Assembly: GCF_030846775.1 (NCBI RefSeq)
Contig: NZ_CP132910.1
Span: 2,638,001 to 2,702,000, forward strand
Origin: Geothrix sp. 21YS21S-2
GTDB taxonomy: Bacteria; Acidobacteriota; Holophagae; Holophagales; Holophagaceae
Reading direction: 5' to 3'
DNA: 64,000 nt
Below, one piece after another: positions 1 through 64,000 of this stretch. Both the position numbers and the translations under genes were made by a program. Below the pieces are notes generated by a model, which saw nothing but the letters and a program-made list of their open reading frames with translations, was not told the origin of the DNA and did no database searches. Numbering within the stretch: the stretch's first letter is position 1; each line of letters starts with the position of its first letter.

Positions 1-891
1 CGCGCGCGGCTTTCGGGCTGGACCCGTCCCGAGGTGAGCGAGGAGCGCGAGCTGATCCTGGCCGGCGCCCGCCACCCCATGCTGGAGGCCCGCCTGGGCC
101 GCGAGTGCATCCCCAACGACCTGCGCCTTCCCGCCAGCCGCTCCATGGCGGTGGTCACCGGCCCCAACATGGGCGGCAAGTCCACCTTCCTGCGCACCGC
201 GGCCCTGCTGGCGGTGCTGGCCCAGGTGGGTTCCTTCGTGCCCGCCGAGCTCATGCGCTTCTCCCTGGTGGACCGCATCTTCACCCGCATCGGGGCATCC
301 GACTTCCTGGCCAAGGGCCAGTCCACCTTCATGGTGGAGATGACGGAAACCGCCCGGATCCTCAACCAGGTCACCCCCGCCAGCCTCGTCATCCTGGACG
401 AGATCGGGCGGGGCACCAGCACCCGGGACGGCCTGGCCCTGGCCGAGGCCATCGCCCTGCACCTGCGCGACCTCAAGGGCGGCGAGCCCCGGACGCTCTT
501 CGCCACCCACTACTTCGAGCTCACCAAGCTCGCCGACGACACCCGCATCCAGAACCTCCACGTGGAGGTCCAGGAGTGGGAGGAGCACCTGCTCTTCCTC
601 CACCGCATCGCCGAGGGTCCCGCGGACCGCAGCTACGGCATCCAGGTGGCGCGCCTGGCGGGCCTGCCCCGTTCCGTCATCTCCGCCGCCCAGCGGATCC
701 TGGCGGAAACGCCCGAGAAGCCCCTGGAGGAGAAGCGCCCCAGGACGCACCGGCAGGGCCCGGTGCAGCCGCTGCTGCCGCTCTTCGAGGCCGAGCCGGA
801 CCCGCTGCGGGAGGAACTGGACGCCCTGGACCTGAATCGCATGACGCCCCTGGAGGTCATGGCCTGGGTGGCGGCGCGGCAGAAAGGCTAG
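1..891 (+). CDS. mutS: DNA mismatch repair protein MutS, C-terminal part (5' truncated by window edge)
   Basis: This is the ATPase end of MutS, the mismatch-recognition protein of methyl-directed DNA repair. The frame is open from base 1, so the gene starts outside the window and only its last 296 residues are visible. Walker A (GPNMGGKST) lies near visible residue 54, Walker B (VILDEIGRGTSTRDG) follows, and the conserved FATHYFELT segment comes next. The tail ends in a basic, proline-rich linker and a short helical C-terminus, as in other MutS proteins. Its stop codon overlaps the stop of the convergent gene through a shared CTAG at 888-891. The ABC-type ATPase motifs and the GRGTSTRDG signature make MutS (MutS1 type) much more likely than MutS2. 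Confidence 0.96.
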   Translation, partial: RARLSGWTRPEVSEERELILAGARHPMLEARLGRECIPNDLRLPASRSMAVVTGPNMGGKSTFLRTAALLAVLAQVGSFVPAELMRFSLVDRIFTRIGASDFLAKGQSTFMVEMTETARILNQVTPASLVILDEIGRGTSTRDGLALAEAIALHLRDLKGGEPRTLFATHYFELTKLADDTRIQNLHVEVQEWEEHLLFLHRIAEGPADRSYGIQVARLAGLPRSVISAAQRILAETPEKPLEEKRPRTHRQGPVQPLLPLFEAEPDPLREELDALDLNRMTPLEVMAWVAARQKG

Positions 892-3800
892 GCGAAGACC
901 TCCCCCGTCGCCGGCGGCCGCTTCAGCCCCTCCGGCTTGTTCGTGACCACCTCGATGGCCCCCTCCCGGTCCAGCTCCATCAGCTCCCAGGGCAGGCGCG
1001 GGCCGTGGGCGGCGCGATCCAGGCCCTCGCGGGCCTCGGCGCCGGCCCAGGCGTCGCGGCCGGCGCGCTTGGCCAGGTAGAGGCAGGCGTCGGCGATCTC
1101 GACCACCTTCTCCCAGCCCAGCCACGTGGTGTCCTGCAGGCAGAAGGGGTAGGCCGCGTAGCCCACCGAGCAGGTCCACCGGACCTCCTCGCCGGTCTCC
1201 AGAACCAGCTTCTGCTCGGCCATGAGGCTGCGGATGCGCTCGGCCAGGATGGGGGCCTCGGCCCGGGTGGAGTTGCGGGCCAGCACCAGGAACTCCTCGC
1301 CGCCCCACCGGATGACGCCGTCGGTTTCGCGGGCGGCCCTGCGCAGCACCTGGGCCACCATCGCCAGCACCTGGTCCCCCACGTGGTGCCCGAAGGTGTC
1401 GTTGACCACCTTGAAGTGGTCCAGGTCGACCATGAGGAAGAGGAGGTCGTTGTTGGGCAGGGCCTGGCCCGGCGTCCAGTCCCGGTAGGAGCGCTGCACC
1501 TTGGCCGTGTCGTCGTCCACCACCACGGAGAGGAAGCGCCGGTTGTGGAGCCCGGTGAGGGGGTCGGAGAGGCTCTGGGCCTTCAGGGCGAGGTTGGCCT
1601 TCTCCAGGGCGTGGTTGGCCTTGAGGAGGTCGCCCGTGGCCTTGTCCACCATGGCCGCCAGGCGCTCCTTCTGGCGCGCCAGGGTGCGGAAGCGCCAGTT
1701 CATCACGACGCTCACGATCCCCATGGCCGCCAGGATCTCCAGGGAGAGGAACCACCAGGTGCGCCACCAGGGCGGCAGCACCTCGAAGGCGTAGCTGGCG
1801 GAGGGGCCGAAGGCCATGCCCGGATAGGCGGCCCGGACCTCGAAGGTGTAGGTTCCGCCCGGGAGTGCCGCGTACCGGGCCTGGGGCACATCCGTGGACC
1901 GCCAGTCGTCCTCCAGGCCGGCCAGGCGCACCTGGTAGAGCACGGCCTTCTCGTTCACGAAGGTCGGGGAGGCGAAGCGGAACTCCAGCGTCGCGTCCGC
2001 GTGGCCCACGGGCCCCAGGTCCGCGTAGGGGGGCCGGAGTTCCTCCCGGCCGCGGGTGATCTGGGTGATGGCCGTGACCAGGGGCGCCAGGTCCCGGGGC
2101 CTGTTCCCGGCGATGACGTGGGAGAGGCCCGTGGTGGTGCCGACCCACACGTCCTGGTTGCCGTCCACCAGGATGGCGTTCTGGCTGCAGTCGTCGCCGG
2201 CGAGGCCGCCGCTGCGGCCGAGGTGGGCGGAGGCCGCCCCCAGCACCGATTCCAGGCCCCGGTCGGTACCCAGCCAGAGCCGGCCCTGGGCGTCCACGGC
2301 CCCGGCGTAGGCCACGTTGGATCCCAGCCGGTTTGTGGTGTCCAGGCTCTCGAGCACGCGGATGGAACCGTTCGCGTAGGCCACCCGGGACACCCCGCGG
2401 GGCTCCCGGTAGAGGACCCACGCGGTGCCGTCGCTGGCCAGCGCGATGCCGTTGAGCGGGTCGACCTTGAGGCCGTGGGCGCGACCGAAGCGGTGCCAGC
2501 CCGAGTCGTCGTGGATGACCAGGCCGGCGCTGGTGGCGCCCCAGATGCGGCCCTCCCCGTCCTCCACGAGGTGCCAGGGGGTGAAGTCCGGCACCCCGGC
2601 CTGGGCCGGACCGTAGTCCAGCCGGAAGGTCCGCTGGCGGGAATCGATGCGGAAGACGCCCCGGCTGGGGTCGGCCACCCAGATGACCCCGTCCCGGCCG
2701 CAGGCCACCGACTGCGAGCGCTCCGGGTGGGCGAGCCCCTCGGCCCGCAGGCCCCGCAGGAACGTCTCGGTGGCGGCGCCGCCGCGGGTCTCCAGGGTGC
2801 GCAGGGGGGCGTTGGTGGACCCGATGAGGAGCGCTCCCGAGTCGCCCTGGACGAGGCTCGTGACGCTGAGCCCTTCCGTGCCCGGCACGCGGGACCAGCC
2901 CCGCTCGCCGAGCAGCGCCAGGCCTTCGCTGGTGCCCGCGAAGAGCCGGCCCGAACGGTCCCGGAACACGTTCCACACCAGATCCGAGGGCAGCCCGTCC
3001 TCGACCGTGAAGGTGCGGACGTAGCCCCTTCCCAGCTGCCGGTACAGGGTGGGTCCCACGACCCACAGGTTGCCTTCCCGGTCCCGCAGGGAGGAGACCG
3101 TCCACTTGCAGGGAAGCCCCGCGGCCTGGTCGATGACCTCGTGGTCGTCGCCCTTCAGGCGCAGCAGACCGGAATTGGTGGGGATGCCCACGCTCCCGTC
3201 CGTCTCCCGGTTGATGGTGCAGGATGCGAAGGGCGGGGCGGGGAGCCAGGAGGAGGCATCCCGGAAGGCGGCCTCGCCAGGGTCCTGGTAGCGCAGGAGG
3301 CGGCGCCCCACCACCCACAGCCGGCCCTCGCCGTCCACCGCCAGGGTCTCGATGCCGTCGGCGGGCAGACCGTCCTCGGTGGTGTAGTGAACCCAGGTGG
3401 AGTCCTTGCGACGTTCCCACACCTGCCCGCCCACAACCGCGAAAACCGACCGGGTCGCAGCCCGGCAGGCCAGGCCCCGGCCCTGGCCGGAGGGCACGTC
3501 GGCCACCCGTTCCATGCCATCCCCACCCGTCCGGTACAACCCGTCCATCCCCAGGGCCCACAGGGCGCCGTCGCCGTCCAGGTCCACGGCCGAGCCCCGG
3601 ATGGGACGGAAGGGCCGCCCCTGGAAAAGCACCGGCGTGAACACGCCCCTGTGGTACTTCACCAGCCCGCCCTCGGTGATCACCCAGATTCCCCCGCCCC
3701 GCCGCCGCAGGACCCGGCTCACGGTGGTGGCCGCAAGCCCGTCGGCGGCGGTCCACTTGCGGAAATGCACGCCGTCGTAGCGCACCAGGCCCGAATCCCC

Positions 3801-3965
3801 CCCGATCCAGATGAAGCCCTCGGAATCCTGGGTGATGCAGGTGAGCCCGGGCTCCACGAAGCCCTGCTCGGGGCCGTACGTCCTGAACAGGTAACGTCCC
3901 GCCGGTTCGGCCTGGGCGAACCACAGGGCGAGGAAAAGGACGGCTAGGGCTCGGATCGATGGCAT
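888..3965 (-). CDS. Two-component-regulator propeller / Y_Y_Y sensor diguanylate cyclase
   Basis: This 1025-residue membrane-anchored protein probably makes cyclic di-GMP in response to a periplasmic signal. A signal peptide (MPSIRALAVLFLALWFAQA) leads into about 650 residues of repeats of the 'DGLW.GT..GL' type, which form sensor beta-propellers. A Y_Y_Y domain, one transmembrane helix (near residue 765), a coiled coil and a GGDEF domain follow. The active-site loop reads RWGGEEF. RETD sits five residues before it, matching the RxxD inhibitory I-site, so product feedback is likely. The frame extends 14 codons further upstream (to 4007), but the ATG at 3965 starts exactly at the signal peptide. 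No EAL or HD-GYP domain is present. The ligand is unknown. Confidence 0.92.
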   Translation of the reverse strand: MPSIRALAVLFLALWFAQAEPAGRYLFRTYGPEQGFVEPGLTCITQDSEGFIWIGGDSGLVRYDGVHFRKWTAADGLAATTVSRVLRRRGGGIWVITEGGLVKYHRGVFTPVLFQGRPFRPIRGSAVDLDGDGALWALGMDGLYRTGGDGMERVADVPSGQGRGLACRAATRSVFAVVGGQVWERRKDSTWVHYTTEDGLPADGIETLAVDGEGRLWVVGRRLLRYQDPGEAAFRDASSWLPAPPFASCTINRETDGSVGIPTNSGLLRLKGDDHEVIDQAAGLPCKWTVSSLRDREGNLWVVGPTLYRQLGRGYVRTFTVEDGLPSDLVWNVFRDRSGRLFAGTSEGLALLGERGWSRVPGTEGLSVTSLVQGDSGALLIGSTNAPLRTLETRGGAATETFLRGLRAEGLAHPERSQSVACGRDGVIWVADPSRGVFRIDSRQRTFRLDYGPAQAGVPDFTPWHLVEDGEGRIWGATSAGLVIHDDSGWHRFGRAHGLKVDPLNGIALASDGTAWVLYREPRGVSRVAYANGSIRVLESLDTTNRLGSNVAYAGAVDAQGRLWLGTDRGLESVLGAASAHLGRSGGLAGDDCSQNAILVDGNQDVWVGTTTGLSHVIAGNRPRDLAPLVTAITQITRGREELRPPYADLGPVGHADATLEFRFASPTFVNEKAVLYQVRLAGLEDDWRSTDVPQARYAALPGGTYTFEVRAAYPGMAFGPSASYAFEVLPPWWRTWWFLSLEILAAMGIVSVVMNWRFRTLARQKERLAAMVDKATGDLLKANHALEKANLALKAQSLSDPLTGLHNRRFLSVVVDDDTAKVQRSYRDWTPGQALPNNDLLFLMVDLDHFKVVNDTFGHHVGDQVLAMVAQVLRRAARETDGVIRWGGEEFLVLARNSTRAEAPILAERIRSLMAEQKLVLETGEEVRWTCSVGYAAYPFCLQDTTWLGWEKVVEIADACLYLAKRAGRDAWAGAEAREGLDRAAHGPRLPWELMELDREGAIEVVTNKPEGLKRPPATGEVFA

Positions 3966-4110
3966 TCGGGATTCCGTCTTCCGGACGCGCAGGTGCGGCA
4001 TGCCCAAGGTGGAGCGGCGGGGGGGGCCGGGGGGTTGAGGAGAAGGGACTCGTGCGGTCCCTTAAAAATACACTGTCCGGGCGCAGGCCGGCTTGGGAAT
4101 TACCAACAAC

Positions 4111-5766
4111 TTATGAATCGAACTCCACCCGGTCCAGGTACGCCTGGGATCCCTTCATCACGGCCGCGGGCCCCTGGGAGGCCTTCCAGCCCTTTCCGGC
4201 GCCCCACTCCCGGGCCAGCTCCACGGCCTCGGGATTCCCCGGCGCCAGGGCCAGCACCTCGGCCAGATCCGCCCGGGCCCGGGCGGCGCGCCCGGTGCGG
4301 CGGAGGAGCAGGGCCCGCTTCAGGAAGCCCCAGGAATTCCCGGGCTCCTTCGTCACCACCTCGTCGTACTCGGCTTCGGCCTCCAGGAACCGCCCCTCCT
4401 CCTCCGCGGCCTCGCCGCACAGCAGGTTCGTCACGGCGCAGAAACCCAGCCAAGCCTTCTGCTCCCGGAACTGCGCCGGGGTGTAGATGGCCCTGGGCTT
4501 CGTGGCCTCGGCCACCTGGGCCAGCCGGCGCAGGGCCTTCTCGGTGTGGGCGTCCACCCGCGCGAAGACCTCGGCGTCCCCGGAGCCCCGGAAGAAGTCC
4601 GGGCTGATGCGCCCTTCGGCGCGGTACGTGTCGAAGAGCCGCGTACCGGGGTACAGCGCAAGGGGCGAGACCTGCACGTCGTGCGGCAGGGCGCTGCGGA
4701 TGAGGTCGCAGGTGATCTCCACGTCCGCCCACTCCTCGCCGGGGATGCCGGTGATGAGGTAGATGCCCAGGTTCATCCCCACCTTGCGCACCAGGGTGAG
4801 GGCCTTCAGGGCCTGGCGCATGTTGGTGCCCTTGTCCAGGAGCTGGAGCACGCGCTCGCTGCCGTGCTCCACGCCGAACTGCATGAACTCGCACCCGGCG
4901 CGCTTCATGGCCACCAGGCGGTCCTCGTCCACGAGGTTCACGCGGCTCTGGCAGTTCCACAGGGGGTGCATGCCCGAGCCCTGGATGAGGTCCATGAGCT
5001 TGAGGATCCGCCCCCGGTTGGCGGTGAAGGTGTCGTCCCGGAAGCTGAAGTAGGTGAGGCCGTGGCGCGCGCGCAGGAGGGTCATCTCCCGCAGCACCGC
5101 CTCCGGGCTGCGGAAGCGCACGGAGCTGCCCCAGAACTCGGGCGTGTTGCAGAAGTTGCACGTGGCCGGGCAGCCGCGGCTGGTGCTGAGGTAGGAGAGC
5201 TGGCCGGGATCGTCCAGGAAGTCCGCCTGGAAGTGCTCCACGGGGGCCCCCATGATGTCCAGGTCCTCCATGGGCGGCGCGCTGGGGGTCTCCCCGTCCC
5301 GCAGGATGAGCCCGGGGGCTTCGCGCCACGCGGCGCCGCGCGCCATGACCTCCAGCAGGGGGATCTCCCCCTCGCCCTTGACGATGGCATCCAGGCTCGG
5401 GCAGTCCTCGAAGACCTCCCGCGCCAGGTGGGTGGGGTGGGGCCCTCCGGCCAGCAGCACCGCGCCGGGGCACGCCTCGCGCGCCAGGGCCAGCAGGTCG
5501 CAGCTGCGCTTGCGGTTGAAGGTGAACATGGAGACGCCGATGACGGCCGGATCGTGGCGGCGCAGGTAGGCCAGGATCTCCTTGCGCCCCTTGCCGCTGA
5601 GGTTGGCCAGGCGGCAGGCGTGGCCCCGGGACTTCAGCATCGCCTGCAGGAAGCCCAGGCCGATGGGAAGGAAGGTCATCCATTCGTCCCCGTAGCCGCT
5701 CTTCGGGGCGCTGTAGAGCAGGAGGGCGCCGCCCCCGCCCATCCCGTTTCCGCCCTTGAGCACCAT
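4111..5766 (-). CDS. B12-binding-domain radical SAM protein with TPR-like tail
   Basis: This 551-residue protein belongs to the cobalamin-binding radical SAM superfamily, whose members methylate or rearrange unactivated carbons. Residues about 30-150 look like the Rossmann-type B12-binding domain (AVLLAGGPHPTHLA; VKGEGEIPLLE). The radical SAM core begins with the cluster motif C199-PAT-C203-NF-C206. The last 90 residues form helical TPR-like repeats (AEAEYDEVVTKEPGNSWG, then ALAPGNPEAVELA), which is unusual for the family. The start is an ATG. The substrate is unknown, and the neighbours (a diguanylate cyclase downstream, a divergent PilZ gene) give no pathway hint. It may act on lipids, hopanoids or a peptide. 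Confidence 0.88.
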   Translation of the reverse strand: MVLKGGNGMGGGGALLLYSAPKSGYGDEWMTFLPIGLGFLQAMLKSRGHACRLANLSGKGRKEILAYLRRHDPAVIGVSMFTFNRKRSCDLLALAREACPGAVLLAGGPHPTHLAREVFEDCPSLDAIVKGEGEIPLLEVMARGAAWREAPGLILRDGETPSAPPMEDLDIMGAPVEHFQADFLDDPGQLSYLSTSRGCPATCNFCNTPEFWGSSVRFRSPEAVLREMTLLRARHGLTYFSFRDDTFTANRGRILKLMDLIQGSGMHPLWNCQSRVNLVDEDRLVAMKRAGCEFMQFGVEHGSERVLQLLDKGTNMRQALKALTLVRKVGMNLGIYLITGIPGEEWADVEITCDLIRSALPHDVQVSPLALYPGTRLFDTYRAEGRISPDFFRGSGDAEVFARVDAHTEKALRRLAQVAEATKPRAIYTPAQFREQKAWLGFCAVTNLLCGEAAEEEGRFLEAEAEYDEVVTKEPGNSWGFLKRALLLRRTGRAARARADLAEVLALAPGNPEAVELAREWGAGKGWKASQGPAAVMKGSQAYLDRVEFDS

Positions 5767-5851
5767 GATCCCCCCGGTACCATTTCAACACAGGTGACGC
5801 GCCCGCACGAATCGACAACAATGGCACGATAGGAACAATGCGGAGCGGCCC

Positions 5852-6970
5852 GTGGCGGAATCGATCAAGAAGTCCGGAGAGATCCAGGATGTACTGGCCC
5901 AGGCCTGCGCCCGCCGGGAGCTCCTGATCCTGGCCACGCCCTACCTGCGCTTCGAGTCCTCCTTCCTGGCGGTCCAGAACGGCGAGCTGCATATCCTGGC
6001 GACCATGAGCCGCGAGGACGCCACCTTCGGCCTGCGGGCCCCGGACCTGACCATCCGGTTCCCGGACGGTCTGGGCTTTTTCGAGGCCCACGTGGAGGTG
6101 CTGGGACTGGGAATGCTGGAAGGGCGCCGCACGATCCGCCTGTCCCTGCCCAAGTCGCTCACGGAGAACGACCAGCGCGACTCCTACCGGGTCGAGCGCG
6201 TGGGGCGGGTGCTCGTCACCTACAGCACCCTCAAGGGGGACCTGCTGCAGGGGACCCTGGTGGACATCAGCGCCACCGGGGCCAAGATCCACGCCCAGCG
6301 GGACGTGGACCCCGCGGTCATGGGCCCGGGCACGCCCCTGCTGCTGTCCGTGCCCCTCTCCCCCGAGATCCAGATCGAGACCCGGGCCGAAGTGCGCCAC
6401 CTGGGCGCCCGGACGCTTGGCCTGGCCTTCCGGCCGGCATTGCCCGAGCGCACGGAGCAGCCCCTGGCCCGGTGGATCTTCCTGCGCCGCGAAGAGGAAC
6501 GCGAGCGGTTGGCCCAGCGCCTGGAACTGAACGACCGGACCACCAAGCCCCGTCCCGCGGGCCCCACCGGCATCCTCCTGGTCAGCTCGGACCCGGACCT
6601 CGAAGTGGCCCTCAGGGAATTCCTGGCCCCCATCCAGCCCCTTATCCGCCTCCCCTACTCCGCCCAGGCCATCAAGGACGCCCTGGCCGCGGGCCCGCCC
6701 CTGGCCATCTTCCATGTGAAGGGCACCTCCCTGGACGAGCGGCGCCTCCTGAAGGCGCTGGTGGAGATCTCCCTCCCCAAGGTGCCGGTCCTCCTCCTGG
6801 GCACCCAGGTGGACGGCACCACCCTCTTCGAGCTTTCCGCCGAATGGAGGACCTCCAGCGCCATCGTGTGGAACCCCTCCCGGGGACTCTTCCTCCAGCG
6901 CCTGGCCCAGGGCATCATCCGGCGCAACACCCACGGGGGGGACAGCCCCATGGCCCCCGCCGAGCCTTGA
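5852..6970 (+). CDS. PilZ-domain cyclic di-GMP effector, YcgR-like, with C-terminal receiver-like domain
   Basis: A likely c-di-GMP-binding effector of 372 residues, starting at GTG. The N-terminal 110 residues resemble the YcgR-type flanking domain (ATPYLRFESSFLAV...ATMSREDATFGL). The PilZ domain carries both ligand motifs: RDSYR (RxxxR) and DISATG (DxSxxG). The last 130 residues (TGILLVSSDPDLEVAL...PVLLLGTQ) have the alternating strand/helix pattern of a receiver domain, but no clear phosphorylatable Asp/Lys set. It is paralogous to the gene at 29242-30348, with the same domain order and similar sequence throughout. The target could be motility or exopolysaccharide. It is transcribed divergently from the radical SAM gene. 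Confidence 0.85.
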   Translation: MAESIKKSGEIQDVLAQACARRELLILATPYLRFESSFLAVQNGELHILATMSREDATFGLRAPDLTIRFPDGLGFFEAHVEVLGLGMLEGRRTIRLSLPKSLTENDQRDSYRVERVGRVLVTYSTLKGDLLQGTLVDISATGAKIHAQRDVDPAVMGPGTPLLLSVPLSPEIQIETRAEVRHLGARTLGLAFRPALPERTEQPLARWIFLRREEERERLAQRLELNDRTTKPRPAGPTGILLVSSDPDLEVALREFLAPIQPLIRLPYSAQAIKDALAAGPPLAIFHVKGTSLDERRLLKALVEISLPKVPVLLLGTQVDGTTLFELSAEWRTSSAIVWNPSRGLFLQRLAQGIIRRNTHGGDSPMAPAEP

Positions 6971-7020
6971 GAGGACGAGGGGACATCCAGGTGTAGACTG
7001 CTCCGAAAGCGGAGCCTCCC

Positions 7021-8598
7021 ATGACCCGATTCACCCTCGACCGCCGTCGCTTCCTGGGCCTCGCCCTGGCCGCTGGCACCGCCCTGGCCGCCCGCGCCAG
7101 AACGCCCGGGGCCGGAGGCGTCTCCCTCGACGAAGCCACCCTGGACCAGATGGCCGAAGGCATGAAGAGCGGCCGCTGGACCGCCGAGGGACTCGCGAAG
7201 CACTACCTGGCCCGCATCCGCACCCTGGACCGCGCCTCCCTCCATGCCGTCCTGGAGATCAACCCCGAAGCCCTGGACATCGCCCGCGCCCTGGACCGGG
7301 AGCGCGGGGCGAAGGGCCCCCGCGGCCCGCTCCACGGCGTACCCGTGCTGCTCAAGGACAACATCGACACCGGCGACCGCATGCAGACCACCGCGGGCTC
7401 CCTGGCGCTCGTGGGCGCCAGGCCCCCCGTGGACGCCCCCATCGTGGCGCGCCTGCGCGCCGCGGGCGCCGTGATCCTGGGCAAGACGAACCTCAGCGAG
7501 TGGGCCAACCTGCGCTCCTCCCACTCCATCAGCGGCTGGAGCGGCCGGGGCGGCCTCACCCGCAACCCCTACGTCCTGGACCGCAACTGCTCCGGCTCCA
7601 GCTCGGGTTCCGGCGCCGCCGTGGCGGCCAACCTCTGCGCGGCGGCCGTGGGCACCGAGACCGACGGCTCCATCGTCAGCCCCGCCACCTCCTGCGGCAT
7701 CGTGGGCCTCAAGCCCACGGTGGGGCTCATGAGCCGCGCCGGCATCATCCCCCTCTCCCACACCCAGGACACCGCCGGCCCCATGACCCGCAAGGTGCGC
7801 GACGCCGCCATCCTCCTGGGCGCCATGGCCGGCCCCGACTCCCGGGACCCCGCCACCGCCGGCTGCAAGGCCCACCCCGACTACACCGTCTTCCTGGACC
7901 CGGACGGCCTCAAGGGCGCGCGCCTGGGCGTGGCCCGCGCCTTCTTCTCCGGGAACCGGGGCGTCATCGCGCTCATGGAGGCCACCCTGAAGGCCCTGTC
8001 CGCCCAGGGCGCCGTGCTGGTGGACCCCGTGGACGTCCCCACCGCCGACTATGAGAAGGCCGAACTGGAGGCCATGCTCTACGAGTTCAAGGCCGGCCTC
8101 AACGCCTACCTGGCCGGGCGCGGCGTCACCACCCCCATCCATGACATGGCCTCCCTCATCGAATTCAACGAACGAATGAAGGACAAGGAGATGCCGCTCT
8201 TCGGCCAGGAGTACCTGTACGACGCCCAGGCCAAGGGCCCCCTCACCGACCCCGCCTACCTCAAGGCCCTGGAAACCTGCCGCACCCTCTCCCGCCAGGG
8301 CATCGACGCCGTCATGGACAAGCACCGCCTCGACGCCATCATCGCCCCCACCGGCACCCCCGCCTGGGTGACCGACCTGGTCAACGGCGACAACTACGGC
8401 ACCAGCTGCGCCACCCCCGCCGCCGTGGCCGGCTACCCCCACCTCACGGTCCCCGCGGGTTTCGTGATGGGGCTTCCGGTGGGCCTGTCGTTCTTCGGAA
8501 GGGCCTGGAGCGAGCCGGTGCTGCTCAAGCTGGGGTATGCGTTCGAGCAGGCGACGAAGGCGCGGAGGGCGCCGAAGTACCTGGCGACTCTGGGCTGA
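7021..8598 (+). CDS. Amidase-signature family hydrolase, Tat-exported
   Basis: A 525-residue amidase-signature enzyme that hydrolyses a C-N amide bond. The Ser-cisSer-Lys triad can be placed: Lys112 in VLLKDNID, a serine of the GSSSGSG loop near residue 195, and the nucleophile Ser217 in [12 protein letters not shown]. The N-terminus [13 protein letters not shown] is a twin-arginine signal, so the enzyme is probably exported folded to the periplasm. Members that look like this include aryl/peptide amidases and enantioselective amidases; it is not GatA, since no gatB or gatC is adjacent and GatA is cytoplasmic. The natural substrate cannot be read from the sequence. The 215 bases after the stop hold only a weak C4/G4 hairpin and no gene. 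Confidence 0.92.
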
Positions 8599-8813
8599 GG
8601 GGGGTCTCCCCTTCTTTCGGGGTCTTTACGGACCCAAGGGAACAGCGCGACGCATACAGGCTCTGCCGAAGTTTGGGCGGCCAGGGCTGACCACGCGTAC
8701 CGGGCCGTCTCCAAGCCATCACCCCTGGTGAATGGAGAGAAAGAATGGACGCGGAGGTCGCAGGGATTCCACGGAAGGACGTGGGACCTCTCAGGGAAAT
8801 CCGTGAGGAATAT

Positions 8814-9152
8814 TTATTTTTTCAGAATCTGCACAAGAAAGGTGAATACAAATCCGATTCCATAAAAAATAATCCCATTAACCACGACGCCAGCAAGCCA
8901 AACGAACCATGCAATACCACCCGTGCTCCCAACAAAAAACAATTGAATAAATTGTCCCGGACAGATCATAAAAATAAACTTATTTAACAGAAAATACATG
9001 TGCGGAGCAGTGTAGTTTTGAAATTGAGTAGAATCCGATAATAAAGGCAGATTAAAAGGATTGGCCATCCGAATATAATAGAACATACCAACAGAAATTA
9101 GACCAAGACAAATACCGATAAATGCCATTTTTTTTGGAAGATTTATGTTCAT
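8814..9152 (-). CDS. Small AT-rich multi-pass membrane protein, probable immunity protein for the RHS toxin
   Basis: A 112-residue hydrophobic protein I do not recognise. It has three or four predicted membrane segments: MAFIGICLGLISVGMFYYI, a middle stretch around FIFMICPGQFIQLFFVG, and a long hydrophobic C-terminus (AWFVWLAGVVVNGIIFYGIG). It starts 11 bases after the RHS stop with AGGTGG as ribosome-binding site. An upstream ATG at 9167 would overlap the RHS stop as ATGA but has a poorer site. The coding stretch is strikingly AT-rich compared with its surroundings, which is typical of immunity and orphan genes at RHS 3' ends. Position and topology suggest protection against the toxin tip; no homology supports this directly. 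Confidence 0.7.
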   Translation of the reverse strand: MNINLPKKMAFIGICLGLISVGMFYYIRMANPFNLPLLSDSTQFQNYTAPHMYFLLNKFIFMICPGQFIQLFFVGSTGGIAWFVWLAGVVVNGIIFYGIGFVFTFLVQILKK

Positions 9153-9163
9153 ACCTATCCACC

Positions 9164-12100
9164 TCATTTCCCTGGGTATTTCCGATTCAACAGTTTAACC
9201 ATTTCTTCCGGCGTTACGACCAGCGGAGCTTGAATACCAGCAATATTCAGCACCTCCTTGACCCATTCCACACAGTTCCGGACTATTGGATGGTATACTT
9301 GCGGAACAAGAACCGCTTTTTCCATGAACTTTACCATCACCAAAGCCTCCTCGTGGGTGATGCGCATCGTTGCTGTAGATATCAAATTTTCCTTCGGATT
9401 CATAGGCACGACACGACCTCCGGCAAGCGAAGAGGAAGGCAGCCCCGTTAGGGCTACTCCAAGACCTTCCTTCGCGAGTGCAACGGCCGAATCAAGGGTC
9501 GAATCTGGTATAAGGCCGAGCGCCTGCCCCTCGCCGACCTTGATCACAAGATGACCCCAGGCCGTATTACCCGTAATGTGATGGATTTGGACATTGACCC
9601 GCCCCGATGGCAGCCCTTCTCCAGCTCGCTCGGCATTCACGAGCCTGGTGATTTCTTCGGTCCTGGATTCCGGGGTCCCCTGGATACCCTTCTGGGCGTC
9701 GGCAAGAGCCAGTGTCCGTGTTATCCGCATCGTTCGCATGATCTCGGAACCTTGTTTTCTCAGGGCCTCCTGCAGTTCCCGATCGGCGGCTTTGACAAGG
9801 GACTGGGGGTTCCCCTGCGTCTCGAGGGCCTGTTGCAATCTCAACTTGAAAACCGTTTCCTCAAAGGCCTTCTGGTCTGCTTTCCTCTTCGCTTCCTCCG
9901 CCTTGGCCTTCTCCCACGCCACGGCCTCGGGAAGAGGCGGCGGCAATCGCAATGACCCTTTTCTCTGGTAAACCGCCGAATAGATATTGTTCGGATCATG
10001 ACTCCACCGCTCGAATTCCGCGCAGGTCATTCCGTCGGGCCGGGGGCCCCCGCCACCTCCCACCGCGGCGGGCTGGCCCGCGTCCGGCAGTCCTTCTCCT
10101 GTGGGAAAAGGTGGACCCGATGGAACATTGGGAACGAACATGGGACCGGGGATCCCCATGAACGGGATCGGACGGTCGCACGGAATCGGCCCGACATGGT
10201 AGGGGATGGGTTCCAGGTTGCCCCACACCGTGACCGTGGCGGACCCGGCGAATGGCGGTTTGCCGCCGGCCATCCCGGTGGGGTCCGTGACTTGGAAGGG
10301 CCTCCCGGCGGCATATGCGAACGAGTTCCAGGACCGGGGATCGACGCCACGATCGGGGGTCAGGAACCTGTGCCAGGCGGGGCTGTAGAACCTCGCCCTC
10401 ATGCAGATCAGGCCGCTGGCTTCCGTGCGGAGGTGCCCGGTGTATCCCGTCAGCGGCGTGTAGCCGGGCGAGGCTTCCAGGGTTTCACCCCATGGGCCGA
10501 AGTCCTGACGGCCTTCGATTGTCCCGGTGGAACCGGAGGTGACGATCCTTGGCGTGCCAAGGTGGTCAGAATGCAGTTCATGGACGCCCCCGCGATCCAC
10601 CTCGGCGAGGGCCTCCTCACCCAGGTAGAGGATGTCCCGACCCCAGCGCCCGTCTCCGAAGTATTCGGACAGGAGCCTGCCGTCGTTCAAATAAACGAAT
10701 TGCCGATCCGCCCCATGGTCCGCCGAGTCCGAGAATACCGCCATCAGGCCTTGGGGTGAATAACGGTACCTCTGGACGCCGCCGGATTGGGATCCAGCAA
10801 CTTCCGCCAGACGTCCGAATCCATCCCATGCAAGGTTCAGGCATCTGCGGCTTCCCGTGCCCGTACCCATCTGGGAAGGCTCTCCGCTGGGCTCGACGAC
10901 CCATCCGGTCAGGGCACCATTGGGCTGAATCCCGGGCATCCGGTTTGCGGGCAGCGGCGCAAAGGCGAAACCATTGAACGCGGCGGGCGGGACTCCTGAT
11001 ACCTGATGGGAGATGGCATTGCCGAAACCATCGCTCTCATGGAAGGTGTGCAAACCCAAGCCCACGGCTTCCTGGAGCCGGCCCGCCGAATCGTTGCGCA
11101 GCATCCATTCGCCCGCGGAAGCCAGTTCCATGCCGTCCCACGCGTAACTCCGGGACTCCACTCCACCCAGGTGGGACACCTCCCAGCCCAGCCAGCGGCG
11201 GCCCTCCCCTTCCCATTTCCAGGAACTGGCCGCGCCGCTGGCAAAGCCGAGGCGGGTGCGATTCCCCCATCCATCGTAGGCGACCGAGGCCAGCAGAGCG
11301 CCATCGTGGATCACCTTCGCGACCCGATCCAGGCCGTCGTAGCCGTATTCGACGACACGGCCTCCGGGATAGGTCATCCGGCCAATTCCCCCATTGGAAT
11401 CGTAGGCGAAGCGCGTGGTCCGCTCGACGCCGCCCAGGACAATGGTTTCCGAATCCATGCGAGCCCCCGGTGCCGAATAGGTGAACCTCTGGCTCACGCC
11501 ATCCGGACTTTCCCGCCCCATCAGGAACGGGCCGCGGTAGGTGGCCGCAAGCCTCTGGCCGCCCGACTGGGCTTCGACGACCCGGCCCAGGGCGTCGAAC
11601 ACCCTCCGGATGCTGCGGCCCGCGGCATTCGTCTCCAGGCCGGATTGCCCCCTCGCATTGAAGTCCGCGAAGACCGTAGTGCCCGTCTCGGGCTCCGCAA
11701 TGGCGGTGAGGTTGCCGATGCCGTCGAAGGTGAATTGACGGGTCTGGATCAGGCCTCCAGGTTCCTGCCGGATCAACCGGGTCGTCTGACCGAACTCGTT
11801 GTAGGTGGCCCGGGTCGTGCCTTCCACATCGGTCCGGGAAACGATCCGGCCCCAGGGATCGAAGGCCAGGGTCAAACCTGAGCCGATCTCCACCACCTGC
11901 GACGTGCCTTCCGCCCGGTAATTCAGGATCGGGTCCGTGCCATGCGGGGATCGGTCCAGGCGGATCCGGTCGAGCGCGTCGTAGGCGACACTCCGGACCA
12001 GCCGGGTGGTCTTCCCGACGCTTTCCTGCACCGACACGACTCGGCCCATCGTGTCGAAGGAAAACGTCTCCTTTACGCCGTCGCCGCGAAGTCTGGACTG

Positions 12101-13978
12101 GAGGCGCCCGAATCCGTCCACGGCCTCCAGGCCGTTGAGGCGCCCCTGGGTCCAGGTGCGGGTCTGCTCGTCCGGATAGGCGTACGTGAGCTCCGGCATT
12201 CCTGGCGCCTTCACGTTGAGGAGGCGGCCCCACATGTCGTACGTATAGGACGTGGCATTTCCTCGCGCATCCGTGTATTCGGCAACCTGCCCCCGATCCG
12301 TGTAGGACCATGCTTCCCGGAGAGGCTCGGCGAGGCGTTCCCCAGAAGTGATCAGCCCGATCGGCCCGAGCGGGCCCTGCTCCCACGTTCGGATCATTCC
12401 TGGATCCGGGGTCCAGGACGCCACCATCTGTGAACGGGTCCGCCGCCCCTCTGGATCGGTGGTGAACGATCCGCCCCGCTCCTGGCCTCCGGCGAGGAGG
12501 GAATGCCGGGTCAAGGCGCCCTGGGGCGACCGGATCCACCGTTCCACGACCAGCGGAAGCCCGGCCCTGGCCGTGACAACCGAGCAGGGGGGTTCACCCG
12601 GGAGGGCGCTGGCAGGTTCCATCGTCCGGATCTGCACCTGCTCGCCACCGACCACCAGGGTCTCTGTCAGCAGCCGCCGGGTGGACGGGTCGATGGCACG
12701 GAGCACGTCCATTGTTGGCCTCCCACTGGCCGTCACATGGATCCCGGCCGGAAGACAGCGGCCATCATCGCCCGGAAGCAGCGGATCTAGAATGGTCATC
12801 CTTTCCGTTCCCGACGATCCCGCAATCCGCTCGGAACGCAGGAAAGGGTTGGCCACGGTCGCGGAGAAGGTGTACTCCGTCCTGCGGTCCTCCGTGGCCT
12901 CCCCATCGGAATAGGCAGCCGTGTGGCTGACAGTCCATGTCTCGCCCCCCGGAGGGTCGCGGCGCCAGGTCTGCTCGAATACGGTCCCCGTACCGACGTC
13001 CAGGTCAACGGACCTCGTGACGCCCAGGAGGCTGGTTCCATCCGGATACCTGCCTTCCCCCCACGTGAACGTCGTGGCCAGTCCCTGCGGGCTCCGGAGG
13101 GTGCGTAGGACAGGAACGCCATTGTCCTCATAGCCGAACGTCCATTCCCTGAGGGCTGCGGCCTCCCCCAGCGACACCCGGACAGGGCGCCCCGAGGCGA
13201 AGGGATCGGTGGATGGAGTCGCCGGATGGCCCCGAACCAGGAGCGGTGGTCCCTGCATGCCGATGAATTCCGCCCGGAGCAGGTCCACCTCGGAATCCGG
13301 AGGCCCCCCCATGGCCCAGACGGCCTGGATACCCCTGCTCTGGGGGTTGGTTGCCAGCAGGATGAGGAACGATTCCGGCCCGCGCCGCTCCTCCAGCCAG
13401 CGGAAACGGATGGCATGCCCGAACCGGTCGATCCACAGTACCGGAACAAATACCTTCAGCGCATCCTGGTAGGCGTAGATCCGGGCCCGCTGGTGATCAA
13501 GGATCACCTTCAGGACGGAGGCAGGCGTGAGTGTGCCTACCTCTGCGCCCCAATGGCCCAAGTCCCGCGGGTCCGCATCACAGGACCCCAGGGTCCGGGC
13601 CGGGTCCATGGCGAGCGAGCCCGGAGGAATCGTGAACCCGTATGCCTGGGCCAGCGCGCTTCCGGCGGGCGGAGATGGCTGCCAGTCCGTATCCACAAAG
13701 GACCTTCCATCCTCGAGCACCTGGCGTCCGGGTCTCCCGCCCAGCGCAGGGGCGATGAATCCGAAATGCAGGGTGCCCTGGTTTCCCTGGTGGCGGTAGA
13801 CAACCTCCAGAGGCAGGTCTCCGGGGACCCTGCCGGCCGTCAGGACCCAGGAAAGGGCACCTGTCGAGGCCTCCACCCGATATTTCGCGCCGGTGGAGGG
13901 CGACCAGGGCCACAGAGCGGCAGGGGACAGGAACATGACGAAAGCAGACAGGGCTCCGCCCACACGGTGGTTTCTCAC
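9164..13978 (-). CDS. RHS/YD-repeat polymorphic toxin with papain-like (permuted NlpC/P60-type) C-terminal domain
   Basis: A 1604-residue RHS protein. A hydrophobic export segment (VGGALSAFVMFLSPAALW) is followed by roughly 1200 residues of YD repeats (YDALDRI, YDSNGGIGRMTYPGG, YSPQGLMAVF). The shell closes with the RHS core signature (YTGHLRTEASGLICMRARFYS, abridged; then FLTPDRGVDPRSW...VTDPTG). About 369 variable residues follow the core: a proline/glycine linker, a charged helical segment, and a final 141-residue domain. That domain carries WGHLVIKV and, 90 residues later, NCVEWVKEVLNIAGI, the His-then-Cys order of circularly permuted papain-like enzymes. I chose GTG 13978, which has GGAG eight bases upstream; the frame stays open to 14167. 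The toxic activity (peptidase, amidase or acyltransferase) is inference. Confidence 0.85.
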   Translation of the reverse strand: MRNHRVGGALSAFVMFLSPAALWPWSPSTGAKYRVEASTGALSWVLTAGRVPGDLPLEVVYRHQGNQGTLHFGFIAPALGGRPGRQVLEDGRSFVDTDWQPSPPAGSALAQAYGFTIPPGSLAMDPARTLGSCDADPRDLGHWGAEVGTLTPASVLKVILDHQRARIYAYQDALKVFVPVLWIDRFGHAIRFRWLEERRGPESFLILLATNPQSRGIQAVWAMGGPPDSEVDLLRAEFIGMQGPPLLVRGHPATPSTDPFASGRPVRVSLGEAAALREWTFGYEDNGVPVLRTLRSPQGLATTFTWGEGRYPDGTSLLGVTRSVDLDVGTGTVFEQTWRRDPPGGETWTVSHTAAYSDGEATEDRRTEYTFSATVANPFLRSERIAGSSGTERMTILDPLLPGDDGRCLPAGIHVTASGRPTMDVLRAIDPSTRRLLTETLVVGGEQVQIRTMEPASALPGEPPCSVVTARAGLPLVVERWIRSPQGALTRHSLLAGGQERGGSFTTDPEGRRTRSQMVASWTPDPGMIRTWEQGPLGPIGLITSGERLAEPLREAWSYTDRGQVAEYTDARGNATSYTYDMWGRLLNVKAPGMPELTYAYPDEQTRTWTQGRLNGLEAVDGFGRLQSRLRGDGVKETFSFDTMGRVVSVQESVGKTTRLVRSVAYDALDRIRLDRSPHGTDPILNYRAEGTSQVVEIGSGLTLAFDPWGRIVSRTDVEGTTRATYNEFGQTTRLIRQEPGGLIQTRQFTFDGIGNLTAIAEPETGTTVFADFNARGQSGLETNAAGRSIRRVFDALGRVVEAQSGGQRLAATYRGPFLMGRESPDGVSQRFTYSAPGARMDSETIVLGGVERTTRFAYDSNGGIGRMTYPGGRVVEYGYDGLDRVAKVIHDGALLASVAYDGWGNRTRLGFASGAASSWKWEGEGRRWLGWEVSHLGGVESRSYAWDGMELASAGEWMLRNDSAGRLQEAVGLGLHTFHESDGFGNAISHQVSGVPPAAFNGFAFAPLPANRMPGIQPNGALTGWVVEPSGEPSQMGTGTGSRRCLNLAWDGFGRLAEVAGSQSGGVQRYRYSPQGLMAVFSDSADHGADRQFVYLNDGRLLSEYFGDGRWGRDILYLGEEALAEVDRGGVHELHSDHLGTPRIVTSGSTGTIEGRQDFGPWGETLEASPGYTPLTGYTGHLRTEASGLICMRARFYSPAWHRFLTPDRGVDPRSWNSFAYAAGRPFQVTDPTGMAGGKPPFAGSATVTVWGNLEPIPYHVGPIPCDRPIPFMGIPGPMFVPNVPSGPPFPTGEGLPDAGQPAAVGGGGGPRPDGMTCAEFERWSHDPNNIYSAVYQRKGSLRLPPPLPEAVAWEKAKAEEAKRKADQKAFEETVFKLRLQQALETQGNPQSLVKAADRELQEALRKQGSEIMRTMRITRTLALADAQKGIQGTPESRTEEITRLVNAERAGEGLPSGRVNVQIHHITGNTAWGHLVIKVGEGQALGLIPDSTLDSAVALAKEGLGVALTGLPSSSLAGGRVVPMNPKENLISTATMRITHEEALVMVKFMEKAVLVPQVYHPIVRNCVEWVKEVLNIAGIQAPLVVTPEEMVKLLNRKYPGK

Positions 13979-14250
13979 GGTTTCCACTCCATCTGGCAAA
14001 CGGGTGAACTTCACGATCCCGTGGGGCCCTGCCGGGCAGGGTTCCCCCGCCGCCCGAAATGCTCGCCGAGCAGCCTGATGGGACCCCCACGCGCCCGCGC
14101 CACGGCCTTGGGCCGGACCACGCACCGCATGGGAATGGAAATCTAGATCACGGGCTCCCCCGCGCAAGCCTGCGGCGAAGCCCAGTCAGGGCTTGCCCCT
14201 GCCTCCATTCACGTTGGAGCCTGAAAAAAACAGGGTGAAACCGCGACCCT

Positions 14251-15108
14251 CTAGGTCTTCTTGAACTGCCGGTCGTAGGCTTCCTGCGCGTATTTGCTGG
14301 GCGGCACGCCGAACCGGCGCTTGAAGGCGCGGGTGAAGGCGGAGGCGTCGTAGAAGCCCAGGGACTCGGCCACGTCCAGCGGACGCTCGCCGTCGGACAG
14401 GAGCTGCACGGCGCGCTGGAGCCGGCGTTCGATGAGGTACTGGTGGGGTGTGGTGCTGGTGGCTTCCCGGAACAGGCGGATGAAGTGGTCCGGCGTGCAG
14501 CGGGCCAGCTTGGCCATCTCGGGGACGCTGTTGGGAGCGCCCAGGTGGGCCTCCATGTGGTCCAGGACCAGCTGCAGGGTGGAACGGCTCAGGCGGTAGG
14601 GGAACCGCGCGCGGTCCTCCTTCTCGCACAGGCGGTTCAGCTCGGCGCCCAGCAGGATGAGGAAGAGTTCCCGGGTCATCAGCTGGAGGCCGTCGGGATT
14701 GGAGATCTCCTGGCTGAAGATCCCGAAGAGCTGCTTGAGGCTCTGGCTGCGGAGCACCGCGAAGCTCTGCTCCTGCCACTTGCGGGGCGGGTGCTGGAGG
14801 ATGGAGACCAGGGGCTCCGGGAAGGGGCCGTCCATCTGGAGGGCCGTGAAGCCGAACGGCGAGTCCGGGTGATGGCGCTTGAAGGTGTGCCCGAAGCCCG
14901 GCATCAGGAGCGCGAGGCTGCCCCGGGGGATGACCCCCTCCTCGATGTCCTCGCCCGTGCAGACCCGGATGGGGCTGGTGGGCAGCATGAGGGTCCAGGA
15001 TTCGTTGGAGGGCATGGCTTTGGCCGGAATGGGATCCCGCTTGAGGATCACCAGACGCAGCGGGCCGCTGGTGTGGGTTTGGACGTTCTTGGTGTCAGGA
15101 CCGGTCAT
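14251..15108 (-). CDS. AraC-family transcriptional regulator
   Basis: A 285-residue regulator with the two helix-turn-helix motifs of AraC/XylS proteins in its last 100 residues. These are VPEMAKLARCTPDHFIRLFR and LDVAESLGFYDASAFTRAFK, followed by the conserved FGVPPSKYA. The N-terminal 180 residues form an effector/dimerisation region with cupin-like character (GSLALLMPGFGHTF) but no recognisable ligand. I chose the ATG at 15108; the frame can be extended to a GTG at 15126, which lacks a ribosome-binding site. It lies between the RHS gene and the porin gene, all on the same strand, with about 270 bases on either side. It may control either neighbour, but nothing in the sequence proves it. 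Confidence 0.9.
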   Translation of the reverse strand: MTGPDTKNVQTHTSGPLRLVILKRDPIPAKAMPSNESWTLMLPTSPIRVCTGEDIEEGVIPRGSLALLMPGFGHTFKRHHPDSPFGFTALQMDGPFPEPLVSILQHPPRKWQEQSFAVLRSQSLKQLFGIFSQEISNPDGLQLMTRELFLILLGAELNRLCEKEDRARFPYRLSRSTLQLVLDHMEAHLGAPNSVPEMAKLARCTPDHFIRLFREATSTTPHQYLIERRLQRAVQLLSDGERPLDVAESLGFYDASAFTRAFKRRFGVPPSKYAQEAYDRQFKKT

Positions 15109-15323
15109 GGGCTTTTTCTTCAACACATGAAGAGGAAGGGTGGATGGACGGACCCGTTGGGAGCGCTGCGCCCCTTCGGGCCAACCCCCGGGTTGTAGGC
15201 TTCGGATTTCAATCTTTTGAAAGCATATCCGCGATGCTTTTTAACAACCACAACATGCTTTTGTCCAATTGCAAAAAAATCGGGTTTTTCCCGGAAGCGG
15301 GCGTCCGGGGACCCGAAAAGGCC

Positions 15324-15351
15324 CGGGCACCCCCCGGTTGGGGGGTGCCCG
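15324..15351 (-). terminator. Intrinsic terminator after the porin gene
   Basis: A perfect 12-bp stem (arms 15324-15335 and 15340-15351) with a four-base loop, only 24 bases after the porin stop. Read on the minus strand it is followed by a short T run (CTTTTC). The stem is very GC-rich. Confidence 0.8.
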
Positions 15352-15375
15352 AGCCCTTCAGTCGTTCGGTGGGGA

Positions 15376-16656
15376 CTAGTAGCCGACCTGGACGGACAGG
15401 ACGAGGCTGTCGCCGCCCTGGGCGCCGGACTGGCCGGCGATGGAGCGGAGGAAGTTCTTACTGCGCATGATGTAGTCGAGCTTCAGCTTGCCGTAGGTGT
15501 TCTTGGTGGGAACGAACACGTAGTTGTAGCCGATGGTGGTCTCGGTGTACTTGGGCGAGAAGTCGCCGCCGGCGTTGAGGCCGGTGGTGGGCTTGTAGGG
15601 ATTGACCGTGCCGTAGAAGTCGTCGCCGGAGTTGTAGTTGAACATGTCGTAGCGCGCGCCGATCTGGTGGGCGCCCATCTTGTAGACGCCGGTGATCGCG
15701 TAGGCCTGGAACTTCTGGTCCAGGTGCTCGCGGCTCGGGGCGGCGGCGGCGGCGAAGAGGGTCGGGAAGCGGCGGCCAAGGTCGCCGGTCGCGAACTCAC
15801 CCAGGATGTGAATCTTCTCGGTGTTGAAGGAGTAGAACAGGCCGGTCGCGGTGGTCTTGTCGCGGTTGTCCAGCAGGGCGGCCTGGGTGACGCCGGCAGC
15901 GGTCCAGTTGGCGGGCAGGGTGGCGGCCACGGTGGTGGAGGACTTCAGGTTGGTCTCGCCGGTGCGGTACCACAGGCCGAACTTGTGGGCGGGGGTGAAG
16001 CTGCCGTCGAAGCGGAAGGTGTAGTCCTTCTGCGCGTTCTGGTCCACGGCGGTCTTGCCCGCGGTGCCGTCGTCGGTGGTGCCGTTGGAGATGGCGGCGG
16101 TCACGTTGCCCTTGAAGGCGTCGGCCTTGCCGTAGCTGTAGGTGGCGATGACGCCGCGGTCGCGGCGCTCGCCGAGGATGCGGCTGATCTGGGCGCGGTC
16201 GAAGAAGTAGATGTCGCGGGCCGACATCAGGGTGGACTCGTACGTGGTCGGCATCTTCATCTGGCCGGCCTTGACGGTGACGCCCGTGCCCTTGGGGGTC
16301 CAGGTGATGACCCAGTCCTGCAGGGCCACGCCGGAGTTGGTGGTGGCGGCGTTGGCGGCGGAGGAGGTGTTGGTCAGGCTGGGGTCGAACATGATGTAGC
16401 CGGCCCACTCGTCGTTGATCTTGTAGTTGCAGTAGATTTCGGCGCGCTTGATGTTGAAGGTGTTCTCGGTGAAGCGGGAGTCGAGGCCGTAGTAGTTGGC
16501 CACCACGTTCTGCGCGCCGTTGTTGCGCAGGTTGGTGTCCATCATCTGGGTGTACCAGAATTCGGTCAGGATGTTGACCTTGACGTCCTGGGCCTGGGCG
16601 GCGAACCCGGCGGCGGTGAGAACGGCGGCGACGCCGAAGATGCGGGAAATCCTCAT
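15376..16656 (-). CDS. Outer-membrane porin (OprO/OprP-like beta-barrel)
   Basis: A 426-residue porin forming a 16- to 18-strand-type barrel. A signal peptide (MRISRIFGVAAVLTAAGFAAQA) precedes the mature protein. The body alternates hydrophobic and polar residues with frequent Tyr/Phe girdles (FNIKRAEIYCNYKINDEWAG, YSFNTEKIHILGEF). The C-terminus is SVQVGY, ending in the aromatic residue expected for BAM-dependent insertion. The overall shape matches phosphate-selective porin O/P family proteins, but the basic arginine ladder needed to assign phosphate is not evident, so the substrate is open. The gene is monocistronic: about 210 bases of non-coding sequence lie upstream and an intrinsic terminator downstream. 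A cysteine in the mature barrel (YCNYK) is unusual for porins. Confidence 0.88.
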   Translation of the reverse strand: MRISRIFGVAAVLTAAGFAAQAQDVKVNILTEFWYTQMMDTNLRNNGAQNVVANYYGLDSRFTENTFNIKRAEIYCNYKINDEWAGYIMFDPSLTNTSSAANAATTNSGVALQDWVITWTPKGTGVTVKAGQMKMPTTYESTLMSARDIYFFDRAQISRILGERRDRGVIATYSYGKADAFKGNVTAAISNGTTDDGTAGKTAVDQNAQKDYTFRFDGSFTPAHKFGLWYRTGETNLKSSTTVAATLPANWTAAGVTQAALLDNRDKTTATGLFYSFNTEKIHILGEFATGDLGRRFPTLFAAAAAPSREHLDQKFQAYAITGVYKMGAHQIGARYDMFNYNSGDDFYGTVNPYKPTTGLNAGGDFSPKYTETTIGYNYVFVPTKNTYGKLKLDYIMRSKNFLRSIAGQSGAQGGDSLVLSVQVGY

Positions 16657-16868
16657 GGCTTGGCTCCTGTGAGGGGGTTGGGGTGGGTGGAACCTGAAAC
16701 GTGCGGACGGATCCGGACCCGAGGCTCAGGGCCTGGGGCGAGAACCGGACTTGCGGAAGGAGGGGTTGAGCATCTAGGAAGAAATGGAACCACAAATCTT
16801 GACCAAAAGATCAATAATCCAGAATTTTCACATGAATTTTACGGAATGGTTGACCGCTTAAGTCGTGT

Positions 16869-17723
16869 TTATCGTTCAATTGCCATGCGATATACATCGC
16901 TCGCAGGGCGGCCGAGATGCCGGGCGAGGGGCTTGACCGCCTCCCTCAGCGTCATGCCCCCTTCCCGGGCGGCATCCAGGAACCGCACGGCCCATTCCGG
17001 CAGGGCCGCCTGGTCCTCCTCGATTTCCAAGTCCTCTGAAACCGTGCGTTTCGCGTCGGCGCCTGCCATCACGAGGACCATTTCCCCCCGGCCCTCCGAG
17101 CCCAGGGCCGCCTGCACCTGGGCCGGTGTCCCCCGGTACCAGGTCTCGTGGAGCTTGGTCAGTTCCCGGCCCAGGGCGATCTCCCGTTCCGGCACGATCT
17201 CCTCCAACTCCAATAAAGTTTCATGAATTCGATGGGGCGTCTCGAAGACCACCACCGTCTCCTCCTTGGCGGCCAGCCGGCGGAGAGCGGCCTTCCGGGG
17301 TTCGCTGCGGGAGGGCAGGTAGCCCCAGAAGCTGAAGGTGTGGCTGGGCAGGCCCGAAGCCACCACCGCCAGGGTCACCGCCGAAGGCCCCGGCAGCACC
17401 GTGACCCTGGCCCCGGCTTCCCGGGCCAGCCGCGCCAGCTCGAAACCCGGATCGTTGACGCCCGGCATGCCCGCGTCGGAGCAGTAGGCCACGGTGCGCC
17501 CCCCGGCCAGGGCCAGCGCCACGCGCTCCCGGGCCTCCAGCGGGGCGTGGTCGTCGAAGCGCGCCAGGGGCTTCTCGATGCCCAGGTGGGCCAGGAGGCC
17601 CCCGGTGCGCCGCGTGTCCTCGCAGGCCACCAGGTCGCATCCGGCGAGGGCGTCGCGCCCCCTTTCCGTCATGTCCCCCAGGTTGCCGAGGGGGGTAGGC
17701 ACGAGGATGAGATGTCCAGCCAA
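16869..17723 (-). CDS. rsmI: 16S rRNA (cytidine(1402)-2'-O)-methyltransferase RsmI
   Basis: RsmI methylates the 2'-hydroxyl of C1402 in the decoding centre of 16S rRNA, using SAM. The fold is the tetrapyrrole-methylase type: ILVPTPLGNLGDMT at the N-terminus, DLVACEDTRRTGGLL, then CSDAGMPGVNDPG and VLPGPSAVTLAV, all in the family order. The frame is open to 17807, which would overlap the divergent gene. I chose the TTG at 17723, five bases after a perfect GGAGG; this gives a 284-residue protein starting MAGHLILVPTPLGN, which matches the usual RsmI start. It is transcribed divergently from the YcaQ-like gene with 58 bases between. Confidence 0.94.
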   Translation of the reverse strand: MAGHLILVPTPLGNLGDMTERGRDALAGCDLVACEDTRRTGGLLAHLGIEKPLARFDDHAPLEARERVALALAGGRTVAYCSDAGMPGVNDPGFELARLAREAGARVTVLPGPSAVTLAVVASGLPSHTFSFWGYLPSRSEPRKAALRRLAAKEETVVVFETPHRIHETLLELEEIVPEREIALGRELTKLHETWYRGTPAQVQAALGSEGRGEMVLVMAGADAKRTVSEDLEIEEDQAALPEWAVRFLDAAREGGMTLREAVKPLARHLGRPASDVYRMAIER

Positions 17724-17781
17724 GGGGGCCTCCACGGTTATTCTGGCAGACTTCAAGTTCCCCAACCGCCTGGACGAGCCC

Positions 17782-18942
17782 ATGCCCCGGAAACCCGAAC
17801 CCGTCACCCAAGCCCAGGCCCGGCGCCTGCTCCTGGCGGCCCAGGCCCTGATGGGCCCGCCCCCTGCGGGCCTGGACGCCCTGATCCGGCAGCTGGGCTA
17901 CGTGCAGATGGACTCCATCAACGTGGTGGAGCGCGCCCACCACCTCATCCTCGGCAGCCGCCTGGAAGGCTACGCACCCGCCGATTTCGACGCCCTTTTC
18001 CAGGGCGACCGCAGGCTCTTCGAGCACTGGACCCACGACGCCTCGGCCATCCCCATGGCCTTCTACCCCCACTGGAAGGTGCGGTTCCCCCGCAGCCGCG
18101 CCCGGATCCTCCAGAACGCCTGGTGGCGGGAGCGCGTCGGGGACAAGGTGGACGAACTCCTGAACCTGGTCCTGGAGCGGATCCGCGTCGAGGGCCCCCT
18201 GCGCAGCGCCGACTTCGAGCACAAGCGGGACAGTCGCGCCAACGCGTGGTGGGGCTGGAAGCCGCAGAAGGCCGCCCTGGAGTTCCTCTGGCACGCCGGA
18301 GAGCTGGCTGTGGCGAAGCGCGTGAACTTCCACAAGGTGTACGACCTTCCCCAGCGGGTCTTCCCGCAGGCCCACGCCCTCCCGGCCTCCTCCCCCGGAG
18401 AGCACCGGGAGTGGGCCTGCGCCACCGCCCTGGACCGCCTGGGCGTGGCCACGCCCCGGGAGCTCGCCGCCTACTTCAACGCCCTGGACCCGACCGAGGC
18501 CGCGCAGTGGTGCGCCGCCGCCGTCAAGGCCGGCCGCGCCCGCCCCGTGGAGACCGAGGACGGCCGCAAGGCCTTCGCGGTCGAGGACTGGAAGGCGCGC
18601 GTCGCGGACCCGCCGGAGCGCACCGTCCTGCTCTGCCCCTTCGACCCCATCCTCCGGGACCGGGCCCGCGCGCTGCGCCTTTTCGATTTCGACTTCCGGT
18701 TCGAGGCGTTCGTGCCGGAGGAGAAGAGGCAGTACGGGTACTACGTGCTGCCGATCCTGGAAGGCGAGTCGCTGGTGGGCCGGCTCGACCCCAAGTTCCA
18801 CCGGGAGCGGGGCGTCCTGGAGATCAAGGGGCTCTGGTTCGAGAAGGGCGTCCGCGCCACCAGGGCGCGCAAGGCCGCCGTGGCCCGCGCCGCCGAGGCC
18901 CTGGCCGCGCGCATCGGAGCGAAGGACGTGGACTGGACCTGA
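17782..18942 (+). CDS. YcaQ-like winged-helix DNA-binding protein (HTH_42 / interstrand-crosslink glycosylase family)
   Basis: A 386-residue member of the YcaQ/AlkX family, which in characterised members are DNA glycosylases that unhook interstrand crosslinks. Diagnostic segments are GYVQMDSINVVERAHHLIL near residue 37, FEHWTHDASAIPM, and near the C-terminus LCPFDPILRDRARALRLFDF and YYVLPILEGESLVGRLDPK. The QxD pair in VQMD matches the family's catalytic region. The ATG at 17782 gives the standard N-terminus. The longer upstream reading (from 17494) is antisense to rsmI and is not used. It ends 20 bases before a large inverted repeat. The repair role is inferred from the family. Confidence 0.9.
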   Translation: MPRKPEPVTQAQARRLLLAAQALMGPPPAGLDALIRQLGYVQMDSINVVERAHHLILGSRLEGYAPADFDALFQGDRRLFEHWTHDASAIPMAFYPHWKVRFPRSRARILQNAWWRERVGDKVDELLNLVLERIRVEGPLRSADFEHKRDSRANAWWGWKPQKAALEFLWHAGELAVAKRVNFHKVYDLPQRVFPQAHALPASSPGEHREWACATALDRLGVATPRELAAYFNALDPTEAAQWCAAAVKAGRARPVETEDGRKAFAVEDWKARVADPPERTVLLCPFDPILRDRARALRLFDFDFRFEAFVPEEKRQYGYYVLPILEGESLVGRLDPKFHRERGVLEIKGLWFEKGVRATRARKAAVARAAEALAARIGAKDVDWT

Positions 18943-18962
18943 TCGGGTCCTTTCTTCCTCGA

Positions 18963-19091
18963 CGAACCTCGGCCCCTCGGCCACCTCGGCGATGCAATTC
19001 TGTTTCACGACCCTGCGGCGCGTTGAATCGATGCGCCGAAGGGTTCAAGAAAAGAAGGGCATCGCCGAGGTGGCCGAGGAGCCGAGGTTCG
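18963..19091. repeat. Long inverted repeat between convergent genes (33-bp arms)
   Basis: The arms at 18963-18995 and 19059-19091 are 33 bases each and complementary at all but one position. Between them a second, smaller inverted repeat (CGGCGC ... GCGCCG around 19014-19037) could form a nested stem. The arms consist largely of CCTCGGC/GCCGAGG units. It fills the gap between the YcaQ-like gene and the convergent cydB, so it may act as a bidirectional terminator, but it has no T run and looks more like a REP or MITE-type element. Confidence 0.75.
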
Positions 19092-19108
19092 CCGAGCAAG
19101 GATAAGGG

Positions 19109-20155
19109 CTAGTAGCCTTCCCCGTCCGCGGCGGCCTGGACCTTGCCGCGGTGGATGCGGAACAGCATGGCGAAGTAGGCGATGACGATGGGGAACGCCA
19201 GCAGCCACCAGATCAGCCCCGACCGCATCCCGTAGGCCCCGACGTTGGCGTTGTGGGCGTCCAGGCTGAAGGCGGGATCGAGCGTCGACCGGAGCATCAC
19301 CGGCCACACGCAGCCCGCGGTCGCGGCCAGGAGGCCCACGATGAAGGCGCCGGAACCCAGGAAAGCCAGGAGGGGGCGTTCCTTCCACAGGCCCGCGGCC
19401 ACCGTCCCCAGGCCCGCCAGGAAGAGCGCCATGCCGGCCCAGGCCAGCGGGGCATGGGGAAGCCTCGCGTAGACCTCCGGATTCACCCAGGCGGTGGCGA
19501 AGGTGGCGCCGAGGGCCAGGGCGGCCACGGACGCCCACAGGGGGCGGGCCGCGGCGAGGCACCGCCGATGGACCGGGCCGGAGGTCTTCCAGGCCAGGAA
19601 GAGGGCGCCGTGGGCCGTGAGCGTGGCCAGCACCAGGAGGCCCATGAGCAGGGTGTACCAGTCCAGGATCCCCACGGGGTTCCCCACGCCCCAGTGGGTG
19701 AAGAGCGGGATGTTGAAGAAGCCCGAGCCGTCCAGGGGCACGCCCCGCACCACGTTGCCCAGGGCCGCGCCCAGGAGCACGGGCATGAGGGTGCTGGACA
19801 CGGCGAAGGCCCCGTCCCAGAAGGCGCGCCAGAGGCGGTCCGCCACGTGGGACCGGAACTCGATGGAGATGCCCCGGAGGATCAGCGTCCAGATCACCAT
19901 GAACATGGCCAGGTAGAACCCCGAGAAGCCCGCCGCCAGGACCTTGGGGAACCCCAGGAAGAGCAGGCCCCCGCCGGCCAGGAGCCACACCTCGTTGCCG
20001 TCCCACAGGGGGCCGATGGCCGCCAGCACCTCCCGGCGCTCCTTGTCGCTGCGCGCCACGAACAGGTGCAGCGCCCCCGCCCCGAAGTCGAAGCCGTCCA
20101 TCACGGCGTATAGCGCCACCACCACCGACACCATCCAGAACCAGAGCATCTCCAT
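19109..20155 (-). CDS. cydB: Cytochrome bd ubiquinol oxidase subunit II
   Basis: CydB is the second membrane subunit of the quinol:O2 oxidoreductase, which gives high-affinity respiration without proton pumping. The protein has 348 residues and eight or nine hydrophobic segments. It opens with the typical MEMLWFWMVSVVVALYAVMD followed by GFDFGAGALHL, then GPLWDGNEVWLL and RGISIEFRSHV, all characteristic of CydB. It is translated 10 bases after cydA with GAGGAG as ribosome-binding site, so the two form one operon. No small cydX-type gene is visible: the stop is 17 bases from the large inverted repeat. Confidence 0.96.
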   Translation of the reverse strand: MEMLWFWMVSVVVALYAVMDGFDFGAGALHLFVARSDKERREVLAAIGPLWDGNEVWLLAGGGLLFLGFPKVLAAGFSGFYLAMFMVIWTLILRGISIEFRSHVADRLWRAFWDGAFAVSSTLMPVLLGAALGNVVRGVPLDGSGFFNIPLFTHWGVGNPVGILDWYTLLMGLLVLATLTAHGALFLAWKTSGPVHRRCLAAARPLWASVAALALGATFATAWVNPEVYARLPHAPLAWAGMALFLAGLGTVAAGLWKERPLLAFLGSGAFIVGLLAATAGCVWPVMLRSTLDPAFSLDAHNANVGAYGMRSGLIWWLLAFPIVIAYFAMLFRIHRGKVQAAADGEGY

Positions 20156-20165
20156 GGCCGTCTCC

Positions 20166-21488
20166 TCAATGGCCTTCGGGGCCGTGGGCCACTTCCCGGG
20201 CCACCAGGAAGAGGTAGAGCAGGCCCAGCACCAGGTAGAGCCCGGCGAAGCCCAGGGTCGTGAACACCGTCTGGCCCGGGTGCACCAGGGCCGAGGTGCC
20301 CGCCGCCGTCCTCAGGAGCCCGAACACCGTCCAGGGCTGGCGCCCCAGTTCGGCCACCATCCATCCCGCGGAATTGGCGATGAAGGGGAAGGGGAAGGCC
20401 AGCATGATGCACCACAGGAGGGGCCGCGCGCGTTCCAGCCTCCCCCGGTACAGCAGGAGCGCGGCCAGCCCCATGAGCCCGATGAAGAGCGTGCCCAGGC
20501 CCACCATGATATGGAAGCCGTAGTAGAGCAGCTCCAGCTCCGTGGGCCAGGCGTCCCGGGGGAAATCATCCAGGCCCTTCACGTCGCTGGAGAAGGAGCC
20601 GTAGGCGATGAAGCTGAGGACCCCCGGGAGGCGCACCGGGTTGTCCAGGCGCTGCCGGGCCACGTCCGGCTGGCCGATGAGGTTCACCTCGGCGTAGCGC
20701 CCGCTCTTCCACCGCCCCTCCATGGCCGCCAGGGCCACGGGCTGGTGGCGCGCCACCTGCTTGCCGTTGAGGTCCCCCGTGGGGAAGGCCGCCGCGCAGG
20801 CCCCGATGAAGCCCGCCAGGACCCCCGCCTTCAGGTAGAGCCGGGCCTGGGCCGCGTGGATGCCCTGCAGGGTCCAGAAGGCGCCCACCGCCGCCACCAC
20901 GAAGGCCCCGGTCACCACCGCCCCGGTCATGGTGTGCGCGTACTGCACCAGCCCCCAGGGGTTCGTCAGGAAGGCCCAGAAGTCCACCAGCTGCAGGCTC
21001 CCGTCCGCCAGCACCCGGTGGCCCACCGGATGCTGCATGAAGGCGTTGGTGGCCACGATGAAAAAGCCCGAGAGCCAGCTGCCCAGGAACAGGGCCAGGG
21101 CCGCGGCCGCGTGGAGCTTCGGGCCCAGCCGCTTCTCCCCCCAAACCAGCAGGCCCAGGAAGGTGCTCTCCAGGAAGAAGGCGAACATGCCCTCCATGGC
21201 CAGGGTCTGGCCGATGACCCCGCCGGCGTCCCGGGAGAAGCGCGCCCAGTTGGTGCCGAACTGGAACTCCAGCGGGATGCCCGTCACCACCCCCACCCCG
21301 AAGGTGAGGCCGAAGATGCGGATCCAGAACCGGGCCGCGGCGTCGAACCGCTCCTCCCCCCGGGCCAGGGCCAGCCCCTTGAAGACCACGATCAGGAGCG
21401 CGAGGCCCATGGTCAGCTGGGGGAACAGGTAGTGGAACGTCGCCGTGAACCCGAACTGGAACCGGTGCCAGAAAAGAAGACCATCCAT
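20166..21488 (-). CDS. cydA: Cytochrome bd ubiquinol oxidase subunit I
   Basis: CydA binds haems b558, b595 and d and oxidises quinol. The 440-residue protein starts MDGLLFWHRFQFGFTATFHY, with the conserved axial His in this opening region. It then shows the family segments EFQFGTNWARFSRDAGGVIGQ and EGMFAFFLESTFLGL. The Q-loop between the fifth and sixth helices (GDLNGKQVARHQPVALAAME) is of the short type, unlike the long loop of E. coli. I chose ATG 21488, which has GGAG seven bases upstream; an ATG six codons earlier (21506) is possible. It heads the cydAB operon, with a good promoter at 21523-21552. Confidence 0.96.
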   Translation of the reverse strand: MDGLLFWHRFQFGFTATFHYLFPQLTMGLALLIVVFKGLALARGEERFDAAARFWIRIFGLTFGVGVVTGIPLEFQFGTNWARFSRDAGGVIGQTLAMEGMFAFFLESTFLGLLVWGEKRLGPKLHAAAALALFLGSWLSGFFIVATNAFMQHPVGHRVLADGSLQLVDFWAFLTNPWGLVQYAHTMTGAVVTGAFVVAAVGAFWTLQGIHAAQARLYLKAGVLAGFIGACAAAFPTGDLNGKQVARHQPVALAAMEGRWKSGRYAEVNLIGQPDVARQRLDNPVRLPGVLSFIAYGSFSSDVKGLDDFPRDAWPTELELLYYGFHIMVGLGTLFIGLMGLAALLLYRGRLERARPLLWCIMLAFPFPFIANSAGWMVAELGRQPWTVFGLLRTAAGTSALVHPGQTVFTTLGFAGLYLVLGLLYLFLVAREVAHGPEGH

Positions 21489-21522
21489 GCCGACACTCCG
21501 ATTCATTCGCTGCGACCTGGAA

Positions 21523-21552
21523 ATAGTAGACCGGAATTGTTGGTTTAGACAA
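21523..21552 (-). promoter_or_regulatory. Probable sigma-70 promoter of cydAB
   Basis: On the minus strand, TTGTCT (21547-21552) and TACTAT (21523-21528) are separated by 18 bases, about 35 bases upstream of the cydA start. No further regulator site is evident. Confidence 0.55.
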
Positions 21553-21611
21553 GGCGGGGGGAGACCTCGTAACATGATGCCAGGCGCCGGAGCGCCGGTT
21601 CCGGAGTCCGC

Positions 21612-22502
21612 ATGGCCTACGCTGGCGAATTGGCAGCCCTCGCAACGTCCCTCTGCTGGGCCTTCAATTCGGTGTGCTTCACCGTGGCGGGCCGCCGGGT
21701 GGGTTCCCAGACGGTGAACGCGGCGCGGCTCTACATGGCCCTGGCCATGCTCGTGGGGGTGCACCTGGCGGCCTTCGGCACCGCCTTCCCCTTCCACGCG
21801 GGGGCCCAGCGGCTGGTGCCCCTGGCGGTGTCGGGCCTCATCGGCTTCGCCCTGGGGGACGCCCTGCTCTTCGAGGCCTTCCTGCTCCTGGGGGCCCGGG
21901 TGGCCATGCTCCTCATGACGCTCTCGCCCGTCTTCAGCGTGATCCTGGCCCGCGTCTTCCTGGGCCAGTCCCTGGGGCTCCCGAAGGTCGTGGCCATCCT
22001 CGCCACCCTCGCCGGGATCGCGTGGGTGGTGGCCGAAGGCCATGGCGAAAGCCAGCGGCCGAAGCACGCCACCCTGGGCGTCCTCCTGGGCATCGGCGGC
22101 GCCCTGGGCCAGTCCGTGGGCCTCATCCTGTCCGACGTGGGCATGCGGGGCGGCTTCCATCCGGTCTCGGCCAACCTGGTGCGGGTGGTGGCGGGCACCT
22201 TGGCTATAAGCGTCTGGTTCCTCCTCCGCGGGCAGTTCCTGGACTGCACCCGGCGCATGAAGGACATGAAGGCCTCGATCTACATCTTCGCGGGAGCCAT
22301 CACGGGGCCGGTCATCGGGGTCGTGTTGTCCCTGTTCGCGATAACCCACACATCAATGGGCGTGGCGGCGACCCTCATGTCGCTTTCGCCGGTGCTGCTG
22401 CTGCCCATCTCCATGGCGGTATTCAAGGAGCGCGTCTCAAGCAGGGCGTGGGCTGGCACCATCCTGTCGATCGTGGGAGCGGCCGCCCTGTTCTGGATTT
22501 AG
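21612..22502 (+). CDS. EamA/DMT-family metabolite exporter
   Basis: A 296-residue inner-membrane protein of the drug/metabolite transporter superfamily with ten hydrophobic segments in two EamA halves. The first half runs from [17 protein letters not shown]; the second from [20 protein letters not shown]. Each half ends with the EamA pattern of a Pro-containing loop followed by a helix ([34 protein letters not shown]). Members export amino acids, nucleotides or drugs; the substrate cannot be assigned. It is transcribed divergently from cydAB. Confidence 0.9.
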
Positions 22503-22521
22503 GATTTTTTACTCCTGTTTT

Positions 22522-22566
22522 CCTGAGAATTTCCGATACCTTTATCTGGAATCCCTTTCTCAGGAG
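22522..22566 (+). promoter_or_regulatory. Leader inverted repeat overlapping the symporter ribosome-binding site
   Basis: CCTGAGAA (22522-22529) is complementary to TTCTCAGG (22557-22564). The right arm contains most of the AGGAG ribosome-binding site (22562-22566) of the TTG-initiated symporter gene. A stem would hide this site; whether it is regulatory is not known. Confidence 0.4.
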
Positions 22567-22572
22567 AATAAG

Positions 22573-23901
22573 TTGAAGTTACTGCAAAAGCTAAGGCATA
22601 GCCTCTACCTCCAGGTCATCCTCGCAGTGCTCATCGGAGCGGCACTGGGATATTTCCGTCCCCAGTTCGCGGCCAGCATGCGCCCCCTGGGCGAGGGCTT
22701 CATCAAGCTCGTGAAGATGCTCATCGCCCCCATCATCTTCCTCACGGTCGTCATGGGCATCGCCAAGATGGGCGACATGAAGAAGGTGGGCCGCGTGGGC
22801 GGAAAGGGCATCCTCTACTTCGAGGTCCTCACCACCATCGCCCTGGCCATCGGCCTGGTCATCGCGAACGTGTTCAGGCCCGGGGCGGGCATGAACATCA
22901 ATCCCGCCTCCCTGGACACCAAGTCCATCGCCGCCTACACCCACCCCGGGGCCCACCTCAGCACCATCGACTTCATCATGAACATCATCCCCAAGGACGT
23001 GGCCGACGCCTTCGCCAAGGGGGACATCCTCCAGATCCTCCTCTTCGCCATGCTCTTCGGCAGCGCCCTGGCCTTCATCAAGGATGACGGCATCCCGGTC
23101 ATGAAGTTCCTGGACGGCCTGAACAAGGTCTTCTTCCGCCTGGTGGCCATGGTCATGCGCCTGGCCCCCATCGGCGCCTTCGGCGCCATGGCCTTCACCG
23201 TGGGCAAGTACGGGCTCCACTCCCTGGTGAGCCTGGGCAAGCTCATCGCCTGCTTCTACGCCACCAGCCTGCTGTTCGTCATCCTCATCCTGGGCGCGGT
23301 GATGAAGTACGCGGGCCTGAACATCTTCAAGTTCCTGCGGTACATCCGGGAGGAGATCCTGATCGTGCTGGGCACCTCCTCCTCGGAATCCGCCCTGCCC
23401 CTCATGATGGAGAAGATGGAGCGCCTGGGCTGCTCCAAGTCCGTGGTGGGCATGGTCATCCCCATGGGCTACTCCTTCAACCTGGACGGCACCTCCATCT
23501 ACCTCACCCTGGCCTGCCTCTTCATCGCCCAGGCCACCAACACCCACGTCACCCTGACCCAGCAGCTCTACATCCTGGGCATCCTCCTCCTGACGTCCAA
23601 GGGCGCCGCGGCCGTCACCGGCGGCGGCTTCATCACCCTGGCGGCGACCCTTTCGGTGGTGGGCAACATCCCCGTCGCCGGGCTGGCCCTGCTGCTGGGC
23701 ATCGACCGCTTCATGAGCGAGGCCCGGGCCATCACCAACCTCATCGGCAACGGCGTGGCCTCGGTGGCCGTTTCCAAGTGGGAGGGCGAACTGGATCTGG
23801 AGCGGGCCACCTACTTCCTGGACAACCCCAAGGTCGTCGAGGAGGAGGAGTACCAGCTGTCCCGGATCCCCGCCAATCCCGGCGTGGCCTACGAGGGGTA
23901 G
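22573..23901 (+). CDS. Dicarboxylate/amino acid:cation symporter (DAACS family), first of two
   Basis: A 442-residue symporter of the DctA/GltP family, taking up C4-dicarboxylates or glutamate/aspartate with Na+ or H+. Diagnostic features are [20 protein letters not shown] near the N-terminus, the re-entrant loop serine-rich motif [10 protein letters not shown], and [19 protein letters not shown] with the conserved NLDGT. The start is TTG, eight bases after AGGAG; a leader hairpin overlaps this site. The C-terminus overlaps the convergent gene by 13 bases. A paralogue lies at 46446-47741. C4-dicarboxylate and glutamate specificities cannot be told apart from the motifs. Confidence 0.92.
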
Positions 23902-25058
23902 AACATCTTGATCGTCTGGTCCAGGGCCTGGATGACCGCGAGGATCCGGAAGGGATCCACCGGCAGGAAGTCCACGGCCCCCAGGCCCAGGGCCCGGTTC
24001 CGCTTGAGGACGGCATCCTCCTCGGGCCCGGCCACCAGGACCGGCACGGGGCACCGCTCGTCCTTGACGAGCTTGCCGGCCAGTTCCATGCCGCTCATGG
24101 AACGCAGGCGCTGGTGCACCACCACGAGCTTCACGCGGCCCCAGTCGGAGCCCTCCACCCCGAGGGACTTGACCAGGGGCCGCACCTCGCCCCGGGCGAA
24201 GTCCAGCCCGGCCACCCCGAACCTCCGGCCCACGGCCTCGGCCATGCGGATCGAGAAGGGGGGTTCGCTGATGACCAGCACCAGCGGGTCCCGATCGGAC
24301 AGCACCTGGAGGGTGGGCCCGGCCTTGACGACCTCGCCCTTGCTGCGGTCCGCGCGGACCCCCCGGGTCTGGAAGAGCTCCCGGTCCTTGCGGTCCTGGG
24401 CGATCATCGCCTCGTTGAGCCACATCCGGTAGGCCTTCAGGACGGGCGCGTCGTGCTTTTCCGTGAACCGGATGCCTACGACGCCCTCCTCCATGGTGTC
24501 GCACACGGCCTTGAGGACGAACTTGTTGTCCAGGTCCATGTTCAGTTCCATGGTCGTGGGGGTGTCCAGCTTGAGCTGTCCGTCCTTGACCGCGCCGCTG
24601 CCGTAGAGGGGCAGCAGGAGGCCGTCCTGGCCCAGGGCCCGGATGCGGGCGTCGCAGAAGTCCATGCTGGGGCTCGTGAACACCGCTCCCAGGGGCTTCT
24701 CGGGCAGGAAGTCCGAGAGCCCGCGGTAGTCCCGGCCCTTGAGCATGCGGGGCTGCTCCAGGTGGACGCAGTCCGATCCCTCGAGCTGGCCGAAGTCGGC
24801 CACCTCCACCGTGCCCTGGAACTTCCGGCCCCGGTCGAACACCGTCATGCGGTAGTGGTCGCCGACGTTCATGTTCCACTTGGTCCGCTCGGCCCCGGTG
24901 ATGCCCACCAGGATCCGGCCCTCCACCTCCTCGAAAATGGGGAAGGTCCAGTCCCGGCCCTCCACCTTCATGGTGATGTCGCCGCCGGAGCGGCAAAGCC
25001 GCTGGAAGACCATCCGGATGGAGGCCGTGTCGTCGAGCTGGAAGAATTCCGCTGGCAT
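23889..25058 (-). CDS. Degenerate PilZ-like protein with C-terminal receiver-like domain
   Basis: A 389-residue cytoplasmic protein built like the PilZ proteins at 5852 and 29242: an N-terminal beta-rich region ([20 protein letters not shown]), a central region where PilZ would sit ([11 protein letters not shown]...[10 protein letters not shown]...GVVGIRFTE), and a C-terminal receiver-like fold ([15 protein letters not shown]...[15 protein letters not shown]...[14 protein letters not shown]). I find no RxxxR or D/NxSxxG pair, so c-di-GMP binding is doubtful. It may be a partner or a descendant that lost binding. Its last 13 bases overlap the convergent symporter. Confidence 0.65.
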
Positions 25059-25088
25059 GTCGAGATTATGTTCAGCGTCTGGGAAAAC

Positions 25089-26024
25089 TCAACAACCAAG
25101 TACCTGATCTACCGCCGCATAGGGGTCCAGGACCCGGTCGGCGACGGCCTTAATGAGAAGTTCAACCTTTTCGGAGCCGGCTCGGGCGCGGGCCCGGCGG
25201 GCCGCCTCCTCCGCCAGGAGGCTGCCGAAGCGGAGCCGGGCCCGCTCCCGGGCCTTGACCTGAAAACCGCCGTGGGCCTTCAACCAGGTCCCGTGTTCCC
25301 GGATCTTTTCCAACAGCTCCGGGATCCCCTCCCCCTGGGCGGCAACGGTGCGAACCGCGGGGGGATCCCAGGCCTGGGCGGAGCCGAGGGACTTCATGGC
25401 CTGGATCTCCATCTCCACCTTCTCCACCCCGTCCCTGTCGGCCTTGTTGACGATGAAGATGTCCGCCACCTCCATGATGCCGGCCTTGATGGCCTGGATC
25501 TCGTCACCCATGCCCGGCACCAGGACCACGCAGCAGGTCTGCACGCAGCTCACGACATCCACCTCGTCCTGGCCCACGCCCACCGTCTCCACGATCACCA
25601 CGTCCCACCCCGCGGCGTCCAGGAGGTCGATGGCGTCCTGCGTGGCCCTGGCCAGGCCCCCCAGGGCCCCCCGGGTGGCCATGGAGCGGATGAAGATGCC
25701 GGGGTCGGCCGCGATGCGACCCATGCGGATGCGGTCGCCCAGGATGGCGCCCCCGCTGAAGGGGGAGGTGGGGTCCACCGCGAGGATCCCCACGCGCCTG
25801 CCCTCGGCCCGGAGGGCGCGGGCCAGCTGGTCCGTGAGGGTCGATTTCCCGCTGCCCGGGGACCCCGTGAGGCCGATGACCACGGCGCGGCCCAGGTGGG
25901 GCCAGACGCTGGCCATGAGGGCCCTCGCCTCGGGGTGGCCGTTCTCCATCCACGTGATGGCCCGGGCCAGGGCCCTGGGGCTGCCGTCCAGGAGGGGTCG
26001 CAGGAGCCGGGAAGCGTTTTCCAT
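25089..26024 (-). CDS. meaB: MeaB/ArgK-type G-protein chaperone of a B12-dependent acyl-CoA mutase
   Basis: A 311-residue GTPase of the MeaB/MMAA family. These proteins gate adenosylcobalamin loading and protect methylmalonyl-CoA mutase or a related mutase. The P-loop reads GLTGSPGSGKSTL (near residue 50); then VDPTSPFSGGAILGDRIRM, the switch region FIRSMATRGALGG, VIVETVGVGQDEVDV and the guanine-specificity motif NKAD are all present. Family members usually sit beside mutase subunits; none is in this window, so its client is elsewhere. The gene is flanked by the degenerate PilZ-like gene downstream (30 bases) and a divergent zinc-ribbon gene. Confidence 0.93.
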   Translation of the reverse strand: MENASRLLRPLLDGSPRALARAITWMENGHPEARALMASVWPHLGRAVVIGLTGSPGSGKSTLTDQLARALRAEGRRVGILAVDPTSPFSGGAILGDRIRMGRIAADPGIFIRSMATRGALGGLARATQDAIDLLDAAGWDVVIVETVGVGQDEVDVVSCVQTCCVVLVPGMGDEIQAIKAGIMEVADIFIVNKADRDGVEKVEMEIQAMKSLGSAQAWDPPAVRTVAAQGEGIPELLEKIREHGTWLKAHGGFQVKARERARLRFGSLLAEEAARRARARAGSEKVELLIKAVADRVLDPYAAVDQVLGC

Positions 26025-26115
26025 GCCTCCAGGATGCCATTCCCGGGCCCGCCCCGGGGAGGCCCCCGCAGAGATGCTATGATTTCAGCGGTAGACAGCC
26101 ACCCGAAGAGCGCAA

Positions 26116-26499
26116 ATGACCCCACGACTCCCAGCCCAACCCAAGCCGCCCCCCGCCGAGCCCGCCTCCCCCGGCGTGGTGAAGATCCAGAAGCGCGAGG
26201 CCAAGCCCACCGTGACCACCCGGGAGAAGGTCTGCGCCACCTGCGGGCGCACCTTCCGGCTGTCCCCGGAGGAGAAGTTTTTCAACTGCCCGCACTGCTA
26301 CAAGAAGACCCAGCCCGTGCGCAAGGCGGTACGCAAGAACGAAGCCCAGATCCTCACCCAGATCATCTGCGTGGAATGCGGGACCAAGGAATACGTGGAC
26401 TTCGTCCCCACCGATCCCGCCGCGGCCTTCTGCGCATCCTGCTTTTCCCGGCGGAAGCGGGAACTTCAGGCCCAGAAGCCTCACAAAGAACGGCGATAG
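26116..26499 (+). CDS. Small double zinc-ribbon protein
   Basis: A 127-residue basic protein with two zinc-ribbon-like modules. The first is CATC at about residue 40, paired with CPHC near residue 59; the second is CVEC, paired with CASC about 27 residues later. A proline-rich 30-residue leader and a strongly basic tail (RRKRELQAQKPHKERR) flank them. The module resembles the zinc-ribbon proteins often seen in deltaproteobacterial and acidobacterial genomes. The basic character suggests nucleic-acid or protein binding; I cannot name a function. It ends 19 bases before the exported-protein gene and is probably cotranscribed with it. Confidence 0.75.
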   Translation: MTPRLPAQPKPPPAEPASPGVVKIQKREAKPTVTTREKVCATCGRTFRLSPEEKFFNCPHCYKKTQPVRKAVRKNEAQILTQIICVECGTKEYVDFVPTDPAAAFCASCFSRRKRELQAQKPHKERR

Positions 26500-26518
26500 C
26501 CCTTATCCGGAGATCTGC

Positions 26519-27637
26519 ATGAAACTCGGTATTCCTGCCCTGACGGCCACCCTCCTCGTGCTCGGCGGCGCCGCCTCGGCCCACGGCCAGGCCAAGGCCA
26601 AGGCCCCCGCCGCCAAGGGCCCCGCCAAGGAAAGCATCGAGGCCACCTTCGCGCGCCAGAACCTGGACCAGGTCCTGGACGCCGTCAATTCCGGCTGGTT
26701 CGGAAAGCCCTACCAGGACGTCCGCGCCGTGGACCTGGAAGGAACCCTCTCCATCAACTTCACCGCGGCCGCGGCCAACGCCAAGGTCGACCAGCTCGGC
26801 CAGGGCGCCGTCAAGGGCGGCCTCACCAAGGGCGGCACCGTCAACCTGAACCTCAAAGGCACCTACTTCGCCAACGCCGACTTCCGCACCGAGCTCAAGG
26901 GCGACTTCGGGACCCTGCTCTACTACCGCTCGGGCCTGAAGGGGTTCCTCTACAGCAAGGAGATGAACGCCTACACCACCAAGGTGGATCCGCCCCCGTC
27001 CGACGCCCCCGTGTCCTTCCTGGGGTGGTTCAGCCAGTGCGTCAACGAGGTGCGGGACGTGTACGTGAAGGGCTCCCTCTTCAAGGCCGCCATGGGCCGC
27101 GAGGACAGCGCCGGCGGCCAGATCCTGTCCTTCCAGTCGCCGACCTCCGCCTACGACCCCAAGAAGCGCGAGCAGAGCATGGCCGAGAGCCTGGGCTTCT
27201 GGAAGCGCGGCAAGCTCGACGTGGTCTTCGACAAGTCCACGAAGCTGCCCACGAAGATGAACTACAGCAACGACGCCCAGGGCATCACCACCCGCATGAC
27301 CTTCCACTACACCGGCACCCGGCCCACCAGCGTGACCATCGAGAACCAGAGCCGGGGCATGGAAGGCCCGGCGTCCCTCACGATCTCCTACAACGGCGAG
27401 GGCCGCATCGACCACCTCGCCGGGCAGATGGGCTTTCCCGTGGGCACCATGAAGTTCGACGTGCACATGACCTGGACCCGGGACCGCAAGCTCCCCGGCA
27501 CCATCCCCCCCGTCGGCGCCACCAAGAAGGGCGGCGACGAACTCGAGACCATGCTCCTGGTGAACCTCGCCGGGAAGGTGCTGGACCTCCAGCGCGGCGG
27601 CTTCAACATGCGGAGCGTGACGCTCACCAGCAAGTGA
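26519..27637 (+). CDS. Exported protein of unknown function
   Basis: A 372-residue protein with a signal peptide (MKLGIPALTATLLVLGGAASAHG), followed by an Ala/Lys/Pro-rich linker and a mostly beta-strand domain. The domain contains lines such as GGTVNLNLKGTYFANADFRT, GKLDVVFDKSTKLPTKMNYS and GMEGPASLTISYNGEG. This pattern recalls LolA/LppX-type lipoprotein-binding folds or outer-membrane lipoprotein-sorting proteins, but there is no lipobox and I cannot assign the family. The ATG has GGAG nearby. The next gene, a TPR glycosyltransferase, starts six bases after its stop, so they are an operon. Confidence 0.75.
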   Translation: MKLGIPALTATLLVLGGAASAHGQAKAKAPAAKGPAKESIEATFARQNLDQVLDAVNSGWFGKPYQDVRAVDLEGTLSINFTAAAANAKVDQLGQGAVKGGLTKGGTVNLNLKGTYFANADFRTELKGDFGTLLYYRSGLKGFLYSKEMNAYTTKVDPPPSDAPVSFLGWFSQCVNEVRDVYVKGSLFKAAMGREDSAGGQILSFQSPTSAYDPKKREQSMAESLGFWKRGKLDVVFDKSTKLPTKMNYSNDAQGITTRMTFHYTGTRPTSVTIENQSRGMEGPASLTISYNGEGRIDHLAGQMGFPVGTMKFDVHMTWTRDRKLPGTIPPVGATKKGGDELETMLLVNLAGKVLDLQRGGFNMRSVTLTSK

Positions 27638-27643
27638 GGGACC

Positions 27644-29245
27644 ATGCCCGACCCCGAGGCGCTGGCCAGCTGCTCCCTCGGGGACGAGGCGTTCGCCAGG
27701 GGTGACTACCCGGAAGCGGTCAGGGCCTACCGGAGGGCCCTGGCCGCTTCCCCCGTTCCGGAGGCCTCCAACAACCTGGGCAACGCCCTGATGCTCCTGG
27801 GCGACCTCCCCGGGGCGCTGGCGGCCTACCTGGAGGCGGACTGCCCCGACGCCTGGATCAACGCCAGCGTCGCCGCGCGGGCCCTGGGGGACCTGGACCA
27901 GGCTTCCGGGCTCCTCCAGCGGGCCCTCCAGGCGCAGCCCGGCAACGCCCTGGCCTTGGGGAGCCTGGGCAACCTGTTCAAGGACCTGGGCCGCATGGAC
28001 GTGGCCCTGGCCTGCCACCGCGAGGCCCTGGCCCTGGACCCGGGCGACCCCGTCGCCATGGGCAACCTGGCCTACCTGCGCGCCTTCGATCCGGAGGCCT
28101 CGGCCGACGACGTCCTCCAGGAGGCACGGGCCTTCGACCGAATCCACGCCCAGGGCCTGCGCGGCGCGGCGCCGAGGGGCGGGCCCGGCCCCAGGCTGCG
28201 GATCGGGTACGTCTCTCCGGATTTCCGCTACCACTGCCAGGCCTTCTTCACCGTACCCCTCTTCACCCACCACGACCGCCGGGCCTTCGAGATCCACGCC
28301 TACTCCAGCGTGCGGCATCCGGACGCCGTCACGGAGCAGCTCCGGGCCTGCTGCGACGTCTGGCGGGACTGCGCGGGCCTGACCGACGAGGCGCTGGCTG
28401 CCCTCGTGCGCGCCGACGGCATCGACATCCTGGTGGATCTCACCATGCACATGGCCGGCGGCCGCCCCCTGCTCTTCGCCCGCGGACCCGCACCCGCCCA
28501 GGTGGCCTGGCTCGCGTATCCCGGCACCACGGGCCTGTCGGCCATGGACTACCGCCTCACGGACCCCTACCTGGACCCCCCCGGCATCACGGACGCCGGG
28601 TATGCCGAGCGCTCCATCCGGCTGCCCCACACCTTCTGGTGCTACCACCCCCTGGCCGAGGGACCCGGCCCCGGCCCCCTCCCGGCCCTGGCCGCGGGCC
28701 ACGTCACCTTCGGGTGCCTGAACAATCCCTGCAAGGTGAACCGGGCCGTCCTGGCCCTGTGGGACCGCGTCCTGCAGGCCGTACCCGGCTCACGCCTGCG
28801 CCTCCTGGCCCACGCCGGCCGCCACCGTCAGCTGATCCTGGACGCCTTCACGGACCCCGCCCGCATCGACTTCACCCCCTTCCTGCCCCGCCGGGACTAC
28901 CTGGAGCTGTACCGGACCATCGACATCTGCCTGGACACCTTCCCCTACAACGGCCACACCACCAGCCTCGACGCCTTCTGGATGGGCGTGCCCGTGGTGA
29001 CCCGGGTGGGCGCCACCGTGGTGGGCCGCGCGGGCTGGAGCCAGCTCCGGAACCTGGGTCTCCCGGAGCTGGCCGCCTGGGACGACGACAGCTTCGTGGG
29101 GATCGCCGCGGAACTCGCCGGGGACCTGCCGCGCCTGGCGGAGCTGCGGGCCGGCCTGAGGCCGCGCATGGAAGCCTCCCCGCTCATGGACGCCGGGCGC
29201 TTCGCCCGGGACATCGAGGCGGCCTACCGCAGGATGGCGACCTAG
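27644..29245 (+). CDS. TPR-repeat O-linked GlcNAc transferase-like glycosyltransferase
   Basis: A 533-residue protein with about 160 residues of TPR repeats (SLGDEAFARGDYPEAVRAYR; SNNLGNALMLLGDLPGALAA; LGSLGNLFKDLGRMDVALAC). A GT41-type catalytic domain follows: RIGYVSPDFRYHCQAFF, DGIDILVDLTMHMAGGRP, VAWLAYPGTTGLSAMDYRLTD (abridged), then YNGHTTSLDAFWMGVPVVT, the UDP-sugar-binding region. The layout matches bacterial OGT homologues that glycosylate proteins on Ser/Thr. The acceptor is unknown; the exported protein six bases upstream is one candidate. Its stop overlaps the convergent PilZ gene through CTAG. Confidence 0.88.
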   Translation: MPDPEALASCSLGDEAFARGDYPEAVRAYRRALAASPVPEASNNLGNALMLLGDLPGALAAYLEADCPDAWINASVAARALGDLDQASGLLQRALQAQPGNALALGSLGNLFKDLGRMDVALACHREALALDPGDPVAMGNLAYLRAFDPEASADDVLQEARAFDRIHAQGLRGAAPRGGPGPRLRIGYVSPDFRYHCQAFFTVPLFTHHDRRAFEIHAYSSVRHPDAVTEQLRACCDVWRDCAGLTDEALAALVRADGIDILVDLTMHMAGGRPLLFARGPAPAQVAWLAYPGTTGLSAMDYRLTDPYLDPPGITDAGYAERSIRLPHTFWCYHPLAEGPGPGPLPALAAGHVTFGCLNNPCKVNRAVLALWDRVLQAVPGSRLRLLAHAGRHRQLILDAFTDPARIDFTPFLPRRDYLELYRTIDICLDTFPYNGHTTSLDAFWMGVPVVTRVGATVVGRAGWSQLRNLGLPELAAWDDDSFVGIAAELAGDLPRLAELRAGLRPRMEASPLMDAGRFARDIEAAYRRMAT

Positions 29246-30348
29246 CGCACGAGGTAGGAGAACACGCCGCCCACCTGTTTCGCCAGCTGGGCAAGCCCTT
29301 GGCCCTCGATGGAGAAGCCCATGAGCGCCTCCCAGTCGTTGGCCAGCTGGAGGAGGACCGAAGCCCCCAGCCCCGCCCCTCCCAGGAGGAAGAACGGCAC
29401 CTTGCCGCGGATGGGTTCCAGCAGCGTCCCGGCCCGGGCCCGGTGCTCGTGGTCGGCCCCGTCCAGGTAGACGAGGGCCATGACGCCCTTGGCTTCCGTC
29501 AGGGCCCGCATGGTCTGGACGGTGGCGGGATAGCGGTGGAGGGGGGGCAGCCCGGCCAGGAGGGTTCGAAGGCGCTCCTCCAGATCGGGGGGCCCGCCCA
29601 CCAGGGCGATGCAGGGGCCTTCCGCCAGGAAGGCGGGTTTCGCGGCGTGGTCCCCGGCCTTCTCCTGTTCGCGGCTGGCGAACTGGTGGTAGGCCTCCTC
29701 CTTCTTCTGGAAGGTCCACCGGGAGAGGTCGTCGAGGAGGTTGCCCGAGAGGGTCGGCCGGAACTCCAGGCCCACGCTCCGGTCGCCCACGTGGCGGACC
29801 TTGGCCTGGCCGTTGATCAGGATCCCGGGGGTCAGGGGGATGCTCACATGGATGACGTCGTCCAGGAGGATCTCCCCGTCCTCGAACTCCCTGCTGGAGA
29901 AGATCCGCGCCCCGCCCGTGCTGATGTTGACGAGGCTGCCGGTGAGGAGGTCGTACTTCCGGGAGCTGAAGGTCACCTGGATCCGCCCCACCTTCTCCAC
30001 CCGGAAGGCCCGCCTGAACTCGTCGCTCTCGAGGACGGCGGGCCGCGACAGCCGAAGGGACTTGCGCCCCCGGGCCATCCCGATGCCCAGGAGCGAGGTG
30101 GACGCGCGGAAGATCCGGGGCCCGTGGGGGAAGCGGAGGGTGAGGCTGGGCGATTTCAGGCCGTAGAGGGCGTCCTCCCGGCTCATGGTCGCGGTGACGT
30201 GGACGACCTCCTGGTCCAGCAGGAGGAAGTTCAGCTCGAACTTGGCGTACGGCGTCGAGAGGAAGGCCAGTTCGTTGCGGTCGCACACGTTCCGCAGGAT
30301 CTCCTGGATCGTGTCGAAGTTGCGAATGATGGCGCTTTCATCGCTCAC
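29242..30348 (-). CDS. PilZ-domain cyclic di-GMP effector, paralogue of the one at 5852
   Basis: A 368-residue protein with the same domain order as the 5852-6970 protein: YcgR-like N-terminus (STPYAKFELNFLLLDQE...ATMSREDALYGL), PilZ domain with RRAFR (RxxxR) and NISTGG (NxSxxG), and a C-terminal receiver-like domain (CIALVGGPPDLEERL...PFFLLGGAG). Both c-di-GMP motifs are intact. The start is GTG with GGA at a suitable distance. The C-terminal domain lacks a clear phosphoacceptor. It stands alone, after the SPFH pair and convergent with the glycosyltransferase. An inverted repeat GTTGAAT/ATTCAAC at 30386-30408 lies upstream. Confidence 0.84.
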   Translation of the reverse strand: MSDESAIIRNFDTIQEILRNVCDRNELAFLSTPYAKFELNFLLLDQEVVHVTATMSREDALYGLKSPSLTLRFPHGPRIFRASTSLLGIGMARGRKSLRLSRPAVLESDEFRRAFRVEKVGRIQVTFSSRKYDLLTGSLVNISTGGARIFSSREFEDGEILLDDVIHVSIPLTPGILINGQAKVRHVGDRSVGLEFRPTLSGNLLDDLSRWTFQKKEEAYHQFASREQEKAGDHAAKPAFLAEGPCIALVGGPPDLEERLRTLLAGLPPLHRYPATVQTMRALTEAKGVMALVYLDGADHEHRARAGTLLEPIRGKVPFFLLGGAGLGASVLLQLANDWEALMGFSIEGQGLAQLAKQVGGVFSYLVR

Positions 30349-30486
30349 GCTTGTTTCCGTCTATTTTAAAACAGATTCTGGGGGAGTTGAATTAAATCCG
30401 GATTCAACCCTAGCGGATCGTGATGATGTTCTCATTATATTCCCCGCGCGCCCGCGCGCCAGCGGCGAGTTCCGGGGGTTGGACCC

Positions 30487-31389
30487 CTACCGCGGCCGCG
30501 GGGCCTCCGGGGCGGCCGCCAGGAGATCCGCAAGCAGGGCGGGCCGGGCCGGGATCAGGGTGATGGCCCCCTTCCCCGCAAGCATCTTCTGGGTCTCCAG
30601 CACGTCGAACATGGCCCGGGCCACGGCGGGATCCCGCGAGATCTCGTCCAGCGCCGACCCCACAATCTCGGGCCGCACGGCCCCGGCCTTGGCGAACTCC
30701 ACCGCCGCCTGGCGCTCGGCGGTGCTGGTGATGATGTTCACCTGGTTGGTGCCGTCCTGCTTGATGCTGGAGGTCACCTGCCGCAGACGGTTCACGACCT
30801 TGCTCTCGATCTGCCGGATCATGTCCGCGTCCCGGAAGTGGACCTTGCGGATGTAGATGGAGCCCAGCTTGTAGCCCCAGTCGTGGGAGAGCGGCGAGAC
30901 CTCGTTGCGCACGGTCTGGCTCATGGCGTGGCGGTTGGCCATCATGTCCGCCAGGGGCATGTTGCTCAGGCACCGCACGGTGGAATTGCTGACGTTGGCG
31001 GCCAGGGAACCTCGGGGGTCGGTGTTCTTGAAGAGGTAGGCCACGGGGTCGCTGATGAACATCTCGTACCATATGCCGATGCCCATGGGCGCGCCTTCCT
31101 CCGAGTTCACGGGGGCGCTGCGCAGGTATTCCTGGTCCAGCCGGTAGTCGATCTCGTAGCAGCGCCCCAGGAACTTCACGAAGGGAGCGCGCCAGCCCAG
31201 GCGCAGCCAGAGGAAGTGGAGGCCGGGCTCGTCCAATACGCCCACGACCTTGCCGAAAAGCACGTACACCAGGCACCGGCGCTCCTGCACGATGGCGTAG
31301 AAGCCGACGGCCCGCAGCAGCCCCAGCAGGAGGGGCACGACGAGGAAGCAGGCGATGAAGGTGATGGCGGCGACGATGAGGGTTTCCAT
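30487..31389 (-). CDS. SPFH/band-7 (stomatin-like) membrane protein A
   Basis: A 300-residue SPFH-domain protein. One N-terminal transmembrane helix (TLIVAAITFIACFLVVPLLL) is followed by YAIVQERRCLVYVLFGKVVG, a band-7 domain (GIWYEMFISDPVAYLFKN), and an Ala-rich helical tail (ERQAAVEFAKAGAVRPEIVG). Such proteins form membrane microdomain rings that scaffold proteases or other complexes. The ATG overlaps the stop of the upstream SPFH gene by one base (TGATG), so the two are translationally coupled and probably form a heteromer, comparable to HflK/HflC. The weak similarity to HflKC is not enough for that name. Confidence 0.85.
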   Translation of the reverse strand: METLIVAAITFIACFLVVPLLLGLLRAVGFYAIVQERRCLVYVLFGKVVGVLDEPGLHFLWLRLGWRAPFVKFLGRCYEIDYRLDQEYLRSAPVNSEEGAPMGIGIWYEMFISDPVAYLFKNTDPRGSLAANVSNSTVRCLSNMPLADMMANRHAMSQTVRNEVSPLSHDWGYKLGSIYIRKVHFRDADMIRQIESKVVNRLRQVTSSIKQDGTNQVNIITSTAERQAAVEFAKAGAVRPEIVGSALDEISRDPAVARAMFDVLETQKMLAGKGAITLIPARPALLADLLAAAPEAPRPR

Positions 31390-32375
31390 CACTTCACCTC
31401 CAGCACGATGCGGCCGGCTTCCGAATAGAGCCCCAGGCGCACGTTGCGCACATAGGCGTCCAGCGCCCCCTCGCCGCCCTTGTCCTTGAGCAGGCCGATC
31501 TGCGAGGCCAGGAGCCGCAGGGGCTCGACTTCCGCCTGGGCCTTGAGCGTCTCGATCTCCACCGCGCGCCGGGACTGGACGATCTTCTGGTCCGCCGACG
31601 CCTGGGCCAGGCTGATGTCCGAGGAAACCTGGTTGTGGGCCGTGTTGATGGCCGCCAGGGCCGATTCCACGTCGGGCGGCGGATCGATGGCCGTGATGAG
31701 CGAGGCCTCCAGGAGCATCCCGTAGCGCGCCTGGGCCGACGCGCACTCCTTGTCCATGTGCTCGTTGAGGTCCCGCAGGTTCTTGCGCAGGTCGTTGATG
31801 GAGATCCCCGTCTGCACCGCCGGGACGCCGTCCGCGTCGGCCGGCGCCTCGAAGTTGGCGATGCGCTCCCGGAGCACCGACACGAAGTAGCCCATGACGT
31901 GCGCGATGGGATTCTTGACGCCGAAGAGGAAGGCATAGAGATTGCGGTCGCTGATGCGGAACCGGATCTGCCCCGTGAGCCCCGTGTTGAGCTGGTCCTT
32001 GGTCACCGCCTCCAGCACCGTCCCCCCGCTGTTGGCCGAGGGCATCGCCGGATCCCACGCCATGCTGACCGTCTCCGTGGCCACCGACACCTTGTACACC
32101 CGCTCCCAGGGCCACTTGAAGTACGGCCCCCCCGGCGGAATGACCCGCACCTGCGGCACCGCATAGCGCTCCCGCTCCTCCGGCGTGAGCATCGCCGAGA
32201 TGGGATCCTCCGCCGTCGTGGCCGTCCCCACCCGCTCCGCCCGCCCGAAGGAGGTCTTCACCGCCCGCTGGTTCTGGTCCACCGTGTAGATCCCCGCCGC
32301 CAGATACCGCACCAGGAACCACGCGATGAACCCCAGGGCGCAGCCCAGGGGGATGCCGGCGGAAAGATCGATCAT
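31389..32375 (-). CDS. SPFH/band-7 (stomatin-like) membrane protein B
   Basis: A 328-residue SPFH protein with an N-terminal transmembrane helix (GIPLGCALGFIAWFLVRYL). It then reads GIYTVDQNQRAVKTSFGRAE, which is typical of the SPFH entry, followed by VIPPGGPYFKWPWERVYKV, as in HflK-like proteins. The C-terminal half is a long helical segment (VESALAAINTAHNQVSSDIS; VQSRRAVEIETLKAQAEVEP). I chose the ATG at 32375, which has GGAG eight bases upstream; the frame extends nine codons further. It leads the two-gene SPFH operon and lies beside, and divergent from, tRNA-Pro. Partner or substrate unknown. Confidence 0.85.
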   Translation of the reverse strand: MIDLSAGIPLGCALGFIAWFLVRYLAAGIYTVDQNQRAVKTSFGRAERVGTATTAEDPISAMLTPEERERYAVPQVRVIPPGGPYFKWPWERVYKVSVATETVSMAWDPAMPSANSGGTVLEAVTKDQLNTGLTGQIRFRISDRNLYAFLFGVKNPIAHVMGYFVSVLRERIANFEAPADADGVPAVQTGISINDLRKNLRDLNEHMDKECASAQARYGMLLEASLITAIDPPPDVESALAAINTAHNQVSSDISLAQASADQKIVQSRRAVEIETLKAQAEVEPLRLLASQIGLLKDKGGEGALDAYVRNVRLGLYSEAGRIVLEVK

Positions 32376-32455
32376 GACTGCGCTCCTCGGAGGTATGCGC
32401 AAGTATGACGGGTCCCATGCGAAGGAGTGTGAAATTCAAGAGATCCCCGGGCGCC

Positions 32456-32484
32456 TTGGGACCGGGGCGCCGCCTTGCTATACT
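32456..32484 (+). promoter_or_regulatory. Promoter of tRNA-Pro
   Basis: TTGGGA (32456-32461) and TATACT (32479-32484) lie 17 bases apart, ending 11 bases before the first base of the tRNA. Confidence 0.65.
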
Positions 32485-32495
32485 TGCCCTTCAGT

Positions 32496-32572
32496 CGGGG
32501 CGTGGCGCAGCCTGGTAGCGCATCTGCTTTGGGAGCAGAGGGTCGTAGGTTCGAATCCTATCGCCCCGACCA
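32496..32572 (+). tRNA. tRNA-Pro (anticodon TGG)
   Basis: A complete 77-base tRNA with encoded CCA. The 7-bp acceptor stem pairs 32496-32502 (CGGGGCG) with 32562-32568, discriminator A at 32569 and CCA at 32570-32572. The anticodon stem TCTGC/GCAGA encloses the loop TTTGGGA with anticodon TGG at 32530-32532, reading CCA and, by wobble, other CCN codons. The T-loop is TTCGAATC. The 3' part from 32528 on is the left attachment site of an integrated island, which restores the tRNA sequence exactly. Confidence 0.97.
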
Positions 32573-32573
32573 A
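32528..32573 (+). repeat. attL: left attachment site inside tRNA-Pro
   Basis: Forty-six bases from the anticodon loop through CCA plus one base recur at 38641-38686 with one mismatch (C at 32552, A at 38665). The tRNA copy has the functional T-loop base, so this side keeps the intact tRNA. Confidence 0.93.
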
Positions 32574-32889
32574 TAAAGTCAGACACTTAGGCCTGCCAAG
32601 TTGGCGGGTCTTTTCGTTCGAGACACTCCCAGGACACTTTTAGGCAAGCGCCTCAACTCAGAACCATGGCCACTTGAGGGCAGCCTTTCCTACTCAAAAC
32701 GGGATCAGGTGCGCCACGGGGAGGTATGACTGAACTCGCCTCTTGAGGGCATCTCTTCCCCCGAGGGGAGCCCCAGGTAAATGCCGTTTCTAATCCGTTC
32801 CATTTCGCTCCAAGGGCTTGGCCATAGACCGTAGACCTAACTTATGTCACATTTGATGAACAACCCAAGTTGGCTGCAGTTTGAGGCCT
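32574..32889. other. Left end of the island, no gene seen
   Basis: 316 bases between attL and the first cargo gene. I see no convincing open frame, RNA gene or strong promoter. It probably holds the promoter of the cargo gene and recombinase arm sites. Confidence 0.5.
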
Positions 32890-34605
32890 ATGCAAAAATT
32901 TGATGAAGTGGCATTTCGCAAGATTGCCCGGGCACCAGGTACCGGCAAGACGGAATGGCTTTTAAGGGCGGAAGACTCAATCGCCTTCCTGAAAGGGAAT
33001 GCGCATCGCGATGAGATCGTGATTTACGCCACCTCTGATGCTGTTCTGATCCACGGGGTGCTGGCCAGGACAGAAAAGGTCACGCCGGCTGATCAGGCTG
33101 ACCTTCTCAACGCCTACGTCTTGCCGGATGAAAGTTGGTGCATTCAGAGAGCTTGGGGAGGTGGCAAGGGACACAGGATCTATCTGGAGCCGCCACTAAG
33201 CAATTCGGGATGCAAGACCTTAAAGGGCGGCGAGAAGCTGATCTTCCGCCGATCGTTCACTGGAGTTACCGAGGGCCCTGCTCCGGTTGAAGTCAGCCAA
33301 AAGCTCGTACATTGCCTTGATCTTTACTGGGTTGAGGAACGCAGTGCCTATTGTCGCCTCGACAAACGCGGCGATATCGAGGATGTGATTCGTGTAATTT
33401 GGCTAAAAGGTCCAGGGACGAAAGAGCGCGATGTTGTAGTGACCATCCTTGTCAAGGACCTCACTACCTATATGGCTGTTGCAGGAATGTCATTAGTCCT
33501 CAAGTTCGATTTCACACGTTTTGATCCGAAGGCGTTCGGCGGATGGGACCAAGATCGACAAGTGCGGAAAGCTTCTGCAGCGGACCTTTTCTACACACTC
33601 GGCGTTTCAGCCAACGCCAGCTATGCCAATGGCTTCATGATCCTCCGGCCGAATGTGACCGTTAAGGACCTTATCCAGGAATGGAAGGACGAGGAGAATC
33701 CTAGAAAAAAACTATACGCAACATTCAAGATCCAAGATTGGAAAAATAAACGACTATTAGAAATTTCATGCGCACCCGATTTCCTCTCAAATTATTTTGA
33801 ACAGTCTGATAAACCATTCGAAGTCTCCCCCGCCTTCTTTCGATCAGAAGTTTTGACGCGCTTCAAGAGCGACCCCGAAAAGTACGATCTACAGGATCGT
33901 TCAATCAGTTGCCGAAATGCTTGGCACTTAGAAACATACGACATCAATGAAGTCGGCCAGGTTCACACCTATATCGTATACCTTGCTAGACTACCTTATG
34001 AAGAGCAGTGCTATTGGCAGTCATTTAACGAATGGCCAAAAGCCCCAATCTCAACGCGCGCTTATGAGAACGATTTTTTAGGCGCATTCAGCAGCGAATA
34101 TGACCCATTGCGCGCAATAAAAAACAAGATCCATCAACTCGACGAAAATCCTCCAATCTGGTGGAACTCTCGCGGCGAGGATCTATTAAATGCCGCCCGA
34201 TACCCGGCGACCGATTCCGTCTCAGAGTGGGGTGATGAAATCCTTGCCCTGGACCAGTTATTGAACGAGGGGTTCCTTCCAAAGCCGCTGCAGAGTCTGC
34301 TCGAAAACCTTGGAAGGAAAGTTGATAAGCAATGGAAATCTATACGCCTCCTTCAGGATTATCTAGAAGCCCATGGTAGGAGCACCGACGAAGCTCGGAC
34401 GATAATGGAACCACTGGCAAGATTGCATGGCTTGCGAAACCCACTAAAGGGCCACGGCTCAACTAATGAGCGCAAGGCCGCACAGAAACAGGCGCGGTCC
34501 GAGCACGGAACCCTTCGTGCGCATTACACAGCGCTGGCCGCAGGATGCGACAATGCTCTCGAAACCACCCTAAAGGCCTTTGGCTTTGGCGACACCACCT
34601 TGTGA
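32890..34605 (+). CDS. Island cargo protein of unknown function, 571 residues
   Basis: I do not recognise this protein. It has no signal peptide or membrane segment. The N-terminal half is mixed alpha/beta, with a stretch VIYATSDAVLIHGVLARTEK and a YWVEERSAYCRLDKRGDIED segment; the centre reads like a beta-rich domain; the last 130 residues are helical. A motif LRNPLKGHGS near residue 520 has the Arg and His spaced as in Rx4-6H motifs of HEPN ribonucleases (here Rx5H), in a helical context. That link is only suggestive. The ATG at 32890 follows GAGG closely; a TTG is at 32881. Codon use is less GC-biased than the host genes, in line with recent transfer. Confidence 0.72.
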   Translation: MQKFDEVAFRKIARAPGTGKTEWLLRAEDSIAFLKGNAHRDEIVIYATSDAVLIHGVLARTEKVTPADQADLLNAYVLPDESWCIQRAWGGGKGHRIYLEPPLSNSGCKTLKGGEKLIFRRSFTGVTEGPAPVEVSQKLVHCLDLYWVEERSAYCRLDKRGDIEDVIRVIWLKGPGTKERDVVVTILVKDLTTYMAVAGMSLVLKFDFTRFDPKAFGGWDQDRQVRKASAADLFYTLGVSANASYANGFMILRPNVTVKDLIQEWKDEENPRKKLYATFKIQDWKNKRLLEISCAPDFLSNYFEQSDKPFEVSPAFFRSEVLTRFKSDPEKYDLQDRSISCRNAWHLETYDINEVGQVHTYIVYLARLPYEEQCYWQSFNEWPKAPISTRAYENDFLGAFSSEYDPLRAIKNKIHQLDENPPIWWNSRGEDLLNAARYPATDSVSEWGDEILALDQLLNEGFLPKPLQSLLENLGRKVDKQWKSIRLLQDYLEAHGRSTDEARTIMEPLARLHGLRNPLKGHGSTNERKAAQKQARSEHGTLRAHYTALAAGCDNALETTLKAFGFGDTTL

Positions 34606-34658
34606 TTTTCAGTTAAGTTGCTAAATTTTTTTCGGCATGGCGTCAGAGACATCCGACT

Positions 34659-34875
34659 TCACGATTGGCTATACAGGATCGCCCTCCAATCAACGTGGGG
34701 TCCAATGATTTTCAATCTCCTTAGATCTAGATGTCGACCTTTTAGTTCCCTTGCGCAATCGTCAAGGTATTCTTGGATTTTTTCGAATATGACCTTGTTT
34801 GAAGCCCCCTTTGGTACATCTAACTCGGGCGCAAGCTTCCAGGTTCTGTACTCGAATATCTTTTTTCTTGTTCGT
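34659..34875 (-). pseudogene. 3' remnant of an unknown gene
   Basis: The minus strand keeps an open frame of about 70 codons reading like real protein (KLAPELDVPKGASNKVIFEK; LKGRHLDLRRLKIIGPHVDW) and ending in a natural stop. Its 5' part is missing where an IstB fragment begins. It converges on the cargo gene, 53 bases away. Family unknown. Confidence 0.35.
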
Positions 34876-35005
34876 GTAATCCTCCTACTGGGGCCGCCCG
34901 GCGTCGGTAAGACCCACCTGGCTATCGGCCTCGGCCGGAAGGCCATTCAGCAGGGCTACAGCTGCCGGTTCATCACTGCCCTGGACGTAGTCCACCAGCT
35001 CACCG
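34876..35005 (+). pseudogene. Fragment of an IS21-type helper ATPase (IstB)
   Basis: About 43 codons match the Walker A region of IstB: ILLLGPPGVGKTHLAIGLGR followed by KAIQQGYSCRFITALDVVHQ. Neither end of the gene is present. It is joined directly to an IS256-type fragment on the opposite strand at about 35006. Confidence 0.75.
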
Positions 35006-35510
35006 TGGGATACATCGCATCCAGCCAGATGTAACGGAAAGGCCCATCCAGCGGGCGTTCCCGAAAGGCCGTCACCTCCACGTCCAGTTCCTTGGCCAAC
35101 CGGGAGACCTCGCTTCTGGACATCCCCTTGGCCCCCATGGCCTCGACCAGATGCTCGACCTTCCGGGTGGAGACCCCGGCTACGTAAGCTTCCGAGACCA
35201 CGATCATGAAGGCCCGTTCCCAGTGCCTGCGCGGCTCCAGGAAGTCCGGAAGGTAGCTCCCTTGCCGGAGCTTCGGGATTTTCAGGGCCATGGTTCCCAG
35301 GCGGGTTTCCCAATCCCGCTCCCGGTAGCCATTCCGGTGGTTCTCCCGCAGCGGCGAACGCTCCCCGACCTCGGCCTGGCAAAGCGCCGTGACGTCGCTG
35401 TCCATGATCCGCTCCAAGGTCGTCATCACCAGCTGGCGCAGGAAATCCCCGCTGCCTTCCTCCAAAACCTTGCCCAGGGCCACAAGGCCCTCCACACTGT
35501 CTCTGGCCAT
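35006..35510 (-). pseudogene. Truncated IS256-family transposase
   Basis: The N-terminal 165 or so codons of a mutator-type (IS256) transposase: GERSPLRENHRNGYRERDWE, then IPKLRQGSYLPDFLEPRRHW, GVSTRKVEHLVEAMGAKGMS, and YIWLDAMYP, which holds the first catalytic Asp. The frame ends just after this Asp, where an IstB fragment is fused, so the other catalytic residues are gone and the protein cannot be active. The start is intact. I could not identify the terminal inverted repeats. Confidence 0.85.
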
Positions 35511-35618
35511 CGTTTTCCGCTCCTATGTTCGTTCGGCAAAAACAAACATACGGGGAACGGTGGCCACCTGTCTGCCTACCCGGCTCTTACACCACTCCCT
35601 GGGACTCTATCAAGAAGC

Positions 35619-36236
35619 TCAATCCTCCGATTCATAGGGATTGGCCCTCAGGTCGATGGCGGTCTCAGAAACCAGGAAGATATCCCGCTCAACCTGGTGG
35701 AAGTTGTCGACGATCCTGGGGTAGTCATCCGCAAAGGCTTGTCCCCTGCAGTGGTCGATGGCCGACAGGAAGCGGTCCCGGAAAAGGGCGTAGTCAAGCT
35801 TCTGAAGCCTCACCATGGCCCCAAGGTCGGCCTGATCGTTTGCGTTGAACCGCTTGAGCTTGGTGACGCAAGGATCCGTGATGTCCATGACCTCGACTTC
35901 GAAGCAGCGGAGCGCGGAGGAGATCTCCGGCAATGGGTGATAGGCCACGGCATTGGGCATGAAAAGGATCCCGCTGGGAACAATATCCAGATAGATGCCA
36001 TGCCGATTGGCCAGACCGGTCCCCTTTCCGCCGAGATTGAGCAAATCCGCTTTGACGGTTCGATGGATCAGGGCGCTTTCGAGCACATCCCCGTCCTTGG
36101 TGCCGCGGATGTAATGGGCCTGGATCATGAGGGCCACCGAACCCAGGATCCGAAGCCCGACCTTCGGGGCCTCGGCCGGCCTTTGGCTGGCGTAGAGGCG
36201 GTCAAGGTCTTGAAGGAATGTCTCAAACGGTGTCAT
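35619..36236 (-). CDS. Nucleotidyltransferase-like protein (DUF6036/AbiEii type), putative toxin
   Basis: A 205-residue protein with the hallmarks of a minimal nucleotidyltransferase: RILGSVALMIQAHYIRGTKD gives the GS motif and, a helix later, the Asp pair in KDGDVLE. Proteins of this kind (AbiEii and DUF6036 families) act as toxins or tRNA-modifying enzymes, usually beside a DNA-binding antitoxin. Here an XRE-type gene lies directly upstream and overlaps it by 14 bases, so they are cotranscribed and likely translationally coupled. The later segment PCVTKLKRFNANDQADLGAM fits the family's helical C-terminus. Activity on tRNA or other targets is inference. A phage-defence role would fit the island. 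Confidence 0.78.
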   Translation of the reverse strand: MTPFETFLQDLDRLYASQRPAEAPKVGLRILGSVALMIQAHYIRGTKDGDVLESALIHRTVKADLLNLGGKGTGLANRHGIYLDIVPSGILFMPNAVAYHPLPEISSALRCFEVEVMDITDPCVTKLKRFNANDQADLGAMVRLQKLDYALFRDRFLSAIDHCRGQAFADDYPRIVDNFHQVERDIFLVSETAIDLRANPYESED

Positions 36237-37089
36237 TGGGATTCCGGATTTCGTTGAGGTCCAAGCCGGCCTTCAGGGCGTCGTGGAAGTCCTGGAGCTG
36301 GAGGTTGGAGACGACGCCCCAGCGCCGGCTGACGGGGTCGGCGGCAACCCACAGGTTGCTGACGGTCTTCCAGGACTGAGCCTTCCCTCCCAGCACATCC
36401 AGATGGGAGAGAGCCTCCTCCCAACCCGGACCGGATGCGTGGCCCGGCCCGACGGCCTCGAGGGCGCTGGACCACCCTTCGGTCAGGGGTACCCGGACGG
36501 CCAGGAAGTTCCTGAGGGCGGTTTCCGCTTGGCGAAGCGGCCTTGCATTGTAGCTGGTGAGATTGCTTGCACATGCGCCAAGGGCCTCGGCCACGTTCTC
36601 CAGGGCCCACCCAAGCCGGTTCTGGAGGCCATAGTCAACGAACCTGGCCCAGAGCCGCTTCAGGTCGACCTTGTCGTGGTTCCGGGCGAGGACCGGGGCG
36701 ATGGCCGTGATCTGGCGCGGATTCCGGCCATCCAGGAGGACTTCCCGCAGGGTGGTTTCGACGTCCTGGTTGAGGGTGCTGGGCAGAACCCGGGGATCCT
36801 GGGAAAGGTGGTCGGCCCCCTGCTGGGCGAGGGCACGCTGGAATTCGGCTTCCGGATCCCGCTTGGCCAGATCGAAGGCCTGGGGCACCTCGTTGAAGAT
36901 CTTGAGGACTTCCAGGAGCTGTTCAGCGGTAAGGGAGCCTTCCCCTTTCTCCACATAGGAAAGCCAAGCCTGGGAAACACCGAGCTGCCGGGCGAGGAAG
37001 GCCTGGGACATGCTGCGATGCTTTCGCAATTCACGAAGCTTTTGGCCGATATGCCTTCTAAGTTCATGTTTCCAGGTCGCTTCGATCAC
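36223..37089 (-). CDS. XRE-family DNA-binding protein, putative antitoxin
   Basis: A 288-residue protein with an N-terminal Cro/C1 helix-turn-helix (IGQKLRELRKHRSMSQAFLA then RQLGVSQAWLSYVEKGEGSL). A long helical C-terminal domain of unknown family follows. It starts at GTG, about 24 bases after a predicted transcription start, and overlaps the nucleotidyltransferase gene by 14 bases. Position, order (regulator first) and overlap suggest it represses the operon and neutralises the partner. The C-terminal domain (ALENVAEALGACASNLTSYN; NLWVAADPVSRRWGVVSNLQ) is large for an antitoxin and could contact the enzyme or sense a trigger. Confidence 0.78.
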   Translation of the reverse strand: MIEATWKHELRRHIGQKLRELRKHRSMSQAFLARQLGVSQAWLSYVEKGEGSLTAEQLLEVLKIFNEVPQAFDLAKRDPEAEFQRALAQQGADHLSQDPRVLPSTLNQDVETTLREVLLDGRNPRQITAIAPVLARNHDKVDLKRLWARFVDYGLQNRLGWALENVAEALGACASNLTSYNARPLRQAETALRNFLAVRVPLTEGWSSALEAVGPGHASGPGWEEALSHLDVLGGKAQSWKTVSNLWVAADPVSRRWGVVSNLQLQDFHDALKAGLDLNEIRNPNDTV

Positions 37090-37119
37090 TTTAATGATTA
37101 CTCCATCAAGATACTTATA

Positions 37120-37147
37120 ATTTTATTCCTTCTTCCTTTTTTGTCAA
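37120..37147 (-). promoter_or_regulatory. Promoter of the XRE/nucleotidyltransferase operon
   Basis: On the minus strand, a perfect TTGACA (37142-37147) and TAAAAT (37120-37125) are 16 bases apart, in an AT-rich stretch about 30 bases upstream of the GTG start. Confidence 0.7.
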
Positions 37148-37218
37148 TGCTTGTGTCGGCTTAAACGGGTCGAACAGCGCCATTCCTTCCTGACTGGATG
37201 GGCAGGGGGCCCACCGTT

Positions 37219-38472
37219 TCAAGCGGAGGCCTCGCTACCCTCTCCGTGGGGATCTGCCGATGGACCGTTCACCTTCTCCCCGAGCCTGGGTTTGCGCCCA
37301 TCCAGGGCCGCGGCGATCCAATCCGAGGTCGCCTGGCTTGCCTCCGCCAGGATTCCCCCGGCTGCGCTCAGCCGCGTGTAGACCCCTGCGACCCCCGCGA
37401 CCTTGTGCCCCAGCAGGGCATCGAAGACCTGGGGCGGGTATCCGAGTTCCGCGCAGACCGTGTTGAACGTCCTTCGCAGGTCGTGAATGACGGCGTCGGG
37501 GACGAAGACTTTCCTTCGCCCTACCTTCTCCACCTTCCCCAGGCTCGCGTCCTCGGTGACGTTTTCCCAGACTCGCTTGATGGAATTCAAGGGCCCGTCG
37601 GTCGGAACGTGCTTCACCTTGCGCGTCCCATCCTCCTGAAGTTCCGTGACCCGCTTGAAATACCCGGGAAAGACGTAGTGCGAGATTCGCACTTCCGCCC
37701 GGGCCTTCAGGATGGCCAGGAGATGGGAGTTGATGGGCAGGACCTTGGCTCCGGCCTTCCGGCTGGTTTTGTGGACCCGGAAGGTCATGGTGTTCCGGTT
37801 GAAATCGATATCCAGCCAGCGCAGACCCAGCGCTTCATTCATCCGAAGTCCTGACAGGGCCAGGAAGCGGATGGGATCGGGATCCAGGCGTGTTCCCTCC
37901 AGGGCATGCAGGGCCGCACCCAGGGACTCCAGTTCCTTTCCGGAAAGGACGCGGTCCCGGGATTCCTCGGAGTGGCGTTCGAGGTGGGTCACCGGGTTGG
38001 TGCCCATGGCACGCCATCCCTTCCGCTCGGCGATGTTGAGCAGGCGTCGAAGGAGGGTCACGCAGCGGTTCGCGGTGACTTCGTACCCTTCCTTCATGAT
38101 CTTTCGGTAGAAGGACTCCACGTCCGCCAGGGTGAGGTCCCTCACCAGGCGCCGACCCAGTTCCGGGAGGATCCGGTTCAGCAGGGATTCGTATCTGGCC
38201 TGGGAGTGCGGGCGGAGCTTCGATTTGTAGTCCTCGCGCCAGCAGCCCACGAGTTCCTCCAGGTCCCGGGCCTCGTCAGTGGTCCAGCATGAGGCGCTGC
38301 CGATGGTGGCCTGGATCTTCCGCTTGTCGCGGGTGAACTGGAAGACGTAGCTCTTGGCTCCGTTGGGCGTGACCCGGAGGCCGAAACCCTTCACTTCGAT
38401 GTCCCACACGCGGATGACGGTGGGGCCCGGCTTTAGCCGCTCTACAAAGGAATCTGAAAGTCGTTTCCGCAT
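37219..38472 (-). CDS. Tyrosine recombinase (island integrase)
   Basis: A 417-residue phage-type integrase that should catalyse insertion and excision at the tRNA-Pro site. The N-terminal arm-binding domain (RVWDIEVKGFGLRVTPNGAK) matches the DUF4102-like type; a core-binding domain and the catalytic domain follow. The catalytic set is complete: Arg in LSGLRMNEAL, Lys in VHKTSRK, HDLRR, GHK, and Tyr in GVYTRL. GGAG lies six bases before the ATG. The gene sits about 170 bases from attR and reads away from it. All key residues are intact, so the island may still be mobile. No excisionase gene was recognised. Confidence 0.95.
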   Translation of the reverse strand: MRKRLSDSFVERLKPGPTVIRVWDIEVKGFGLRVTPNGAKSYVFQFTRDKRKIQATIGSASCWTTDEARDLEELVGCWREDYKSKLRPHSQARYESLLNRILPELGRRLVRDLTLADVESFYRKIMKEGYEVTANRCVTLLRRLLNIAERKGWRAMGTNPVTHLERHSEESRDRVLSGKELESLGAALHALEGTRLDPDPIRFLALSGLRMNEALGLRWLDIDFNRNTMTFRVHKTSRKAGAKVLPINSHLLAILKARAEVRISHYVFPGYFKRVTELQEDGTRKVKHVPTDGPLNSIKRVWENVTEDASLGKVEKVGRRKVFVPDAVIHDLRRTFNTVCAELGYPPQVFDALLGHKVAGVAGVYTRLSAAGGILAEASQATSDWIAAALDGRKPRLGEKVNGPSADPHGEGSEASA

Positions 38473-38640
38473 CGGTGCTCCTGGGTGTCATGGATGAAAA
38501 CCGGAACACCTTCGTGACACCCCGGCGGGCGATGCGGGGGAGTCATCGTGCGGATGGGATCACTCGGAAAACCAGTCCCTGCGCGGTATTGCGAGGGATC
38601 ACGACCAGAGGGCCATCCTGAAAAATAGTCGGAGGCCAAA

Positions 38641-38686
38641 TTTGGGAGCAGAGGGTCGTAGGTTAGAATCCTATCGCCCCGACCAA
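38641..38686 (+). repeat. attR: right attachment site
   Basis: Copy of the 3' end of tRNA-Pro, with one change at 38665 (T-loop C to A) relative to attL. It is followed by the displaced tRNA terminator. Confidence 0.93.
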
Positions 38687-38687
38687 A

Positions 38688-38725
38688 AAGAAGGCCTTGG
38701 AACCAAACGATTCCAAGGCCTTCTT
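38688..38725. terminator. Displaced bidirectional terminator of tRNA-Pro
   Basis: A perfect 15-bp stem (38688-38702 with 38711-38725) and eight-base loop, with A-rich sequence before and T-rich after. It starts two bases after attR, where the tRNA's own terminator would lie before integration. Confidence 0.85.
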
Positions 38726-39513
38726 CTTTGCACTCATAGCAACCAGTCCTTACCGCCTGCCAGGATCGTCATCACATCATCACAATTTCAAACGGTTCAC
38801 ACCTGTAATGGATGTAATGAAACGCCAGGCTTGGCCCACTAGAGCAATCACTTCGTGCGGTCGCCACCATGAAGACGAGCATTGGCACGCCAAAGTAGTT
38901 ACTTCATTACAACGTACCATCAAAAAAACCGACCGCGGCACGACCTGTGCCAGTAGGACTGGGGTTTGGGCGATGTCCTTGTAAAATGAAGACTTCACGA
39001 TTGCAAGATCGTCCATAGAGCTTGGCCCCATCGGCACCATCCGGTCCTTGCCGCCCTTGCCGTCCCGGACGTGGATCAGCTGTTGCGAGGCACCTTTCGC
39101 AAGGGAGAAGGATCCTGGAATAAGGGTCGGGGTTCCCAGGTTCCCACAGCCGGCGCTGGCTTCCTTGGACGTCACCAGCGATGGACTTGTGGACCGTCTT
39201 CACGTCCTGATTCCACCTCCGGCGTTTGCCGAGTTCCCAGCATCGGCAGGAGCCGCTCGGCCAGGGATCGAAGCGGGCCCCGCAGAGGGTGCAAAATGGC
39301 TTTTTCATGGTGCCTTGCAATCGCACCGTCCCATACCGCATGAGGACATGAATCGCATTGCGGGTGATCCTGGCGCGTGAAATAAACGACTAGTGTGTCA
39401 TCAAATAATCATTATTTTGCAATGCCAACGGAACTGCCTATATTCAACCTGCCGCACGCCTGCTGTAGGTGGGCGATCCTTTCAGTCCGTGAACCCATGC
39501 AGAGGAGAATGTG
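38726..39513. other. Degraded region with recombinase debris, no intact gene
   Basis: No convincing complete gene in nearly 800 bases. The minus strand at 39023-39088 encodes QLIHVRDGKGGKDRMVPM, a classic tyrosine-recombinase signature, without the rest of the protein. A possible small minus-strand ORF (from ATG 39308, MKKPFCTLCGARFDPWPSGS) reads plausibly for only about 45 codons, then looks out of frame. The end, up to 39513, is the leader of the cytochrome gene. This looks like an older, decayed insertion next to the current island. Confidence 0.55.
39023..39088 (-). pseudogene. Fragment of a tyrosine recombinase
   Basis: About 21 codons contain the HVRDGKGGKDRMVPM motif that surrounds the catalytic Lys in XerC/integron-type recombinases. 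The catalytic Arg, His and Tyr segments are absent nearby in any frame I can follow. Confidence 0.4.
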
Positions 39514-40122
39514 ATGACCCAAAGCCCACGATTTTCGTTCCTTTCTGGCCTCAATCGCACATCCGTGCGCGTCGGGCTGGCCATGGCCTTGGCGGCCGGC
39601 CTTGGGGTTTATACCTCGGCATCGGACCATGAAGGCGGGGAAAGGGAGGAGAGTCTGGTCAGGCGCGGCTTCGCCATGGTTCCGAAGGGCGTGACGCTCG
39701 ATATGCGGGGCCGCAACCATGCCCTGGTCGGCCTGGGCAGCTACATCGTGAACACCGGTGGCTGCATCGACTGCCATACGCATCCGACGTATATGCCCGG
39801 CGGCAACCCCTTCGCCGGTCAGCCAGAGGTCGTGAACAGCGCGCAGTACCTGTCGGGAGGTCAGCAGTTCGGGCCATTCACCTCGGCCAACCTGACGCCG
39901 GACAACACGGGGCGCCCGGCCGGCTTGAGCCTCAGCGAATTCGTGAACCTGATGCGAACCGGCGTCGATCCGGATTGGACCCCGGCGTCGAATCGGCCAA
40001 AGCTTCTTCAAGTCATGCCGTGGCCGGCCTTCGGCAAGAAGTCCGATCGCGATCTGGCTGCGATCTACGAGTACTTGAGCGCGATTCCGTCGCTGCCCAA
40101 CAACCCGAACCCGGGTCCCTGA
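39514..40122 (+). CDS. Monohaem c-type cytochrome
   Basis: A 202-residue exported protein with an N-terminal hydrophobic segment (VGLAMALAAGLGVYTSA) and one haem-binding CIDCH near residue 87. The likely distal ligand is Met in LQVMPWPAFGKKSDRDLAAI, giving a class I cytochrome c fold. The protein resembles small c-type subunits of dehydrogenases in which the haem accepts electrons in the periplasm, but no dehydrogenase is adjacent. ATG 39514 has GAGGAG six bases upstream; a GTG at 39511 is less well placed. It is flanked by debris and about 250 non-coding bases, and its composition differs slightly from the host, so transfer is possible. Confidence 0.88.
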   Translation: MTQSPRFSFLSGLNRTSVRVGLAMALAAGLGVYTSASDHEGGEREESLVRRGFAMVPKGVTLDMRGRNHALVGLGSYIVNTGGCIDCHTHPTYMPGGNPFAGQPEVVNSAQYLSGGQQFGPFTSANLTPDNTGRPAGLSLSEFVNLMRTGVDPDWTPASNRPKLLQVMPWPAFGKKSDRDLAAIYEYLSAIPSLPNNPNPGP

Positions 40123-40374
40123 GCGCGCGAGGGACCTGGATGCCCGCGTCGCGGTAGGCCTGTTCAAACCGTTGGCCCCTACGGCGGGACCATGGCGTTT
40201 GAAGGCGCGAGGCGCGTCCCGCCCAGATCATTGGGCCTGGGCAGCCTGGCGGCGCCCAGGACCTCCCGCAGATCCCGCGCCGGATGAGCGTAGGGGAGAG
40301 TGACTGCACCCATGCAGGGGCCCTTGACGGAAGGGCCGGACCCAGGCCGGAATCCTCCCCGGCGCCCTGCCCCA

Positions 40375-40857
40375 TCACCCCCGGTCGGCCTCGCTCCGGA
40401 GGGCGTCCCTCAGGCGGTCCAGGAGGCCCAGGAGCGCGGCGCGCTCCCCGGCGTCGAAGACCCGGGCCACCTCCCGCACGGCCTGGGCCTCCACGGCCCC
40501 CACCCGTTCGGTGAGGGCCCGGCCTTCGTCCGTGATGGAGACCCGCACCCCGCGCCGGTCCCCGGGGTCCTCCCGGCGCCGGACCAGGCCCTGGGCCTCC
40601 AGGCGGATCGCCAGGCGCGACACGTCCGCGAACCGGTAGAGCATCCGGCGCCGGATGTCCTGCACAAGGTAGCCGCCCTCGGGTCCGCCCCGGAGGATCC
40701 GCAGGAGGTTGTACTGGGGGTCCGAAAGCTGGAACTCCGCGAAGACCCGGTTCTCCAGGAACCGGCCCAGGAACTCCCGGGTGAGGAGCACGGCGAGGAT
40801 CACGTCCTCCCCCTCGGCCGGGGGACGGGACATCCGCAACTCCTCCCGCAGGTCCAT
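40375..40857 (-). CDS. MarR-family transcriptional regulator
   Basis: A 160-residue winged-helix regulator. The MarR fold is seen in SDPQYNLLRILRGGPEGGYL, the recognition region DIRRRMLYRFADVSRLAIRL, then EAQGLVRRREDPGDRRGVRV, the family's wing with the DxRxxR signature, and ITDEGRAL. I chose ATG 40857, with GGAGG five bases upstream; the frame extends 17 codons further. It is divergent from a YceI gene with a 109-base spacer that carries a perfect palindrome, so it very likely represses itself and YceI. The inducing ligand is unknown. Confidence 0.92.
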   Translation of the reverse strand: MDLREELRMSRPPAEGEDVILAVLLTREFLGRFLENRVFAEFQLSDPQYNLLRILRGGPEGGYLVQDIRRRMLYRFADVSRLAIRLEAQGLVRRREDPGDRRGVRVSITDEGRALTERVGAVEAQAVREVARVFDAGERAALLGLLDRLRDALRSEADRG

Positions 40858-40906
40858 GGGCGCCTCCGGGGAGCAGTGTAGCAAAAAATTCCAAAATACG
40901 GGTTGC

Positions 40907-40950
40907 AACTCATGAGTTTCAACTCATATTGTATTGCGCGTTGAAACGCG
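40907..40950. promoter_or_regulatory. Candidate MarR operators between marR and yceI genes
   Basis: AACTCATGAGTT at 40907-40918 is a perfect 12-bp palindrome, and its half CAACTCAT repeats at 40920-40927. A second dyad, CGCGTT/AACGCG with two central bases, is at 40937-40950. All lie in the divergent spacer. Confidence 0.6.
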
Positions 40951-40966
40951 TAAAAAGGAGACGCCC

Positions 40967-41578
40967 ATGACCAACCTCAGCCATCCCACCCTGAGCTCCG
41001 TGCTCGGCACCGCTTTGTTGCTCGCCTCCCCGGACCCGGCGTTTGCCAGGGACCTCTACCGGATCGACCCCACCCACTCCCAGGTGGGCTTCCGCGTGCG
41101 CCACCTGGTGACCCGGGTGCCGGGGGAGTTCCGGGTCTTCGAGGGGACCCTGGAGGTGGACGGCCAGGACCTCTCCCGGTCCTCGGTGGCCGTAACGATC
41201 CAGGCCGCCAGCGTGGACACCCGGCTGGAGGCCCGGGACAACCACTTGCGCAGCGCGGATTTCTTCGATGCCGAGCGCCACCCCCTCATCACCTTCCGCA
41301 GCACCCGGGTGGTGGACCGCGGCCAGGGGCGCCTGGAGGTCACCGGGGACCTCACGATCAAGGGCATCACCCGGCCCGTCACCCTCGCGGCGATGAGCCT
41401 GGGGGCGGTGCGTACGCCCTTCAAGGACACCCGGGCGGGGTTCGAGGGCACCGTGAAAGTGAACCGCAAGGACTTCGGCATGAACTGGAACCTCCCCCTC
41501 GACCTGGGCGGAACGGTGCTGGGCGAGGAGGTGGAGATCTCCCTGGCGGTGGAAGCGATCAAGCAGGAGGCGCCGTGA
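40967..41578 (+). CDS. YceI-family periplasmic lipid-binding protein
   Basis: A 203-residue member of the YceI family, lipocalin-like barrels that bind polyprenoid or fatty lipids such as isoprenoid quinones. A signal peptide (LSSVLGTALLLASPDPAFA) precedes YRIDPTHSQVGFRVRHLVTR, the family's opening. It then shows FEGTLEVDGQDLSRSSVAVT, DFFDAERHPLITFRSTRV, the LTIKGITRPVTL segment, and FGMNWN near the end. ATG 40967 follows AAGGAG. It is divergent from a MarR regulator; such pairs often respond to membrane stress or organic solvents. Confidence 0.92.
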   Translation: MTNLSHPTLSSVLGTALLLASPDPAFARDLYRIDPTHSQVGFRVRHLVTRVPGEFRVFEGTLEVDGQDLSRSSVAVTIQAASVDTRLEARDNHLRSADFFDAERHPLITFRSTRVVDRGQGRLEVTGDLTIKGITRPVTLAAMSLGAVRTPFKDTRAGFEGTVKVNRKDFGMNWNLPLDLGGTVLGEEVEISLAVEAIKQEAP

Positions 41579-41651
41579 GCGCCGGACCTGCACCGGACGG
41601 GGGGCTCGCGCGCTAAAGTTAGGCCTTCCCCCCCGCTCCGGAGGCACGCCC

Positions 41652-43091
41652 ATGGACCCCACGTTCTATTGGCACGACTACGAGACCTTCGGAGTCGATC
41701 CCCGGGCGGATCGGCCGGCGCAATTCGCCGGACTGCGCACCGACCTGGACCTCAGGGAGGTGGGGGAACCGCTGGAGATCTGGTGCCGCCTCTCGCCGGA
41801 CTACCTGCCCCAGCCCGAGGCCTGCCTGCTCACGGGGATCGGACCCGGGGCCGTGGGGCGCCTGGGGCTGCGGGAGGCGGACTTCATCACCGCCATCCAC
41901 ACGGAGATGGCCCGGCCCGGGACCTGCACCGTCGGCTACAACAGCCTGCGCTTCGACGACGAGGTCACCCGCTCCACCCTGTTCAGGAACCTGCTGGATC
42001 CCTACGCCCGGGAGTGGAAGAACGGCAACAGCCGCTGGGATCTCCTGGACGTCCTCCGCCTGGCCCGGGCCTTCCGCCCCGAAGGGATCGTCTGGCCGGA
42101 CCAGGAGGACGGCACGCCGTCCTTCCGGCTGGGGGACCTCACCCGTGCCAACGGGATTCCCCACGGGGAGGCCCACACCGCCCTGGCCGATGTGCGGGCC
42201 ACGCTCGCCCTGGCCCGCAGGCTGAAGGCGGCCCAGCCCAGGCTCTGGGACTTCGCCCTCAAGGCGCGCGGCAAGCAGTGGGTGCGCGCCCAGGCCGATC
42301 CCGCCCATCCCCAGGCCCTCATCCACGTCTCGGGCATGTTCAAGGCGGCCCAGGGGTCCTTCTCCCTCGTCTGGCCCGTGGGGGACCAGCCGGACCGTCC
42401 CAACGAGATCGTGCTCTGGGACCTGCGGGTCCCCTTCGAGCCGTTCCTGGACCTGGACGTGCCGGCCCTCCGGGAGCGGATGTTCGCGAAGGCGGAGGAC
42501 CTGGCCTCGCGCGGCTGGGAGCGCCCGGGCGTGAAGACCCTGCACACCAACAAGTGCCCGGTCATCGTGCGGGACCTGCGCCTGCTGACGCCGGCGGTGG
42601 CCGAACGCCATGGCCTCGACCTGCCCGGCCTGGAGGCCCGGGGCGCCGCCCTGCAGGCGCAGACGGCCTTCCGGGCCCGGCTGGTCGAGGCCAGCGGCTC
42701 AGCGTTCGCGGGCCCCGGCTCCGCCGACCCGGATTTCTCCATCTACGGAGGCTTCTTTTCCGATGCCGACCGCGCGTGGATGGACCGGATCCATCTGTCG
42801 GCCCCCGCGGAGCTGGGCAGGCTCAGGCCCGTGTTCAAGGATCCCCGGCTCCCGGAGCTCTTCTTCCGCTACCGGGCCCGCAACTGGCCCGAGCTGCTCA
42901 CCCCGGCGGAGGCGGAACGCTGGGCGGCCCATTGCCGGAACCGGCTGGAGCATCCGCCCCTGGAGAGCCTGCTGGGCCTGGACCGCTTCCGGGAAGTCCT
43001 TGCGGGGTTCCGGAAGAGCCATCCGGAACGGACGGCCCTCTGGCAGGAACTCGAGGACTGCCTCCCGGCCGAGGTTCCCTCCGAACGGTGA
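41652..43091 (+). CDS. sbcB: Exodeoxyribonuclease I
   Basis: ExoI degrades single-stranded DNA 3' to 5' and works in recombination and mismatch repair. The 479-residue protein has the DEDD exonuclease motifs: FYWHDYETFGVDPRADRPAQ (motif I, D and E), TVGYNSLRFDDEVTR (motif II), and HTALADVRATLALA (motif III). The SH3-like and C-terminal parts (IVLWDLRVPFEPFLDL; LHTNKCPVIV) agree with ExoI. GGAGG lies seven bases before the ATG. Length and order match the E. coli enzyme (475 residues). It is followed 34 bases later by the Tet(M)-like gene. Confidence 0.95.
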   Translation: MDPTFYWHDYETFGVDPRADRPAQFAGLRTDLDLREVGEPLEIWCRLSPDYLPQPEACLLTGIGPGAVGRLGLREADFITAIHTEMARPGTCTVGYNSLRFDDEVTRSTLFRNLLDPYAREWKNGNSRWDLLDVLRLARAFRPEGIVWPDQEDGTPSFRLGDLTRANGIPHGEAHTALADVRATLALARRLKAAQPRLWDFALKARGKQWVRAQADPAHPQALIHVSGMFKAAQGSFSLVWPVGDQPDRPNEIVLWDLRVPFEPFLDLDVPALRERMFAKAEDLASRGWERPGVKTLHTNKCPVIVRDLRLLTPAVAERHGLDLPGLEARGAALQAQTAFRARLVEASGSAFAGPGSADPDFSIYGGFFSDADRAWMDRIHLSAPAELGRLRPVFKDPRLPELFFRYRARNWPELLTPAEAERWAAHCRNRLEHPPLESLLGLDRFREVLAGFRKSHPERTALWQELEDCLPAEVPSER

Positions 43092-43125
43092 CGAAGGCGC
43101 CTCGCGGGTGTGGTGGAATGGTCCC

Positions 43126-45063
43126 ATGCCCGAAGCGCCCCGCCCCTCCCTTCCGCCCTGCCCCCGGGGGCGCGCCATCCGCACCTTCGGCGTCCTCGCC
43201 CACGTGGATGCGGGCAAGACCACCCTCACCGAGCAGATGCTCTTCCACAGCGGCAGCATCCGGGCCCTGGGGAGCGTGGACCGGGGCACCGCCCACACCG
43301 ACTGGATGGACGTGGAGCGGGAGCGGGGCATCTCGGTGCGGTCCGCGGTCACCACCTTTACCTGGCGGGACGTGGAGGTCAACCTCATCGACACGCCCGG
43401 GCACGTGGACTTCGGGGCGGAGGTGGAGCGGTCGCTGCGGGTCCTGGACGGGGCGGTGCTGGTCCTTTCGGCGGTGGAAGGGGTCCAGGCGCAGACGGCG
43501 GTCCTCTGGAAGGCCCTGCGCCGCATGGGCATCCCCACGGTCGTCTTCATCAACAAGACCGACCGCATGGGGGCGGACCCCGCGGGGGTCCTGGCCCAGG
43601 TCCAGCGGCGGCTCTCGCCCATGGCCCTGCCCCTGCACCCCGGGGAGGACTGGCCGCAGACCGTGGAACGGGTGGCGGAGCTGGACGAGGCCATCCTCGA
43701 CCCCTGGGCCGAGGGGCGCCCGGTTTCCCCCGCCCTGCTGAGGGCGCGCATGGCGGCCCTGGCCCGGGCGGGTAGCCTCTACCCGGTGCTGTTCGGCTCG
43801 GCCCTGAAGGGGCTGGGCGTGGAAGAGCTCCTGGACGCGGCCGTGGACTGCCTGCCGCCCCCCGCCGGGGACGTGGACGGGCCGGTGTCGGGGCTGGTGT
43901 TCAAGCTGGAGCACGACAAGACCATGGGCCGGATCGCCTACGTGCGCCTCTTCAGCGGGGAGATGAGGAACCGGGACGCCGTGGCCAACGCCACCCAGGG
44001 GACCCAGGAGAAGATCACGCAGATCCGCCGCGTCCGGGCCCAGCGCCACGAGGACGCGGGCCTGCTCCAGGCGGGGGACATCGGCTCGGTCTGCGGCCTC
44101 CAGGCCCGCATCGGGGATGTCCTGGGCGACCCGGCCGGGGTGCCGGAGGGCTGCGCCATGGCCGTGCCGCTCCTGACCGTGCAGGCCTTCGCCGGCCAGG
44201 AGGCGGACTTCCCCCGGCTGGTGGCGGCCCTGAAGGAACTCGCGGACGAGGACCCGATGCTGGAGCTGCAGTGGCTCCGGGATGAACGGGAGCTGCACCT
44301 GCGCATCATGGGCGTCATCCAGATGGAGGTGCTCACGAGCCTCCTGGCGTCCCGGTTCGGGCTGGAGGCCCGGTTCGGCGCGCCTTCGGTCATCTACCGC
44401 GAAACCCCCGCCAGGGCGGGGGAGGGTTACGTCGAATACACCATGCCCAAGCCCTGCTGGGCGGTTCTGCGCTTCGCCATCGAGCCCGGGGAGCGGGGCT
44501 CCGGGGTGGCGTACGCCTCGACGGTGCGGGACGACGCCATGCTCCACCGCTACCAGAACCAGGTGGAGAGGACCCTGCCCGAGGCCCTGAAGCAGGGCCT
44601 CCACGGCTGGGAGGTCACGGATCTGAGGATCACCCTCGTGGAGGGCCAGCACCACCTGGTCCACACCCACCCCCTGGATTTCGCCGTGGCCACCCCCATG
44701 GGCATCATGAACGGCCTGGAGGCCACCGGCACCACTCTCCTCGAGCCCATGCTGGCGTGCGCCATCACCGTGCCCGCGGCCCTGGGCAACCGCGTGATCG
44801 GGGATATCCTCCAGATGCGCGGCACCTTCGAGGCGCCTGCGATCGGCGGGGGCGAATTCACCGTGGAGGCGCGGCTCCCCGTGGCCACCTCCCTGGACTA
44901 CCCCACGCGCCTGGGGTCCCTCAGCGGAGGCCGCGGGGTGCTCTCCACGCGCTTCGACGGGTACCAGGAATGCCCCCTGGAACTGGGCGCCGCCAGCCCC
45001 CGCCGGGGCATCGACCCCCGGGACCAGGCGAAATACATCCTGGCGGCGCGCAAGGCGCTCTGA
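43126..45063 (+). CDS. Tet(M)/Tet(O)-type ribosomal protection GTPase
   Basis: A 645-residue translational GTPase of the ribosomal-protection type, close in length to Tet(M) (639). The G motifs are AHVDAGKTTLTEQMLFHSGS (G1), RGISV (G2), DTPGHVDFGAE (G3) and NKTD (G4). The segment LGSVDRGTAHTDWMDVERER corresponds to the LGSVDKGTTxTDxxxxERxR hallmark of Tet proteins rather than EF-G. The C-terminal domains are complete. Whether it confers tetracycline resistance is unclear: it sits in ordinary chromosomal context, and actinobacterial OtrA-like relatives may have other roles. The ribosome-binding site is weak (GGTGGA). Confidence 0.86.
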   Translation: MPEAPRPSLPPCPRGRAIRTFGVLAHVDAGKTTLTEQMLFHSGSIRALGSVDRGTAHTDWMDVERERGISVRSAVTTFTWRDVEVNLIDTPGHVDFGAEVERSLRVLDGAVLVLSAVEGVQAQTAVLWKALRRMGIPTVVFINKTDRMGADPAGVLAQVQRRLSPMALPLHPGEDWPQTVERVAELDEAILDPWAEGRPVSPALLRARMAALARAGSLYPVLFGSALKGLGVEELLDAAVDCLPPPAGDVDGPVSGLVFKLEHDKTMGRIAYVRLFSGEMRNRDAVANATQGTQEKITQIRRVRAQRHEDAGLLQAGDIGSVCGLQARIGDVLGDPAGVPEGCAMAVPLLTVQAFAGQEADFPRLVAALKELADEDPMLELQWLRDERELHLRIMGVIQMEVLTSLLASRFGLEARFGAPSVIYRETPARAGEGYVEYTMPKPCWAVLRFAIEPGERGSGVAYASTVRDDAMLHRYQNQVERTLPEALKQGLHGWEVTDLRITLVEGQHHLVHTHPLDFAVATPMGIMNGLEATGTTLLEPMLACAITVPAALGNRVIGDILQMRGTFEAPAIGGGEFTVEARLPVATSLDYPTRLGSLSGGRGVLSTRFDGYQECPLELGAASPRRGIDPRDQAKYILAARKAL

Positions 45064-45084
45064 CCGCGGCGAAGCGGGCCCGGA

Positions 45085-46062
45085 TCAGGCGCCGGTGACG
45101 AGGACGCCGGTCCCCGTGGTCGCCCGGGACTCCAGGTCCCGGTGGGCCTGGGCGGCGTCCTTCAGGTCGTACCGCGCGCCGATGCCGATCCTCACCTTGC
45201 CGGAGAGCACCACGTCGAAGAGTTCCCCGGAGGTGGCGAGGAGGTCGGGCCGTCCTGCGATGTAGGTGCCCAGGCTCGGGCGGGTCAGGAACAGGGAGCC
45301 GTGGCTCGTCAGTTCGGTGATGGCCAGGGGCGGCACGGGGCCCGAGGCGCTGCCGAAGGAGACCATGAGGCCCAGGGGCCGCAGGCACTTCAGCGAACCG
45401 GGGAAGGTGTCCCGGCCCACGGAGTCGTAGACCACCGGGACGCCCTGGCCGCCGGTGAGCTCCTTCACGCGGGCCACGAAGTCCTCGGCGCGGTAGTTGA
45501 TGCAGTGGTCGGCCCCGTGCTGCCGGGCCAGCTCGCACTTCTCCTCGGAGCCGGCCGTGCCGATGATGGTGGCCCCGAGGGCCTTCAGCCACTGGCAGGC
45601 GATCAGGCCCACCCCGCCGGCGGCGGCGTGGAACAGCACCGTCTCGCCCGGTTCCACCCGGTGCGTGCGGCGGATCAGGTACTGCACGGTCATGCCTTTG
45701 AGCATCATGGCGGCGCCCTGCTCGAAGCTGATCCCGCCGGGCAGCAGGCAGAGGCGTTCGGCGTTCAGGTTGCGCAGCTCGCAGTAGCTGCCGGCCGCCA
45801 TGGCGTAGGCCACCCGGTCGCCCGGTTTCACGGCCGTGACGCCGGGGCCCACCGCCTCCACCACCCCGGCGCCCTCGTTGCCGGCCACCGCCGGCAGGGG
45901 CATCGGGTAGAGGCCGCTGCGCTGGTAGCAGTCCACGAAATTGACGCCGCAGGCCACATGGCGCACCTGGGCCTCGCCGGGCCCCGGCGCGCCGACGGCG
46001 AGTTCATCAACCTGGAGAACGTCGGGACCGCCGGTCCGGTGGAAGCGTACCGCCTTGGGCAT
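45085..46062 (-). CDS. NADPH:quinone oxidoreductase (zinc-free MDR family)
   Basis: A 325-residue QorA-type enzyme of the medium-chain dehydrogenase/reductase superfamily that reduces quinones with NADPH. It begins MPKAVRFHRTGGPDVLQVDE; then VNFVDCYQRSGLYPMPLPAV, GNEGAGVVEAVGPGVTAVKP and the dinucleotide-binding HAAAGGVGLIACQWLKALGA are typical. The zinc-binding cysteines of alcohol dehydrogenases are absent. The ending (KAAQAHRDLESRATTGTGVL) is the usual family terminus. It is convergent with the Tet(M)-like gene and followed upstream by a 380-base spacer. Confidence 0.93.
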   Translation of the reverse strand: MPKAVRFHRTGGPDVLQVDELAVGAPGPGEAQVRHVACGVNFVDCYQRSGLYPMPLPAVAGNEGAGVVEAVGPGVTAVKPGDRVAYAMAAGSYCELRNLNAERLCLLPGGISFEQGAAMMLKGMTVQYLIRRTHRVEPGETVLFHAAAGGVGLIACQWLKALGATIIGTAGSEEKCELARQHGADHCINYRAEDFVARVKELTGGQGVPVVYDSVGRDTFPGSLKCLRPLGLMVSFGSASGPVPPLAITELTSHGSLFLTRPSLGTYIAGRPDLLATSGELFDVVLSGKVRIGIGARYDLKDAAQAHRDLESRATTGTGVLVTGA

Positions 46063-46397
46063 GGGAACCTCCGGTGTGAGGGTACTTCAAACCCTCCACC
46101 CGGAACAACGGGTCCCGTCCGAAGCCGGGATTCAGGACAATTTCATTCGCCCCGGACGGCGACACGGGGGGGAGGGTTGGAGGGTCAACGGTTCCCTTTG
46201 AAAAAGCCGGGAACCGGCCCCGCCCGTTCGCCGGAGCTTCGAGAAATAGTCGTGGCGCGGGTTCGCGGTCAGCCATATCCGCGAGGACTGCGGAAAACCC
46301 ATCCGGCGGGCTCTCCGATTCCTCCCTTCCCAAGGCGATCCTCGGAGTGCCCTCAAAAAGTGGCAGGCGGGTCGGCCCGCAGGGCATCCGAACGAAA
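46063..46397. other. Intergenic spacer, no gene seen
   Basis: About 335 bases between the quinone oxidoreductase start and the terminator of the symporter gene. It should carry the oxidoreductase promoter; I see no convincing open frame or RNA gene. Confidence 0.5.
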
Positions 46398-46420
46398 AAC
46401 CCGGGGCGGCGCCCCGGGTT
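46398..46420 (-). terminator. Intrinsic terminator after the second symporter gene
   Basis: A perfect 10-bp stem (46398-46407 with 46411-46420) around a three-base loop; read on the minus strand the stem runs directly into a TTTTT tract. Confidence 0.85.
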
Positions 46421-46445
46421 CTCATGCGCAGGCAGGAGGGGACGG

Positions 46446-47741
46446 CTACTCCTCGGCCAGGGCGGCCTCGGGCATGGGTTCGTCCTCGTGGCGGTTGAGC
46501 ACTTCGTGGAAGCGCTTCCAATCCAGTTCCTTCTCCCAGATGGCCATGAGCACGGCCGCCAGGCAGTTGCCGATGTGGTTGGTGATGGCGCGGGCCTCCG
46601 ACATGAACTTGTCGATGCCGAGGATGAGGGCCATGCCGGCCACGGGGATGCCCGGCACCACGGCGAGGGTGGCCGCAAGGGTGATGAAGCCGGAGCCGGT
46701 GACGCCCGCGGCGCCCTTGCTGGTGATCATGGTGACCACCAGGATGCCCATCTGCTGGCCGAGGGTGAGCTCGATGCCCATGGCCTGGGCGATGAAGATC
46801 GAGGCCAGGGTCATGTAGATGTTGGTTCCGTCAAGATTGAAGGAGTACCCGGTGGGGATGACCAGGCCGACGATGGACTTGGAAAGGCCGAGGTGCTCCA
46901 TCTTGGTCATCAGGGGGATGAGGGCCGATTCCGAGGAGCTGGTGGCCAGCACCAGGAGGAGCTCGCCCTTGATGTAGCGCAGCACCTTGAAGATGCTGAA
47001 GCCGGCCAGCTTCGCGATGCTGCCAAGCACCACGAAGACGAACAGGGCGCAGGTGGCGTAGAAAAGGCCGATGAGCTGGGCCATGGGCACCAGGGACCGC
47101 AGGCCGAACTTGCCGATGGTGAAGGCGATGGCCGCGCCGGCGCCGATGGGGGCCAGGTAGAGGATCTGCTTCATGACGCCGAAGAACATCTTGCTGACGT
47201 TCTCGAGCATGGCCAGGAGCGGGGCCTTGTACTTCTCGGGCAGGGCGGCCGCGGAGAAGCCCAGGAGCACGGAGATCAGCAGCACCTGCAGGATGTCGCC
47301 GTCGGTGAAGGCGCTGAACATGGTCTTGGGGATCATCTTCAGGAGGTGTTCCGAGACGGTCATGTGATGGGCCTGGGCCACGTACGTCGCGACAAGCTTG
47401 GGATCGAGCTTGGCGGGATCGGCGTGGAAGCTCCGGCCGGGGCCGAAGACGTTGGCCATGACCAGGCCGATGACGAGGGCGAAGGTGCTCACCACCTCGA
47501 AGTAGAGGATGGCTTTCGCGCCCACGCGCCCGGCCTTCTTGATGCTGCCGGCCCCCGCGATGCCCAGCACCACGCTGCACAGGATCACCGGCGGGATGAG
47601 CATCTTGATCAGGTTGATGAACCCGTCGGCGAAGGGCTGCATCTTGACGGCCGTGGCCGGGTAGAAGTGCCCCAGGAGGGCGCCAAGGACGATCATGACC
47701 GCGACCCAGTTGTACAGCTTGGAGGCGAACCTCTTGATCAT
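46446..47741 (-). CDS. Dicarboxylate/amino acid:cation symporter (DAACS family), second of two
   Basis: A 431-residue symporter like the one at 22573, with KMLIPPVILCSVVLGIAGAG, the serine-rich loop ATSSSESAL, and [20 protein letters not shown]. The two proteins are clearly paralogous along their whole length but diverge in loops (HADPAKLDPKLVATYV here), which suggests different substrates or regulation. The ATG is preceded by AGGAG. It is a single-gene unit with its own terminator. The divergent spacer toward hisC carries an inverted repeat that could be its operator. Confidence 0.93.
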   Translation of the reverse strand: MIKRFASKLYNWVAVMIVLGALLGHFYPATAVKMQPFADGFINLIKMLIPPVILCSVVLGIAGAGSIKKAGRVGAKAILYFEVVSTFALVIGLVMANVFGPGRSFHADPAKLDPKLVATYVAQAHHMTVSEHLLKMIPKTMFSAFTDGDILQVLLISVLLGFSAAALPEKYKAPLLAMLENVSKMFFGVMKQILYLAPIGAGAAIAFTIGKFGLRSLVPMAQLIGLFYATCALFVFVVLGSIAKLAGFSIFKVLRYIKGELLLVLATSSSESALIPLMTKMEHLGLSKSIVGLVIPTGYSFNLDGTNIYMTLASIFIAQAMGIELTLGQQMGILVVTMITSKGAAGVTGSGFITLAATLAVVPGIPVAGMALILGIDKFMSEARAITNHIGNCLAAVLMAIWEKELDWKRFHEVLNRHEDEPMPEAALAEE

Positions 47742-48132
47742 GCGTGCTCCTTCCTGCGATTAAAGAAACGGATGGCCCCAGGGGGGGCCACCGGAAGCGG
47801 ATATGGGCGCCCTGGAACAGGTCCGACGGGCCCGTCGGACAACCTCGGTTCAGGACTTTTCAATCGGAAATGATGAAGGAGTAGACCATTCCACCGTTGG
47901 TATGTCTATCGTGAAAAAACTATTGTTTTCACGGCGATTTCCATGGGGATGGAAGGTTCCCTTTCCCAATATTTTGATAAATCAAGGATGCCGGGCGTTA
48001 CAAGCGACCGAGCGGATCCGCGCAGGAAAATGCCCCGGAGCCCGGGCCATGGAGGGGCAGGTCCGCCCGGGTGCCGAAGGCGGCGCCCGCCGGGGCACCC
48101 TCGGCTAAGCTGGAACAACCCCAGGGAGTCCC
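47742..48132. promoter_or_regulatory. Divergent spacer of symporter and hisC with an inverted repeat
   Basis: No gene seen in 391 bases. The notable feature is CGTGAAAA-N8-TTTTCACG at 47910-47933, an eight-base dyad about 170 bases upstream of the symporter start and 200 upstream of hisC. It looks like a regulator binding site; the protein is unknown. Confidence 0.5.
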
Positions 48133-49206
48133 ATGAGCCGATTCTGGAGCCAGGTCGTCCACACCCTCACCCCCTATGTCCCGGGTGAGCAGCCCAGGCT
48201 GGAGAACCTGGTGAAGCTCAATACCAACGAGAATCCCTACGGACCTTCCCCCCGGGCCCTGGAGGCCATCCGGGAAGCGGCCACGGACAGCCTCCGGCTC
48301 TACCCCGACCCCACCTCCGCCCGCCTCCGGCAGGTCATCGCCGCCCGCCACGGCCTCGATGCCCGGCAGGTGTTCGTGGGCAACGGCTCCGACGAGGTCC
48401 TGGCCCTGGCCTTCCTGGCCCTGCTCAAGCACGACCGCCCCCTGCTGTTCCCTGACATCACCTACAGCTTCTATCCCGTCTACTGCGCCCTCTACGGCAT
48501 CGATCACGAGCAGGTTCCCCTGGACGGTGAATACCGCATCCGGGTGGACGACTACCGGCGCCCCAACGGCGGCATCATCTTCCCCAACCCCAACGCGCCC
48601 ACCGGCCGCTGGCTGGACCTGGACGAGCTGCGCACCCTCCTGGCCGCCAACCCCGAATCCCCCGTGGTGGTGGACGAGGCCTACGTGGACTTCGGCTGCG
48701 ACTCCGCCGTGACCCTCATCCAGGAGCACCCCAACCTGCTGGTGATCCACACCCTCTCCAAGGGCCGCTCCCTGGCCGGCCTTCGCCTGGGCTTCGCCAT
48801 GGGACACCCCGGCCTCATCGAGGCCCTGGTGCGGGTCAAGGACAGCTTCAACTCCTACCCCGTGGACCGCCTGGCCATGGCCGGCGCCATCGCCGCCCTG
48901 GAGGACGTCCCCTGGTTCGAACGGACCCGCCAGGCCGTCATGCGCAGCCGGGAGGCCCTCACGGCCAGCCTGGGAGCCCTGGGCTTCGAGGTGCTCCCCT
49001 CGGCCGCCAATTTCATCTTCGCCAGGCACCCCCGGTGGGCCGGCGCCGACCTGACCGCGAAACTCCGGGAACGGGCCATCATCGTCCGGCACTTCAACCT
49101 GCCCCGCATCGATGCCTTCCTGAGGATCTCGATCGGGACGGACGAGCAGTGCGGGGTGCTGGTGGACGCGTTGCGGGAAATCGTGGGAAAGGGACAAACC
49201 ACCTAG
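48133..49206 (+). CDS. hisC: Histidinol-phosphate aminotransferase
   Basis: HisC catalyses the PLP-dependent transamination of imidazole-acetol phosphate in histidine synthesis. The 357-residue protein contains [32 protein letters not shown], the [18 protein letters not shown] segment, [11 protein letters not shown] (Asp that holds PLP nitrogen) and the PLP lysine in [17 protein letters not shown]. The C-terminus carries the substrate-binding Arg in [11 protein letters not shown]. No other his genes are nearby. Some family members act on aromatic amino acids instead, so HisC is the best but not the only reading. It shares CTAG with the convergent gene. Confidence 0.92.
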
Positions 49207-50141
49207 AAGATGATCAGATGCAGCACGCCCCGCAGCAGGATCCCCACCACGGCCCCGGCGACGGCCGGGCGAACCACGGAGGCGCAGCGGACCCCGGCTG
49301 AAATGAGGACGGCCACCCCCACCAGGTCGCAGGGATTGGTCAGGAAGCCGGCCATGCGGTTCAGTTCCAGGGGGGTGATGGCGCCCTCCTTCATGAGGTT
49401 CAGGGTGACGCCCATCATGGCGGTGCCGCCGGCCAGGTACTTGGTGGCCAGGGGGAGGACGGCGGAGGCGGGGAAGCCGATGCGGCCGAGGACGGGGGAG
49501 AGGACCCGCTCCAGCAGGGCGATGCTGCCGGTGGCCTTGAGGCCGTTCACCAGGAAGATGGCCAGGATCAGCATGGGGATGGCCCCGAGGATGACCTGCA
49601 CGGCCTCCTGGCCCCCCTGGATCATGAGGGTGAGGAGGGGCCCCTTGGGCTGGGCGTAAGGGGTGGTGAGGGTGGCCTGGCCGTCCGGCTCGACCTCGAC
49701 GACCGTGCGGGTGAATAGATAGTAGGTGAGGGCGGCAGCCGCCAGCCCCCCGGCCAGGGAGGTCAGCAGGATGATTCCCACGTTCAGGCCCACGGCCGCC
49801 ATGGGATAGATGACGTTGGCCTGGGACATGGTGAGCACCATCGCCAGGGTGGCGGCGATCGCCCGGCGGGGGGTGCCGTCCTTCTCCATGACGGCGAGGG
49901 TGGCCAGAGGGGCGGCGAAACTGACGAACAGCAGCTGGACGATGGCGAACGCCCCGGCCCCCGGGACGCCGAAGCGCTTCAGGAGCGGTTCCACCCACCG
50001 GGCGACCATGGCCAGGATCCCCCGGGATTCCACGGCCTTCATGACGGCCATGAGGATGACGAGCACCGGCAGCAGCGTGTACAGCGCCACGTCGATGCCG
50101 GCCTTGCCGGACTGCAACATGATCCTGATCAGGGTTTCCAT
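49203..50141 (-). CDS. Gate-domain (nucleoside-recognition / spore-maturation-type) membrane protein
   Basis: A 312-residue membrane protein with eight or so hydrophobic segments and two Gate domains, as in SpmA/SpmB fusions and FeoB- or nucleoside-transporter-related proteins. The first half ([40 protein letters not shown]) and second half ([40 protein letters not shown]) have the same topology. The organism need not sporulate; such proteins are widespread with unknown function, probably transport. The ATG follows a minus-strand TATAAT by only five bases, so the message may lack a leader. Confidence 0.82.
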
Positions 50142-50146
50142 GGCTG

Positions 50147-50170
50147 ATTATAGGACCGGACTCCTATAAT
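50147..50170. promoter_or_regulatory. Symmetrical divergent -10 elements as an inverted repeat
   Basis: ATTATAGG-N8-CCTATAAT at 50147-50170 is a perfect dyad. Each arm holds a TATAAT on one strand: one pointing to the Gate-domain gene, one to the sigma-54 activator, whose ATG (50169) overlaps it. Confidence 0.5.
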
Positions 50171-51650
50171 GGACGGCACCTACCCCAAAGGCCCCCCCTT
50201 GACCCTCCCCCCCCACACCCTGCAGGATCCGGTCCGGCTTCAGCAGCAGGCCATGCAGTCGATGTTCGACTGCTTCGAGGGGCTGTGCGAGGGGACGGTG
50301 ATCGTGGACCGGAACGCCCGGGTGGTCTGGATCAACGACCGCTATGCGGCCCGCCTGAGCGTGGATCCCGCCTGGGCCATCGGGCAGGAGATCGAAGCCG
50401 TCATCCCCAACAGCCTCATGCGCCAGGTGGTCCAGTCCAAGCAGCCCATCCTGCTGGACCTGCTGGAGACCAACGGCCAGACCTTCGTGGTCATGCGCAT
50501 CCCCCTGCGGGACAAGGAGGGGGAGGTGGTGGGCGCGGTGGGGTTCGCCCTGTTCAGCCACTACGAGTCCCTGAAGCCCCTGTTCGAACGGTTTTCCAGC
50601 CTCCAGAAGGAGCTGGCCCGGGCCCAGAAGAAACTGGCCGAGGCCCGGCGCACCAAATACACCTTCTCCTCCTTCCTGGGCAACAGCCCCCCGACCATGG
50701 AGGTGCGGCGCCTGGCCCGGCGCGCGGCCATGCTGGAGGCGCCGGTGCTCCTGCGGGGCGAGACCGGCACGGGCAAGGAGCTGCTGGCCCATGCCATCCA
50801 CTCCGGAGGGCCCCGGGAGGCGCAGCCCTTCGTGATCGTGAACGTGCCGGCCATCCCGGACACCCTGCTGGAGGCGGAGTTCTTCGGGGTGGCGCCGGGG
50901 GCCTTCACCGGGGCCGGGCGCCAGCCGAGGCCCGGGAAGTTCGAACTGGCCAACGGCGGGACGCTCTTCCTGGACGAGATCGGCGACATGCCCCTGGCCC
51001 TCCAGTCCAAGCTGCTGCGGGTGCTCCAGGAGCAGGAGTTCGAGCCCCTGGGGTCCAACCGGGTGATCCGGGTGAACGTGCGCATCGTGGCCGCCACCAG
51101 CCAGGACCTGGACGCCATGGTGGCCGAGGGCCGCTTCCGCAAGGACCTCTTCTACCGCCTGAACGTGCTGAACATCGCCCTGCCCCCCTTGCGCGAACGC
51201 CAGGGCGACATCGAGCTTTTGTGCGAGCACATCCTGGAGAAGGTGGGCGTCCAGAACGCCACCCTCTGCCGGGAGCTGAGCCCGGACGCCATCGCCCTGC
51301 TGCTGAACCATTCCTGGCCCGGCAATGTGCGGGAGCTGCGCAACGTCCTGGAGCAGGCCGTCATGAACACCGACGAACACCTCCTGGAGGCCTCGGACTT
51401 CCACGGCCTGCTCAAGCACGGCCCCCACCCGCCCCCCCGCCAGGCCCCGGCCCCCGCCGCCACCTATGCCGAGGCCATGGCCCAGGCGGAATGGCTGGTG
51501 CTGGACTCGGCCCTGAAGGCCTGCCAGGGGAAGGTGGTGGACGCCGCCCGGCGCCTGGGCATCGGCCGGGCCACCTTCTACAAGCGGCGGACCGCCCTGA
51601 AGGAGCTGTCTCCAAACAGAGACATGTCTCCATCGAGAGACGGAAACTGA
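50169..51650 (+). CDS. PAS-domain sigma-54-dependent Fis-family activator
   Basis: A 493-residue enhancer-binding protein that should activate the catabolic operon that follows. Residues about 30-140 form a PAS sensor (CEGTVIVDRNARVVWINDRY). The AAA+ domain has Walker A (GETGTGKE), the sigma-54 contact loop GAFTGA, Walker B (TLFLDEIGDMP), and RVNVRIVAATSQDL. A Fis-type helix-turn-helix (KVVDAARRLGIGRATFYKRR) ends it. No receiver domain is present, so it probably responds to a metabolite through PAS. The true start may be downstream of 50169, because a TATAAT overlaps the ATG. Two of its putative binding sites lie inside its own last codons. Confidence 0.93.
   Translation: MDGTYPKGPPLTLPPHTLQDPVRLQQQAMQSMFDCFEGLCEGTVIVDRNARVVWINDRYAARLSVDPAWAIGQEIEAVIPNSLMRQVVQSKQPILLDLLETNGQTFVVMRIPLRDKEGEVVGAVGFALFSHYESLKPLFERFSSLQKELARAQKKLAEARRTKYTFSSFLGNSPPTMEVRRLARRAAMLEAPVLLRGETGTGKELLAHAIHSGGPREAQPFVIVNVPAIPDTLLEAEFFGVAPGAFTGAGRQPRPGKFELANGGTLFLDEIGDMPLALQSKLLRVLQEQEFEPLGSNRVIRVNVRIVAATSQDLDAMVAEGRFRKDLFYRLNVLNIALPPLRERQGDIELLCEHILEKVGVQNATLCRELSPDAIALLLNHSWPGNVRELRNVLEQAVMNTDEHLLEASDFHGLLKHGPHPPPRQAPAPAATYAEAMAQAEWLVLDSALKACQGKVVDAARRLGIGRATFYKRRTALKELSPNRDMSPSRDGN
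51608..51641. promoter_or_regulatory. Tandem dyads: putative activator-binding sites (UAS 1 and 2)
   Basis: GTCTC-N6-GAGAC occurs at 51608-51623 and at 51626-51641, within the last codons of the activator gene, about 160-190 bases upstream of the -24/-12 promoter. Confidence 0.75.
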
Positions 51651-51718
51651 TAACTCCAGTGTCCAAAGCTTGCCGGCGGGAAAAAATGAGGCCTGATTCA
51701 GATGTTGCGAACCCGGCG

Positions 51719-51734
51719 ATCTCAAATCAGAGAC
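51719..51734. promoter_or_regulatory. Third dyad: putative activator-binding site (UAS 3)
   Basis: ATCTC-N6-GAGAC, one base different from the other two copies, about 65-80 bases upstream of the -24/-12 promoter. Confidence 0.65.
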
Positions 51735-51797
51735 AGGAGTCCGATGAAGGTTTTTCCTAAACTCTGATTTTATTGGCGATTGTTAAGCCCTTGGATC

Positions 51798-51813
51798 TGG
51801 CACGACCTCTGCA
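51798..51813 (+). promoter_or_regulatory. Sigma-54 promoter of the CoA-transferase operon
   Basis: TGGCACGACCTCTGCA places GG (51799-51800) and GC (51811-51812) exactly ten bases apart, as needed for sigma-54. It lies 35 bases before the first gene. Confidence 0.9.
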
Positions 51814-51848
51814 AAAGAGCCTGGATATCCCTTTTCCAGGAGCTTCCC

Positions 51849-53456
51849 ATGTCGAGTCAGACGCTCGCCCCGGCCGGACCCCGCGTCCGGCGCAGCAAAG
51901 TCACCACGGCCGCGGAGGCCGTCAAGTGCATCAGGAACGGCGACACGGTGGCCACCTGCGGCTTCGTGGGGATCGGCTTCGCCGAGAACGTGGCCATCGC
52001 CCTGGAGAAGCGCTTCCTGGAGACCGAGACGCCCCGGGACCTCACCCTCATCTATGCCGCGGGCCAGGGCGACGGCAAGGAGAAGGGCCTCAACCACCTG
52101 GGCCATGAAGGCCTGATCAGGCGGGTCATCGGCGGGCACTGGGGCCTGGCGCCCAAGCTGCAGGCCCTGGCCCTGGCCGAGAAGATCGACGCCTACAACC
52201 TTCCCCAGGGCGTCATCTCCCACCTCTTCCGGGACATCGCCGCCGGCAAGCCCGGGACCATCTCCAGGATCGGCCTGGGCACCTTCGTGGATCCGGAATT
52301 CGGCGGCGGCAAGATCAACAAGCGCACCACCGAGGATCTCGTCGAACACATCTCGATCCACGGCAAGGACTACCTCTTCTACAACGCCATGCCGCTGAAC
52401 ATCGGCATCATCCGCGGCACCACCGCGGACCCCGACGGCAACGTCACCATGGAACGGGAGGCCCTGACCCTGGAGGGCCAGGCCATCGCCATGGCCGTGC
52501 ACAACAGCGGCGGCAAGGTGATCGTCCAGGTGGAGCGCCTGGCCGACCGCGGCACGCTCAACCCCCGCGACGTGAAGTTCCCCGGCGTCCTGGTGGACTA
52601 CGTGGTTGTGGCCGAGAAGCCCGAACTGCACATGCAGACCTTCGGCGAGCAGTACAACGCCGCCTACAGCGGGGAGATCCGCATCCCCATGTCCTCCATC
52701 GCCATGCTGGAGATGAGCGAGCGCAAGATCATCGCCCGCCGCGCGGCCATGGAACTCAAGCCCAACGTCAACGTGAACCTGGGCATCGGCATGCCCGAGG
52801 GCGTCTCCATCGTGGCGGTGGAGGAGGGCGCCTCCGACTTCATGACGCTGTCCACCGAGCCGGGCGGCATCGGCGGCGTGCCCGCCGGCGGCCTCAGCTT
52901 CGGCGCCGGGTCCAATGCGGTGGCCATCATCGACCAGCCCTCCCAGTTCGACTTCTATGACGGCGGCGGCCTGGACATCTGCTTCCTGGGGCTGGCCCAG
53001 GCCGACCGCCACGGCAACCTGAACGTGAGCAAGTTCGGGCCCCGCCTCGCCGGCGCGGGCGGCTTCATCAACATCTCCCAGTCCACCAAGGTGGTCATCT
53101 TCGTGGGCACCTTCACGGCCGGCGGGCTGGAGATCGCCGTGGAGCAGGGCTCCCTCAGGATCGTCAAGGAAGGGGCCAGCAGGAAGTTCCTGAAGGAGGT
53201 GGAGCACCGCACCTTCAGCGGTTCCCAGGCCTTCAAGAACGGCCAGAGGGTCCTCTACATCACCGAGCGCTGCGTCTTCCGCCTCGTGGAGAAGGGCCTG
53301 GAGCTCATCGAGATCGCCCCCGGCGTGGACCTGGACCGGGACATCCTCGGGCAGATGGACTTCGCCCCGATCCTCGCCCCGGATCTCAAGCTGATGGACT
53401 ACCGCATCTTCCGGGACGAGCCCATGGGCCTCCTGGACATGCTGCCCAAGGAATGA
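51849..53456 (+). CDS. Acyl-CoA:acetate/3-ketoacid-type CoA-transferase (PCT-like)
   Basis: A 535-residue family I CoA-transferase with alpha and beta parts fused, resembling propionate CoA-transferase. It activates a carboxylic acid by taking CoA from acetyl-CoA or another donor. The opening GDTVATCGFVGIGFAENVAI is the CoA-binding part; the catalytic Glu is E337 in MTLSTEPGGIGGVPAGG, followed by GGLSFGAG. The ATG at 51849 has GGAG seven bases upstream; the upstream part of the frame from 51780 is not used. It is the first gene of the sigma-54 operon, so its product starts the catabolism of the acid carried by the next gene's transporter. Confidence 0.93.
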   Translation: MSSQTLAPAGPRVRRSKVTTAAEAVKCIRNGDTVATCGFVGIGFAENVAIALEKRFLETETPRDLTLIYAAGQGDGKEKGLNHLGHEGLIRRVIGGHWGLAPKLQALALAEKIDAYNLPQGVISHLFRDIAAGKPGTISRIGLGTFVDPEFGGGKINKRTTEDLVEHISIHGKDYLFYNAMPLNIGIIRGTTADPDGNVTMEREALTLEGQAIAMAVHNSGGKVIVQVERLADRGTLNPRDVKFPGVLVDYVVVAEKPELHMQTFGEQYNAAYSGEIRIPMSSIAMLEMSERKIIARRAAMELKPNVNVNLGIGMPEGVSIVAVEEGASDFMTLSTEPGGIGGVPAGGLSFGAGSNAVAIIDQPSQFDFYDGGGLDICFLGLAQADRHGNLNVSKFGPRLAGAGGFINISQSTKVVIFVGTFTAGGLEIAVEQGSLRIVKEGASRKFLKEVEHRTFSGSQAFKNGQRVLYITERCVFRLVEKGLELIEIAPGVDLDRDILGQMDFAPILAPDLKLMDYRIFRDEPMGLLDMLPKE

Positions 53457-53466
53457 ACGGAAGGCA

Positions 53467-53493
53467 CCCCGGGCGCCGCCAGGCGTCCCGGGG
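53467..53493 (+). terminator. Intercistronic hairpin between CoA-transferase and MFS genes
   Basis: An 11-bp GC stem (53467-53477 with 53482-53493, one bulged T) without a T run. More likely an mRNA stabiliser or attenuator than a full terminator, since the next gene lacks an obvious promoter. Confidence 0.45.
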
Positions 53494-53562
53494 CGCAGCT
53501 GTTGGCAACAAACAACCCAACCACCCGGTTTCTTAACCTCAACCCTTTTCCAAGGAGCTCTC

Positions 53563-54936
53563 GTGACGACCACTCTAAGTCCCGCAGTACCAAAGGGCAC
53601 CGGTCCGGCCCCAGTCGAAGTCGGGCACAAGCAGATCGTGAAGGTCGCACTGGCCAGCCTGATCGGCACCTCCATCGAATGGTACGACTACTTCCTCTAC
53701 GGCACGGCCGCGGCGCTGGTGTTCAACAAGATCTTCTTCCCCAGCTACGACCCGATCGTCGGGACCCTGCTGGCCTTCGCCACCTTCTCCCTGGGCTTCC
53801 TGGCCCGCCCCCTGGGCGGCATCGTCTTCGGCCACTTCGGCGACAAGATCGGCCGCAAGAAGATGCTCTACCTCACCCTGATGATCATGGGCCTGGCCAC
53901 GGCCTGCATCGGCATGCTGCCCACCTACAGCGTGATCGGCATCTGGGCCCCCGTGCTCCTGATCACCATGCGCCTGCTCCAGGGCTTCGGCCTGGGCGGC
54001 GAGTGGGGCGGCGCGGTGCTGATGGCCGTGGAGCACGCCCCCGCCAACCGGCGCGGCTTCTACGGTTCCTGGCCCCAGCTCGGCGCCTTCATCGGCCTCC
54101 TGCTGTCCACCATGGTCTTCCGTGCGGCCAACTCCATGTGGTTCCTCCGGGCCGACACGAAGGCCGCCGCCGATGCCGCCTTCATCTCCTGGGGCTGGCG
54201 GGTTCCCTTCCTGCTCAGCTTCGCCCTCGTCGCCGTCGGCATCTGGATCCGGATGACCATCGCCGAGTCCCCCGTCTTCGAGAAACTGAAGGACCAGAAG
54301 CAGGAAGCCAAGATGCCCCTCATCGAGGCCATCACCAAGCACCCCAAGAACATCCTCATCGCCATGGGCGTGCGCTTCGCCGAGAACGGCCTCTTCTACG
54401 TCTTCACCGCCTTCTCCCTGGTCTACATCTCCACCTACCTGAAGATGGACCGCGCCGTCGGCCTCAACGGCCTGCTCTGGGCCGCCTTCTTCGCCATCTT
54501 CACCTGCGCCGGCTGGGGCGCCCTGTCCGACAAGCTCGGCCGCCGTCCCGTCTACATGTGGGGCGCCGTCTTCTGCGGCCTCATGGCCTTCCCCTTCTTC
54601 TGGATGCTGGGCACCAGGTCCCCCGCGATGATCGCCCTGGCCATCGTCATCCCCGTGACCATGGGCCACGCCGCGATGTATGGCCCCCAGGCCAGCTTCC
54701 TCTCTGAAATGTTCTCGGCCCGCGTCCGCTACAGCGGCGCCTCCCTGGGCTACCAGCTGGCCTCCATCTTCGCGGGCGGCCTTTCGCCGCTGGTGGCCAC
54801 CTACCTCCTCAAGAAGGGCATCGAGAACAACCTGGCCTTCACCTACATCGCCTACTACATGATCGCCCTGGTGCTCATCACCGTCGTGGCCGTCTACTTC
54901 GCCAAGGAAACCCACAAGGACGGCATCGGAGCCTAG
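53563..54936 (+). CDS. MFS transporter, metabolite:H+ symporter (MHS) family
   Basis: A 457-residue twelve-helix transporter. The MHS signature is clear: GTSIEWYDYFLYGTAAALVF, then SLGFLARPLGGIVFGHFGDK and IGRKKMLYLTLMIMGLATAC (abridged), and GLGGEWGGAVLMAVEHAP. Members carry organic acids or osmolytes (KgtP, ShiA, ProP). Here it should import the acid whose CoA ester is made by the neighbouring transferase. The start is GTG after AAGGAG. It is the second gene of the sigma-54 operon, 106 bases after the transferase and 34 before the thiolase. Confidence 0.92.
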   Translation: MTTTLSPAVPKGTGPAPVEVGHKQIVKVALASLIGTSIEWYDYFLYGTAAALVFNKIFFPSYDPIVGTLLAFATFSLGFLARPLGGIVFGHFGDKIGRKKMLYLTLMIMGLATACIGMLPTYSVIGIWAPVLLITMRLLQGFGLGGEWGGAVLMAVEHAPANRRGFYGSWPQLGAFIGLLLSTMVFRAANSMWFLRADTKAAADAAFISWGWRVPFLLSFALVAVGIWIRMTIAESPVFEKLKDQKQEAKMPLIEAITKHPKNILIAMGVRFAENGLFYVFTAFSLVYISTYLKMDRAVGLNGLLWAAFFAIFTCAGWGALSDKLGRRPVYMWGAVFCGLMAFPFFWMLGTRSPAMIALAIVIPVTMGHAAMYGPQASFLSEMFSARVRYSGASLGYQLASIFAGGLSPLVATYLLKKGIENNLAFTYIAYYMIALVLITVVAVYFAKETHKDGIGA

Positions 54937-54970
54937 GTTCCGCGCCCTCCCTCTCATAAGGACACTCTCT

Positions 54971-56212
54971 ATGAGCAAAGCCAGCATCATCGGTGCCTAC
55001 AACACGGAGTTCGGCGCCTTCGTCAAGAAGGACAAGAAGACCGGCCTGATGACCGACACCAAGACCTACTACGATCTGCTGATCGAAGCCGGCCGCGGCG
55101 CCATCAAGGACGCCGGCCTGGAAGCCAAGGACATCGACGCCGTCTTCGTCGGTTCCTGCTCCCCGGGTTCCTTCATCAACCAGGAGCACGTGGCCCCCAT
55201 CGCCGCCGAGATCGACCCCGCCCTGCGCTTCAAGCCCATGACCCGCTGCGAGTGCGCCTGCGCCTCCAGCTCCGTGGCTCTCTACGACGCCATCTACGCC
55301 ATCGAGGCGGCGCGCTACAAGCACGTGCTGGTCATCGGCGTGGAGAAGATGAACCTCCTGCCCACCCCCCAGATGACCCACGTCCTGGCCTGCTCCTCCC
55401 ATTGGCCGACCGAGGGTTCCCGGGGCATGTCCTTCCCCATGCTCTTCGCCGAATACGCCAAGGGCTACCAGGCCAAGTACAAGATCTCCAACGAGGACCT
55501 GGAGAAGATGCTCTGGACCGCCGGCGCCCTCTGCTACAAGAACGGCGCGGAGAACCCCCTGGCCCACGTGAAGAACGGCCCGGCCTCGGTGGAAGAGATC
55601 ATGAAGCTCAACGAGCTGGACCCCAAGGGCCGCTGCAAGAACATGATGATCGCCGCTCCCCTGCGCCTGCATGACTGCTCCCTGGTCACCGACGGCGCCG
55701 CGGCCCTGGTCATCACCCAGACCGCCAACGTGGCCGACAAGCACCGGGCCGTCTCCATCGCCGGCATCGGCCACTCCTGCGAGCGCCTCTCCGAGAGCGT
55801 GCGCCCGAACATGTACGACCTGATGGCCGGCAAGGACGCCGCCGCCAAGGCCTACAAGGAGGCCGGCATCGTGCCGTCCGACATCGACCTGGCCGAGGTG
55901 CACGACTGCTTCACCATCAACCAGATCATCTCCACCGAGGCCCTGGGATTTTCCGACGACGGCCGCGCCGGCTACGACTACCTCGATGGGCGCTTCACCC
56001 GGGACGACAGGATCGCCATCAATCTGTCGGGCGGCCTGAAGTCCAAGGGGCACCCCGTGGGCGCCACCGGCGCCTCCATGCACGCGCTGATCTACAAGCA
56101 GCTGATCGGCGAAGCCATCGGCGTGAAGGCCAGGAAGGCCGACATCGGCGTGGCCTTCAACGTGGGCGGTTCCGCGGTCACCAACTGCGTGACGGTCCTT
56201 CGGAAACTCTAG
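54971..56212 (+). CDS. Thiolase-family acyl-CoA acetyltransferase (SCPx-like)
   Basis: A 413-residue thiolase that cleaves a 3-oxoacyl-CoA with CoA. The nucleophile is Cys97 in CECACASSSVALYDA; EVHDCFTIN and GGLKSKGHPVGATGASMHAL give the His residues of the active site. The usual C-terminal CxG motif is replaced by FNVGGSAVTNCVTVL, as in SCP2/SCPx-type thiolases and 'thiolase-like' acetyl-CoA acetyltransferases that act on larger or branched substrates. It is followed 11 bases later by a small gene, so both are cotranslated. A start with AAGG-type site eight bases upstream supports the ATG. Confidence 0.93.
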   Translation: MSKASIIGAYNTEFGAFVKKDKKTGLMTDTKTYYDLLIEAGRGAIKDAGLEAKDIDAVFVGSCSPGSFINQEHVAPIAAEIDPALRFKPMTRCECACASSSVALYDAIYAIEAARYKHVLVIGVEKMNLLPTPQMTHVLACSSHWPTEGSRGMSFPMLFAEYAKGYQAKYKISNEDLEKMLWTAGALCYKNGAENPLAHVKNGPASVEEIMKLNELDPKGRCKNMMIAAPLRLHDCSLVTDGAAALVITQTANVADKHRAVSIAGIGHSCERLSESVRPNMYDLMAGKDAAAKAYKEAGIVPSDIDLAEVHDCFTINQIISTEALGFSDDGRAGYDYLDGRFTRDDRIAINLSGGLKSKGHPVGATGASMHALIYKQLIGEAIGVKARKADIGVAFNVGGSAVTNCVTVLRKL

Positions 56213-56223
56213 GGAGGGCTCTC

Positions 56224-56535
56224 ATGAACCCCATCAACTACAACGACATGCAGTTCACCGTCGAGAAGCGGGGCGAGGGCTGGGACATCCTCTGCGCCAG
56301 GGGCGGCGGCGCTCCCGCCGTCGCCGGCGCGGGCCTGTTCCCGGGCGCGACCGAAGAGGAAGCGGAAAAGCGGGCGCTGAAGGTCATCAGGACCGTCTTC
56401 CCCGTGGGCATCAAGTCGGTGGGCCCGGACGTGGCCCATCCCAACCGCATCGGCGACCTCAAGATCGTCGGACCCGACGTGCTCCATCCCAATTTCATCT
56501 ACTGGGACAAGGACAGCGTCACGCCCAAGCACTGA
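56224..56535 (+). CDS. Small operon protein of unknown function with internal repeat
   Basis: A 103-residue soluble protein I do not recognise. The first half resembles a small alpha/beta domain (FTVEKRGEGWDILCARGGGA; ATEEEAEKRALKVIRTVFPV). The second half has two similar units, SVGPDVAHPNRIGDLK and IVGPDVLHPNFIYWDK. It lies 11 bases after the thiolase and 31 before the dehydrogenase, on the same strand, so it belongs to the catabolic operon. It could be a thiolase partner, comparable to the small OB-fold proteins that accompany SCPx-type thiolases in other organisms, but lacks the zinc cysteines of those. Confidence 0.72.
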   Translation: MNPINYNDMQFTVEKRGEGWDILCARGGGAPAVAGAGLFPGATEEEAEKRALKVIRTVFPVGIKSVGPDVAHPNRIGDLKIVGPDVLHPNFIYWDKDSVTPKH

Positions 56536-56566
56536 TCTCAATCATCCAACCAAGAGGGAATCCATT

Positions 56567-57361
56567 ATGGAAATCAAAGGTAGCGTCGTTCTCGTAACGG
56601 GCGGAGGCAATGGCATCGGCGAGGCCGTGGTCAAGTACTTCGCCAAGCGGGGCGCCAAGGTCGCCATCGTCGACATGGTGCAGAAGAACATCGACCGCGT
56701 CGTCAAGGACGTGAAGGAGATGGGCGCCGAGTGCATCGGCATCCAGGCCAACGTGACCAGCGAGGCCGATACGGCCCGCTTCATCCAGGGCACCCTGGAG
56801 GCCTTCGGCCAGCTCAACATCTGCGTGTCCAGCGCCGGCATCATCCGGGACGGGACGATGCTGAGCCTGGACAAGGAGACCGGCCAGGTATCGAAGAAGC
56901 TGGGCCTGGACAAGTGGGCCGCCGTCATCGACACCAACCTCACCGGCACGTTCCTCACCATGCGCGACGCCGCCGAGGCCATGGTCAACGGCGGGTGGCC
57001 CGGGCTGCTCGTGCCCATCTCCTCCGTGAACAAGTGCGGCCAGGTCGGCCAGATCAACTACTCCTCGGCCAAGGTCGCCGACGCCCTGATGCCCAAGATC
57101 ATCATCGGGGAGTTCCTCATGCGCGGCATCCGCAACGTCCGCTGCGTCGCCATCGCGCCGGGCTACACCGCCACGCCCATGCTCACCGGCATGAACCAGG
57201 AGGCCCTCAAGAGCATCCTGGAGGACGTGCACCTGGGCCGCCTCGTCTCCCCCGACGAGATCGCGTCCATCATCGGCACCGCCGCCGAGAACGAGGCCCT
57301 GAACGCCACGACCATCGAGATCACCGGTGGTCTGTGCTATCCCAAGGGCATCGCCAAGTAG
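56567..57361 (+). CDS. Short-chain dehydrogenase/reductase
   Basis: A 264-residue SDR with the NAD(P)-binding TGGGNGIGEAVVKYFAKRG, an Asp at the end of the second strand (AIVDM) that favours NAD, NVT motif, and catalytic Ser (ISS), Tyr and Lys in INYSSAKVADAL. It is the last gene of the sigma-54 operon and probably oxidises the 3-hydroxyacyl-CoA to the 3-oxo form used by the thiolase. The insert STDKETGQVSKKLGLDKW-like region (LDKETGQVSKKLGL) is longer than in FabG. An AGAGGG site precedes the ATG. Confidence 0.93.
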   Translation: MEIKGSVVLVTGGGNGIGEAVVKYFAKRGAKVAIVDMVQKNIDRVVKDVKEMGAECIGIQANVTSEADTARFIQGTLEAFGQLNICVSSAGIIRDGTMLSLDKETGQVSKKLGLDKWAAVIDTNLTGTFLTMRDAAEAMVNGGWPGLLVPISSVNKCGQVGQINYSSAKVADALMPKIIIGEFLMRGIRNVRCVAIAPGYTATPMLTGMNQEALKSILEDVHLGRLVSPDEIASIIGTAAENEALNATTIEITGGLCYPKGIAK

Positions 57362-57380
57362 GCTGGAGCACCGCACGATG

Positions 57381-57419
57381 AAACGGGCCGTCCCGGACTC
57401 CTGTCCGGGCGGCCCGTTT
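57381..57419 (+). terminator. Intrinsic terminator of the sigma-54 operon
   Basis: A 16-bp stem with one bulged T (57381-57397 with 57404-57419), ending in TTTCCGTTTC, 20 bases after the SDR stop. Confidence 0.85.
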
Positions 57420-57764
57420 CCGTTTCAGGCCCGGTCCGGCTCCACCGGAGGCGGGCGCCAGGCCTCCGGGGGGACCGTCTTGGCTCCGGCCGGGGGCTGC
57501 TGGGGAGGAGGGAACCCGCGTCCCCCGCGGCCCCGGGGTCGTCTGGAAGCAGCATCGCCGCCGGGAGCCGGATGAGGATGGGCATGGAGAGCCTCCTGGG
57601 GATTCCCATTGCGCACGATAAGTGACTGGATTTGGAGGAATTGTAGCAAGGAAGTCCTCCGGGCGCGGCCAGGGTTGGGGCCGGGCACGAATGGCTCCAG
57701 GACCAAAAGTAACTTATACTTAAAAAAGTCTGGACTAAAAGACGAATTATATAAAAATGGTCCC
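57420..57764. other. Spacer before the DUF4143 ATPase gene
   Basis: The first 180 bases are GC-rich with no clear gene. The last 100 bases are strikingly AT-rich (57690-57760) and probably contain the ATPase promoter. The AT-rich leader and the ATPase may have come together from elsewhere. Confidence 0.5.
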
Positions 57765-58964
57765 ATGAGCGACCGCCCTCGTTTGTACGCCACCGTGCTG
57801 GAGGACCACTTCCGGAGGAACCGGCAGATGGCCCTGGTCAGCGGGGCGCGTCAGGTGGGCAAAACCACCGCCTGCCGGGCCGTGGGGACAGCCTATTTCA
57901 ATTGGGACAACCAGGATGACCGACGCATGCTCCTCCTGGGGCCCGGGGCCCTGGCGGAGCGTCTGGGGCTGGACCGCCTGCGGACGGAACCGGTGAGGGT
58001 CGTCCTGGACGAGCTCCACAAGTACTCCAAGTGGAAACAGCTTCTGAAGGGTTTTTTCGACACCTACCATGACCGGGCCCAGGTCCTGGTGACGGGCAGT
58101 TCCCGCCTGGACGTGTTCAGGCGCGGGGGCGACAGCCTCATGGGGCGCTACCTGCTCTATCGCATGCATCCCTGGTCCGTGGCCGAGTGCGTCCGGGTGG
58201 AGGTACCGGACCAGGAGATCCGTCCCCCGGTTCCCATCCCGCCGGAGGACTGGGAGGCGCTCTGGACCCATGGCGGGTTTCCGGAACCGTTCGTGCGCCG
58301 TGATGTCCGCTTCACCCGCCGCTGGCGTTCCCTGCGCATGGACCAGCTCGCGCGGGAGGACCTGCGGGAGGTCACCCGGGTCCAGGAACTGGGAAGCATG
58401 GAGACGTTGATGCGGATCCTGGCCGAGCGCAGCGGCCAGCAGCTCGTCCATGCCAATCTGGCGGCGGAACTGGGCGTGGCTCCTGAGACGGTTCGTCGCT
58501 GGGTGGACCTCCTGGCCCGGCTGCACTTCGGGTTCCTGGTCCGGCCCTGGTTCACGAATGTCGCCAAGTCCCTGCGCAAGGAGCCCAAGTGGTTCCTGCG
58601 GGACTGGAGCGGCATCACCGACGACGGGGCCCGGGCCGAGACGCTGGTGGCCTGCCATCTGCTGAAGGCGGTGGAAGGCTGGACCGACCTGGGCCTGGGC
58701 GAATTCGAACTTCGCTACCTCCGGGACAAGCAGAAACGGGAGGTGGACCTGCTGGTCATCCGGGACCAGAAGCCCTGGTTCCTGGTGGAGGTCAAGAAGA
58801 GCGAGACCCGCCTGTCGCCGGCCCTGGCCCATTTCCAGGAGCAGACCGCGGCACCGCATGCCTTCCAGGCCGTCCTCGGCCTGCCCTACGTGGATGCGGA
58901 CTGCTTCGCGGCCCGCGGGCCCCTTGTGGTGCCTGCCCTCACCCTGCTGAGCCAGCTCCTGTGA
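57765..58964 (+). CDS. AAA ATPase with DUF4143 domain
   Basis: A 399-residue P-loop ATPase of the AAA_14/DUF4143 family. Walker A is SGARQVGKTT, near residue 33; Walker B follows in VRVVLDELHKYSKW, then a sensor-type VLVTGSSRLDVFRRGGDSLM. The helical part, HGGFPEPFVRRDVRFTRRWR, leads to a winged region, and the C-terminal DUF4143 nuclease-like part includes KREVDLLVIRDQKPWFLVEV, with the DxK-type residues of PD-(D/E)XK folds. Such proteins are common, often at variable sites, and their function is poorly known. The ATG at 57765 gives the standard N-terminus. It is convergent with the SpoIIE gene. Confidence 0.88.
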   Translation: MSDRPRLYATVLEDHFRRNRQMALVSGARQVGKTTACRAVGTAYFNWDNQDDRRMLLLGPGALAERLGLDRLRTEPVRVVLDELHKYSKWKQLLKGFFDTYHDRAQVLVTGSSRLDVFRRGGDSLMGRYLLYRMHPWSVAECVRVEVPDQEIRPPVPIPPEDWEALWTHGGFPEPFVRRDVRFTRRWRSLRMDQLAREDLREVTRVQELGSMETLMRILAERSGQQLVHANLAAELGVAPETVRRWVDLLARLHFGFLVRPWFTNVAKSLRKEPKWFLRDWSGITDDGARAETLVACHLLKAVEGWTDLGLGEFELRYLRDKQKREVDLLVIRDQKPWFLVEVKKSETRLSPALAHFQEQTAAPHAFQAVLGLPYVDADCFAARGPLVVPALTLLSQLL

Positions 58965-58974
58965 GCCCCCTGAT

Positions 58975-60147
58975 TCAGTAGTAGGAGACCCGCGTCTTCT
59001 TCAGGTGCCGGGTCTCCAGGAGCGCGGCGACGCGCCTGATGACGTTGCGGCGGATGTCGAGCTCCACGGGCAGGGCCGGGTCCTGGTGGGCCTCGTTCAC
59101 GGCGGTGCCCACCTGGAAGTGGATGACGTCCGATTCCAGGAGGAGCTCCACCAGGCGCGAGGCGGCGTTGCGCCGCGGGCAGGCGCCGGCCTCCAGGTAT
59201 TCGGAGACCTTGGCGAGGGTCAGGCAGCCTTCGGTGACCAGTTCCACGCCGGCCATGGCGGAGGGGGCGGGCACCTCCCGGTCGTGGAGGGAGAGGTCCA
59301 TCTCCACCTCCCGGTTCAGCTCCCGGGCCAGGATGTTGGAGGTGGTGCCGCCGCACACCACCTTGCGCGAACCGGGGGCGTCCACCAGGGCCGCGAAGTC
59401 CCGGTCCCGGGCCCGATCGAAGGGGGGCCCCGTGAGCACCTGGAGCACCCGGGGCCGGCGAAGGTGGATGATGCCGCAGGTGACGTCGTCTCCGGCCGCG
59501 CCGCCGTCGTTCCACAGGGCCCGGTCCACCAGGAGTTCCGCCAGGCGCCGGCTGGAGAGGTCCGGGGTGCGGGCCAGCCTGCCCAGGGCGAAGGCGGCGG
59601 CCTCCGGCTCCCCCCAGCCCAGGGGGTGGGCCGGGGTGCCCATGCCGGACTGGGTCACCCCGTCCGAGCAGAGCACGATGCGGTCGCCCACGCTGCTCTG
59701 GAACTCGCTCACGCGCAGGCGCCGGTTCCCCCACCGGGGCTGGGCCAGGACGGTGCGTTCCAGGGGCACCAGGGCTCCGTCGCGGATGAGCATGATGGGC
59801 GGGTTGCCGTGCTCGAAGACCCGGGTGCGCCCGTCCCGGCGCGCGTCCACGATGGTGAAGGTGGAGTAGCTGATGCGGCGCACGGGGTCCACCGGCAGGG
59901 AGTCCATGAGGATGGCGGCGGCCTGGGCGGTGTCGATGTTCCACTCCACGTACTCCAGGGCCATGGAGGCCGTCACCGAGGCCAGCACCGCGGCCTCCAC
60001 GCCGCTGCTGAGGCCGTCGGCCAGCACCGACACCACCCGGTGGCCGTCCTCCAGGCTGCGGGAGTGGAACAGGTCGCCCGACAGGTGCTCGCCGCCGCAG
60101 GGGAGCCCGAAGTGGTCCACCTCGATGAAGCGGGCCTCAGGCTCCAT
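58975..60147 (-). CDS. SpoIIE-type PP2C protein phosphatase of the hydrogenase operon
   Basis: A 390-residue serine/threonine phosphatase of the SpoIIE/PP2C type. Metal-binding Asp residues are visible in VLADGLSSGVEAAVL, LCSDGVTQSG and GAAGDDVTCGI. A C-terminal extension of about 145 residues (KVVCGGTTSNILARELNREV onward) is typical of the version that accompanies sensory [FeFe]-hydrogenases. It overlaps the hydrogenase gene by 11 bases, so the two products are likely partners: the hydrogenase-like protein senses H2 or redox state and the phosphatase relays the signal by dephosphorylating an unknown target. I chose ATG 60147; the frame is open to 60204. Confidence 0.9.
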   Translation of the reverse strand: MEPEARFIEVDHFGLPCGGEHLSGDLFHSRSLEDGHRVVSVLADGLSSGVEAAVLASVTASMALEYVEWNIDTAQAAAILMDSLPVDPVRRISYSTFTIVDARRDGRTRVFEHGNPPIMLIRDGALVPLERTVLAQPRWGNRRLRVSEFQSSVGDRIVLCSDGVTQSGMGTPAHPLGWGEPEAAAFALGRLARTPDLSSRRLAELLVDRALWNDGGAAGDDVTCGIIHLRRPRVLQVLTGPPFDRARDRDFAALVDAPGSRKVVCGGTTSNILARELNREVEMDLSLHDREVPAPSAMAGVELVTEGCLTLAKVSEYLEAGACPRRNAASRLVELLLESDVIHFQVGTAVNEAHQDPALPVELDIRRNVIRRVAALLETRHLKKTRVSYY

Positions 60148-61822
60148 GGGGCCCCCGGAACTCGGCGATGATCGAGTTGAGGATCCCCTCGCTGCGCGCC
60201 GCATTGCGCCCCAGGCTGAAGGCGATCTCCTGGGCGTTGGCCAGCATGTTGTGGATGACCTCCTCGGCCTTGCCCACCATCTCCTTCTGCCGGGCCTCGG
60301 TCTCCGTGACGTCCAGGAGGAGGGCCCCCACCACCCGTCCCGGCTCCACCGTGAAGATGGTGGCGCTCAGCGTCCCGCCGGCGCTGGCGAGGTTCTGGCG
60401 GATCAGCTCGTCGCCGCCATCCAGCACCTCCCGGAAGCGGGCGCCGAAGTCCACGAGCTTGTCGATCCGGGCGCCGCACAGGCCCGGCTGGGTCTCGGCC
60501 ACCAGCTCCGCCTCCGCGCCCAGGAGGCGCACGAACTGGTCGTTGCTCTCGATGATGCGCAGCTCCTCGTCCACGATCACCACCCCGAAGGGGAGGGTGC
60601 GCAGCAGGGCGTTGGCCTTCTTCTCGGCCAGGCGGCGCAGGTTGGAAACGCACATGCGGGTTTCCGCCCGGCCTCCCAGGATGGCGCCGGCCAGGTCCCG
60701 GCAGGTGTCGTACCCGCAGGCTCCGCAGTTCAGCTCGTCCCCGGGGCCCGCCTTGCCCAGGCGGCGCAGGGCGGCCTCCAACTGGCCCTCGGGGACCGGG
60801 TCTCCGGGGGGCACGCGGGGGGCGAAGGCCCGGGCCAGGGGGACGCCGGGTTCCCGCGGGTAGGCGCCGGCGGCTTCGGCGGCCCCGTCCAGCACCGCCA
60901 TGCGGGCCGCCACGGGGGAGCGCCGCGCGGCCGGACCGTTCACGCAGCCGCCGGCGCAGGCCAGCAGCTCCAGGAAGAGGTTGCCCCGGGGCGCGGGCAG
61001 GTCCGCCAGCGCCTCCCGGATGGGGCCCAGGCCGCTGAGGGTGACGAAGCGGGTGCCGCGGGTGGCCATGCTGAGGGCCGTGGCCCGGGCCATGCCCCCC
61101 TCGATGGGGTAGAGGGCCCCTTCGGCGGCCGAGCCCAGGAGGAAGGCGCCTCCGGGCTCCAGGTCCAGGGGGTCGATGCCTTCCCGGGCCAGCCAGGCCC
61201 GCAGGTCCTCGAAGGTGAGGGCGGCGGCCAGGGTGGGAGCGTCCTCCACCTCCAGCTTCTTGGCGATGCAGGGGCCGATGAAGACCACCGGCATGTCCCC
61301 CAGCTCCGCCCGCAGGAGCCGCACGTGGGCCAGCAGCGGCGAGTCCAGGGGCGTCAGGTCGGCGATGCGCTCCGGCAGGTACGTGCGCACATAGTCCACG
61401 GCCACGGGGCACGCGGTCGATATCCAGATCCTGCCGGTGTGGGCGTCCAGGTCCCGCGCCAGGCGCGCCGACACCTCCTGGGCCCCCAGCGCGGTCTCGC
61501 TCACCCCCGCGAAGCCCAGGCGCTTGAGGGCCGCGATGATCCGCCCGGGACCGCCCGGGAATTCGCCGACGTAGGAGGGCGCCAGGGACACCACCACGGG
61601 CCGGTCCCCCCGCAGCAGCGCCTCCACCAGGGGCAGGTCGTCCCGCACCCGCTTGGCCCCGCTGGGGCAGGCCGAGACGCAGGCCCCGCAGGCCAGGCAC
61701 CGCTCGGGCATGACCGTGGCGTGGGCGGCGCTGACCCGGATGGCCTTCACGGGACAGGCCCGCACGCACTTGTAGCAGTCCTGGCACTGGGCCTGCTCGG
61801 AGTAGACCGGGCCGGGCCTCAC
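60137..61822 (-). CDS. HsfB-like sensory [FeFe]-hydrogenase with PAS domain
   Basis: A 561-residue protein of the sensory (group C-like, HsfB) [FeFe]-hydrogenase type. Two [4Fe-4S] ferredoxin sites come first (C13-C16-C19-C23 and C42-C45-C48-C52). The H-cluster domain has modified motifs: STACPVAV where productive enzymes have TSCCP, so the proton-transfer Cys is Ala; GPCIAKKLE for the second; LLACAGGCVNGPA for the third. The H-cluster ligand cysteines are kept. A further Fe-S module (NCGACGYDTCRDLA) leads to a PAS domain (PFGVVIVDEELRIIESNDQF). It overlaps the upstream gene (GTGA) and the phosphatase gene, and so is translated with them. The frame upstream of GTG 61822 is not used. Confidence 0.9.
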   Translation of the reverse strand: MRPGPVYSEQAQCQDCYKCVRACPVKAIRVSAAHATVMPERCLACGACVSACPSGAKRVRDDLPLVEALLRGDRPVVVSLAPSYVGEFPGGPGRIIAALKRLGFAGVSETALGAQEVSARLARDLDAHTGRIWISTACPVAVDYVRTYLPERIADLTPLDSPLLAHVRLLRAELGDMPVVFIGPCIAKKLEVEDAPTLAAALTFEDLRAWLAREGIDPLDLEPGGAFLLGSAAEGALYPIEGGMARATALSMATRGTRFVTLSGLGPIREALADLPAPRGNLFLELLACAGGCVNGPAARRSPVAARMAVLDGAAEAAGAYPREPGVPLARAFAPRVPPGDPVPEGQLEAALRRLGKAGPGDELNCGACGYDTCRDLAGAILGGRAETRMCVSNLRRLAEKKANALLRTLPFGVVIVDEELRIIESNDQFVRLLGAEAELVAETQPGLCGARIDKLVDFGARFREVLDGGDELIRQNLASAGGTLSATIFTVEPGRVVGALLLDVTETEARQKEMVGKAEEVIHNMLANAQEIAFSLGRNAARSEGILNSIIAEFRGPHGA

Positions 61823-62061
61823 AGCGCCTTCCCCAGGTCCTCCAGGCAGGTGGCCGGATCCAGGAACGTGTCCCCCAGGCGCAGGTTCGGGCCGTGCTGG
61901 CACCGGCCCTCGCACCGGGCGCCCTTGAGGGCCACGCGGTCCTCCAGGCCCTTGCGCTTCAGGAAGGCCTGGAGGCGGGGCAGCGTCTCGTCGTTGCCCC
62001 GGGTGAAGCAGGAGCTGCCGAGGCAGATGGTGAGGGTGGGCAGGCCTTCGGCATCAGGCAT
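61819..62061 (-). CDS. Small thioredoxin-fold [2Fe-2S] ferredoxin (NuoE-like)
   Basis: An 80-residue protein with the four cysteines of a thioredoxin-like [2Fe-2S] ferredoxin: CLGSSCFTRGN near the N-terminus and ARCEGRCQHGPNLRL in the second half. The fold is that of the C-terminal domain of NuoE/HydC. Such small proteins pass electrons to hydrogenases. It lies between rex and the hydrogenase, 24 bases after the rex stop, and its own stop overlaps the hydrogenase GTG. It probably supplies or removes electrons for the sensory module. Confidence 0.9.
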   Translation of the reverse strand: MPDAEGLPTLTICLGSSCFTRGNDETLPRLQAFLKRKGLEDRVALKGARCEGRCQHGPNLRLGDTFLDPATCLEDLGKAL

Positions 62062-62085
62062 GGGATGCCCTTTCGTGAGGCGGAC

Positions 62086-62727
62086 CTAGGTCCGGGAGGA
62101 GAGTTTGGCGGAGAGCACGGCGAGGCCGATGGCGATGTCCTGGTCCTGGACGATGACGCCCGGGGGCAGGTCCAGGGGACAGCCGGTGAAGTTCCAGATG
62201 CCCTCGACGCCGGCCCGGGCCAGGCGCAGGGCCACCTCCTGGGCGGCGTCGGGGGAGACGGTGAGGATGGCCATGCGCGCGCCGAGCCGGCGCAGCTCGG
62301 GCTCCAGCCGGTCCATGTGCCACACGGGGGTGCTGTTCACCACCAGCCCCGCCAGGGCGGGGTCGATGTCGAAGGCGGCGCAGATGTCCAGCCCGTGGGC
62401 CCGGAAGCCCTCGTAGCCCAGGAGCGCCATGCCCAGGTGGCCCACGCCCACCAGCACCGCGTCCCGCACCTGGTTCCAGTTCAGGCAGTGCTCGATGGCC
62501 AGCACCAGCTCCTCCACCTGGTAGCCCATCTTGGGCAGCCCGGAGATGCCGATGAAGCCGAAGTCCTTGCGCACCTGCACGGCCTCCAGGCCGAGCAGCT
62601 CGCCCAGGCGCGCGCTGGACACCACTTCGCGACCCAGGCGGCGCATCTCGCGCACCACGCGCAGGTAGCTGGGGAGGCGCTGGACGGTTGTGAGGGGGAG
62701 GCTCCCGATCTTGTATCCGTAGGCCAT
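62086..62727 (-). CDS. rex: Redox-sensing transcriptional repressor Rex
   Basis: Rex binds its operator when NADH/NAD+ is low and releases it when NADH binds. The 213-residue protein has an N-terminal winged helix (SSARLGELLGLEAVQVRKDF with the typical GFIGISGLPKMGYQVEEL) and a Rossmann domain with GVGHLGMALLGY. It then shows AAFDIDPALAGLVVNSTPVW and a domain-swapped C-terminal helix (IAIGLAVLSAKL). The start is ATG with GGAGG nearby. It heads the hydrogenase operon, just downstream of a 38-bp palindrome, so autoregulation and control of the operon by redox state are likely. Confidence 0.95.
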   Translation of the reverse strand: MAYGYKIGSLPLTTVQRLPSYLRVVREMRRLGREVVSSARLGELLGLEAVQVRKDFGFIGISGLPKMGYQVEELVLAIEHCLNWNQVRDAVLVGVGHLGMALLGYEGFRAHGLDICAAFDIDPALAGLVVNSTPVWHMDRLEPELRRLGARMAILTVSPDAAQEVALRLARAGVEGIWNFTGCPLDLPPGVIVQDQDIAIGLAVLSAKLSSRT

Positions 62728-62740
62728 GCCGCCTCCATAT

Positions 62741-62802
62741 CAATTGCTACCATGGTATCGATACCATGGTAGCAATTGTGGACCGGCCGGCCGGGATGTC
62801 AA
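62741..62802 (-). promoter_or_regulatory. Rex-operon promoter with perfect 38-bp palindrome
   Basis: 62741-62778 is a perfect palindrome (19-bp arms, centre TATCGATA). On the minus strand, TTGACA (62797-62802) lies 17 bases before a weak -10 that falls inside the palindrome. The palindrome starts 13 bases before the rex ATG. It contains TTGC...GCAA, but not the standard Rex box TTGTGA-N6-TCACAA. Confidence 0.8.
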
Positions 62803-62824
62803 GCCGTTGATAATATTTATTGTT

Positions 62825-64000
62825 TTAATTGAGCTTGAAATTGACGCCGAAGGAGACCCGCACGGCCCGGTTCTCCTTCCCGATGGTGGGCGGGAAGAAC
62901 ACCCACCGCCAGGCGAAGGCCTCCGCGGCCGCCCGGAATTCCGGGGCGCCGCCCTCGCTCTCCACGTGGAGGGGGATGCCGTCCCTGCCCACCGCCACCC
63001 GCAGCCTCACGGCGGCCTCGGCCTTGGCGGCCAGCGCCTCCGGCGGATAGGTGGGTTTCTCGGGGCGGTAGGCCACCTGGAGATCGGCCATGGGCACCTC
63101 GGGGAGCGCCTCCAGGCCGCCCTTCGGGAAGGGCGCGGCCTTGGCGCGGGGATCCTGGGCGGCGGGATCCCAGGTGCGGGTCACCTGGAGCGTGAAGGGG
63201 CCCGCCTCGATGGCGTCCTGGGACAGGCCGGGTCCGTCGTTGGCCTTCCGGCTGGGCAGGACCTCCACGTCGACGATGACGGCGTGGCCGGACGTATTGT
63301 TGAAGGCGCGCTCGTTGAAGCCGCGCGGTCCGTCCTGGCGCACCACCTCCAGGCGGTACTTGGACCGGGGGATCTCGCCGGCGGCCTTCACGTCCAGGCC
63401 GAGGCGGGCGTTGGCCGGGATCTCGAAGGAGAAGAACCGGTTCCGGCTGGCGTTGCCCTGGATGGTGGCCATGGCCGCGTGGGCCGGAATGAACACGCCA
63501 TTGAACCGGAAGGGGGAGTGCGGTGCCGGGGAGTCCAGGCTGGAGGGGGCGGCCTGGTCCAGGCGGAAGTCCACGTCCAGCTCCACCCGCACGGCCTTGT
63601 ACTTCATCCGGGCCGGCGGCGAGGAAAAGCAGAAGCGCCAGCCGTAGTCCTCGGCGGCGGCACGGAGCCCGGCCGGCCCATCCTTGGCCGTCACCTGGAC
63701 CGGCCAGCCCTCCCGGTCCACCACCAGTTCCAGCCGGACCAGGCCCTCGATCCGGGCGGCCTGGGCCGCGGGGGGGTAGTCCAGGCTGCGCGGGTGGTAC
63801 CACACCTTCATGGAACCGAGCTTGACCAGGGGCAGCGCCTTGATGGCCGCCTGGGTGAAGGGCACCGCCTTCGCCCTGGGATCCTGGGCGGCCGGATCCC
63901 AACTCCGCTCCACCTCCAGGATGAAGGGCCCCCCGGGCATGGCCATGAAAGCGCTATGGAACCTCTCGATCAGGGGCGGACATACGCGCACGTCCACGTA
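62825..64000 (-). CDS. TonB-like protein with two C-terminal-type domains (5' end outside window)
   Basis: The frame is open to the window edge, so the start is probably outside. The visible 391 residues hold two homologous units of about 120 residues, each opening with WDPAAQDPRAKA and including LDYPPAAQAARIEGLVRLEL or PTYPPEALAAKAEAAVRLRV, the TonB C-terminal pattern of YPP-A---EG-V. An intervening domain (PFRFNGVFIPAHAAMATIQG) is different. It has no visible membrane anchor. It may be a periplasmic TonB-like or energy-transducer variant. The ends of the two units are conserved, suggesting a recent internal duplication. It stops 47 bases before the palindrome. Confidence 0.75.
   Translation of the reverse strand, partial: YVDVRVCPPLIERFHSAFMAMPGGPFILEVERSWDPAAQDPRAKAVPFTQAAIKALPLVKLGSMKVWYHPRSLDYPPAAQAARIEGLVRLELVVDREGWPVQVTAKDGPAGLRAAAEDYGWRFCFSSPPARMKYKAVRVELDVDFRLDQAAPSSLDSPAPHSPFRFNGVFIPAHAAMATIQGNASRNRFFSFEIPANARLGLDVKAAGEIPRSKYRLEVVRQDGPRGFNERAFNNTSGHAVIVDVEVLPSRKANDGPGLSQDAIEAGPFTLQVTRTWDPAAQDPRAKAAPFPKGGLEALPEVPMADLQVAYRPEKPTYPPEALAAKAEAAVRLRVAVGRDGIPLHVESEGGAPEFRAAAEAFAWRWVFFPPTIGKENRAVRVSFGVNFKLN

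Follow-up and report, generated by a model that had tools for sequence, protein, structure and literature searches.

The locus described here raises the question of whether an RHS protein of an acidobacterium ends in a toxin domain whose immunity protein is encoded by the small membrane gene directly behind it, and whether such a pair is new. A preliminary description of this DNA had proposed both. Our analysis of the window, by which we mean the whole stretch of 64,000 nucleotides, lends support to the toxin/immunity reading through the conserved pairing of the two genes, the swapping of tips within the genus and the occurrence of orphan membrane genes in integrons. The claim of novelty holds in part: the putative membrane immunity family is undescribed, but pairs of this kind are already known from Tox-Act1 and Imm-Act1 (PMC12994826). 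The conclusion that we consider supported is that the RHS protein carries a permuted NlpC/P60 toxin, probably lipid-acting, and is accompanied by this undescribed family.

The RHS gene and its C-terminal tip

The genome that holds the locus is a single contig of 5.25 Mb and shares its genus with a MAG from the Holophagaceae (Acidobacteriota). The longest open RHS frame runs from 14167 to 9164 on the minus strand and closes with a TGA stop at 9166-9164. Translation likely begins at a GTG at 13978, which has GGAG upstream, and the N-terminus that would result (MRNHRVGGALSAFVMFLSPAALWPW...) resembles a Sec signal. RHS repeats are recognized in the protein by Pfam above its cut-off (PF05593, 79.9 bits). 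The gene and its parts are as follows.

9164..13978, minus strand: RHS/YD-repeat gene, about 1604 aa, from the proposed GTG start and the repeat and core matches
10271..10498, minus strand: RHS repeat-associated core domain, last residues DPTGM (TIGR03696, 53.8 bits, cut-off 32.5)
9590..10270, minus strand: linker of 227 residues from core to tip, proline/glycine-rich and then a charged helical stretch (sequence, GC)
9167..9622, minus strand: putative toxin tip, a predicted permuted NlpC/P60-like domain, 152 aa modelled (AlphaFold2, VIA-align, homologous tips)
9551..9553, minus strand: predicted catalytic His in a GH motif (H13), invariant in alignments A1, A3 and A8
9272..9274, minus strand: predicted catalytic Cys in an NC motif at a helix start (C106), invariant in the same alignments

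The core had been said to end near 10274, and the TIGR03696 match stops at about 10271. Beyond it lies the linker, which has no Pfam match and whose GC content drops toward the tip. Overall, GC falls from 0.663 in the core to 0.515 in the tip and 0.345 in the membrane gene, and GC3 from 0.778 to 0.53 and 0.336, with neighbouring genes above 0.93.

In the final 141 RHS codons (9167-9589), WGHLVIKV comes first and NCVEWVKEV after it, which is the order of His before Cys that the preliminary description had read there, and both residues are invariant in every aligned tip, down to about 17% identity. The window tip has nothing above cut-off in Pfam, NCBIfam or PADLOC, including Lnb_N/DUF4105 (PF13387) in the Pfam search, and tblastn found no match to it among plasmids and phages. 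In the profile search against NlpC/P60, LRAT and DUF4105 that had been suggested, the window tip matches none of these families; two homologous tips described below (L004 and L005) exceed the cut-off for Lnb_N/DUF4105, with 24.3 and 23.8 bits against 22.2. The L005 tip also scores with PPPDE, TseH and LRAT, each more weakly than with Lnb_N. A three-sequence tip profile (A1) can be aligned over the His-to-Cys stretch with PLAAT enzymes, HRASLS2 among them, at E 0.09, the HRASLS2 match starting at the same GH motif as the predicted catalytic His, which as family evidence is suggestive only. A DUF2459 match (E 0.056) from the searches with the window tip and membrane protein was dropped because it spans 24 residues only.

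The AlphaFold2 model of the tip, built from a four-sequence alignment, reaches a pLDDT of 82.6 and a pTM of 0.79, and its top VIA-align match, clear of the rest, is TseH, a T6SS effector of V. cholerae (PDB 6v98; Z 11.6, rmsd 3.4, 125 residues, 11% identity). The GH...NC layout is common to both, and in a profile search the NC motif of the tip aligns with that of TseH, YDLDSHNC. The TseH sequence model (PF25218) is not matched by the window tip and gives E 0.13 with one homologous tip. The rows that follow in VIA-align (Z 5 to 7.5) are mostly structures of the same H-box/NC type, namely YiiX-like 3kw0, CLN5, PLAAT/HRASLS (about 5 to 6.5) and a picornavirus 2A protein; any single match in this range proves little, and it is their mutual agreement on the model that counts. 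Plain Foldseek returned nothing significant (best E 0.13, to CLN5), so the case for the fold rests on VIA-align. Taken together, the modelled fold and the Lnb_N/DUF4105 matches of the two homologous tips support placing the tip in the permuted NlpC/P60 superfamily (LRAT/Lnb/TseH-like), as had been claimed from the residue order.

The membrane gene and its pairing with the tip

Downstream of the RHS stop lies the second gene of the proposed pair.

8814..9152, minus strand: putative immunity gene, 112-aa membrane protein, GC 34.5% (hydropathy, AlphaFold2, homologues)
9159..9164, minus strand: AGGTGG, RBS-like, overlapping the RHS stop, 6 bases 5' of the ATG at 9152 (read from sequence)

Exactly 11 bases separate the RHS TGA from the ATG at 9152, for which AGGTGG is a plausible ribosome site; an alternative in-frame ATG at 9167 would overlap the RHS stop as ATGA. 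The gap, the AT-rich composition and the three- or four-helix membrane protein described earlier are all recovered, with three strong membrane segments by hydropathy and four helical elements in the AlphaFold2 model. That model has no clear structural match, the protein has nothing above cut-off in Pfam, NCBIfam or PADLOC, and a scan of viral contigs found no member of the family.

Two further tips came to light when 100 genomes were searched. One (L002/L004), 28% identical to the window tip, is in a MAG of a bog Holophagaceae of the same genus, and the other (L003/L005), 34% identical, is in a MAG of a distant acidobacterium; directly downstream of both stands a homologue of the window's membrane gene (40% identical in L004, 28% in L005). 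A pattern scan of genome contigs with the tip alignment recovered the same two relatives, and one with the single tip sequence gave no matches. We ran a profile of the membrane family (A2) on 13 chosen genomes, 396 genomes from across the phylum and all 77 genomes of the family, in sets that overlap, and besides the three tip/membrane pairs it had matches in two more genomes, G046 and G056. Across these several hundred Acidobacteriota genomes, every homologue of the membrane gene that we found stands next to such a tip, apart from those in two genomes of Holophagaceae from a different genus. The arrangement is more than chance: neither the His nor the Cys varies in the two nearest homologous tips, and each of these tips has a homologous membrane gene behind it. 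The comparison of 3' ends among related genomes that had been proposed thus places the membrane gene beside both close homologous tips; no close tip lacking it was found, and distant tips have other exported or membrane partners.

In L004 (3900-5396) the core domain is missing and the tip is joined to an early part of an RHS protein, as a deletion might have left it. The membrane partner is kept behind this shortened frame, with a GC of 0.35.

Could the pair be a decaying remnant, or be aimed at eukaryotic grazers, with no role in bacterial competition? The shortened frame in L004 and the failure to find TssC in the window genome would fit such an account, but the frames are open, His and Cys are conserved, and the partner gene is conserved and closely spaced. 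Toxins against eukaryotes, moreover, usually lack immunity genes, and we consider this account highly improbable.

The surroundings of related RHS genes follow the pattern of polymorphic toxins. In genus mates, the closest RHS relatives (L024 and L025, 40-43% identical in the core) end in unrelated tips followed by unrelated genes, and other RHS genes in these genomes mostly have a different tip and then a different small gene, often AT-rich; many of the genes behind swapped tips have a higher AT content than the RHS core. In the window genome itself, a second RHS gene is followed by a 110-aa gene with a GC of 0.34. Swapped tips with small downstream genes of their own are the polymorphic-toxin arrangement, and the window locus has its elements: repeats and core, a swapped C-terminal tip and a tip-specific small gene downstream. 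Among the loci of two genus mates, L031 and L038 (G005 and G002), one tip resembles an L,D-transpeptidase motif, SKGCPILN, and the other has the order GH...NPC and an adjoining small gene.

Tips of the same layout that are more distant occur in other Acidobacteriota. Those of L005 (second cassette), L053, L055, L056, L057 and L058 are followed by membrane proteins with two to three segments, those of L007, L051 and L059 by proteins with a signal-like N-terminus, and no cytosolic-looking partner was seen, by hydropathy and by eye, among the distant tips whose partner is readable. For the six closest tips, each partner is a membrane protein. These partner types point to the envelope as the site of tip action. 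Common descent of the window's membrane protein with those of the L005 second cassette, L055 and L056 is unsupported (hhalign 5%); a similar P...N..(I/L)Y pattern is present in the window's and the distant tips' membrane partners.

The partners also bear on what the tip might attack. A toxin/immunity pair whose tip acts on a cytosolic target protein, as a PPPDE-like isopeptidase or protease, would be in keeping with weak Peptidase_C97/PPPDE matches of several homologous tips (E 0.005 to 0.2) and with PPPDE structures among the profile-search matches. Those scores fall below the cut-off, however, Lnb_N scores better, and membrane or exported partners would not meet a cytosolic toxin, which makes this version quite improbable. 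Rather unlikely, in our estimation, is a pair whose tip is a periplasmic peptidoglycan hydrolase or amidase instead of a lipid enzyme. It is favoured by the best fold match, since TseH is a cysteine hydrolase in its PDB entry, by the cutting of peptidoglycan by canonical NlpC/P60 toxins (PMC3482391) and by the third cassette of L012/L005, whose tip is of a different, NlpC/CHAP type and looks unpermuted. Nevertheless, the tip has the permuted order, which in this superfamily is tied to acyl-lipid substrates (PMC12994826), the Pfam family nearest to it is that of the lipoprotein acyltransferase Lnb, and the six closest tips all have membrane-protein partners.

Two loci elsewhere in the phylum are of separate note. 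In L005/L020 (G078 contig C49, about 37.6-43 kb), three RHS C-terminal cassettes follow one another. The tips of two are permuted NlpC/P60-like and have a separate membrane partner each, while that of the third is NlpC/CHAP-like. The RHS tip of L011 (G152) has a clear TseH domain (PF25218, E 1.5e-22), a model that the window tip does not reach, and the protein encoded behind it has an N-terminus like that of a lipoprotein.

Proposed mechanism and relation to known systems

The reading that we favour, and regard as fairly probable, is that the locus encodes a polymorphic RHS toxin together with its immunity protein, the permuted NlpC/P60 tip acting on acyl lipids of the target envelope and being blocked there by the membrane protein. 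According to this view, the RHS shell would carry the C-terminal effector, of the LRAT/Lnb/TseH-like kind, to the envelope of a competitor, where the tip, through a thiol mechanism based on its His and Cys, would cleave fatty-acyl chains or transfer them, most likely those of membrane phospholipids and less likely those of lipoproteins. This would damage the target membrane, and the 112-aa protein, seated in the inner membrane, would block its cognate tip. The lipid substrate class is suggested by the superfamily to which the tip belongs, some of whose members, those like TseH, may attack other bonds. We likewise infer that the protein is exported and delivered, that it would be toxic and that its partner would neutralise it.

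As for the route, TssC (PF05943) was not found in the window genome, although two genus mates have it. Judged by TssC alone, the RHS protein is thus probably not delivered by a T6SS. The N-terminus fits a Sec route, by analogy with the teneurin-like toxins, for a number of which such a route is predicted (PMC13018210).

The closest known system is Tox-Act1, a Salmonella T6SS effector with a permuted NlpC/P60 domain (DUF4105/Lnb sister clade) that cleaves PG and PE and needs both its His and its Cys, together with Imm-Act1, a membrane immunity protein with two helices (PMC12994826). The window pair resembles it in the permuted domain, in the order of His then Cys (essential in Tox-Act1), in the neighbouring membrane-helix partner and in lying outside standard HMMs when found. 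It differs in that Tox-Act1 is a T6SS effector, whereas the window tip is the C-terminus of an RHS protein, and no TssC was detected in the acidobacterium that encodes it; the partner has three strong membrane segments against the two helices of Imm-Act1, the comparison being one of descriptions. Lnb/DUF4105 (PF13387), the lipoprotein N-acyltransferase of Bacteroides whose cut-off the two homologous tips pass, is a housekeeping membrane enzyme and not a toxin tip. The PLAAT/HRASLS and LRAT phospholipase/acyltransferases (PF04970), to which the His-to-Cys profile alignment leads, are animal enzymes, with sequence scores below cut-off. RHS/teneurin-like toxins (PMC3482391, PMC13018210) share the YD-repeat shell, the core domain, the variable tip and an immunity gene next to it; Sec export in place of a T6SS occurs in some of them, and the window's tip and immunity families are not among the families named in the portions consulted. 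Lipid-cutting permuted NlpC/P60 toxins have only recently been shown, in one T6SS effector, and its occurrence as exchangeable RHS tips across several lineages of acidobacteria, together with an undescribed membrane immunity family, would broaden the membrane-attacking weapons of soil bacteria.

Orphan copies of the membrane gene in integrons

Both genomes that have the membrane gene away from an RHS tip carry it as an integron cassette. The homologue in G046 (L047:6180-6485, contig C1; 101 aa) matches with 99.4% in hhalign and 38% identity over 84 columns, and it is flanked on both sides by attC-like sites, which belong to an array (L047:1-8585) of about 15 such repeats of the form GCCTAAC...GTTAGGC, a form that occurs 0 times in a reversed-sequence control. 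An integron integrase is encoded in this genome (TIGR02249, 456 bits, cut-off 265), with six more attC-like sites in the same stretch. The homologue in G056 (L063:4179-4484, contig C37) is also a cassette and shares a 4.7-kb stretch with an integron integrase (433 bits). A search of the G046 and G056 genomes with the tip profile found no tip, and none of the other cassettes in the two arrays matches genes of the RHS loci examined. Close copies of the G046-type attC were absent from three genomes of the genus, the window's included.

Orphan immunity genes are expected to occur alone in just this way, and solitary copies are hard to explain if the protein is a structural partner of the tip. This argues against an accessory role, as a translocation helper or tip anchor, which would otherwise suit a gene that adjoins all close tips in the searched genomes. 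Together with the pairing of other tips of the same fold with unrelated partners, the solitary cassettes in two genomes without a detected tip make such a role decidedly unlikely. Returning to the immunity reading, one attractive if tentative possibility, to which we give almost as much credence as doubt, is that the membrane gene represents a new immunity family, found beside RHS lipid-toxin tips and alone as integron cassettes, and that the integrons of these relatives serve as banks of orphan immunity against the RHS toxins of their neighbours. A study of immunity arrays in Vibrio notes that nothing there points to an integrase (PMC5361080), and our full-text search of the open-access literature found no other paper that brings orphan immunity together with integron gene cassettes. 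Orphan copies such as those in the two integrons would tie toxin immunity to gene-capturing elements and bear on the role of unnamed integron cassettes. Most of the scanned cassettes neighbouring the homologue in L047 encode small proteins that have no Pfam family and are membrane proteins, resemble lipoproteins or bear a signal; these are possibly further immunity-type genes.
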